From: Bdellovibrio sp.
GTDB lineage: Bacteria; Bdellovibrionota; Bdellovibrionia; Bdellovibrionales; Bdellovibrionaceae
Direction of reading: 5' to 3'
NCBI GenBank assembly: GCA_014376935.1
Contig: JACMQO010000121.1
Span: forward strand, 1 to 44,609
DNA: 44,609 nucleotides
Positions 1 to 44,609 of the stretch are shown piece by piece; within the stretch, counting starts at the first letter, position 1, and every line of letters begins with the position of its first letter. Made by a program: the position numbers and the translations under genes. The notes under the pieces were generated by a model. The model was not told the origin of the DNA. It did not search any database and saw only the letters and a list, made by a program, of their open reading frames with translations.

Positions 1-199
1 ACACTAGTTTTTTGAAAGAAATCTACGTCATGTTTTTAGAAATTTTCTTTTTAATTCAGCAGCTTACGTATATTGGTTTTAAACCAAATTCTTCGCGGAA
101 CACGTCCGATTTCAAGGCTTAAGAGAGGGTATCGGTCACGTGGGTTGCACGTTAAGTGCCGGGTAAAATGCGGATCGTTTACGAGGTCGCTTTAAAACA

Positions 200-239
200 C
201 TCTGCAACTTGTACAGTTCGAACTGTACAAGTTGCAGAG
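200..239. repeat. 40-bp perfect zero-spacer palindrome CTCTGCAACTTGTACAGTTC/GAACTGTACAAGTTGCAGAG, about 30 bp past the trpS stop
   Basis: Both 20-nt arms are exact reverse complements in the sequence. Confidence 0.95.
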
Positions 240-269
240 CACTTTAATTCGGTAGCTCGCTAAAAAAAA

Positions 270-1265
270 TTAATAAATCAACTTCATGGCGTGTTTCATT
301 TGATCCATTTTTTTTGCGGCTACTTGTCGTGCCTCTTGTGTTCCGTCAGTTAAAACTTGCTTTACGTAACCAAGGTCAACCGCATACTGTAAGCGTCTTT
401 CGCGCATCGGTGCGATTAACGCATCCATAATTTCGATCAGACGTTTTTTGATTTGTCCGTCACCTAAACCGCCGCGACGGTAGTGCGCTTTTAATTCTTC
501 TAAACCTGCTTTATCAGGATCAAAATAATCTAAGAACATAAAGACGACGTTACCTTCGACAGAGCCCGGATCTTCAATGCGAAGATGATTCGGATCCGTG
601 AACATTGCGTTCACCTTTTTTTTAATTTGGTCAGCGGTGTCACCTAACATAATGGCGTTCCCTAATGATTTACTCATCTTCGCTTTACCGTCAGTGCCGG
701 GCAAGCGGCCAATTTTACCGACGATTGATTTAACGTCTTTAAAACATTTTACCTTGTAGACCAAATTAAATTTTCTAGCGATTTCGTTTGTTTGTTCGAT
801 CATCGGGTTTTGATCTTCGCCCACCGGAACAACGTCAGCATCAAAAGCTAAAATGTCGGCGGCCTGACTGATCGGGTAACAAAAAAATCCGACAGGTAGT
901 GATTCTTCTAAACTTTTTTGCTTAATTTCTTCTTTGATCGTTGGGTTTCTTTGAACACGTGCGACCGTTACTAAGTTCATAAAGTAAAACATCATTTCGC
1001 AAAGTTCAGGAATTTGTGACTGAATAAAAAAAGTACTTTTCTTTGGATCAAGGCCCACTGCTAAATAATCTAAAGCCACCTGAGTCACGTTTTCATGAAC
1101 AAGCTCAGGACGTTCAAAATTATCAGTCATCGCTTGCGAATCAGCGATCAGTAAATACTGTTTATAAGTATCTTGAAAATCAAATCTGTTTTTTAAAGAG
1201 CCCACGTAGTGGCCAATGTGTAAAGGCCCTGTCGGGCGATCGCCCGTTAAAATAATTGGTTTCAT
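270..1265 (-). CDS. trpS: Tryptophanyl-tRNA synthetase
   Basis: N-term ILTGDRPTGPLHIGHYVGSL (HIGH motif) and KMSKS motif (GKAKMSKSLGNAI). Confidence 0.97.
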   Translation of the reverse strand: MKPIILTGDRPTGPLHIGHYVGSLKNRFDFQDTYKQYLLIADSQAMTDNFERPELVHENVTQVALDYLAVGLDPKKSTFFIQSQIPELCEMMFYFMNLVTVARVQRNPTIKEEIKQKSLEESLPVGFFCYPISQAADILAFDADVVPVGEDQNPMIEQTNEIARKFNLVYKVKCFKDVKSIVGKIGRLPGTDGKAKMSKSLGNAIMLGDTADQIKKKVNAMFTDPNHLRIEDPGSVEGNVVFMFLDYFDPDKAGLEELKAHYRRGGLGDGQIKKRLIEIMDALIAPMRERRLQYAVDLGYVKQVLTDGTQEARQVAAKKMDQMKHAMKLIY

Positions 1266-1312
1266 GCGGAACAGATTATTTTATTTGGCTAAATACTTCA
1301 ATTTTAAACTAG

Positions 1313-1921
1313 TTACCTTAACCAAGTAATTTTATTTTCTGTTTTTCTTGGGGCTTTGGGTGGTTTGTGATCTGGGTACCCTAGAACAATGCCGCACAGT
1401 AATTCTATTTCACCTTTTTTATAAAGCTCGTCTTCGGTGACTCCTAAAAATTCGTCGACTTCTTTCTTAATTTCTAGAGGCGCCCCCATGGTGCAACACC
1501 CTAAACCTTCGGCCACGCAGGCTAAGTTTAGATTTTCAACGGCCATGTACACGCTACCTATGCTTGTTAGGTAATTTTCTTCGGCCGTGTTGACCGAGTA
1601 AGCAAAAATTAAGACTGGCGCGTTTCCTAAAGTGAAGAAAAATCTTTCAGTGAAGTCGTACAAGCTGGGCTTTAATTGTTTTTGTAAGATATCTTTAATT
1701 CGAAGCCATGATTTTTGTGAATACGTTAAATAATCATCACGCTTTTTTCCTTGAACAACGAAGAATCGCCAGTTCTGGCGGTTCTTTCCTGACGGCGCAT
1801 GCATGGCCGCATTTAAAATTCTGTTTATGACCTGATCAGGCACTTCGTCCTTTTTAAACTGACGAATAGATTGTCTGGCTTCGATCAACTGATAAAATTG
1901 TTCATGACTTATTTGACCCAT
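1313..1921 (-). CDS. Nitroreductase family protein
   Basis: RQSIRQFKKDEVPDQVINRILNAAMHAPSGKNRQNWRF...GLGCCTMGAP, typical FMN nitroreductase layout. Confidence 0.9.
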   Translation of the reverse strand: MGQISHEQFYQLIEARQSIRQFKKDEVPDQVINRILNAAMHAPSGKNRQNWRFFVVQGKKRDDYLTYSQKSWLRIKDILQKQLKPSLYDFTERFFFTLGNAPVLIFAYSVNTAEENYLTSIGSVYMAVENLNLACVAEGLGCCTMGAPLEIKKEVDEFLGVTEDELYKKGEIELLCGIVLGYPDHKPPKAPRKTENKITWLR

Positions 1922-1949
1922 ACTTAGAAGTATAACAAACTATCAGGCA

Positions 1950-2435
1950 ATGAACACAATTGAAAAATCAGACAAGGTAGGTCAAAAAAAGGTCATCGCG
2001 GGTTTTATCGCGATCGCCATCATCGTTGCTGGGTTGACCTCGATCCCAACTGTCCGATCGAAGTTATCAGCTTTCATCAATCCACCAAGTCGAAATGTAT
2101 TGGCTAAAATCACCGGTTATTTTACATCAGACCAAATCGAATTCTTAATTTTAAAAGTAAAAACTGCGGGCGGATTAGAAATCGATGTTTTTCAAATTGA
2201 TCCTGCGACAAAAACGCAAACTTTTAAACAAAAGTTTGATCTGGCTGAAGATAGCGATGCCTATGTGACTTTAGATAAAAATTCGACAAGCTTGGCTTTG
2301 CAAGATGTCGATCATGATGGCCATTTAGATATCGTTGCGCCATCTGTAGATCGTAACGGCAATTTACGACTGAATACCTTTCGTTTTAATGCGGACCTAA
2401 AAATGTTCGAATTATATCAAGGTAAGCCAGAGTAA
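1950..2435 (+). CDS. Membrane-anchored protein with FG-GAP/VCBS-like motif
   Basis: N-terminal TM segment; C-terminal DVDHDGHLDIVAPSVDRNGNLRL resembles an FG-GAP calcium-binding loop. Confidence 0.55.
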   Translation: MNTIEKSDKVGQKKVIAGFIAIAIIVAGLTSIPTVRSKLSAFINPPSRNVLAKITGYFTSDQIEFLILKVKTAGGLEIDVFQIDPATKTQTFKQKFDLAEDSDAYVTLDKNSTSLALQDVDHDGHLDIVAPSVDRNGNLRLNTFRFNADLKMFELYQGKPE

Positions 2436-2561
2436 ATTCTGGCTAGATCCAATCAGAAAACGATCGAAAATCTAGATATAGAAAAAATTCAACCTTTACT
2501 AAAAACATAGCTTCTTTTGTGTTTGGATTTTATACGTAAACGTCTATTTCAAGGGGATTTT

Positions 2562-2915
2562 ATGAAACTTATCATCAGCTTAATTGTATCTTCATTCCTT
2601 ATGAACTCAGTTTGTTTCGGAAAAACTGTTTTAACTTGTAAACCAGTCGCTAACGATGGCTTCGTTAAAAGTTTAATTTTATTTAAAGATGGCGATATTT
2701 ACAGAGCTAAAATGGAAACTGCAATGCAAGACGGTGTTGTTGACGTTCAATTAAACACACCAATGATCACGCCAACATCGACCAATTATACTTTGGTTGA
2801 AGATCATGATTTAAAGGTAACGTTAGTAACTTATGAAAAAAACGCCGTTGTTTTAACAGAGTCTATTTACGATGCTTCTGAGCCGACAACAGTGCAATTC
2901 TTAAAGTGCAAATAG
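2562..2915 (+). CDS. Small secreted hypothetical protein
   Basis: Start moved to ATG 2562 preceded by AAGGGG; signal peptide MKLIISLIVSSFLMNSVCFG; ORF-track start 2517 looks too early. Confidence 0.65.
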   Translation: MKLIISLIVSSFLMNSVCFGKTVLTCKPVANDGFVKSLILFKDGDIYRAKMETAMQDGVVDVQLNTPMITPTSTNYTLVEDHDLKVTLVTYEKNAVVLTESIYDASEPTTVQFLKCK

Positions 2916-2940
2916 CTTTCAAATTACACTAAGCCTTAAA

Positions 2941-4044
2941 CTAAGGCTTAGCTTTTTCTGAAGTATTCGTAGCTGGCGTCGGAATCACTTTTTTTAAATC
3001 TCTCCAGGATTTTCCTTCTCGAGCTTTTGAATTCATTTGAAAAGTTTTAACCGCAGAACTATGGGCTGCGTACGTTTCGCTAAATAACGTTGTTCCATCA
3101 TTGCGACTAACAAAAAATAGATATTTCGTCGAAGCGGGCATTAAGGCCGCTTTAATGGCGTCTTCACCCGGATTCGAAATTGGGGTTGGTGGCAATCCGT
3201 AATTTGTGTACGAATTGTAGCGTGTCGGAGTAACCAAATCCAACTTCGTAATGTTATTCGGCATCTGGCCTTTTAACATCGCAATCCCGTACAAAACTGT
3301 TGGATCGGTTTGTAATTTTATTTTTTGCGCTAATCGATTATGAAAGACGGATGAAACAAGTGGGCGATCAGAACTAGCACCCGTCTCTTTTTCAACGATA
3401 CTAGCAAATGTGACCGCTTGATTACGCGTCCATTTTTTTTCTTTCGCCGCAACTTCATATTTTGACCAAACCAAAAGAAATCTTTTTACCATTTGGGTAA
3501 CAATCGATCTCATCGTTTCAAATTTAGTTATTTTATAAGTTTCGGGAAATAAATAGCCTTCTAGGCTTTCTAAATCTTCATTCAATAGCGATTTGATGAA
3601 CTCTTTATCCCGCACGAGTTTAAAAAATTCAGCTTTTGTTCCATAACCTGATTTTTCAAAAATTTCTGCAATATCAAATTGGGTTAGACCTTCGGCGACC
3701 GTAAAATTTCTGGTTACACTTTTGCCTGAAGCTAAAACCGATAAGATTTGGTCGGCATTCATCGTTTTATTTAAAGCGTACTCGCCGACTTTTAACTTCG
3801 AACTCATTTTACGTAGCCGTGCGTACATCATAAATAAATTTGAATTACGGATAAAACCCTTATCCTGAAGATCATTCACGATCTGAGTCATACTTGCGCC
3901 CGGGCTTACGTCAAATAAAACCTCGGTCGAATCCTTACTCATGCCCTTCCATAGAAATTGGTACGCAAAGAAAGTCATCGTCAAAGCTGCCGCAGCTATC
4001 AATGTTAGAAAACTTGCGGACAAAAGTTTTGTCTTTTTAGTCAA
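2941..4044 (-). CDS. mltG: Endolytic murein transglycosylase MltG
   Basis: N-terminal TM, FTVAEGLTQFDIAEIF, GYLFPETYKI, ASIVEKETG, LQTDPTVLYG, YNSYTNYGLPPTPISNPG motifs. Confidence 0.96.
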   Translation of the reverse strand: MTKKTKLLSASFLTLIAAAALTMTFFAYQFLWKGMSKDSTEVLFDVSPGASMTQIVNDLQDKGFIRNSNLFMMYARLRKMSSKLKVGEYALNKTMNADQILSVLASGKSVTRNFTVAEGLTQFDIAEIFEKSGYGTKAEFFKLVRDKEFIKSLLNEDLESLEGYLFPETYKITKFETMRSIVTQMVKRFLLVWSKYEVAAKEKKWTRNQAVTFASIVEKETGASSDRPLVSSVFHNRLAQKIKLQTDPTVLYGIAMLKGQMPNNITKLDLVTPTRYNSYTNYGLPPTPISNPGEDAIKAALMPASTKYLFFVSRNDGTTLFSETYAAHSSAVKTFQMNSKAREGKSWRDLKKVIPTPATNTSEKAKP

Positions 4045-5542
4045 GCGTCACTCCGGGAAGAAGCTTCGTTTTATCTAACGACGTTGGGTCTTCTAAACTT
4101 GCAACCGGCACTGTGCAGTACTGAATTGCAAAGTGCGCTGACGGTCGATCGTTACCAGATTTACCCATGCCGCCAAAAGGCAGGCGCGAACTTGCACCGT
4201 TCGTTGTGCGATTCCAATTTAAAATACCGACGCGCGCTTGTAACAAGGCTTCGTTATATAACTCTTTATTTTTAGTGAATAAAGACATGGCCAAACCGTA
4301 CCCCGTGGAATTAACGATTTCCATCGTGTTGTTGAAATCACTTGATCTGTAAATCGCCACATTTGGACCAAAAATTTCAGTTTTTTGATACATTGAATTG
4401 GGATCAAATTTTTTCACTAGATGAATACTTGGCGTTACGTAATGACCTTTGTGATCTAGATCTAAACTTTTTCCGCGCATTAAACTTTCTGCATTTTCAC
4501 GATTCGCCATCTCTTGAAAACGGATGTATTTTTCAACGGCTGGTTGATTTATCAATGGACCCATGAAAGGATTTTTAGACCAGTGACCGATCGTTAATTT
4601 TTTAGCCGCTTCATAAAAACGGTCGGTGAATTGGTCTGCAATTCTATCATGAACAATAACCCTTGATGTTCCTGAGCAACGTTGACCCGTCGACATGAAT
4701 GCTCCGACCAATGTTTCGTAAATCGCCTTATCCATATCAGCATCATCCCAAACGACGGTCGCGTTTTTACCGCCCATTTCTAATGCTAATATTTTCCAAT
4801 AGTGATTTAAAGTTTCTTGTTTAATTTTAAGTCCGACTTCGTAAGAACCAGTAAATAAAATTCCATCGACTAACTCGTGCGCCACAAGACGACGACCCGT
4901 TTCAGCTTCGCCGTGAACCAGATTGAAAACTCCCGGAGGAAGCTCTGCCTTTTCGATCATCTGCGCATAGAATTGGCCAACAGCTGGTGTTTGCTCTGAC
5001 GGTTTAAAGACAACGGTATTACCAGAAATTAATGCGGGTATAATATGTCCGTTTGGTAAGTGGGCCGGAAAATTAAAGGGACCAAGTACCGCCATCACGC
5101 CACGCGATCGGTAACGAATGACCCCGTCAACTTGAGGTAAGGCATTCACGATACGTTCGTCTTCGATCAGTTTTAATGAGGCATTTAAAGTAATATCAAT
5201 TTTTCCGGCTAAAGCTTTCGCCTCGGTGGTTGAATCCCATAACGCCTTACCTGTATCACGCGCGATGATCTCAGCCATTTCTGATTCGTGAGCAACAAAG
5301 ACATCACGTAATTTAAGTAGATGACGCTTTCTTTCTTCGACGGTTAATCGAGCCCAAGGTCCGTAAGCTTGTTTAGCGACTTGAACCGCGCGATCCACGT
5401 TATCCAACTTGTATGAAGTTGTCATAATTTCGTCGTTTGTATCGCCAGGGCTAATATCTTTAAGCTGACCATTTGGTTTATCCGGTAAAGAAAATTTGCC
5501 GTGAATAAAATCGCCTAGAAATGTTAAATCTTTTAATGCCAT
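4037..5542 (-). CDS. astD: Succinylglutamate-semialdehyde dehydrogenase
   Basis: Aldehyde dehydrogenase with ALEMGGKNATVVWDDAD and STGQRCSGTSR active-site Cys; adjacent to astA. Confidence 0.93.
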   Translation of the reverse strand: MALKDLTFLGDFIHGKFSLPDKPNGQLKDISPGDTNDEIMTTSYKLDNVDRAVQVAKQAYGPWARLTVEERKRHLLKLRDVFVAHESEMAEIIARDTGKALWDSTTEAKALAGKIDITLNASLKLIEDERIVNALPQVDGVIRYRSRGVMAVLGPFNFPAHLPNGHIIPALISGNTVVFKPSEQTPAVGQFYAQMIEKAELPPGVFNLVHGEAETGRRLVAHELVDGILFTGSYEVGLKIKQETLNHYWKILALEMGGKNATVVWDDADMDKAIYETLVGAFMSTGQRCSGTSRVIVHDRIADQFTDRFYEAAKKLTIGHWSKNPFMGPLINQPAVEKYIRFQEMANRENAESLMRGKSLDLDHKGHYVTPSIHLVKKFDPNSMYQKTEIFGPNVAIYRSSDFNNTMEIVNSTGYGLAMSLFTKNKELYNEALLQARVGILNWNRTTNGASSRLPFGGMGKSGNDRPSAHFAIQYCTVPVASLEDPTSLDKTKLLPGVTLD

Positions 5543-5545
5543 AAA

Positions 5546-6577
5546 TTACTTTCTTCCATATTCAAATGGACTGACAAAAACATTTTGTCCGATATCAAGT
5601 TGTAATAGATCGCGTGATTTACTTGGTAAATAAACGCTGTCGCCGCTAATTTCATAACCCGAAGAAATACACTTAAAGTCATCAGAGCCTGCGCCCACTA
5701 AACCTTTTTGCGTAAATGCCACATCTTTACCTTCGCTCACGCGTAGGCTTTTACCCTGCTTAATAGGTAAAATATCTTTTGTTTTTGCTCCGTAATGGGG
5801 GCCTCCATCAAAAGGATCTACTTCTTCTAAGTATTCAAAGCCGATACTTTCTAATAGATGCTGCGCTGGTTTTGTGGCTTCACCCACACGGCCTAAAACA
5901 AGCCTTGCTTTGGCATCAAGTAAACTTAAATAAATATCTTCTTCTGGAAATAATGATTCAATAAATTCTTTACTTGTTTGTGAAAGTAAATCCGCTTCTT
6001 GATACGGAAGCCCTGTGAATCTGCGGCCTAAGGCCTCCCAAAATTCGCTACGTCCTTCTTCGGTTAAGGGTGGAGTTAATTCGCAAAGAACGCGCTCTTC
6101 GAAACGATCTGGATTTATTCCCATATAGACGAAACGGCTTAAAGAAATTTGTTTTCCTAAACGCTCGGGTCTACGACGATAGATTTTATCAACTAAAAGA
6201 CCACCAATTTCAGTCGGACCTTCCGTGTCTAATTGAAAACGTAAAACTTGATGGATAAATCCTACGCCTAAATCTTTAGAAAAATGATCGCGCTTTAATA
6301 CTTTAAAATAACTGTGTGGGGTTTTTTCATTACCGTGTTTAGCAATAATAAGCGAACTGCCAACAACTAGCTTTTCTTCGATATCTTCGACAACAAAAAT
6401 ATATTCCGTATCGGCTTTATCTAGTTTGCCGGCAAACGAAGCTTCGCTACGTGCGATTTTTTCAGTTAATACTTTACGATCACCTGGTAAGTTCAGCAGA
6501 TTAAACTGCTTCGCCAAGTCTGTTAATTGCTGCAGGTCTTCCCGGCGTACATTTCTTACGATAAAACTCATAAACAA
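5546..6577 (-). CDS. astA: Arginine/ornithine N-succinyltransferase
   Basis: FWEALGRRFTGLPYQEADLLS, SKEFIESLFPEEDIYLSLL, VDPFDGGPHYGA motifs typical of AstA. Confidence 0.94.
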   Translation of the reverse strand: MFMSFIVRNVRREDLQQLTDLAKQFNLLNLPGDRKVLTEKIARSEASFAGKLDKADTEYIFVVEDIEEKLVVGSSLIIAKHGNEKTPHSYFKVLKRDHFSKDLGVGFIHQVLRFQLDTEGPTEIGGLLVDKIYRRRPERLGKQISLSRFVYMGINPDRFEERVLCELTPPLTEEGRSEFWEALGRRFTGLPYQEADLLSQTSKEFIESLFPEEDIYLSLLDAKARLVLGRVGEATKPAQHLLESIGFEYLEEVDPFDGGPHYGAKTKDILPIKQGKSLRVSEGKDVAFTQKGLVGAGSDDFKCISSGYEISGDSVYLPSKSRDLLQLDIGQNVFVSPFEYGRK

Positions 6578-7956
6578 AACCTTTCTACCATCTGTTCGTA
6601 GAACAAAATGGATTTTTCTAAGTCTGATATTTTAACATGCTCTTCGGGGGTATGGACATTATCTTGCCTAGCCCCTGCCGCGAAACAAATGCATTCGATA
6701 TTTAAACGTGTAAAAAGACTGGCCTCATTCGTTGAAGCCAACGATTTGCAGCTGGGGTCTAAATCTAGCTTTGTTAAAATACTTTGGGCTGCTTTAATTA
6801 ATTGTGAATTATCAGCCGTTCTAAACGGACGCTTATAGTCAGTAATATTAAATTGCGCCTGATTTTCATCGCAGACTTTTTTAATATCTTGCATCCATTT
6901 TTCATAATGCTCTTGCGTGACGTTTGGCAAAATACGACATGAACCGCCCAACAGAATCGAGTCATCACTGGTTCTAACTAAACCAATGCTTAACGTGGAA
7001 TGAACGGGCTCAAATTCGGTATCTTGAATTGATTCCATTTCTTGTTGAACCGATTTTAGTACGTTATAGATTTTATTCATTTTTCGTAATGTCACACTTT
7101 GACCTTCGGTCGTAAAATCAAGTTCAACAATAGCTTGGTTCGGAATCGTATTAAAACGAATACCACCGTCGGCTTCGACGATCATCATATCGTCTGGCAT
7201 CTTTTGAAGATATTCGAACATTTTTACGATCGCATTATCACCCAAATGCGGAAGCGACGAATGAGCCGCCTTTCCAGAAAATATTTTTGACTGGGTTGAC
7301 GTTGATTCTAGCTGATCGTGTCTTAATTTGTGTTCGATTTCTGCCGGAGACAGCGGAATCCGAATTTCAACCGTGGCAAAACCCTTGGCCGCATGAATTA
7401 TGTTTAAATTACTAGGCTCGCCAATCAGTGCGTATTTCGCGTTAATTTTATTTTTACGAATTAATTTTAAAGCGCCTTGCATTCCCGTTTCTTCGCCGAA
7501 AGTACCGACCAAAACTGGTTTTAAGGCGTTAAATTTTTTGCCTTTCATCTTTTTTAAAGCTTCAAGCTTACATAAAAAATCAAGCTTTACTTCGGCTGTT
7601 CCCACTCCGTAAATAGCTCCATCAATGATGGTGGCATCATACGGGTTAAAACCATTTTTTTTCCATAATGCAAAATGACCAGGATCAACAGTATCTAAAT
7701 GCGTCTGCAAAAGAAACTCTTGATCGCCTGGTTTAAACTCTTCGGTGCGAATGATAATATTGTCTTGCGCGATACCGTTTTGAACTTCGTTCATAACTTC
7801 AACGATGAAGCCTTCGGCCCGCGCAAGTTCTGCCAAATACTGAACACTTTCAACCGTTGAACTGGTTGGAGAGCTATCAAATGATATTAGTTTTCGGCAT
7901 GATTCAATAAAGTTCAAAAGTAACCTAACCCAAACCTTGTAAGATTGATTTTTCAA
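6568..7956 (-). CDS. M20 family metallohydrolase (ArgE/DapE-like deacylase)
   Basis: LLQTHLDTVDPG, GEETGMQGALK, GEPSNLNIIHAAKG, FSGKAAHSS; start uncertain, a TTG just after the upstream stop is an alternative. Confidence 0.85.
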   Translation of the reverse strand: MKNQSYKVWVRLLLNFIESCRKLISFDSSPTSSTVESVQYLAELARAEGFIVEVMNEVQNGIAQDNIIIRTEEFKPGDQEFLLQTHLDTVDPGHFALWKKNGFNPYDATIIDGAIYGVGTAEVKLDFLCKLEALKKMKGKKFNALKPVLVGTFGEETGMQGALKLIRKNKINAKYALIGEPSNLNIIHAAKGFATVEIRIPLSPAEIEHKLRHDQLESTSTQSKIFSGKAAHSSLPHLGDNAIVKMFEYLQKMPDDMMIVEADGGIRFNTIPNQAIVELDFTTEGQSVTLRKMNKIYNVLKSVQQEMESIQDTEFEPVHSTLSIGLVRTSDDSILLGGSCRILPNVTQEHYEKWMQDIKKVCDENQAQFNITDYKRPFRTADNSQLIKAAQSILTKLDLDPSCKSLASTNEASLFTRLNIECICFAAGARQDNVHTPEEHVKISDLEKSILFYEQMVERFCL

Positions 7957-9349
7957 TAAGTTGTAAAGCCGTTTCGATATCTTGATCTTGAATAATCGCT
8001 GGTACTAACAAGCGAATACGAACTGGATCTTTACCACAGCTAAATGCGATCAACCCATTCTGGAACATCTTCTTAATTAGAAGTTCAACTTGTTCTTTTT
8101 TTCCATCAAACGGAGTAAAGGCAATCATTAATCCCATTCCGCCCGCATCAATAACTAATCCCTTACAAGTCGTTTCGTTCAAACGGTTTAATCCGTCGAT
8201 GAAACGTCTGTGGATTTCCATGATGCGACCATTTGGTCCGATGTAGCCTTCTGCTAAAATATTTAAAATTTCTAACCCGGCCATCATTGAACCCGTGCTG
8301 CCCGAGAATGTTCCGGCAATTAAACCCGGTTTTGGATTGTATTCTTCAGTATAGAACGTAACGCCTAGTTGAACCGTTTTTGCGATCGTCACGATATCAA
8401 CGTATTGTCCTAAATCCATCGTTTCAAAGGCGAAGTATTCACCGGTACGAGCAAATGTTTGAACTTCGTCGGCCCAAATTGCAATTTTATTTTGCTTACA
8501 GAATTCTAACATCGGAACGTAAAATTCACGAGGCACGGGAACGAATCCACCCTCTCCCAACATCGGTTCAAAAACAAAACATGAAACATCTTTTTCATGT
8601 TTCGCGTAAAGCTCTTTCATCGCCTTTAAAGCCTTTTCAGCACTTTGCGGATCTTTTTTATCGTAATTTGGTATTCTTAGAACTTCATTGTAATCTGGAA
8701 GTCCCTGTTTATAAGCCGGATTATCAGTGACTTCGGCCATCATCGTTGAACGACCTGCAAACGCATTTTTCATTGCAAAAATATGTCTAGCCGGAGAATT
8801 TTTTTGACGAGCTAATTTTAAAGCGCTTTCGTTAGCCATTGTGCCGCACGTTGCAAACCATGCATGCTTCAATCGGCTTTTTCTAGAGGCGATTTGCACT
8901 AACTTTTCTGATAGCTGCCAGTATTCGTTATTCGGCTGAAGATTTCCTTGCATCACGATATCCGCTAAAGCCCCACGAACCGTTGCTTTCATCACGCGTG
9001 GGTGACTATGACCCATGATGTGAATTCCAATTCCGTTAATTAAATCTAATTTTACGCTACCGTCTTCTAATTCAACGTAAACTCCGTTACCGGCTCCGGT
9101 TCCGATGTATGGATGGTATAAAGGACGACCACGTAATGCGCCCAAGTGATCCATTTTTTTCTTAAACTGTTCAACTAAATGAGGTTGCGGAGGACGAACT
9201 CCGAACAATGATCCATTATGAACGGTGACTTCATCGACAAGATCAGTCACTAACCCTTCAACAATGGGATCTTTGTCAATTTGACGACCCACAAGTGTTT
9301 CATCTGAGTTTTGAACGTAGTTCATTGCATTTTTAAAAACCGATAGCAT
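7925..9349 (-). CDS. Class III PLP aminotransferase (AstC/ArgD-like)
   Basis: GIGIHIMGHSHPRV, WADEVQTFARTGEYFAFE, IVTIAKTVQLG (putative PLP Lys). Confidence 0.87.
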   Translation of the reverse strand: MLSVFKNAMNYVQNSDETLVGRQIDKDPIVEGLVTDLVDEVTVHNGSLFGVRPPQPHLVEQFKKKMDHLGALRGRPLYHPYIGTGAGNGVYVELEDGSVKLDLINGIGIHIMGHSHPRVMKATVRGALADIVMQGNLQPNNEYWQLSEKLVQIASRKSRLKHAWFATCGTMANESALKLARQKNSPARHIFAMKNAFAGRSTMMAEVTDNPAYKQGLPDYNEVLRIPNYDKKDPQSAEKALKAMKELYAKHEKDVSCFVFEPMLGEGGFVPVPREFYVPMLEFCKQNKIAIWADEVQTFARTGEYFAFETMDLGQYVDIVTIAKTVQLGVTFYTEEYNPKPGLIAGTFSGSTGSMMAGLEILNILAEGYIGPNGRIMEIHRRFIDGLNRLNETTCKGLVIDAGGMGLMIAFTPFDGKKEQVELLIKKMFQNGLIAFSCGKDPVRIRLLVPAIIQDQDIETALQLIEKSILQGLG

Positions 9350-9438
9350 ATAAAAACCCTTCTTTAGTTTATATTTAAAATATGTCTTTAACCTGAATAG
9401 TTTACCTTGGTGCAGTAGCTCATGACAATTACAGCCGG

Positions 9439-10272
9439 ATGTTTGTAGACTTTGGCTCTATGCCGCAAGATTCAATGACTTTTCAACAACAGTTTAAACA
9501 GCATTTCCAAGAGGGATTAGCCCTACAGCAGGAAAAAAAGTGGGATGACGCTGTTCGTAAATACCAAACATTGCTAGACGAAGGTCAGGGAGCGATCACG
9601 GCCGAGCAAGCCTCTGTGATTTATCACAACCTTTCAACGATCGCCTTCGAAAAAGGGGATAATCTAAACGCCTTTATTTGGTCAAAAAAAGCTCTTTCTT
9701 TGAATGCAGACAACACCTTTGCGAAAGCTTTGTCGACCGAAATTGCCAAAAAATATCAACCTGTACAAATTCCTCATCAAATTTCGACCATCGAGACTTT
9801 ACAAAAAGTAACTTTAAATAACGTCGGTTTAGATTTCTTATTTTTGGGGTTTCTAATCTTTTTTGCGTTTAGCATCTTCTTGGCTTTAAAAACAATGCTG
9901 GCTCGAAAAAAGAACCAAATTGAAAGCGAAAATTTATCGATTCAGAAAAAAAATTCTGTAGGCCTTATCGTTAGTTTCAGCTCTGCGCTTGCCGTTTCGG
10001 CCTTTTTTCTTTTTTTAACCGTCATCAAATGGTCTGACATTTCAGTTCCAAAAGCGATTATCACGACCGACAACACGTCGGTGCAAACGGCCAGTGGCGG
10101 AAACCAAGCGGCCATTTTTGAAGCGGCCGCTGGGCTTGAAGTGGATGTTTTAAAAATCGAACCCGACTACGTGCAGGTTCGCTATCCGGGCGCTTTTTCA
10201 GGTTGGGTTTCTAAAAAAAATCTTGAGATTTTGTCATCGCCTTCGTGGCCAGTGCTACCGGCGGCGAAGTAA
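9439..10272 (+). CDS. TPR protein with C-terminal SH3-like domain, two TM segments (BatE-like)
   Basis: TPR-like EGLALQQEKKWDDAVRKYQTLLDEG; C-term AAAGLEVDVLKIEPDYVQVRYPGAFSGWVSKKNLEIL. Confidence 0.7.
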   Translation: MFVDFGSMPQDSMTFQQQFKQHFQEGLALQQEKKWDDAVRKYQTLLDEGQGAITAEQASVIYHNLSTIAFEKGDNLNAFIWSKKALSLNADNTFAKALSTEIAKKYQPVQIPHQISTIETLQKVTLNNVGLDFLFLGFLIFFAFSIFLALKTMLARKKNQIESENLSIQKKNSVGLIVSFSSALAVSAFFLFLTVIKWSDISVPKAIITTDNTSVQTASGGNQAAIFEAAAGLEVDVLKIEPDYVQVRYPGAFSGWVSKKNLEILSSPSWPVLPAAK

Positions 10273-10376
10273 ATCGTACGTATTGCGCCTACAAAAACAG
10301 CATATCGCTTGGTATTTCTCGGTAAGTTTTTGACTTCAAAGTTCGGATCAGGTTTGATTGAAACAGGAAAAAAATT

Positions 10377-11117
10377 ATGACTACTAAGATCTTGAAATCA
10401 TTGTTCATTTTTACAGTTTTTGGATATTTTATGGGTTGCTCTTCGGCCGATAAAAATTCAACGACACCTGAAGGTCTATTTAAAATTGCGCAAGAGTATG
10501 ATGAAGCTGAACGTTACGAGATCGCTTTACAAAAATACGCCGATGTTAAAAATAAATTTCCGTATAGTTCTTTTGCGACCGCATCTGAATTAGCGGTAGC
10601 CGATGTTCATTACAAACGCGAATCTTACGCTGAAGCGCAAATCGCTTACCAAAATTTTCGCGACCTTCACCCTAAGCATCCAAAAATTGATATGGTTGTT
10701 TTTAAAACCGGCATGAGTTTTTACCAGCAACTACCTGAAACGGTCGATCGCGATTTAACTTTAGCTAACGATGCTATTTATTCTTTTAACGATGTAATTA
10801 AAAATTATCCGAAATCAGAATATTTTATTGAAGCTAAAGAAAAACGAGACAAATGTTTTGTGATGTTAGCCGAAAAAGAATTGTACATCGGCGACTTCTA
10901 CCTACTTCATGAAAACTACGAAGCGTCTTTAAACCGCTACGAGATTATGTTAGCGAAGTATCCGGCCTTGGGTTTAGACCCGAAAGCCTTACTGGGCGCG
11001 GCTCGTGCTGCAGCTAAAGCCGACAATGATTCTAAAAAACAAAAATATGTCGAACTTTTAACTTCAAAGTACGAAAATTCTAACGAAGCTAAGTTGTTAA
11101 AATCAAAGGGTCTGTAA
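10377..11117 (+). CDS. bamD: Outer-membrane assembly lipoprotein, BamD family
   Basis: Lipobox YFMGCSS; TPR-like YEIALQKYADVKNKFPYSSFA, AIYSFNDVIKNYPKSEY. Confidence 0.82.
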   Translation: MTTKILKSLFIFTVFGYFMGCSSADKNSTTPEGLFKIAQEYDEAERYEIALQKYADVKNKFPYSSFATASELAVADVHYKRESYAEAQIAYQNFRDLHPKHPKIDMVVFKTGMSFYQQLPETVDRDLTLANDAIYSFNDVIKNYPKSEYFIEAKEKRDKCFVMLAEKELYIGDFYLLHENYEASLNRYEIMLAKYPALGLDPKALLGAARAAAKADNDSKKQKYVELLTSKYENSNEAKLLKSKGL

Positions 11118-11120
11118 AAA

Positions 11121-11843
11121 ATGAAATCATTTTCTCATCAGTTGATCGACGAAGCGCGCGAAAGTTTTATTGAAGGCGATTACAAAACAGCAGAGCCTTT
11201 ATTAAATCAGCCGACACTTTTAAATTCAAAAAATCCTGAAGTTTTTCAAATGTTAGCGACGATCTATTACGATCAAGGTAAATTCAACAAAGCGATTAAA
11301 ACTTTTAAAAAAGCTTTAGAGATCGACCCGTCTTACACCGATGCGGCCGTTGGTTTATCGATCATCCTGAACGACATTGGTCGCTACGATGAAGCTAAGA
11401 AAGTTTTCGAAGAAGCCAAAGCTTTACTTGATCACAAGAAACAAATGCCAGACCAAAACGTAAATGAAAAATTTGCGTCTAAGCATGCCGAACTAGCTGA
11501 CATGTATCTTCAATATAAAAAGTTTCCAGAAGCGATCGAGCAATACACGAAAGCCTTTCAGCTTTCGGCTAAGAAGGCTGACTTTTCAGTGCGTCTAGCT
11601 GAAACGTATGTTCAGGCCGGCCAAAAAGATAAGGCCATCAAAGAGCTTAAAACCGTTCTACAAGTCGATGCCAAGCTGATTGCACCCCGACTGAAGCTTG
11701 GTTTGATTCTTTATAACTTCCATCATATTGCCGAAGCCGTCGACCAGTGGGAGAATGTTTTACGGTACGAGCCGCAAAATACAGAGGCGTCTCGGTATTT
11801 AAAAATGGCGCAAGCTGCGGGCGTTACGACTTTAACTTTGTAA
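11121..11843 (+). CDS. Tetratricopeptide repeat protein
   Basis: Consecutive TPR units (GKFNKAIKTFKKALEIDPSYTDAAVGL, KFPEAIEQYTKAFQLSAKKADF). Confidence 0.85.
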   Translation: MKSFSHQLIDEARESFIEGDYKTAEPLLNQPTLLNSKNPEVFQMLATIYYDQGKFNKAIKTFKKALEIDPSYTDAAVGLSIILNDIGRYDEAKKVFEEAKALLDHKKQMPDQNVNEKFASKHAELADMYLQYKKFPEAIEQYTKAFQLSAKKADFSVRLAETYVQAGQKDKAIKELKTVLQVDAKLIAPRLKLGLILYNFHHIAEAVDQWENVLRYEPQNTEASRYLKMAQAAGVTTLTL

Positions 11844-11874
11844 TTTAATTGCAACTACTTCGAAGAAATGGAAT

Positions 11875-12402
11875 TTGAAAATTATGGCACAAATCAAAGA
11901 CGACATGTTGAAGTTCTTAACTCAAGAAGAAATCGCTAAACTTGTTTCGAAGTTAGCCGCACAAATTGAAGCTGACTACGAAGGCCGAGAGTTAATTTTC
12001 ATCTGCCCGCTACGTGGTTCGATGCATTTTACGGCTGATTTAATGCGAAAAATCAATTTACCACAGCAGGTCGATTTCGTTTTTGTTCAGTCAATTGAAA
12101 AGGGCGGATCAAGCCGCATGACGAAAGACATAACGATTAATATCACGGGTAAAGACGTTTTAATCGTAGAAGAAATCATCGACGTTGGTCGTACTTTAAA
12201 CTTCTTAAAAAATCGTTTGTTAACTTCAAATCCGAATTCTTTAAAAATCGTTACTTTACTTGATAAGCCGGCCCGTCGTGAATTACCGATTCGTGCGGAT
12301 TACATCGGTAAAACAATCGATGACCGTTTTGTTGTCGGCTACGGTATGGATAGCGATGAAAAAGGTCGTAACTACAGCGACATTTACGTTTTAAAGAATT
12401 AA
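11875..12402 (+). CDS. hpt: Hypoxanthine phosphoribosyltransferase
   Basis: IFICPLRGSMHFTADL, DVLIVEEIIDVGRTLNFL (PRPP loop); actual start may be ATG 11884. Confidence 0.92.
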   Translation: MKIMAQIKDDMLKFLTQEEIAKLVSKLAAQIEADYEGRELIFICPLRGSMHFTADLMRKINLPQQVDFVFVQSIEKGGSSRMTKDITINITGKDVLIVEEIIDVGRTLNFLKNRLLTSNPNSLKIVTLLDKPARRELPIRADYIGKTIDDRFVVGYGMDSDEKGRNYSDIYVLKN

Positions 12403-12426
12403 TTTACTAATCAAAGATAATCTAAG

Positions 12427-12453
12427 AATGCTTTATTAACCTAATAAAGCATT
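12427..12453. repeat. Inverted repeat AATGCTTTATTA-acc-TAATAAAGCATT
   Basis: 12-bp perfect stem, 3-nt loop, between hpt and the small ORF stop. Confidence 0.9.
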
Positions 12454-12513
12454 TACTACGAAAAGCGTAATCACGCAGACGACATATAGAAATATAAATT
12501 GTTTTGGTATCAT
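12436..12513 (-). CDS. 25-aa hydrophobic small membrane protein MIPKQFIFLYVVCVITLFVVNALLG (below ORF-track cutoff)
   Basis: Minus-strand ATG preceded by CAAGGAAGAACTT (SD AAGGA); single TM-like helix. Confidence 0.6.
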   Translation of the reverse strand: MIPKQFIFLYVVCVITLFVVNALLG

Positions 12514-12734
12514 AAGTTCTTCCTTGAGCTTAATGGGGCTACTTTTTCGACTAGCCGGTATCGTAACTGGTTTACGTTTACAGTTTAAATACCCTAGACC
12601 AGAAACTCAAATTTTCGCATAAAAACGCGGCTTAGGTCGGGACATAGTCCTATTTTGAGACATATATTTTTGTACATTCCGTTAAGAATTTCTCAATTTA
12701 TGTCGATAACCCTTACATGAAGGGGGAATTCAAA

Positions 12735-12935
12735 ATGAAATTCTTATCAAAAATGCGTGCGGGTCTTAGAAGAAATCTTCTTAAAAATCAAAGCGGACAA
12801 GGTGCAACCGAGTATATTCTGTTACTTGTTGTCGTTGTTGGTTTAGTTTTAGCTTTCAAAAAACCAATTATGGAAAAAATGAAGGGTAAAGTTGACTCAT
12901 TAGGTACTGCAATGGATCAGGTTACCCCAGATTAA
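12735..12935 (+). CDS. flp: Flp/Fap-type major pilin
   Basis: LLKNQSG|QGATEYILLLVVVVGLV has Flp motif with Glu+5/Tyr+6 after prepilin Gly; AAGGGGG SD before ATG 12735. Confidence 0.9.
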   Translation: MKFLSKMRAGLRRNLLKNQSGQGATEYILLLVVVVGLVLAFKKPIMEKMKGKVDSLGTAMDQVTPD

Positions 12936-12938
12936 TTT

Positions 12939-13148
12939 ATGACTATCGAATACGTACTCCTCATGATTATGGGCGGAGTTCTTTTTATGTCTGCTTTAAT
13001 CAAAGCTCCGAAAGTCGGCTTTGAAAAAGGTGGGGTACGTCTTGCTGCACGAGTAGAAACACAAATTGCTACGGGATCAGGATTTAAACCCTATCCGAAA
13101 AATGGAGCGTCTAATGAAGGGCGAGTTCCTTGGGTTGAAAAAGAATAA
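12939..13148 (+). CDS. Pilin-like small protein lacking a leader peptide
   Basis: MTIEYVLLMIMGGVLFMSALI resembles a mature Flp N-terminus; begins one codon after the flp stop in the same frame. Confidence 0.65.
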   Translation: MTIEYVLLMIMGGVLFMSALIKAPKVGFEKGGVRLAARVETQIATGSGFKPYPKNGASNEGRVPWVEKE

Positions 13149-13437
13149 TCCGTCTGGCTTACATCTTTTAAATCTGAATCAAAAAGGCCAATTTGCAATC
13201 GAAGCTGTCTTATTAATGACAGTGTTGGTCGGCTTTTTTCTAGCCGTTACAAATCAATTAAAATCAAAAAATGTTGTGGGTAATTTTGTGAGTAAGCCGA
13301 TGACCCGCGTGGGAAATATGGCTGGCTACGGGACTTGGCAAAGCGAATGCGTTGGCCAAGGTAAATCAAAAAAACAAACTTTAGGCAAATGCCACCCAAA
13401 CTCAATTCACCGCTCATTGAGTTCAAACCCAAAATGA
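13114..13437 (+). CDS. Tad pseudopilin-like protein
   Basis: NLNQKG|QFAIEAVLLMTVLVGFFLAV, prepilin-like G|XXXXE; ATG 13114 preceded by GGAG; the ORF-track start 13066 is inside the upstream ORF. Confidence 0.65.
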   Translation: MKGEFLGLKKNNPSGLHLLNLNQKGQFAIEAVLLMTVLVGFFLAVTNQLKSKNVVGNFVSKPMTRVGNMAGYGTWQSECVGQGKSKKQTLGKCHPNSIHRSLSSNPK

Positions 13438-14108
13438 AAAAAATAAATAACAAAATTAATTTAAATAACCAGTCTGGCTTTATCATCGCCGATTTTTTAT
13501 TTTCATTCGTTTTAGTTATCAGTTGCGGCATCATAATCTTCGCTTTAACTTTTTCATTAGCAACGGTTGAAATTTCTCAGTACATCGTTTGGTCAACCGC
13601 TAGAAATTATTCAGCCGGTAATACCAGCGAAGCCGATGCAAAAACACAAGCGACCCTTAAATTTAATAATTTAGCAGATCAATTTCCATTATTAACTGCA
13701 CGTGGTGCGACTTCATCACCTTGGTTTGTGTTAAACGGGCTGGCTATCGGCGACCTGGCTAATACCAGTGGTGGCGACAACGATCTTAGAACAAAATTAG
13801 CTTCTGACCGCGACAACAAAGACCAAGCCGGAGAATACCGTCAGCCTTGGACTGGTGCGAAAGCAGATCTTCAATTAAAATTACTTTCTGGAATTAAGGT
13901 TCCATTTTTAGGGCCGATCGCGGCTGATAAGACAGCATTCACATTCCCGGTGCGGGCTTTTATTATTCGTCATCCAAGCCAAGCAGAATGTTATGACTTT
14001 TATTCAGGCGCAAAAAGATTCTCGCAGGGGATTCAAAAATTAGAATCGCAGATGAACTCTTTAGGATCATCTGGCAGTTACGTTGTGATGGAAGATAACG
14101 GATGCTAA
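13434..14108 (+). CDS. Tad-locus pilin-like/TadE-F-type protein
   Basis: ATGA overlap with upstream stop; NNQSG|FIIADFLFSFVLVIS prepilin-like with Asp at +5. Confidence 0.6.
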   Translation: MKKINNKINLNNQSGFIIADFLFSFVLVISCGIIIFALTFSLATVEISQYIVWSTARNYSAGNTSEADAKTQATLKFNNLADQFPLLTARGATSSPWFVLNGLAIGDLANTSGGDNDLRTKLASDRDNKDQAGEYRQPWTGAKADLQLKLLSGIKVPFLGPIAADKTAFTFPVRAFIIRHPSQAECYDFYSGAKRFSQGIQKLESQMNSLGSSGSYVVMEDNGC

Positions 14109-14698
14109 TGGAAAAAAAGAACACCAAACCCACTCTAAAAAGAAAATCAAAAAAATCCGAAAAAGGAATGGCCATCATTGAAGCCATCCCCGCCTTATTT
14201 ATTATCGTATTAATTTTTAATTTTAGCCTTGGATTTTTCGGCGCGGTTCATTCAGGAATTTTAAATTCAATCGCGTCTTATAATTATTCGCTAGAAACCT
14301 TTCGCTTTAAATCAAACTTGGTCTACTTTCGCCCTGGCGGAGGCACGACCAATTACGCCGCATCGCTAAGCCGTGTGCATGGAACCATCCAAGATGGATC
14401 AGAAGATTCAGGCGACGGCACCATCGAAAAAACTTGGCCAGCCACAATGCGCGGAATTACATTTAATTACAAAAGTGGAACTGCAGGCCGTGACTTAGCA
14501 TCAGTTCAAGATAGAAAAGCCGGTAAAATTGCCGTTTCAGAAAGTGATCACAGTTACGCCGCGAATGCGACCGGTACAAAAATTTGGGCCGCTATTTCTA
14601 ACTACCAGCCCAAAGGCGGGGATTCAATACAAACGCCTAGAATTTGGATCAAGACCGTTTATGGAATCTGTTTAAATGCCGATTGTGAGAAGAAGTAA
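14102..14698 (+). CDS. TadE-like pseudopilin
   Basis: KSEKG|MAIIEAIPALFIIVLIFNFSLG; overlaps upstream stop. Confidence 0.7.
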   Translation: MLMEKKNTKPTLKRKSKKSEKGMAIIEAIPALFIIVLIFNFSLGFFGAVHSGILNSIASYNYSLETFRFKSNLVYFRPGGGTTNYAASLSRVHGTIQDGSEDSGDGTIEKTWPATMRGITFNYKSGTAGRDLASVQDRKAGKIAVSESDHSYAANATGTKIWAAISNYQPKGGDSIQTPRIWIKTVYGICLNADCEKK

Positions 14699-14722
14699 AA
14701 GTTTTTTTAACAAGGTAGGAAC

Positions 14723-15568
14723 ATGGGTCCCAACGAATCAAGAAATTTATGGATCTCTATAGGAGCCGGGGTTTTTGCCACGTTCATGCTATATTCGTAC
14801 TCTCAAGAAAAAAAAGCTGAACTTGAAAAATCTGTTGGAGAAAAAGTTCGTGTCGTTGTTGCTAAAGAAGATATTCGTGAAATGGATAGCATTTACGATA
14901 ACGTGATCGAATATAAAGAGCGTAACAAAGCTGACCTTGAACCCGATTCGTATTCAAGTATTCCTGATGTTGTAGGTGGCGTGGCCGCTATTCCGATTAA
15001 AAAAGGTCAAACAATCACAAAAAATAAAGTTTTAGAACCCGGTCCTGAAACAGGGATGGCAATTCAAGTGTCTCCGAATAAAAGAGCCGTTACGATTAAT
15101 ATTACAGACGAGCGTGCTAACGCAAAATTGATTCGACCGGGCGACCGCGTTGATATCATGGCCATCATTGATTCTGGAAAAGGGATCAATCAAAAACGTG
15201 AAGTCACATTATTGATGGAAGACGTCGTAATTTTAGCTACGGGCGTAAACGTGCACAATAATTTACCCCGAACGATTGAGAAAGATCCCTCTGGTAAAAA
15301 TTTAATTCAAACGACTTTAACGGGCGATACGAAGTACACGACCATTACGATCGAAGCTGACGTTATGCAGGCGCAAGATTTGATTTTTTTAACTTCTTCT
15401 AATTCAAGTAGTCTTTACTTCTTGCTTAGAAATCCGAATGATCGAAAAGTTATGCGACCGCGTCTACCGGCCTCTTCAGCCGACTCGATCCAAAACAGGA
15501 CAATAGTCCCGTCCAGTGGCTTTTCTGGTCAGCCTCAGCCAAACTTAATGAACGGCCCGGGTAGATAA
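14723..15568 (+). CDS. cpaB: Flp pilus assembly protein CpaB/RcpC (SAF domain)
   Basis: VRVVVAKEDIREMDSIYDNVIEYKE...IPIKKGQTITKNKV...AVTINITDERANAKLIRPGDRVDIMAIID. Confidence 0.9.
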   Translation: MGPNESRNLWISIGAGVFATFMLYSYSQEKKAELEKSVGEKVRVVVAKEDIREMDSIYDNVIEYKERNKADLEPDSYSSIPDVVGGVAAIPIKKGQTITKNKVLEPGPETGMAIQVSPNKRAVTINITDERANAKLIRPGDRVDIMAIIDSGKGINQKREVTLLMEDVVILATGVNVHNNLPRTIEKDPSGKNLIQTTLTGDTKYTTITIEADVMQAQDLIFLTSSNSSSLYFLLRNPNDRKVMRPRLPASSADSIQNRTIVPSSGFSGQPQPNLMNGPGR

Positions 15569-15588
15569 ATCCAGGCTCTACATTTAGG

Positions 15589-17193
15589 GTGGATCGTACG
15601 AAAATAGTTACTCTGTTTTTCATTTTAATTTGCACACACGTGATGGCACAAACGCCACCTCCTGCGGCTGCGCCATCAACGCCGGCCTTAGCACCCGCTA
15701 ATCCCGCGACAGCCGCTGCAGCAGCTAATTCTAAAGAAATGAACGTCGACACTTCACTTGATGAGCCGGTTGAAAAACCGAACGCGAAACGTATTCGCCG
15801 GGTACTTAGCTTGGTTGCCGGCATCGAATTAGATGAAGAGTTTAAAATTCCAGATGTTGATTTGATTTATAAAGGCCACGTTGAACTGGTCGATATGAAG
15901 CGAATTAAGAATAGTGATTTTTTTAGAATCACTCCTAAAAAAGATGGTAGCGGTATCATCACGATTCATAATAAAAAAACGGGTCAAATGCTGGTCGAAC
16001 TACGTCTTGAAATTCGCAAAGACGAATTAGAAAAAACCATGCGTGAACTTCAATCGCTTTTAGGCGACATCGAAGGCATCGAATACAAAATTGTTAATAA
16101 TCGAATCTTACTTGATGGGTATGCTTTAATCCCCAAAGATTTAATTCGTATTGCCCAAGTGATCAAGTCGATGGATTCGGGCGGACAAATTAAATCATTG
16201 GTTTCGCTTAGCCCATTAGCTCGTAAAAAAATCGCCGAATACATTTCACGTGACGTGAATAATCCAGAAGTCAGCATTACCGCCGTTGGTGATTTTTTAA
16301 AGCTTGAAGGCCAAGTGAATAGCCTAGAAGAAAAAAATCGTATCAACCGCCTAGCTCAGCTTTACATGCCAGATCTAGTTATTGATAATGCGCCCGAAAC
16401 TGAAAATATTAAGATCGTCGGTAAAAAAACCGCGGGCCGAGTTGAAGATTTAATTATCGATTTAATCACCGTTAAAAAAGATGAAGAAAAAGTAGAACCT
16501 CCGCCAAAAATGGTTCAGATCGTTGCCCACTTCGTTGAATTTAGTGAGCGGTACGGAAAAAGTTTTAACTTTGCGTTTAATCCATCGCTACGTGCAGTTG
16601 GTGATTTATCAGAACGTCAGCAAAGTAGTAGCACCGTGAACGATATCGCTAACTTAGTCGATCGCTTGATTCCAAAATTAAATTGGGCAAAAAGCCATGG
16701 ATACGCGCGAATTTTAGATACAGCTTCGGTCTTAACCCAAGATAAGAAAAAAGGTATCATTAACCGAACGATCACAACGACAACTTTAATTGCCGGCCAA
16801 AATGGGGCCGCAGCCGAAAGTAAGCAAGAAGCGCGTGTCAAATTAGACGTAACCCCGATTATCAAATCAGAACGATCAGGTCTAGTCGAGCTTCCACTTT
16901 TAGTTGAGGTCACTGACGTCGGATCAAACCAAAATATTTCAAGCACAGTTTCAACAACGATCACCGTGCGTGACCGACAAAGCGCAGCCTTCGGGGGCGT
17001 GATTAAAAAGAAAACGGTGAATAGTTACGGCAATCCACAACCAACAACGGCGGGCGCAATTATCACCCTAAACCAAGGTAAAGAGTTCGATAAAAATTCA
17101 AGCAACTTCGTGGTGTTTGTTACTCCGATCATTAAAGCATCTGCAAGTTCAGGCGTTGATCAGGTCAAAAAGAAATTTAGATTGAAAGAGTAG
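15589..17193 (+). CDS. cpaC: Tad secretin CpaC/RcpA (divergent), GTG start
   Basis: Signal peptide, N-terminal DUF/BON-like IEGIEYKIVNNRILLDGYALIPKDL, C-terminal RDRQSAAFGGVI...NFVVFVTPII. Confidence 0.82.
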   Translation: MDRTKIVTLFFILICTHVMAQTPPPAAAPSTPALAPANPATAAAAANSKEMNVDTSLDEPVEKPNAKRIRRVLSLVAGIELDEEFKIPDVDLIYKGHVELVDMKRIKNSDFFRITPKKDGSGIITIHNKKTGQMLVELRLEIRKDELEKTMRELQSLLGDIEGIEYKIVNNRILLDGYALIPKDLIRIAQVIKSMDSGGQIKSLVSLSPLARKKIAEYISRDVNNPEVSITAVGDFLKLEGQVNSLEEKNRINRLAQLYMPDLVIDNAPETENIKIVGKKTAGRVEDLIIDLITVKKDEEKVEPPPKMVQIVAHFVEFSERYGKSFNFAFNPSLRAVGDLSERQQSSSTVNDIANLVDRLIPKLNWAKSHGYARILDTASVLTQDKKKGIINRTITTTTLIAGQNGAAAESKQEARVKLDVTPIIKSERSGLVELPLLVEVTDVGSNQNISSTVSTTITVRDRQSAAFGGVIKKKTVNSYGNPQPTTAGAIITLNQGKEFDKNSSNFVVFVTPIIKASASSGVDQVKKKFRLKE

Positions 17194-17291
17194 CCTAAAA
17201 CCTAAGTCTAGAGCCAATTCCATAGGGATGATGGTCTTTGGTCCCATCAAGAAAAACTGACTTTTGACCGAAAAGTCGATCAGGAGGCCCT

Positions 17292-19463
17292 ATGGCTTTG
17301 AATCCAAATTGTCACTTAATTGCCGTGATCGGTGGTAAAGGTGGCGTCGGAAAATCAATCTTTGCAGCCAACTTAACTGCGGCATTCGCACTTGAGCTTC
17401 GCGCCCCCACGCTATTAATTGATTGCGACACAAGAAGCGTGGGCGATCAGAATTTAATTACGGGATTAAAACCTTTAAAAACTTTACGTGAATTAGCGAC
17501 ATCGACGCAGTCATTAAACTCGATGCCGATTCAACAAATTGTGACGCAACATCCAGCGGGCTTTTCATTCGTCGGTGCCGTACGTGGACCTGAAGAAATT
17601 TTATCTGTCCCGTCAGATAGCTTATCAAAATTAATCGAATATTTTTCTAGAAGTTTTAAATACATTATTGTCGACCTTGGTAACGAAATGGGACCGATGC
17701 AAAATACAATTTTGCAAGAAGCTACCGCGATTACGATTGTGGCAACGCCAGAAACTTTAGTCGTTCAACAAACACAACGTTTAGTGAATGAACTATTGTC
17801 GCAAACGTATCCAAAAGAATTATTTCAATTGGTATTAAATCGCTACACGAATCAAGGTTTAGCTCCGCAAGTGATCGCACAGCATTTAGGTTTAAACCCC
17901 GTTGGCATTATTCCGGCTGATGAAAATACGGCGATGCAGTCAATGTCTTTGTCTAAACCTTTCGTAGTAACAAACCCGAAGTCACCACTGTCGGCCAGCT
18001 ATTTTGAAATCGTTCGAAAATTAAGCGGTGGTATTTTACAAAGATTAAAACAAATCCAAAAGCCGAAACCGGTCGCCGTAACAACAGAGGCCCCAACGGC
18101 CAATGCTGGTAATCCCAATGGATACGATGCCCGTACGCTAACAAAATTGCGCATTCATTCAGAATTAATTCGTACGATTGATTTGAAAAAAATATTGGCC
18201 GAAGCTGGCGATAGCGAAAGTAAAGAAAAAGAATTACGTGCAAAAACGCAACGTGATATCGGTACGATCGCGGATAAAGAAGCTCCGGATATGTCGCGTG
18301 AAGAGCGCCAAAAAATCGTAAAAGAAGTTTTAGAAGAAGCTTTAGGTCTTGGTCCTTTAGAAGATATGTTAGCTGACCCAGCGGTTTCAGAAATCATGGT
18401 CAACGGAGCAAACCGTATCTTTGTGGAAAAAAGCGGAAAAGTTCAACTGACCGGAATTAAATTTACCTCGAACGATCATTTACGCCGAATTATTGAACGC
18501 ATCGTCACACCTTTGGGTCGCCAAATTAATAATTCAACCCCGATGGTCGATGCCCGTCTAAAAGATGGAAGTCGTGTGAACGCGATCATCGAGCCTTTAG
18601 CAATAGATGGCCCCGCATTAACAATTCGTAAATTTAAAAAAGGCGGAATCAGCGCCGAAAAATATTTGGAATTCGGCAGTGCTTCTAAAAATATGCTCGA
18701 TTTTTTAAAAATTGCGGTCGAATACGGATACAACGTCGTTATCAGCGGCGGTACTGGTTCTGGTAAAACATCACTATTAAATATGATTTCACAATTCATC
18801 CCTGCCCACGAACGTATTATCACGGTCGAGGACGCGGCCGAATTACAAATGATGCAAGAACATGTCGTGCGTTTAGAGACTAGGCCCACGTCATCTGAAG
18901 GTACGAATGGAGTCACCATTCGAGATTTGATCAAGAACGCTTTACGTATGAGACCTGACCGCATCGTGGTCGGAGAAACGCGTGATGGCGCCGCTTTAGA
19001 TATGCTTCAAGCCATGAACACTGGTCATGATGGATCGATGACAACAACACATGCCAACTCGCCACGCGAATGTATCGCCAGGCTAGAAACTTTAGTTATG
19101 ATGTCTGGATTAGATTTACCCGTGCGTGCTATCCGTGAACAAATTGCGGGTGCGGTTGATTTGATCGTTCAGATTGTGCGGTTATCTGACGGTAGTCGTA
19201 AGATTATTAGCATTACCGAAGTTTCTGGTATGTCTGGTGATGTTATCACTTTAGCTGAAATTTTTAAATTTAAAGAAACGGGTTTTGACCTACATCGTAA
19301 AGTACTTGGCCAATTTCAATCGACAGGAACCGTGCCTTCGTTCGCCCAAGAAATAAAAGATAAAGGCGGACACATTCCGATGGAGATCTTTTCGAACGAT
19401 CCACCAAAAGCGAAATTGGCAGGGTCCGTGCCTCCGACACCGCCGGTGAAAAAGGTAGGTTAG
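17292..19463 (+). CDS. CpaE/TadZ-like MinD-type ATPase fused to CpaF/TadA secretion ATPase
   Basis: Deviant Walker A GGKGGVGKS near N-term, and second Walker A SGGTGSGKTS plus VEDAAELQ, RPDRIVVGETRDGAALDMLQAMNTGHDGSMTTTHAN in one uninterrupted ORF. Confidence 0.93.
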   Translation: MALNPNCHLIAVIGGKGGVGKSIFAANLTAAFALELRAPTLLIDCDTRSVGDQNLITGLKPLKTLRELATSTQSLNSMPIQQIVTQHPAGFSFVGAVRGPEEILSVPSDSLSKLIEYFSRSFKYIIVDLGNEMGPMQNTILQEATAITIVATPETLVVQQTQRLVNELLSQTYPKELFQLVLNRYTNQGLAPQVIAQHLGLNPVGIIPADENTAMQSMSLSKPFVVTNPKSPLSASYFEIVRKLSGGILQRLKQIQKPKPVAVTTEAPTANAGNPNGYDARTLTKLRIHSELIRTIDLKKILAEAGDSESKEKELRAKTQRDIGTIADKEAPDMSREERQKIVKEVLEEALGLGPLEDMLADPAVSEIMVNGANRIFVEKSGKVQLTGIKFTSNDHLRRIIERIVTPLGRQINNSTPMVDARLKDGSRVNAIIEPLAIDGPALTIRKFKKGGISAEKYLEFGSASKNMLDFLKIAVEYGYNVVISGGTGSGKTSLLNMISQFIPAHERIITVEDAAELQMMQEHVVRLETRPTSSEGTNGVTIRDLIKNALRMRPDRIVVGETRDGAALDMLQAMNTGHDGSMTTTHANSPRECIARLETLVMMSGLDLPVRAIREQIAGAVDLIVQIVRLSDGSRKIISITEVSGMSGDVITLAEIFKFKETGFDLHRKVLGQFQSTGTVPSFAQEIKDKGGHIPMEIFSNDPPKAKLAGSVPPTPPVKKVG

Positions 19464-19464
19464 G

Positions 19465-20358
19465 ATGGATTTATCTTTTTTAACAAAATTTTTTAAATAT
19501 GATTTTTTAACACTGCCACTATTTGGTGTTATCGTATTTATGATTGTCTATTTCTGGGCAGACAAAGTTTTAGTTTTACTCTACTCAAAAAGTACCAGTA
19601 AAAAATCAGACGTACTACGTTATATGAAATTCTTAGGGATGGAAGTTGACGAGAAGAAAGTAAACAGAATGCTTTTACTTTCAAGCTTCGGCTTAGGATT
19701 TCTATTTTTCTTAATCGCCTGGCCAAATGTTTTGATCGGATTTTTTTTAGGAGTCTCTTTCGGTATTTTAGGATTTCAGTTACCACCGATTATCCTTAAA
19801 GTTCTTTACGAAAAACGATGCAACCAATTTGTTGATCAAATGGTTGATGGCTTAACAATTATGGCTAACGGAGTGAAATCTGGAACAACGCCTGCGATAT
19901 CAATGCAACGTGTGGTTGAAATTATGGGAAACCCGATCAGCGCTGAGTTTGGCCAAGTGCTGACTCAGGTCCAGTTCGGTCAAAGCATGGAAGAAGCATT
20001 AGCAGATTTAGCCGAGCGAATTCCAAGACCAGACGTGCAAATGTTTGTAACCGCAAATAATATATTAAGCGAAACTGGCGGTAATATTTCTGAAACATTT
20101 CAAACGATCGTTCAAACAATTCGTGAACGTCAAAAATTAGAAAAAAAGATTTCTGCCATGACAGCCCAAGGCATCATGCAAGGGATCATCGTTACAAGTA
20201 TTCCATTTATCTTAGGGGCCGTATTCTACGCGATTGACCCTACTTTTATTCAACCCATGTTTAGCACAACCCTAGGTCTAGTCCTACTAGCCGCCATGCT
20301 AGGTTTGCAAGTTATCGGTGGAATGATGATCAAAAAAATTGTTACAATAAAAGTGTAA
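19465..20358 (+). CDS. tadB: Tad inner-membrane platform protein, TadB type (T2SSF)
   Basis: QFVDQMVDGLTIMANGVKSGTTPAISMQRVVEIMGNPISAEF...ETGGNISETFQTIVQTIRERQKLEKKI. Confidence 0.88.
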   Translation: MDLSFLTKFFKYDFLTLPLFGVIVFMIVYFWADKVLVLLYSKSTSKKSDVLRYMKFLGMEVDEKKVNRMLLLSSFGLGFLFFLIAWPNVLIGFFLGVSFGILGFQLPPIILKVLYEKRCNQFVDQMVDGLTIMANGVKSGTTPAISMQRVVEIMGNPISAEFGQVLTQVQFGQSMEEALADLAERIPRPDVQMFVTANNILSETGGNISETFQTIVQTIRERQKLEKKISAMTAQGIMQGIIVTSIPFILGAVFYAIDPTFIQPMFSTTLGLVLLAAMLGLQVIGGMMIKKIVTIKV

Positions 20359-20375
20359 CACGGAGATACACAATT

Positions 20376-22064
20376 ATGACGATCAAAGCTACTGCCGCAG
20401 CTGCTATTTCTTTTATTGTTTTATTATCAGTTCCAAAAACTTTCGCTTTGGTGGATATGAATAACGCCAGTTACTCGAACACTTGGATCGACTTACAAGT
20501 TCCAGGTACGGGTTACGACATGAAAGTCATTCGCGCTTATAAAAGCCGAACCATCTACAATGGCCTTTTCGGTTTTGGATGGTGTTCTGAATTTGAAACG
20601 AAATTAGAGACAACTTCTGAAGGTAACATTAAAATATCTGAGTGCGGCGATGGACAAGAAACGGTTTTCTCTGCTCGTGAAATTTCTAAGAAGGATATAG
20701 ACAGCACAATTACGCAAGTTATTGCCAAAATGAAAGCTGATCCAAAAAACAAATCATCATCTCCGGATTACTGGAAAAGATTAGCTGATCAATTAGTAAA
20801 CGACGATGATCAACGATCTAAATTTGCAAAGCAGTATTCGATCACCGTGCCGATTAAAGAAGGCGTCAAGTTTATGGCTAACGGCAAAGAAGTTGAAAAT
20901 GTTGTTTTAACGAAAAATTATTACACACGTAATTTAGCGGATGGCAGTTATCAACGTTACGACATGCAGGGTCGCTTGACTCACATGTACGACAAAAATA
21001 ATAACTTTTTGAAATTTGAATACGACAAAGATCTTTTAAAAGAAGTTGAAGACAATAACGCAAGAAAACTAGCTTTCAAATACTTTCCAAATAAGAAAGT
21101 TAAATCCATCACCGGCCCGAACGGTTTAGTGACCGAGTACAAATACAGCGCGCAAGAAGATCTAATCTGGAATAAAAATGCATGGGCAAAAAACGACAAG
21201 TACGTTTACACGTATGAATATAATGAATTTCATAATTTAACTAAGGCCGTATGGCCCGACGCTACTTTTGTGGCGTTAAAATACGATAACGTTAAAGACT
21301 GGGTTTTAGGATTTACTGACCGCGATAAATGTAACGAGAATTACAAATATGAATTTTCAACATCTGACCCGAAATATCACTATTGGTCATCAGTAACTAG
21401 AATTTGCGGTAAAGAGGTTGTGGCAAATAATAAATACGAGTTTTGGCATAAACCAATGCCAAACGGCCAAGTTATCTTGCAACGTATTTTAACGGTCGTA
21501 AATAATGTTTCAACAGATATTACTTATCACGATACTTTTGCAAAGCCCGTTATCATTAAGAAAAATAATGAACGTGTTACATTTGAGTACTACGCAGATG
21601 GTTTAATTAAAGCAAAACAAGCGTCAAATGTAAAACTTGAATTTACTCATGATAACGCTAACAAAAAAGTTTCTTCAGTTAAGTCTTCATTTATGAACGA
21701 AAAAGGAAAAGTGATTTCGACACGTCAAACGAGTTTTAAATACGATGCAAAAGGTAATTTAACTTTTGCAGAAAATTCTGATGGCCAAAAGATCACAATG
21801 ACTTATGACATCAAGGGCCGTATCGCGACAATTACCGACCAGGCTAAAAAAATTGTTAAGATTGACTACGAAGAGCGTTTTGGTAAACCAGCTACGGTGA
21901 CTCGTCCAGGTTTAGGAACTGTTAAGGTTAGCTACAAACCGAACGGCGATATTGCAAAAGTGGATAGCGCAGAAGGCCCAACGGTCGCGTCTCAGGTGGC
22001 AAGTACATTTAATAATTTACTTGATGTGATTTCTCCGGCGACTCAAGAACTTTATTTATTATAA
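20376..22064 (+). CDS. Secreted YD/RHS-repeat protein
   Basis: Signal peptide; GTGYDMKVIRAYKSRTIYNGLFGFGWCSEFE (DUF6531-like) and many YD-type repeats (RYDMQGRLTHMYDKNNNFLKFEYD). Confidence 0.85.
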   Translation: MTIKATAAAAISFIVLLSVPKTFALVDMNNASYSNTWIDLQVPGTGYDMKVIRAYKSRTIYNGLFGFGWCSEFETKLETTSEGNIKISECGDGQETVFSAREISKKDIDSTITQVIAKMKADPKNKSSSPDYWKRLADQLVNDDDQRSKFAKQYSITVPIKEGVKFMANGKEVENVVLTKNYYTRNLADGSYQRYDMQGRLTHMYDKNNNFLKFEYDKDLLKEVEDNNARKLAFKYFPNKKVKSITGPNGLVTEYKYSAQEDLIWNKNAWAKNDKYVYTYEYNEFHNLTKAVWPDATFVALKYDNVKDWVLGFTDRDKCNENYKYEFSTSDPKYHYWSSVTRICGKEVVANNKYEFWHKPMPNGQVILQRILTVVNNVSTDITYHDTFAKPVIIKKNNERVTFEYYADGLIKAKQASNVKLEFTHDNANKKVSSVKSSFMNEKGKVISTRQTSFKYDAKGNLTFAENSDGQKITMTYDIKGRIATITDQAKKIVKIDYEERFGKPATVTRPGLGTVKVSYKPNGDIAKVDSAEGPTVASQVASTFNNLLDVISPATQELYLL

Positions 22065-22077
22065 GGAAATTTAACAG

Positions 22078-22353
22078 ATGAATAAAATACTTTTAACTCT
22101 TACGGTTACTTTGATTAGTTTAAATTCTTTCGCTCTACTTTGTGAAAAAGGTGATAGCACTTGTGATTTTGTTCCCGCGAAAGGCGGCGCTGGTACTAAT
22201 GTTGTCGGAGCCAACGATTGCCCGGGATGCGCAGCCATGGAAGTTGTCGGTGGAAATTTATTATTATCCGATGCAAAAAATATTGCGACGCCAAATTCGA
22301 CAAAATCACCAAATGCATTACCTGCGGTGGACCCAGTTAATATCGGTCAGTAA
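22078..22353 (+). CDS. Small secreted Cys-containing hypothetical protein
   Basis: Signal peptide MNKILLTLTVTLISLNSFA; LLCEKGDSTC...NDCPGC motif; 13 nt after the RHS gene. Confidence 0.65.
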   Translation: MNKILLTLTVTLISLNSFALLCEKGDSTCDFVPAKGGAGTNVVGANDCPGCAAMEVVGGNLLLSDAKNIATPNSTKSPNALPAVDPVNIGQ

Positions 22354-22380
22354 TACATCATTCAGTTTAATTTACACTTG

Positions 22381-22411
22381 AAAAAGAGTCTCACAATGAG
22401 ACTCTTTTTTT
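22381..22411 (+). terminator. Rho-independent terminator closing the Tad-RHS transcription unit
   Basis: AAAAAGAGTCTCA-caa-TGAGACTCTTTTTTT. Confidence 0.93.
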
Positions 22412-22579
22412 GTTCTGTTATTTACAACCATACACCTGTCCAAAGTATGTTCACTCTCATCCCGAGACGCCCGCCTAAGCTATCAATATAACTTACCTAT
22501 TATTCTGAGTCGAAGTTGCGTCATTGGCACCGCAATCGCAATAGATATGATTACGAACGGTTACTAAAAAGGAGCCCTC

Positions 22580-22786
22580 ATGAAGTCATTAGCCATTGCA
22601 GTTATCTTAGCGGTTACAAGCATCAGTTCAGTATCTTCGGCTTTCTGCATGAAGAAGTACTTAACCAGCCAAGGCTTAGCTCCAAACCCTAGCACGAACT
22701 TTTATAACCAAGTGCAAAATCGCAATAGCCAACCTGTATCAGAATCAGCTGTCGCTGGTAATGAACAAGTAAACAGACAACGTTAA
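22580..22786 (+). CDS. Small secreted hypothetical protein
   Basis: AAGGAG SD, signal peptide MKSLAIAVILAVTSISSVSSAFC. Confidence 0.7.
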   Translation: MKSLAIAVILAVTSISSVSSAFCMKKYLTSQGLAPNPSTNFYNQVQNRNSQPVSESAVAGNEQVNRQR

Positions 22787-22819
22787 TTTTTTATTGAATT
22801 AGCTAATCAGGCAGACCGA

Positions 22820-23113
22820 CTAGATGCGGTCTTCTTCGACTTCAATAGGCTCGGCGACGGGTCTATGCATCGTTGGGCTTGAAGAGGCGTGCCCGATCTT
22901 GTTTGAAATAAAATTCTTTGCCGTTTCGTACATTTCCCCTAGCACCTTCGCACCGCCCTCGGCCGCGGTTTGCATAAAGTGTGCGGCCGTAGATTCAGTC
23001 AAAAAAACTTCGACTCTAGACTCAAGGGTTAACCCACCCGATTTCACCTGAGAAAATACCATCACTAAGCTAGCAAATAAAAAACACTTCATGACGAATT
23101 TAAGTTCATCCAT
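22820..23113 (-). CDS. Small hypothetical exported/membrane protein
   Basis: Overlaps 3' end of the response regulator gene; hydrophobic N-term MKCFLFASLVMVFSQV. Confidence 0.55.
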   Translation of the reverse strand: MDELKFVMKCFLFASLVMVFSQVKSGGLTLESRVEVFLTESTAAHFMQTAAEGGAKVLGEMYETAKNFISNKIGHASSSPTMHRPVAEPIEVEEDRI

Positions 23114-23492
23114 TTTGCACCTCGCTGTAGTTTTCAGAAATGCGGTGTAGAGCCGATGTTAACTGCTGTCTTGTAAAAGGCTTAACGATGTATTCAATCG
23201 CACCAAGCGCTTTGGCTTGTCCGATGACCGAAACATCGTCTAGCGATGAAATCACCAAGTAGCGTGTGTTCGGCGAAAGAACGTGGGCTTCCTTAAGTAC
23301 ATCTAGTCCATTTTTTAATGGAAGGATCAAATCTAAAATCACGATATCTGGCTGATGCGCCTTAATCTTCTCTAAAGCATCTATCCCGTCGCCAGATTCT
23401 CCGACAATTTGATAATTTTCAGCACGTAAAGAGTACTTGTAGATTTCTCGGATAAATAATACGTCTTCGACGATAAGGCACTTCAGCTTCAT
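23106..23492 (-). CDS. CheY-like single-domain response regulator
   Basis: IVEDVLFIREIY, DIVILDLILPLKNGLDVL, YIVKPFTRQQL. Confidence 0.93.
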   Translation of the reverse strand: MKLKCLIVEDVLFIREIYKYSLRAENYQIVGESGDGIDALEKIKAHQPDIVILDLILPLKNGLDVLKEAHVLSPNTRYLVISSLDDVSVIGQAKALGAIEYIVKPFTRQQLTSALHRISENYSEVQNG

Positions 23493-23613
23493 GGTTTTAT
23501 TTTTACATGGTCTTTGGTAATTTTCAGATTATTTTTACTAAGCTGGCCTTACATCACTCTGGCTTAAGTCTAGTCTAATGGACGAACGCTTAAAAAAAAG
23601 TGACTATAAAAGT

Positions 23614-25278
23614 ATGAAAATCATCTTGAATTTACAGCTGCAAAAAATAACTAAATCCTTCTTATTCCTCTTGTTTTTCGTTTTTTTTGCGGGAACCTAT
23701 GCGGTGGCGCAATCTGCACCAGAAGTGACTAAAAATAAAAGACCTTTTCCGGTCAAGTACACAAGCGAAGTTGATCAAAAATTAAGTCTACACACGATCA
23801 CGCTTGCACCCGTCTACGATAATGTTAATCGCATTTACGCAGAGCCGATTCAAAAATTATTGATCGAGCTTTTACAAAATGACAAGGTTTGGGGCTACTC
23901 GGCCTTTCCCGATTTAAATAAGAAAATTTTTGTTGAAACGTATGATTCAAAACCGCAAGAGGTTTTAGATATTCTAAATCAAACAAAAACCCAAGGCCTT
24001 TTGACCGCGATCATCACAAAAGGTCCCGCAGGAATGTCGATCAAACTTAAATTATACACGGCTGACCAAGGATTACTTTTTGCTGAAGAAACTTTTCAAG
24101 ATCAAAGCACTTTTGAAATTCCGAAACTACGTGAACAGGTTGTAACACTTTACCATAACTTAAAAAACAAACTGCCTTATCGCGGATTTGTATTAAGTCG
24201 CCGTGGACTTGATGTCACTTTAAATGCAGGTGAAAAAAACGGTTTAGTTGTTGGCCAAGAAGTCGCTTTAGCACAAATTCTTAAAATTAATCGCCATCCA
24301 AAATTAAAGTACATGGTTAGCACCGAAAAAGAAATTATCGGCAAGTTACAAATCACAAAGGTAGAGCCCTATTTAAGTTTCGCCCAAATTACTTTTGAAA
24401 AAGAAAATGGTGTTGTTGAAGTCGGCGCGAAGCTTTTACCAAACGACTTTATTGCCTATCCCCTACCTGTTTTAAATAAAGACGGTGACGTCGTTGACGA
24501 TAAACTTTCGAACTCGATCGCATCAACTTTCGAAACTAGAAAAAAAGAAACTAAGGTTGGTGATAAAGTCACCGAAACCACAATGGCACATGCCGGCCCG
24601 CAGGTTGGAAAATTTTTATTACAAGGTGGTTTCAGTCAATTTTCAGAATCGGCCAACTTAACGACGGGTGAATCCCCTTCGGCATCGCAAAGTATGGCTC
24701 CCACGATCAATTTGGGTTTAGAATTATGGACCACACCCAATTGGTTCGTCAGTTTTGAGCTTTTACAGGCCATCTTTAAAGCTAGTAATGGGCTTAATGG
24801 ATCTTCTCCCGAAGATTTAAATTATTCGTATTCGAAATACAGTGGATCAATTGGTTACTATTTTTTACTGAACAAAGATGACGACAAGACACCTAAAATC
24901 GGCGGGCAAGTGGGTTACGCGTCGATGAAAAAAGATGTTACCGATACGAATCCACGCGCTTTTACAAGCTCTACGACAAGTGGATTTTTAGTGAAAGTAA
25001 ACGGCGCATTTCCGTTACGTGACTACCCTGTTGAATTGGGCGCTTCGTTCGATATTTTCTTAAGCCCCTCAACAACTGAAAGCCCCGCGGGTGCCGGGTC
25101 TTCAAGTTCTAGGATTAACGCGTTTGGTTTTAACGCCAGTTACGAAACATCGCCTAGCTTAAGCTACCGCTTCGATATAAATTTCGACCAAATACAAACT
25201 GACACCACGGGCGGAGACGCAACATCATCGACCGAAAAAATGACGAATGTTTTATTCGGTATCGAATATTCATTTTAA
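23614..25278 (+). CDS. Secreted protein with probable outer-membrane beta-barrel C-terminus
   Basis: Signal peptide, C-term MTNVLFGIEYSF ending in Phe; start moved from 23578 to ATG 23614. Confidence 0.65.
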   Translation: MKIILNLQLQKITKSFLFLLFFVFFAGTYAVAQSAPEVTKNKRPFPVKYTSEVDQKLSLHTITLAPVYDNVNRIYAEPIQKLLIELLQNDKVWGYSAFPDLNKKIFVETYDSKPQEVLDILNQTKTQGLLTAIITKGPAGMSIKLKLYTADQGLLFAEETFQDQSTFEIPKLREQVVTLYHNLKNKLPYRGFVLSRRGLDVTLNAGEKNGLVVGQEVALAQILKINRHPKLKYMVSTEKEIIGKLQITKVEPYLSFAQITFEKENGVVEVGAKLLPNDFIAYPLPVLNKDGDVVDDKLSNSIASTFETRKKETKVGDKVTETTMAHAGPQVGKFLLQGGFSQFSESANLTTGESPSASQSMAPTINLGLELWTTPNWFVSFELLQAIFKASNGLNGSSPEDLNYSYSKYSGSIGYYFLLNKDDDKTPKIGGQVGYASMKKDVTDTNPRAFTSSTTSGFLVKVNGAFPLRDYPVELGASFDIFLSPSTTESPAGAGSSSSRINAFGFNASYETSPSLSYRFDINFDQIQTDTTGGDATSSTEKMTNVLFGIEYSF

Positions 25279-25470
25279 CATAAACCTGTTAAACCGCTTA
25301 CCGGCGCTATTAAATCAAATTGCCAGACGAACGTTTCATTACAAAACGTTCATATGAAAAGGAATTAATATGCCTTTCATAACAACTAAAGACCCCTTTG
25401 TTATTCTGTAATCACAGCAAGGCAAACCAATGATGGCAAGCCACTAACATTACACTCGAAGGAGAGTTTT

Positions 25471-25803
25471 ATGAAATCAGTATCTTTAAACATGGTATCA
25501 GCAATGATCGTTGTATTAGGTTTTTCAGTAGCTCATGCACAAAACGATCAAATCAAATCAGACAAAGCAGCCGTAGTAGCCGACAAAGCCGCAGTAAAAT
25601 CAGCATGCGCAGAAGAAGCGAAAACAGCAGGTTGCGGAGACGAAACTGTAGGAACAGGTTTATTAAAATGTTTCAAAGCCTACAAGAAAGACCACAAAGA
25701 TTTCAAACCAAGCCAATCATGTAAAGACTCAGTCATGAAAGTAAAAGAAGATCACAAAAAATTAAAAGGTGACCGTGAAGCCAAAAAAGAAGAGAAGAAA
25801 TAA
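25471..25803 (+). CDS. Small secreted charged protein
   Basis: GAAGGAGAG SD, signal peptide, Lys/Asp/Ala-rich body with 4 Cys. Confidence 0.75.
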   Translation: MKSVSLNMVSAMIVVLGFSVAHAQNDQIKSDKAAVVADKAAVKSACAEEAKTAGCGDETVGTGLLKCFKAYKKDHKDFKPSQSCKDSVMKVKEDHKKLKGDREAKKEEKK

Positions 25804-25839
25804 TTAGTAATTAATTAAAAAACAGCACCGCCAAGAAAA

Positions 25840-25913
25840 CCTATCTCTGCTGGTCACGAAGACCAGCAGAGATAGGAGCTTGAGGACAGAGTCCTTAAGC
25901 AGGCAGGATGCCT
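25840..25913 (+). other. Three abutting hairpins (16-bp, 10-bp, 5-bp stems); candidate structured RNA or repeat element
   Basis: CCTATCTCTGCTGGTC-acgaa-GACCAGCAGAGATAGG; GCTTGAGGAC-aga-GTCCTTAAGC (one G-U); AGGCA-gga-TGCCT. Confidence 0.8.
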
Positions 25914-25943
25914 TAGTAAAGATAAAAGCTCGATATGCTAATT

Positions 25944-26093
25944 CTATTTCCCAAATTCTATACTAGTTTTTTCGCTTAAAGAGTTGTGATCCACGATCAA
26001 TTCGCTGTTGATAACCATATGTGGTATTAAACATTCGAAAGATATAACAATATTAAAGACAGCGACTATCGCAAATTTAGATTTGAAATTCAT
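25944..26093 (-). CDS. 49-aa small ORF MNFKSKFAIVAVFNIVISFECLIPHMVINSELIVDHNSLSEKTSIEFGK (below ORF-track cutoff)
   Basis: Minus-strand ATG preceded by AATAGGAAAAATT; hydrophobic N-term, polar C-term. Confidence 0.5.
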   Translation of the reverse strand: MNFKSKFAIVAVFNIVISFECLIPHMVINSELIVDHNSLSEKTSIEFGK

Positions 26094-26408
26094 AATTTTT
26101 CCTATTGAAATTTTTTAAAGTGTATTTGATTTGGGAGATTATCTAAAATGAACTCCCTTAGGCTAAGCTTACGACTTATCTAGGGACTCTAAAGACTTCT
26201 TATTCAGAATTTTTCCGAGTCTTTAAGTTAACTATTTTTGATCAAAACAGCTATTGAGTTTTCCTATAAGTTTCAATCTTGAAAAATTTGCGATTAATCT
26301 GAAATAATGTACTTAGCAGGTTAAAATTACGCTTTAACCTCGATCATAGGATAAGGCATTGATTCTGGCTTCGATTCCAACATTATAACACTATTTCTAT
26401 CCAAATTT

Positions 26409-26443
26409 AAAAAAAAAGGCCCTCGAGTTTCCCCGAAGGCCTT
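26409..26443 (-). terminator. Rho-independent terminator downstream of groEL
   Basis: Minus strand AAGGCCTTCGGGGAAACTCGAGGGCCTTTTTTTTT. Confidence 0.9.
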
Positions 26444-26549
26444 AGTTCATTCAAAATAAACTTCTAAAAGTAGATAGAAGAGACAACCTAAAGACCTTTC
26501 TCACCCGACGCCACCAACGCAGCGCCTTACCAAAAGTGAGCTGGTACCT

Positions 26550-28187
<1,638 letters not shown>

Positions 28188-28222
28188 TTAAAATTCTCCT
28201 TCAGAGATTTAATTAATAAAAT

Positions 28223-28522
28223 TTATTGTACGACTCCTAAGATATCTTCTTCGCGCATCATTAAATATTCTTCGCCAGATAATTTAATTTCAGTACCTGC
28301 GTATTTAGAGAATAAAACTTTGTCTCCCGTTTTAACTTCTAATGGTAAAGTTTTACCGTCTTCAGTTACGCGACCTTTTCCAGCAGCAACGATTTCACCG
28401 CGTTGAGGTTTTTCTTTTGCTGTATCAGGGATAAATAATCCACCCGCCGTTTTTTCTTCTTCTGCCATACGACGAACTAAAATTCTGTCATGTAAAGGAC
28501 GTACGCCTAATTCTTTTGCCAT
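28223..28522 (-). CDS. groES: Co-chaperonin GroES
   Basis: [44 protein letters not shown]. Confidence 0.99.
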
Positions 28523-28544
28523 GTAATGACTCCCCGTTTTGTGC

Positions 28545-28566
28545 GAGATTTTTGATCAAAAACCTC
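28545..28566. promoter_or_regulatory. Palindrome upstream of groES: GAGaTTTTTGATCAAAAAcCTC
   Basis: 22-bp inverted repeat with one mismatched pair, centred about 33 bp upstream of the groES ATG. Confidence 0.4.
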
Positions 28567-28696
28567 GGTTTGTTTTAAATAAAGTAGTGCATATGTAATA
28601 TGAATTGGTATTGGGGTCTGTCAAGGCCGGGCGGCCTTTTCATAAGAAAAATCTACATAAGATTTGGATTTTTTGAGTGGCGCACGCAGTTAAAAA

Positions 28697-29251
28697 TTAC
28701 TGATTTGAACCAGCTCGTGCAGGAGCGTTTACGGCCGAATTTGCCGGAACCGAGGTAAAGAAGTTATTTGCGTAAGCAGACATAAGCTCGGCGACTTCTT
28801 CAGGGGTTAAGCGGCCAGAAACTTCGTTAATCGCGGCTGTCAGGTCCTTTTGCTTCGTTAGGTAGCCGACAAAATAATCTGATATTGTTAGCTCTTTCGC
28901 TATTGAAAGTTGATATTGCTCTTTTTCAAGTTGGTTTTGCATCTCGTGAATCTGACCTGAAACCCCTGCCTCAGAGCCTGTTTTCAATGCCGCATTAGGA
29001 TCGGCAGACGCAGACGTTCGTTGCTTTAGCATGATGGCATCCTGAGCTTGCTTCGCGCGCGTATCGGCCGCCGAAATCATTCCCGTTTTCCATTCGTGAA
29101 AACTTTTAAATTGATGCCCTTTGGTGGTCGCGGTGGCGGCGACCGTTGATGTCGAAGAAAAACGTGCGGGAGTTAGTGTTGCGGCCTTCGAAAAAGACCC
29201 CAACAAACCCAGTGCTACAAACGTGCTGATAGAATAAACGTACAACTTCAC
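28697..29251 (-). CDS. Secreted hypothetical protein
   Basis: Signal peptide MKLYVYSISTFVALGLLGSFSKA; uninterrupted 184 codons. Confidence 0.65.
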   Translation of the reverse strand: MKLYVYSISTFVALGLLGSFSKAATLTPARFSSTSTVAATATTKGHQFKSFHEWKTGMISAADTRAKQAQDAIMLKQRTSASADPNAALKTGSEAGVSGQIHEMQNQLEKEQYQLSIAKELTISDYFVGYLTKQKDLTAAINEVSGRLTPEEVAELMSAYANNFFTSVPANSAVNAPARAGSNQ

Positions 29252-29513
29252 AGCTAACTCCCTTGACAGGATTTTGCTATTACAAGTCTTAGACCGCCGT
29301 TATAGCGAATATAATCGTTTTAATTTTTTTCAGTGTCTAATCATGAGACACTAGTGACGCCCCAAATTGGTATTCGGCAAATCCGAGGCTTTCCGTGCTT
29401 TGTGGGTAGCGCAGCCTGGCGCTTAAAAAAAAGACCTTCGCGAACGATGGCTGAAGCATGCGAACCTCATTGCGGTTCGTATTTCTTATTTATAACCTAA
29501 AAGTGAGTGCACC

Positions 29514-30017
29514 CTATTTTTTATCAAGGTCGCGCTTAGCTTGATCCGCTTTAATTAAAGTTAAGTTTCCATCCGCTTCTAAAATCGCGGTTGATACTTC
29601 ATAGACGTGAGTTAAACCTTGTTTTCGAATTAACGAGTGAAGTTCGGCTTCGCTGACTTGTTCTTTTCGCATATTTTCTGAAAGCATTTTTCCGTGATGA
29701 ATTAAAAGCGTGGGCTTTCCTTCGAAAAAGTTTTCAAACGGTTTATATTTATATGTTACAAAAGAAATTAGACAACTTAACGCCACCAAAGTCGCGGCTA
29801 AGATTAATCCACCGACCAATGAATTATCTCCGGCGTTCATCGCGTTTTGAACGGCATTACTAATTAATAGAACGGCCACAAATTCTGTGGGCCCCATCTG
29901 GCCTATTTGTCTTTTACCACCCATGCGCAAAAGAATCAGAACAGAAAAATAAACAACGACTGCTCTAATAACTAGATTTAAGGCCGATACATCCATCTTT
30001 ATAAAATTTTGCCACAT
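29514..30017 (-). CDS. DUF421 (YetF/YcaP-like) membrane protein
   Basis: LLRMGGKRQIGQMGPTEFVAVLLISNAVQNAM, FEGKPTLLIHHGKMLSENMRKEQVSEAELHSLIRKQG. Confidence 0.92.
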   Translation of the reverse strand: MWQNFIKMDVSALNLVIRAVVVYFSVLILLRMGGKRQIGQMGPTEFVAVLLISNAVQNAMNAGDNSLVGGLILAATLVALSCLISFVTYKYKPFENFFEGKPTLLIHHGKMLSENMRKEQVSEAELHSLIRKQGLTHVYEVSTAILEADGNLTLIKADQAKRDLDKK

Positions 30018-30173
30018 AACTTTAATACCTCTTATATTTGTTATAACACGTCTACCCCATAGTAAAACCTAGATCTAGATCTGGTTTTTGAAGTCTGACA
30101 AAACTTTAATACAGCAAAATTAATTTTTGGTTTCTAATTATTGAGCACATTAAATAAACAGAGGGGAAAAAAT

Positions 30174-30950
30174 ATGTCTAAAAGGATTTTAGTCGGATTA
30201 ATTACAGCAGTTAGTTTAAACGTTTTCGCAGGGGCAACGTTCGATCAAAAGATCGTTGGCGGAGTTCCAGTTGGAAAAGGCGAGCTTCCATTTCAAGTTT
30301 CTATTCAATCATCTTCAGGATCACACTTTTGTGGTGGATCTTTAATTAAACCAAATTGGGTTATCACAGCTGGTCACTGCGTTCAAGGTTCTTCATCAAT
30401 GAAGATCGTTGTTGGTATGTACAACCAAGCTGACAAAACAGATACTGAAACATTCACGGCGAAAAAAATTATCGCTCACCCGCAATTTAACCAAAACACG
30501 TTAGATTTCGACTACGCATTAATTCAATTATCTGGCGATTCAAAATACCGCCCGATTGAATTAAATAAAGTTGAAATCGCCGTACCAGAAGGCCAAGACA
30601 AATTTATGGTTTCTACATCTGGATGGGGAACAACGTCTGAGGGTTCTTACACTTTACCTAAAATCTTACAACGCGTAGAAGTTCCTTTAGTATCGCAAGC
30701 AGCGTGTAATGCAGCTGACGTTTACAACGGAGACATCACAGACCGCATGTTATGTGCTGGTTTACCACAAGGCGGAAAAGATTCTTGCCAAGGTGATAGC
30801 GGCGGCCCGTTATTCGTTCAACAAGCAAGCGGCGACTTCAGTTTAGTTGGCGTAGTAAGCTGGGGCGAAGGTTGCGCAAGACCAAACAAATATGGCGTTT
30901 ACAGCAAAGTAAATGTAATGGTTGATTGGATCATGGACCAAACGAAGTAA
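30174..30950 (+). CDS. Secreted trypsin-like serine protease (S1A)
   Basis: Signal peptide, KIVGGVPVGKGELPFQVSIQ, TAGHC, DFDYALIQL, DSCQGDSGGPL; GAGGGG SD before ATG 30174. Confidence 0.96.
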   Translation: MSKRILVGLITAVSLNVFAGATFDQKIVGGVPVGKGELPFQVSIQSSSGSHFCGGSLIKPNWVITAGHCVQGSSSMKIVVGMYNQADKTDTETFTAKKIIAHPQFNQNTLDFDYALIQLSGDSKYRPIELNKVEIAVPEGQDKFMVSTSGWGTTSEGSYTLPKILQRVEVPLVSQAACNAADVYNGDITDRMLCAGLPQGGKDSCQGDSGGPLFVQQASGDFSLVGVVSWGEGCARPNKYGVYSKVNVMVDWIMDQTK

Positions 30951-30995
30951 TTTCTTCTTCGTTTTGTTTTAAGAACTTAATTTTCTAAGTTTTGA

Positions 30996-31029
30996 AAAGG
31001 GCTTTCTTGAAAAAGAAAGCCCTTTTTTT
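30996..31029 (+). terminator. Rho-independent terminator after the protease gene
   Basis: AAGGGCTTTCTT-gaa-AAGAAAGCCCTTTTTTT. Confidence 0.93.
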
Positions 31030-31066
31030 ATGGCTTGTTTCTGACTTGTCGTTCTAAAATAGACCT

Positions 31067-31195
31067 ATGGCAGAATTTAAAAGCTTCAAAGAATTCTATC
31101 CGTTTTATTTAAATGAACACCGTCACCCGATTTCTAGTTTGATGGGCGATTGGGTTATGTTTTTTGATATTCTGCGTGGGCAGATTCGATTTTAG
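31067..31195 (+). pseudogene. Internally deleted DUF962 (Mpo1-like) remnant, 42 aa
   Basis: MAEFKSFKEFYPFYLNEHRHP (family N-term) joined in frame to SSLMGDWVMFFDILRGQIRF (family C-term). Confidence 0.65.
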
Positions 31196-31199
31196 ATTT

Positions 31200-32648
31200 A
31201 TGACTGAGTTACAACTTTATACTATTTTAGCGGCTTTATTTTTGATTGTTACTGTCGCAAATGAAGCTCAATTTACTTTTCGTCTTTTAAAAAGAATTAG
31301 TAGATTTGACATACAGCTAGTTAGCTTTCTAACTGCAGTTCTGGTTCTACTACTAGCGGCAGCCTGGCCTGGACTTATTAGCGGTGATGATTTTTTTTTA
31401 ATTCGAAGTCTTACCTTTACTTCAGAAATAGCTGCATTTAGCGGGGGGCTTTATTCTGGTTTAATGAACTTACTTCTTTATTGTAAAGTTGAATGTTATT
31501 TTTTAAACTCTTTACAAATTTTTCTGTATGTTTCGCTTTTCATTAAAGCGTTGTACCAAATTAATTGTCTAATCGATATTCCAGAACGAAAAAGAACTAA
31601 ACTTGCTAAGTTTATCACTTTTCTTTTTTTCTTTTCGCCGTTAGCGATAAGCTTTACTCTTTTCCAAAATCGTGACGTTCTATTCTCGATACTTTTCTGC
31701 CACATTGTTTTTTATTTAATTATTAGCGTTAAAAACATTTCAAGCGAATTTTCAGTCAGAAAAAATTTAATTTACTTTTTAACACTTTGTTTGTTTGCTT
31801 TAAATCTAAGGCAAGATGCACTTTTAAACCTAGTTACGGTTCCCTTCCTACTGTACGCACTTCGCTTGATTTCGCTACGTGAAACATGGATAAAAACGCT
31901 GTTCTATTTGGTATTTTCGTTAGTTATAGCAAGTTCATCACTAAGTTCAAATTTGAATACTGAGATTTACCGCGTAACTGCTTTTATAAATCCTTTGTCG
32001 TATATCATAAATAAAAATGGCTTAAGCAGTTTAGCTCCAGATGAAATTATAAAAATAGAAAAAGTTTTTAGGACTGACTATCTGTTAAAATATTACTCGC
32101 CTTTAGAAATAGATCCCTTTCATAAAGGGGGCTCCAATATGTCGGCAACACGCGAAGATTACGATGTCTTTTTTCAAACCTGTTACGCGATATTTAATCG
32201 TCACAAATTGGATTATTTAACGAATCGGCTAAATGTATTCGCCCACGGTACGAATCTATTAAATACGAATTACCTAACCGGCGATGCTTTTAATACGGTC
32301 GCAAAAAGATTTCAGTTAGACGAAAAATATTTCCTAGCACCCTACAGAGACGTCATTATTGATTTAACCCTAGGCGTGACCCACCATATTGCGGTGGCAA
32401 GCGATTTCTTAAGAACTATCTTCTTTAGCTTAGCTCCCCATTTTTTAATTTTTTTGTTTTTACTATTTAATTTTAAAAGACTTTATTCAGAGCTAGTTTT
32501 AGCAACCTGGGTTTTCTTGCGACTGCCAATTCTATTTTTTTTAGAACCGGCCAGCATTTTTAAATATTACTACGCGATTTACTTTTGTTTTATTTTTCTG
32601 GCTATCCAGATATTTTTGAGCCACAAAGCAAAAAAAAACCCGCTATAA
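31200..32648 (+). CDS. Polytopic membrane protein, possibly GT-C-type glycosyltransferase
   Basis: Many hydrophobic segments; ATG 31200 preferred over track start 31164, which lies inside the DUF962 remnant. Confidence 0.5.
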   Translation: MTELQLYTILAALFLIVTVANEAQFTFRLLKRISRFDIQLVSFLTAVLVLLLAAAWPGLISGDDFFLIRSLTFTSEIAAFSGGLYSGLMNLLLYCKVECYFLNSLQIFLYVSLFIKALYQINCLIDIPERKRTKLAKFITFLFFFSPLAISFTLFQNRDVLFSILFCHIVFYLIISVKNISSEFSVRKNLIYFLTLCLFALNLRQDALLNLVTVPFLLYALRLISLRETWIKTLFYLVFSLVIASSSLSSNLNTEIYRVTAFINPLSYIINKNGLSSLAPDEIIKIEKVFRTDYLLKYYSPLEIDPFHKGGSNMSATREDYDVFFQTCYAIFNRHKLDYLTNRLNVFAHGTNLLNTNYLTGDAFNTVAKRFQLDEKYFLAPYRDVIIDLTLGVTHHIAVASDFLRTIFFSLAPHFLIFLFLLFNFKRLYSELVLATWVFLRLPILFFLEPASIFKYYYAIYFCFIFLAIQIFLSHKAKKNPL

Positions 32649-32659
32649 AGCGGGTTTTT
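32631..32659. terminator. Bidirectional-looking terminator overlapping the stop of the membrane protein gene
   Basis: AAAAAAAACCCGC-tataaa-GCGGGTTTTT; flanked by A run and T run. Confidence 0.85.
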
Positions 32660-32673
32660 AATGTTAAAAAAAT

Positions 32674-32749
32674 TGGCTCAAAAGGCAGGACTCGAACCTG
32701 CGACCAAGCGATTAACAGTCGCTTGCTCTACCAACTGAGCTACTTTTGA
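32674..32749 (-). tRNA. tRNA-Asn (anticodon GTT)
   Basis: TCAAAAG TA GCTC AGTTGGTAGAGC AAGCGA CTGTTAA TCGCTT ... GTTCGAGTC ... CTTTTGA G CCA cloverleaf; CCA encoded. Confidence 0.97.
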
Positions 32750-32910
32750 ACGTAGGAACTAAACTAGCTAAATCAAAGCAGATCGTCAAGAAAGTCTCGA
32801 CTAAAATGCATATTTTTTGAATTACGCTATTTAGTCATTCTTTAGACTTGGGGTTCTACTTTAGATAGTCTATTTACTCTTTTAATTAACTAGACCGTAC
32901 AAAAGAATAA

Positions 32911-33847
32911 CAAAACGCAACTAAAGTTTATAAAAATAGCAGCTTTTTCGCTTTTTTTCTTTATTTTCATTCTTTTTTCAGAAGTTTTTTAGCTGTATAT
33001 GGTTTTGTTCAAGTTTGTCAATTTGTTAACCCCAGCCAAAAAATTAACTCTGAAGTAAAAAGAACCCGTGTCTATATTTATGTCGAACGAAACAGTGCTG
33101 ATTGTATATCTGCCAACATTAATGGCATAAGGCTCCTGGGAGGCCAGACTATCCCCTATACAAGTCAAAAATGTTTTAATAATACTTTTAACCGGAGGTT
33201 CAGTTGCGTCACCGGCTATACCAATGACCCATTTTTTTTTCAAGGCGTTGGAGATTCAACAGACATATTAAAATATTTTTAGGCAAGATCTCACAAGTAT
33301 CCGATTTTTTAAAAAAAGATGTTTCAATAGATTGAGACCTTTCCTACTGGAACTTTACAGTCAATCCAAAGCAAAAAAACAATTCTGTTTTAGAACTTCA
33401 ACAAAACTCTAATGATCTAAAAATTTCCCCAAAGTAGTAATCAATTATATTTTTACTACTCACGATAACCAAAGTAGATTAAACGAAATCCACAATAAAT
33501 TTAAAATTCTTATTAAAAAAAATACCCGAGAAATTAAATCCGCAGATTATGACCTGGTGATCCCTTCGCTTTTGTAAATCAATTTATTTATCCATAAAAT
33601 AAAAAATTTTAATCAGATCGTGGACCAACTAAAAACAAGAGACAAAAATTACGTCGACTGTGCTTCCGGATAAAGATCTAAAAATGATGATTTTCACGAC
33701 CCAGATGATCACGACTACGACCACTTTATGCTTGAAAGGCCATTCGGGAGCATGCTGTGTGGGTACAACAAGTCACTTTTGAACAGCTTACCTTTTTTAT
33801 GCACAGCCCCGCCACATCTTGCTACTGATTATGATAACGTAGAATAG
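32911..33847 (+). pseudogene. Decayed gene for a secreted protein with several stops/frameshifts
   Basis: Protein-like segments in changing frames, e.g. VYIYVERNSADCISANINGIRLLGGQTIPYTSQKCF..., DLSYWNFTVNPKQKNNSVLELQQNSNDLKISPK, NQSRLNEIHNKFKILIKKNTREIKSADYDLVIPSLL, DDFHDPDDHDYDHFMLERPFGSMLCGYNKSLLNSLPFLCTAPPHLATDYDNVE. Confidence 0.6.
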
Positions 33848-33920
33848 TACACACTCAGTTTAACTTGCATTCATTGACTTGAATGTTAAGTAACGTTCAT
33901 AACTATATTTGGGAGTTTCA

Positions 33921-35165
33921 TTGAGTAAAACCGCAATTTGCCCTTTGCCATGGATTTCGGCCAGTTTTAATACTGACGCTTCTTTTCGCGTTTGCTGTAA
34001 CACAAGTCATGGCGGCTTGATTAAAAAAAATGACAAAAAAGTCTATATGAATCAAGTTGAAAATTATTCTGACATTCATACCACCGATACGATCCAGACT
34101 TTAAAAAAAGATATGCTCTCAGGAGTACGATCAAAATTTTGCAGCGCCTGTTATGATGCCGAAGATGCCTCTGGTATTTCTATTAGGCAATACTACATTA
34201 AAAAATATTCAACCATTGTAGATCGTATCATCGCATCTTCAGATGTTAATCATGCTGAAAAAGTTAAGTTTCTAGATTTTTCCCTAACAAACAATTGTAA
34301 TTTAAAATGCAGAATGTGTACCCCTGGAGCCTCTTATCTACTTTCCCAAGATTTCGATAAGCTAGCTATGCCTTATGATAAAGAATATGCAAATAATGCT
34401 CATGCCTTATGGAGTTACGAAGGCGTTATTGAAAATTTAATCGCTAACGAAGGTGATGCACTTTCTGATATCTTATTCACGGGCGGAGAACCGCTTACAA
34501 ATCAAATCCATCTTAAAATATTAACTGGATTAGTCGAAAAAAACAGATCCCAAGAAATCTCGTTAACGTACCATACGAACTTGATGGTTCTGCCCGACCC
34601 GGTTTTGGATCTTTGGAAGAATTTTAAAAAAGTTTATGTTCATTTAAGTCTAGAGGGTCAAGGAAAACATAACGACTATATTCGTCACAATTCTAACTGG
34701 GACAAAATATTGCAAAATCTTCAAAAATTACTTTCAAAAAAAAATCAAATCGATTTGTGGATAGAAATTCATACGGTTTTTCAAGCTTATAATTTTTTAA
34801 TTATTCCTTCTTATTTAGAATTTTTAAAAACTTACGCATCCGAATTCCCGAGCTTTCCTCATTTTATATGGATTGATAATCCTTCTTTTCTTTCGGTAGA
34901 TTCGCTTCCGGCACAAGTGAAAAAGGAAGGCTTGGCGGCTATCCAAACGTACATCGATAGCAACAAGGAATTTTATGAATCCGCAGACTTCCACGAATTT
35001 AATTTGGAAAAAATACAAATTCTGCAAGGCTGTTTGAACAGAGTAAACCTAGAGCAATCTGATTCTTCGCAAAAAGAATTTGTCGACTACACAGTCAAGT
35101 TCGATAAACTGAGAAATCAAAATGTTTTGGACTACATTCCACAATTGGAAAAGGTTTTTAATTAA
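33921..35165 (+). CDS. N-terminal-twitch radical SAM protein (paralog 1), TTG start
   Basis: CPLPW...CC...FCSACYDAED, then CNLKCRMC and FTGGEP; GGGAG SD before TTG 33921. Confidence 0.9.
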   Translation: MSKTAICPLPWISASFNTDASFRVCCNTSHGGLIKKNDKKVYMNQVENYSDIHTTDTIQTLKKDMLSGVRSKFCSACYDAEDASGISIRQYYIKKYSTIVDRIIASSDVNHAEKVKFLDFSLTNNCNLKCRMCTPGASYLLSQDFDKLAMPYDKEYANNAHALWSYEGVIENLIANEGDALSDILFTGGEPLTNQIHLKILTGLVEKNRSQEISLTYHTNLMVLPDPVLDLWKNFKKVYVHLSLEGQGKHNDYIRHNSNWDKILQNLQKLLSKKNQIDLWIEIHTVFQAYNFLIIPSYLEFLKTYASEFPSFPHFIWIDNPSFLSVDSLPAQVKKEGLAAIQTYIDSNKEFYESADFHEFNLEKIQILQGCLNRVNLEQSDSSQKEFVDYTVKFDKLRNQNVLDYIPQLEKVFN

Positions 35166-35166
35166 T

Positions 35167-36567
35167 ATGGACGATGCAAAATATAATGAAATTATTGGTA
35201 GCCCTGGGTTTTGCGCTTACCCGTTCGTTCAAGTATCAACAGTACCAGCTGGATTTATGCGACCTTGTTGTTTTTTTACTGACATATTAAAGAACGATGA
35301 CGGAAGCAGTGCGAACGTTGATAAAAATAATTTTCAAACTATTTGGAATAATAAAAACTTCAAATCAATTCGTAACGACATGCTTTCTTCAACAAAAGTA
35401 AATGGCTGCCTTCAGTGTCACAAAGAGGATAGTTTTGGCGGCGACAGCATGAGAAAACGCAGCTTGCGCGAATGGACTTGGAGACAAGACTTTAAAGAAA
35501 TGGTTAAGCATGCTTTAAACAACGACGGAACTTTAGAATCAGGAATAAAATTTTTAGAATTAAAACCTGGAAATTTATGTAATTTGAAATGCCGCATGTG
35601 TAACCAATTTGACAGCAGTAAATATGCATCCGAGCTACAAGAAATTGGTGCAAAATTTAATAAAACGGCTAGCCAAGCCCGCCTTTTTGAAAACTATACG
35701 TTTGAATATGATTTCGATTTAGGAAAAATGGCCGATTGGACAAACAATAAACAAATATGGGAAAGTTTTCAAAATTTAGCTCCTCAAATTGAAATTTTAA
35801 GTTTCGCCGGTGGGGAACCAACTCTTATTGAAGACGTTTACAAATCTTTGAAATACTGTGTCGAAAAAGATCTAGCGAAGAATATAACAGTTTACTTCGC
35901 TTCTAACTTCACACAAAAAATGTCTAAATTTATTGATTTGGCTCAACACTTTAAACGGTTCGATTTTATCGCAAGCATAGATGGAACAGAGCAAACTCAA
36001 GAGTACATCCGCTTTCCTTCCAAATGGTCCGTAGTCGAAAGTAACTTTAGAGATGTAAATCGCGGCGCAGCTCACTATAAAAATGTAAATTTAATGATAA
36101 ATTTAACTTTAAATATTTATAATGTTCTTAATTTCATCGACCTACTTCATTGGCTTGAAGACGATGCTTTTCGACCTGGGTTAAAAGAAGATCCCTTTAA
36201 CTTAAATATTCTAATGTTTCCTAACTATCTATCTTTAGAACTTTTACCTAATAACCTTCGGCCAGCTGCGATTGAAAAAATTAATAATTATTTACAAACA
36301 TCGTGGATATGCAAAGAAAAACCTCATATCCATGCACGCTTAGTACAGCTTGTAGAAATGCTTGGTAAAAACGAATCCGTCACAGAAAATAATTTTAAAC
36401 TTTTAAAAGAATTTTGGATTTATACAAAAATATTGGACCAAAGCCGTAAACAAAAATTAAAAGATACTTTGCCATCCCTGTACATTGAAGTTGAAAAGCT
36501 GTTAACAGACAACAACTTCAATTTTGCAGAAAGTTATGAAAAATATCAGATTACAGAACAAATTTAA
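35167..36567 (+). CDS. N-terminal-twitch radical SAM protein (paralog 2)
   Basis: FCAYPF...RPCCFF...GCLQCHKED, LELKPGNLCNLKCRMCNQ, FAGGEP; ATG 35167. Confidence 0.92.
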   Translation: MDDAKYNEIIGSPGFCAYPFVQVSTVPAGFMRPCCFFTDILKNDDGSSANVDKNNFQTIWNNKNFKSIRNDMLSSTKVNGCLQCHKEDSFGGDSMRKRSLREWTWRQDFKEMVKHALNNDGTLESGIKFLELKPGNLCNLKCRMCNQFDSSKYASELQEIGAKFNKTASQARLFENYTFEYDFDLGKMADWTNNKQIWESFQNLAPQIEILSFAGGEPTLIEDVYKSLKYCVEKDLAKNITVYFASNFTQKMSKFIDLAQHFKRFDFIASIDGTEQTQEYIRFPSKWSVVESNFRDVNRGAAHYKNVNLMINLTLNIYNVLNFIDLLHWLEDDAFRPGLKEDPFNLNILMFPNYLSLELLPNNLRPAAIEKINNYLQTSWICKEKPHIHARLVQLVEMLGKNESVTENNFKLLKEFWIYTKILDQSRKQKLKDTLPSLYIEVEKLLTDNNFNFAESYEKYQITEQI

Positions 36568-36580
36568 GTTCTCGCGCAGA

Positions 36581-37015
36581 TTAGGGCTGAATTAATTTTT
36601 TTAATGATTCCGTTGATTTAAACGAAATCTCTTGTACCTTAAACAGGCCCTTTTCTTTATTCCATTCTAAAGTTATTTTTTTGCCCTCTGCAGAAATTGC
36701 CGTTAATAAAGGGAAAAACTGAACGACATCCTTGTCCACAATATCGACTGGCTCCATAACTATGGAACAAAACGTCGTAGCAATCTTTTGCGCGTCAGTG
36801 GTCAGCCAAGCGTTTTCTATTTTGGACGTAGAGTTTAATTCCCAGACAACATCTACAACATGATCAGGACACCAATTCATCCGCCGCTTATCGCTTACGA
36901 ACAGGCCATTTAAATCTTTGCGAAATGAGGATGATGAAAGAAAATTCATTACGCCAAAAACCAAGCTCAAAAAAATGGCCAGCACTAAAACTTTGAAAAT
37001 TAATTTTTTGTTCAC
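36581..37015 (-). CDS. Small N-terminally membrane-anchored hypothetical protein
   Basis: N-term TM MNKKLIFKVLVLAIFLSLVFGVMNFL; abuts the upstream radical SAM ORF. Confidence 0.65.
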   Translation of the reverse strand: MNKKLIFKVLVLAIFLSLVFGVMNFLSSSSFRKDLNGLFVSDKRRMNWCPDHVVDVVWELNSTSKIENAWLTTDAQKIATTFCSIVMEPVDIVDKDVVQFFPLLTAISAEGKKITLEWNKEKGLFKVQEISFKSTESLKKLIQP

Positions 37016-38295
37016 TAAAACATTTCTCGTAATTCTGGAAATACCTTAAATCGATCGGTGCCGCGGACTACGTCTAATGTACGGCAGTAGTCTTTAAAAG
37101 CTGCTGATTTCGATTCAAAACTTTCTGAATTCATAAACGATACAATTCCGTCGTATTTATCGAATGGCTCATTTAACTCTAATTTTAACTTTTCAAAACT
37201 TTCGGTGACCTTTTTTTTTATTTCATTGGGTAATATCTTCGGGTTTAAATATTCTGGCCAATGTACCAATCCCGGATGGACAAAGCTTTGAGTATTTGTA
37301 AATGCATTCTGTTTTTTGAAGTTTTTCGAACGCACCCAGCGGATAAAATCCGGCAGATGATGTACGTTTAACGCTTGCACGCTATATAGAAACCGCAACC
37401 ACGTATTGTCAGGCATATTATCGATAATTTGGAGGTTTTTTTCTATTACTTCCCATTTCGTAGGGTGACGAATGTAATGGGCAATGTCGCCCATACCATC
37501 AGCACTCGCGAAAAACTCGACGCGTTCAAATTTTTCCCAGTATGGAATCATATCGACTGGAAACTCCATCAAGTTTGTGTGGTACCGAACATGGATATGC
37601 TTAGCTTCACCAGACATCGCACATTCTTTTAAAAAGTTTAAATGTTGCTTAATTATCATAGGTTCGCCGCCGGCAATAATTATTTCTCGAATAAAAGGAA
37701 GAATTTTTTTAAGATTGGCCCAAAACTCTGCATTCTTGTACCATTCATAAGATTCAATTTTAATATCTCTTTTGTATTTCCATTCCGATTTTAATTCTGA
37801 ATCGGTTACTTCGTTTATAACTTTTTCAGATAATGAAGCCCATTTTGAGCTCTCGCGCGGCTGACACATTACGCACTGCAAATTACAAGTGTTTCCTAAC
37901 CGCAAGTCTAATGACAATACTTCTGCGTTAAGCTGTCCATCTTGTCCCGTCTGCTTCACCAAGCTATCGATAAAATCAAACCCAAGCTTGTCATGCCAGG
38001 CCTTATTTTCAATTAGGCGATGACTACGGTACCCGTTCGATTCTTCCTCGTAACAACGTCTACAAGCTGCAATTTTATTGCCTTGAAGCATTTTGTTTCT
38101 TACGTCTTTTATGTAGTCGCCATTCCAATAATCTTGAACCGTGCTTTTATTTAAATTAACACCTGATGTTTTCTCGGCAACACAACATAATTGCGTACTT
38201 CCATCAGTCAGGGAGGCAGCATGAATCCATGGTAGCACGCACCACGTTTCACTAAATCTTTTTCCGTAGTTATCAACTTCTTTGTTAGTATCCAT
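37015..38295 (-). CDS. N-terminal-twitch radical SAM protein (paralog 3)
   Basis: WCVLPWIH...QLCCVAEK...ACRRCYEEES, LDLRLGNTCNLQCVMCQP, IAGGEP. Confidence 0.93.
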   Translation of the reverse strand: MDTNKEVDNYGKRFSETWCVLPWIHAASLTDGSTQLCCVAEKTSGVNLNKSTVQDYWNGDYIKDVRNKMLQGNKIAACRRCYEEESNGYRSHRLIENKAWHDKLGFDFIDSLVKQTGQDGQLNAEVLSLDLRLGNTCNLQCVMCQPRESSKWASLSEKVINEVTDSELKSEWKYKRDIKIESYEWYKNAEFWANLKKILPFIREIIIAGGEPMIIKQHLNFLKECAMSGEAKHIHVRYHTNLMEFPVDMIPYWEKFERVEFFASADGMGDIAHYIRHPTKWEVIEKNLQIIDNMPDNTWLRFLYSVQALNVHHLPDFIRWVRSKNFKKQNAFTNTQSFVHPGLVHWPEYLNPKILPNEIKKKVTESFEKLKLELNEPFDKYDGIVSFMNSESFESKSAAFKDYCRTLDVVRGTDRFKVFPELREMF

Positions 38296-39595
38296 TTTCG
38301 TTTAACATCTCTCTTAATTTAGGAAAACTTTTTGCAAAACTTTGATTTCTTTTCTTATCTAATGTTTCCGTATAGATAAAAAAATCATTCAACTTTTCTT
38401 TATCGTCCATATCTAACGTTTGATCTAAACGATTTATTAAACTTTGAATGCTATTTTGAAGAAAAAAACTGTTATGCGTTTTTCGATCCAATGTCTTAGA
38501 TCGCAATTTCCAAACTAGCAGTCTGTCTTTAGCTTCTAATTTTATGCTTTTTGGCAAATGCACGAAATCTAAAAAATCGGGGTAAAAGCAGAATAAAAAG
38601 TCGATTAAAATATCTTTATCGTATCTTAAAATTAACGTTTCAACGTAATCTAATAATTTATCTAACGATAAAATGTTATAAATTTGAATCACTGGAGAAA
38701 ATCCAAGCCCAATATTACCGCTAGAGCTTTCAAGTAACTTTTCAATATTTTTCGAGGTTACTTCCCATTTACTATTGCCACGAATGTACTCGTTATCTTC
38801 AGCAAAGCCATCGACGCTGGCATTTATGCTTGTCCACTTAAAATATTTAAGCTGCTCGATGAAACGATCTTTCATTGTGGTAAAATTCAAATTGAAAAAT
38901 AATTCGATCTTTTCAGCGCAACCCATTTCTCTACATTTATCTAAAAACCTATAATTCGCCTCGATTAAAGTGGGCTCTCCACCAGTCATGTAAACTTTTT
39001 GCAAATGAGGAATATATTTTTCTATATCGTTCCAGAAATTATCTGACTCGTACCATTTGTCGACAGAGCCATTAACCATTCCGTACTTTTTCCAAAGTTC
39101 CGAATGGGCACCGTTATTCTCTTTATCTAATTCAATCCATTCTTTTTCAATCATGATACTGTTATATGGGTTACACATACGGCATTTTAAATTACACAAG
39201 TTTCCTAAACGTAAATCCAAATAAACAGGTAATTTATCAACGCGAAAATCGTTTTTAATTGAGTCAGTTACGCGACTCTCGAACTCTTTTTTTCCAAGTC
39301 GGTTAAGCCATTCTTCGTTGTGCGTTTGGCGGTAACTTCTTTTACCAATCTGTTCTTGGCTATAACACGTTTCACACCCGGTAATCGGTTTGCCCTCAAT
39401 CATTCGTTGCCGAATATTTTTCATGTATTTGGTATTCCACGCGCTAGCAAATGAGTCGGTTCCTAAATTTAAAGGACGACCTTCATCATTAACAACATGC
39501 GTTTTATCCGAGACGCAGCAAAAGTTAACCTTACCTGTCGGCGTCGTCATTTGGTGCATCCATGGGTAGATGCAAAAAGTTTTTGAATACTCCAC
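38285..39595 (-). CDS. N-terminal-twitch radical SAM protein (paralog 4)
   Basis: FCIYPWMH...NFCCVSDK...GCETCYSQEQ, LDLRLGNLCNLKCRMCNP, MTGGEP. Confidence 0.93.
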   Translation of the reverse strand: MEYSKTFCIYPWMHQMTTPTGKVNFCCVSDKTHVVNDEGRPLNLGTDSFASAWNTKYMKNIRQRMIEGKPITGCETCYSQEQIGKRSYRQTHNEEWLNRLGKKEFESRVTDSIKNDFRVDKLPVYLDLRLGNLCNLKCRMCNPYNSIMIEKEWIELDKENNGAHSELWKKYGMVNGSVDKWYESDNFWNDIEKYIPHLQKVYMTGGEPTLIEANYRFLDKCREMGCAEKIELFFNLNFTTMKDRFIEQLKYFKWTSINASVDGFAEDNEYIRGNSKWEVTSKNIEKLLESSSGNIGLGFSPVIQIYNILSLDKLLDYVETLILRYDKDILIDFLFCFYPDFLDFVHLPKSIKLEAKDRLLVWKLRSKTLDRKTHNSFFLQNSIQSLINRLDQTLDMDDKEKLNDFFIYTETLDKKRNQSFAKSFPKLREMLNENGY

Positions 39596-39715
39596 GCGTT
39601 TTTCCTTTTCTGCTAAAACTAAAGCGTAGCCTTATAGAAAACAAATCACTACCGATAACTTGTATGGTCGATCAAATCAGAAATTTATATTTTGTTGATT
39701 AAAAATGGTGCGGCA

Positions 39716-39729
39716 TCCCGAATTCGGGA
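39716..39729. repeat. 14-bp perfect palindrome TCCCGAATTCGGGA
   Basis: Read directly. Confidence 0.95.
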
Positions 39730-39764
39730 AGAAAACACCCCACTACTTTGATTTTATTCATCTT

Positions 39765-39878
39765 TGCCTAACTGTCAAATTCATGAATAACGATGAAATT
39801 AGGCAGCTTTACCGTTGAATCAGTTCAACGGTAAAGCAAAGGGCACACCGAAGTGGGCAGGGAACTTTCGAGGTTAGG
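39765..39878 (+). other. Structured leader-like region with abutting and mutually exclusive hairpins
   Basis: TGCCTAA...TTAGGCA (39765-39805), GCTTTACCGTTGAA-tcag-TTCAACGGTAAAGC (39806-39837), alternative CCTAAC (39767-39772)...GTTAGG (39873-39878). Confidence 0.55.
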
Positions 39879-39975
39879 TTATTAAAATCGCTCGGGAAGT
39901 CGACAGTGGCGACAGTAAAACTGTTTTTAATATTTTAAAACGATGGAAAGACAAACTTTAACAAGAGAGAAAAAT

Positions 39976-40212
39976 ATGAACGAACTTATTGGTATTGCTG
40001 TTTTAGTTGCATGCTCTTTGATATTTGCATACTGGAGCACAAATTTTTTCATTCGCCGCAATGAGATACTTACTGTTCGACAATACAGGCTGGGCTACAA
40101 TATTTGTGACCACGCCAGCCATGCTCGCAATACCGAAATGCGATCGAATAAACAGGACAGACTAATTCAAGACCAACCAGCACCAGAGACTCTTTTACAT
40201 AGAACTTGGTAG
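39976..40212 (+). CDS. Small single-TM hypothetical protein
   Basis: AGAGAG SD, MNELIGIAVLVACSLIFAYWSTNFFIRR; start moved from 39943. Confidence 0.6.
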   Translation: MNELIGIAVLVACSLIFAYWSTNFFIRRNEILTVRQYRLGYNICDHASHARNTEMRSNKQDRLIQDQPAPETLLHRTW

Positions 40213-40332
40213 TCGAAATTTAAAAATATTTTTCTAGCGGGCATATTTTTCCCAATATTTAATTTTTGAGTGACCACCGATGAGGATGCACTAAAAAGTG
40301 ACTTTTTGGCCATTTTTTATCCACCGTTTTTT

Positions 40333-43300
40333 TTATAGCCCAAGTTTCTTTTTGATCGCGGCTAATTCCCTATCTTGTTGGTTAAGGCGAGCTTTGATTT
40401 CTGAATTCTCCTGGTTTAGTTTTTTATTTTGGGCCTCAAGGTCAGTGGCGCGGTTTCTGACAGAAGCGATTTCGCGCCCGCCGTTGCCGGCAAGACCAAT
40501 TCCTACAGCAACATTGACTCGCTTAAGGCCAGCGTCATCGGAAGATGCCCAGGCCGTCCCTACACCCTTCTTGGCTTGATCCATGGTCACATAATCTCGG
40601 TGGATCGCCGATGCTGTCCCATCGCCATTCGCAACTATTAAATCGCCCTCGCGAACCTTTCCTGTCACTAGAACTGGTAACTGCCCAGCGAATGCCACAA
40701 GGACAGGGTTCTGGAACTTGTTGTTGTCATTACCAACAAAGGCAGCCGTCGAAGGAGAAGACACAACAACATAACCACCTTTAAACAAAACAACAGAGCC
40801 CATTTGCGGAACCGATGAGCCCGGCCAATCAACCCACTCAGCAAAGTCAGCCCCTGAAGCATTGACTGTACCTGAGGCATTAATTGAACGACCAGTTCCA
40901 GTATCCGAGCCAACATAAAGAACCGAATTTGCTGCGCTATATGTTGTCGTAATTCCTCCGGCAGGATTTAATATTTTCAAGAAATTTGTTCCGCCACTTT
41001 CAGCAAGAAATGCTGCGGAACCAGCGGTTGTCTGGTTTACATCAAGCTTCGCATTTGGCGCTGTCGTCCCGATCCCGACGTTGCCGCCAACTATGGTCGC
41101 TGCGTACCCAGTTCCTGAATTTGAGACTACAAGCGCCGTGCCAGTGGCGCTAACATTGGTAATACTAAGATTGGCAGCGCTGCCACTCCCTGTGCCTGAG
41201 TATGAACCTTTGAAAAGGCTGCCCGTGAAAGCATTTGAACTTGTGGATGTCCAAAAAGGATTGCCGCTTGTCCAAGAGTTACCGCCGACATAGACTCCCG
41301 ATCCTGATGTGTTGCCTGACGACACGCTGAGGCCATTCGTTCCTAAGGCAATGGTACCGCTATTTAGCGTTACGCTTGTTCCTACACTTACGGTTGTACC
41401 TACAGTTATGTTTGTACCTACAGTTACGTTGCCGCCATTAGTCACTGAAAACTTCGAAACGCCGCCAACTTGCAAGTCCATAAGGTATTTACTGCCAGAA
41501 CCGACAGTTGTCTCTGTCGAGTTTAATAAGAGTCCGGTGTATCCGGCTGTGCCCGAAGCATTAACTGTCGGCCGAATTTTCACACCGTAATCGATACCCG
41601 CAGCCGATGTTAAACTTGACACTACGTCCAGCGTGGACCCAGGTGAATTTGTTCCGATACCGACGTTGCCGCCGTTTAAGACGGTCAGTTTTGCGGTGTC
41701 GTTAGTGGTTGTGCTACCTGTAGAAAGATAAATATTACCTGTCGAATTTTGTGTTGTTAAAATTAAATTTCCATTTGAAGAAGCACCTTGGGTTCTAACG
41801 ACTGCATCACCGGCCAGTGCAATATTTGAAAAATATCCTGAGCCTGTGGCAAGTCCAAAATCCAAACTATAGGTGCCATTTGAGATTGAATTTAGTGGCC
41901 CGCTTGCGCCAATCACTTTTATGCCGTCGGCAAGCGAAGTGACATTGACCTGAAGCTTTGAGGCTGGGGCAGCCGTGCCGATCCCGACGTTTCCATTATT
42001 CAGAATACGCATGGCTTCCGTCGCCCCGTTATTACCAACTTGAAAAATATGATCTGCACCCGTCGCACCAACAGCTGTTGTTGTTTTATGTATCAAAGAC
42101 GATGTCGTTCCGGTACCACCAATAATCAGTGGCGATGTAATATTTGTCGTAAATGTTGGTGCCGTCCCAAACACAGCAACGCCTGTTCCTGTTTCATCAC
42201 TTAAAACTCCAGCCAACTGCGCCGAAGTTGTTGCTGCGAATTGCGATAACGGATTGCTTGTTAGCGCATTGCCCGTCGGTATTGAGGTATTACAAATAAT
42301 ATTAGCCCCAGTTCCATCACCGGTACACATCACATTCGCATTAATCCCTGCTGTTCCTATCGTTGGAATTAAACCACTTAAATTACCGGTGTTCAATACC
42401 GCTGCGGTACCAAGTCCTAAGTTACTTCTTGCTGCGGCCGCTGTTGTAGCACCGGTTCCACCGTACAATACTGGAATTGCAGTTGCATTCCATGTACCTG
42501 TAGTCACTGTGCCTAATGTCGTGATACTTGATGAACCCGCTGCCGGAGCACGCGATGCATCTGTCGCATGCACGTGATCAGCACGAGCAAATGTCGTTCC
42601 GGTACCAACCGCCGCTGTGCCATCCATCACTGGAGTCGTCGAAGACGCTTGAGCTAACACGAACTCTGTTGTGGCTAACTGAGTTGTATTTGTATTAACG
42701 GCCGCTGTCGGCGCTAATGGAACTCCGGTAAAAGTTGGAGACACAGAAAACACGACCGAACCTGTTCCTGTTTCATCACTTAAAACTCCAGCCAATTGCG
42801 CCGAAGTTGTTGCTGCGAATTGCGCTAATGTACCAGCTGTCGAAGCATTTCCGGTTGCTGCCGCTACCCAACTTAATGTACCTGAACTGTCACTTTGCAA
42901 AATCATATTTGAACCCGGAGCCACTGCTGGCCAAGTGTACGTCGCTGAACCCGCCGCAGCTGGTACCGCGAACTTCACTGATCCCGAAGTGGATCCTGAA
43001 AGCGCCATAGTTCCCTTAATATCTAAAAGCGAGCTCGGGCTTGTCGTTCCGATACCGACATTACCCGAAGATTTAATCACCATGGCAGAGTGGGCAGCAA
43101 TAGTAGGCATATTCGTGCTGTTAAAATTATTATTTAAGAAGTACATATCGCCGCGACCATAGCTGGCCGTTCGCTGAAAAATGATACCGGCTTTTGCGCT
43201 TGTTGAATCTCCGACATTGAACAGAATTCCGGCAGTCGGCGTATTTGTTTCCGTATTGTTGTTTTGAAGATTCAAAATCCAATTTTCGGCCGCTGTGTTT

Positions 43301-44609
43301 AGATCACTTTCGGAATGGAGCTTATATAGAGGTGCTATTGTCCCGATACCAACTTTACCGTTGGCTAATACCGTCAACCCAGAACCAGCCGTCGAATTCG
43401 ATTGAATTCGCGCAACCATTCCGCTTGTTGAAGCCCCCGTGTTAGCCACATTTAAAAGTCCATTCGTTGAATTCAACGAAGCACTGGATGTCGTCAAGTT
43501 CAATAAACTTCCAGTCGTTAAAGCATTTGCCGAAAGCGACAACGGACTTTGCGTCGTATCCGTCGACCAATTCCATACCTGCGCATTCAATAAATTATCT
43601 ATTGTATTCGTGGCTGTTGCCGCCGTAAGACCAGAAAGAGATCCCGCAATCGTGGCTCCCCAGCTGACGTTCGTCCCATCGGTCGTTAAAAATTTTCCAG
43701 AGTTTGAAGCTTGTGTGGGAAGAATATTATTCGCAGCACCCGCTTGCGCTGTGGCACCCGTTCCACCGTTTGCTAACGGTAACGTTCCGGTAATTTGACC
43801 AACAGGAAGTGAAATATTCGTACACGATAAATTATCTGTTGCCGATGTCCAAGTTAATGTTTGATTCGAAGTACAACCCGTCGACCCGCTACCGAAAGTC
43901 GCTGCGCCAGTAACTGTCGAACGTAAATCAAACATAGATAAATTATTATTCACCCAGTTTGTTCCGTCATATCTTAAAACTTGCCCTGTAGAATAAGTCA
44001 CAGGCGAAACTGTTTTTCCTTTAATTTTATCAACACTAGTTGCAACTGTTCCTGCTGTTGAACTTACATCGCCGGTCATGGCCGGAAATCTTGCTGCTGG
44101 AACTGTTCCTGACGATAAGTTAGTTGCATTCAAACTTGATCCATCAATTTTACTATTAAATGTTGTCCAGTCTGCCGAACTTAAATATCCGTTGACTGAA
44201 GATGTTGCCACTGCGATATCAACTGTTGGAGCTACCGCTGTGCCACCAATATTTATCGGGTTTCCAGCTGTTCCTGCCGCTGTCACCGAAGTCACTGTTC
44301 CGCCACTACCTGTCGCTGCGATTTGTATTCCGCCCGCAGAATGAGTCACGGTAACACCCGCGCCCGCAGTGATTGATTTATTCTCTAAAACTGCACCCGC
44401 ATTATCGTAACCAATGATTTGATTTGAAGTACCAATCACTGGTGGCAAAGTAAAAGTATAATTAGTAATCCCTGCATTCGGAGCTTTCAATAAAACGCGA
44501 TTCGTATTCGTAGTGTCATATAAATAATTATTCTGAGTTGAAACATTTGTTGAAGATACAGAAGTCGTCGCAATATTTCCTGAAGCATCACGTTTCACAA
44601 TTGTCGAAG
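40333..44609 (-). CDS. Large repetitive tail-fibre-like adhesin (partial; N-terminus outside window)
   Basis: Frame stays open to the window edge (TIVKRDASGNIAT), repeated GNVGIGTxxP motifs, C-terminal GADFAEWVDWPG domain and coiled-coil LEAQNKKLNQENSEIKARL. Confidence 0.9.
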   Translation of the reverse strand, partial: STIVKRDASGNIATTSVSSTNVSTQNNYLYDTTNTNRVLLKAPNAGITNYTFTLPPVIGTSNQIIGYDNAGAVLENKSITAGAGVTVTHSAGGIQIAATGSGGTVTSVTAAGTAGNPINIGGTAVAPTVDIAVATSSVNGYLSSADWTTFNSKIDGSSLNATNLSSGTVPAARFPAMTGDVSSTAGTVATSVDKIKGKTVSPVTYSTGQVLRYDGTNWVNNNLSMFDLRSTVTGAATFGSGSTGCTSNQTLTWTSATDNLSCTNISLPVGQITGTLPLANGGTGATAQAGAANNILPTQASNSGKFLTTDGTNVSWGATIAGSLSGLTAATATNTIDNLLNAQVWNWSTDTTQSPLSLSANALTTGSLLNLTTSSASLNSTNGLLNVANTGASTSGMVARIQSNSTAGSGLTVLANGKVGIGTIAPLYKLHSESDLNTAAENWILNLQNNNTETNTPTAGILFNVGDSTSAKAGIIFQRTASYGRGDMYFLNNNFNSTNMPTIAAHSAMVIKSSGNVGIGTTSPSSLLDIKGTMALSGSTSGSVKFAVPAAAGSATYTWPAVAPGSNMILQSDSSGTLSWVAAATGNASTAGTLAQFAATTSAQLAGVLSDETGTGSVVFSVSPTFTGVPLAPTAAVNTNTTQLATTEFVLAQASSTTPVMDGTAAVGTGTTFARADHVHATDASRAPAAGSSSITTLGTVTTGTWNATAIPVLYGGTGATTAAAARSNLGLGTAAVLNTGNLSGLIPTIGTAGINANVMCTGDGTGANIICNTSIPTGNALTSNPLSQFAATTSAQLAGVLSDETGTGVAVFGTAPTFTTNITSPLIIGGTGTTSSLIHKTTTAVGATGADHIFQVGNNGATEAMRILNNGNVGIGTAAPASKLQVNVTSLADGIKVIGASGPLNSISNGTYSLDFGLATGSGYFSNIALAGDAVVRTQGASSNGNLILTTQNSTGNIYLSTGSTTTNDTAKLTVLNGGNVGIGTNSPGSTLDVVSSLTSAAGIDYGVKIRPTVNASGTAGYTGLLLNSTETTVGSGSKYLMDLQVGGVSKFSVTNGGNVTVGTNITVGTTVSVGTSVTLNSGTIALGTNGLSVSSGNTSGSGVYVGGNSWTSGNPFWTSTSSNAFTGSLFKGSYSGTGSGSAANLSITNVSATGTALVVSNSGTGYAATIVGGNVGIGTTAPNAKLDVNQTTAGSAAFLAESGGTNFLKILNPAGGITTTYSAANSVLYVGSDTGTGRSINASGTVNASGADFAEWVDWPGSSVPQMGSVVLFKGGYVVVSSPSTAAFVGNDNNKFQNPVLVAFAGQLPVLVTGKVREGDLIVANGDGTASAIHRDYVTMDQAKKGVGTAWASSDDAGLKRVNVAVGIGLAGNGGREIASVRNRATDLEAQNKKLNQENSEIKARLNQQDRELAAIKKKLGL
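42182..42245. repeat. Direct repeat copy 1 (64 bp) within the fibre gene
   Basis: 63/64 identical to 42761-42824; encodes QFAATTSAQLAGVLSDETGTG. Confidence 0.95.
42761..42824. repeat. Direct repeat copy 2 (64 bp) within the fibre gene
   Basis: 63/64 identical to 42182-42245. Confidence 0.95.

Follow-up and report, generated by a model that had tools for sequence, protein, structure and literature searches.

We analysed a 44,609-nucleotide stretch of a Bdellovibrio sp. contig (hereafter the window) that encodes four radical SAM paralogs of the N_Twi_rSAM family. P1 (33909..35165) and P2 (35122..36567) are on the forward strand, and P4 (37015..38295) and P5 (38285..39595) are on the reverse strand. 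An alternative TTG start at 33921 is equally good for P1, and the likely start of P2 is the ATG at 35167. As the initial annotation had described, the four open reading frames are intact, form two convergent (tail-to-tail) pairs, and share a motif of the form CPLPW, CAYPF, CVLPW or CIYPW, then CC, CxxC, CNL[KQ]C[RV]MC and GGEP. P2, P4 and P5 are 23-27% identical to P1.

Between the two pairs is a gene for a 144-aa membrane-anchored protein (P0003; 36581..37015, reverse strand). On the forward strand, ~0.14 kb before P1, we found a pseudogene of a protein family that we call D316; the profile match covers 33467..33772, the decayed frame is visible from ~33438 to 33860, and two TAA stops are in frame. 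Further upstream, the gene for a 494-aa membrane protein (31164..32648, forward strand) may be part of an inserted block. Its single homologue across 13 other genomes of the genus lies within an N_Twi_rSAM cluster (in G044), and its membership of the block is tentative because a Pfam scan gave no match. A tRNA-Asn gene (32674-32749), a possible integration point, separates the gene for this membrane protein from the D316 remnant; it lies at the border of the inserted block. Upstream of P5, a very long repetitive open reading frame (40333-44598), tail-fibre- or adhesin-like by eye, ends the contig.

Family assignment, cysteine ligands and fold

The proposed N_Twi_rSAM membership was borne out by HMM search. 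With the NCBIfam model NF033640 (N_Twi_rSAM, twitch domain-containing radical SAM protein; curated cut-off 170 bits), P1, P2, P4 and P5 score 306, 336, 373 and 362 bits, respectively (E = 4e-91 to 1e-111), and the matches extend from model positions 1-3 to 394-398 of 398. The genome has 18 Radical_SAM matches, and only these four proteins exceed the NF033640 cut-off. Since the sole four members encoded in the genome fall in one spot, within 5.7 kb, their clustering is not due to chance.

The auxiliary Cys domain had been placed ahead of the radical SAM core in the initial annotation, and this order holds. Five N-terminal cysteines (C8, C26, C27, C74 and C77 in P5 numbering) are invariant in 58 aligned relatives, as are the core cysteines C134/C138/C141 and the GGE motif. 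Pfam SPASM matches above its cut-off at the N-terminus of P2, P4 and P5 (P1 was not matched), and thus the auxiliary domain precedes the core. Based on their family, the four enzymes probably cleave SAM and bind two Fe-S clusters each.

The AlphaFold2 model of P5 is confident (pLDDT 93.1, pTM 0.90). Fold comparison with the PDB returned partial matches only (SkfB, SuiB, viperin, anSME, MoaA, BlsE and DesII; TM on query <=0.39), which cover chiefly the common radical SAM core, and no solved full-length relative was found there. Viral protein models match P5 over its full length, with TM up to 0.80. The best partial matches are to the SPASM/twitch peptide maturases SkfB, SuiB and anSME, which likewise combine a radical SAM core with an auxiliary Fe-S domain; the window enzymes, however, have the auxiliary domain at the N-terminus and have no linked precursor. 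The core also partially matches BlsE and DesII, which act on sugar nucleotides, but these do not match the window enzymes over their full length.

A linked RiPP precursor was considered and rejected, because the operon in a relative (G050, below) leaves no room for one and the only small linked open reading frame is a resident gene. The best peptide-maturase match of P1 reaches 38.8 bits against a curated cut-off of 425. Viperin-type defence was likewise rejected. Likeness to the viperin-family antiviral radical SAM proteins amounts to a weak, core-only match (18-31 bits with PADLOC pVip), and the window enzymes carry an extra N-terminal cluster domain. With the NCBIfam viperin model, P2 and P4 score 25 and 15 bits, far below the cut-off of 180, and P1 and P5 are absent among the matches listed.

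Two enzyme pairs in other bacterial genomes

Each of the four enzymes has a one-to-one orthologue in the genome G050 (60-71% identity; support 100 in a tree of Bdellovibrionaceae members). The G050 genes form a gap-free operon on one strand, P5-P4-P1-P2, with overlaps or gaps of <=3 bases, located between atpC and mfd (both named by eye), a different chromosomal site from that of the quartet in the window. A search of named genomes added further P5 orthologues in Bdellovibrionota (38-56% identical), and an enlarged tree resolved four separate orthologous groups that all occur jointly in G000, G050, G068, G069 and G070. The P2 group comprises five genomes (support 100), and the P1 group includes G050, G068, G069, G070 and others. 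At E <= 1e-40, G068, G069 and G070 have exactly four members, arranged as two adjacent pairs on separate contigs (P1 of G068, P2 of G069 and P5 of G070 were placed from search coordinates, because gene calling by simple ORF detection is incomplete at some loci).

Other genomes encode only part of the set: P5 and P4 without P1-P2 in G066, G067 and G073, P1 and P2 without P5-P4 in G075 and G076, and P4 with P1 and a P5-type gene in G071 and G072. Because P5-P4 and P1-P2 are each found both alone and together, they constitute two units that can be separated but frequently move together. The convergent arrangement is seen in the window only. N_Twi_rSAM proteins are present in 16 of 66 family genomes, and the quartet is missing from most of the genus. 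In G044, G050, G051 and G054 (loci L043, L058, L061 and L063), N_Twi_rSAM genes are found between atpC and mfd, an interval that looks like a hot spot for insertion.

These comparisons uphold the earlier view that the paralogs diverged long ago and act in concert. They fall into four distinct orthologous groups whose genes share locations in relatives, the opposite of the never-co-located pattern named beforehand as a counter-indication. The conserved gap-free adjacency favours successive steps, rather than different targets, for P1, P2, P4 and P5.

The 144-aa protein, which the initial annotation had put forward as a partner or substrate of the enzymes, was rejected in both roles. Its homologues occur in 39 of the 66 family genomes, 29 of which lack any N_Twi_rSAM, and the presence of the two is not associated (Fisher p = 1 across the 66 genomes). 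Homologues in G046 and G047 are downstream of groEL-groES-trypsin, as in the window, and G046 even has the gene orientations of the window, with none of the four enzyme genes between or beside them. A different N_Twi gene adjoins the homologue in G032, near groEL. We judge the 144-aa gene to be a resident family gene flanked by the enzymes, and a bystander outside the module.

Viral loci, D316 and neighbouring genes

A scan of viral contigs uncovered P5 relatives up to 44% identical to P5. Using profiles of the four groups, we identified a P5 orthologue in 28 viral loci (20 after near-duplicate removal). P4 is within two genes of P5 in 13 of the 20 non-redundant loci and farther off in one, and two loci (L227 and L228) encode an additional P2-type gene. 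Phage genes in the P5-bearing loci include those for a tail sheath (L241) and a phage exonuclease (L224). Isolated phage genomes yielded distant relatives only (22-27% identity); in Vibrio phage K566, distant family members are encoded a few kb from a gene annotated as PagP. In pelagimyophages, radical SAM cassettes set apart otherwise similar hypervariable regions that also bear glycosyltransferases (PMC7029224). The likeness is that radical SAM genes are variable phage cargo in glycosyltransferase-rich regions, but N_Twi_rSAM, the P5-P4 pair and a function go unnamed in the available portion of that account.

Recurrent neighbours in 19 viral P5-P4 loci are D316 (15 loci), a PF05118 hydroxylase (13), and the families f1 and f2 (10 each), and GT1 and GT7 domains also occur. 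PF05118 also covers the lipid A hydroxylase LpxO, and it would therefore fit an envelope substrate. The AlphaFold2 model of f1 (pLDDT 88), a protein with an invariant D in a DxDN-like motif, gives weak fold matches (E about 1e-3), nearly all of them to GT-A glycosyltransferases or sugar nucleotidyltransferases. A single-sequence query, hence a weak one, did not find f1 in G000, G050, G044, G068, G069 or G070, and sequence-profile searches of the PDB gave no lead for either f1 or D316.

D316 is a protein of ~316 aa for which we found no earlier description in the literature searched, and the member scanned has no Pfam match. The residues N75, H97, E101, N128, H132 and E135 are kept in D316 proteins (L235:3677-4627 and alignment A8) and look like a metal site. 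In this genome the profile has a single match (E = 1.9e-7), the remnant before P1, which scores 32.5 bits against maxima of 4.8 in 200 codon shuffles and 5.4 in other window segments. The remnant retains N94, H97, F100, N128 and H132, and E101 and E135 read K. The gene is not confined to P5-P4 loci: within about 6 kb after its P1-P2 pair, G075 encodes a PF05118-type hydroxylase, f2 and D316. A search of G050, G068, G069 and G070 did not find D316, and it is thus a frequent rather than an obligatory companion. We consider it a better candidate partner than the 144-aa protein.

Other neighbours bear on the substrate. In L096, a GT2 gene is directly upstream of P4 and overlaps its start, and L097 has a gene of the same size in the same place. 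Other N_Twi_rSAM clusters include GDSL, carbamoyltransferase-like and sugar nucleotidyltransferase-like genes (the last two largely by eye). Among 280 near and 140 distant neighbours of family members, GT2 genes number 13 and 2, respectively, a modest enrichment that is not significant (p = 0.16), and other radical SAM genes are enriched nearby (p = 0.02). No glycan gene was shown to belong to the window cluster itself.

Some loci encode a second radical SAM family, rSAM-B, with its own N-terminal Cys domain (WxxWxCxAG, then ATC, then CxxxWCMCG) and PF04055 as its only Pfam match. It adjoins P4/P5 or P2 orthologues (L199:3067-4107, L200:5234-6244, L204:9394-10095 and L099:12672-13829); in this genome it has a weak, core-only match and nothing more. 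L216 encodes an 831-aa protein (12629-15124) in which a repeat resembling KHWANLHLWKYSPVRL occurs many times; its gene is upstream of P4-P5 and a glycosyltransferase-like gene. In G017 and G040, N_Twi_rSAM genes adjoin flagellin-like genes, so named by eye (L057:4510-9329 and L065:7469-11472).

Proposed function and rival explanations

Our preferred reading, which we hold tentatively and at somewhat less than even probability, is the consecutive radical tailoring of one product, likeliest the sugar or lipid part of a surface glycoconjugate, by a mobile module of two two-gene units, P5-P4 and P1-P2. The core cluster (C134/C138/C141 in P5) is predicted to cleave SAM, and the resulting 5'-deoxyadenosyl radical to abstract a hydrogen from the substrate; the N-terminal twitch-type cluster, with ligands among the five invariant cysteines, is predicted to relay an electron or hold the substrate. 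Each paralog would perform one step, and the members of a pair would act one after the other, so that one product, or its intermediates, would undergo several radical steps. This division of labour, with sequential action within pairs, is suggested by the adjacency of the genes and their lack of spacing. A glycan or glycolipid substrate is weakly suggested by the GT2 gene beside P4 in L096, the L097 gene, the viral neighbourhoods and the other family clusters. Counting against this reading are the GT2 tally, which is not significant, the absence of a glycan gene tied to the window cluster, the failure to find f1 in the quartet genomes searched or D316 in G050, G068, G069 and G070, and the presence of peptide maturases among the closest solved folds, partial though those matches are. 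The product would be assembled with glycosyltransferases encoded elsewhere in this genome, and the module may pass between bacteria and phages. In the window, it would have been inserted around the resident gene and arranged as convergent pairs, with loss of the D316 gene.

The enzymes might instead act in the manner of SPASM/twitch peptide maturases, on a protein or peptide encoded elsewhere (e.g., a flagellar, surface or virion protein); different residues or cross-links would then be introduced by different paralogs. We regard this as somewhat unlikely, but as a serious rival. It would accord with the presence of SkfB, SuiB and anSME, whose substrates are peptides or proteins, among the best partial PDB matches, but those matches involve mainly the common radical SAM core and do not exceed the low TM on query given above. 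The flagellin-like genes (by eye) beside two family loci, and the recurrence in viral P5-P4 loci of PF05118, which is named for aspartyl/asparaginyl beta-hydroxylases, would also suit a protein substrate. Against it, there is no linked precursor, the gaps in the G050 operon are of <=3 bases, and the one linked candidate, the 144-aa protein, fails.

It is also possible, but in our view quite unlikely, that the two units act on unrelated substrates and that their meeting in one place is incidental. Each unit does occur alone (P5-P4 in three genomes and P1-P2 in two), and the pairs are on separate contigs in three genomes. However, all four groups meet in five genomes, and three of these have only the four members at E <= 1e-40; the units form one operon in G050 and one locus in the window, at different chromosomal sites, and D316 accompanies both P5-P4 and P1-P2. 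We give still less credence to the idea that an old phage-related insertion brought in the four genes as cargo, and that they now serve no function in the host and are heading for decay. In its favour, P5-P4 is common in viral contigs, D316 is a pseudogene in the window and the quartet is missing from most of the genus; yet the four enzymes retain undamaged frames and every cluster ligand next to a broken D316, and the orthologues are intact, in conserved pairs, in four other bacterial genomes.

For N_Twi_rSAM, which is widespread among radical SAM proteins, we found no described function and no solved full-length relative; the literature searched for the former omits most subscription papers. 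The family name is already known, but the NF033640 model is silent on the conserved quartet, the viral P5-P4 pair and the D316 partner, and these three are undescribed in the literature searched, which is mostly without subscription papers. In a broader and rather unlikely proposal, one mobile radical SAM assembly line would be common to bacteria and tailed phages. It would comprise P5-P4, in many cases accompanied by P1-P2, D316, the PF05118 hydroxylase, f2 and GT-A-like enzymes, and would give a surface glycan or glycolipid a hitherto undescribed modification in several steps, which might alter phage receptors or predator-prey recognition.

The four orthologous groups, in two pairs, make up a defined enzyme set that is conserved in nature and could be expressed together. 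Paralogs that had been only loosely grouped now form a pathway open to testing, and D316 is a new candidate partner for N_Twi_rSAM. The phage link ties the family to envelope or virion biology. A matched set in distant relatives, with half of the set adjacent in viral contigs, points towards chemical tailoring by a mobile pathway of several steps, the product being perhaps a cell-surface sugar or glycolipid.
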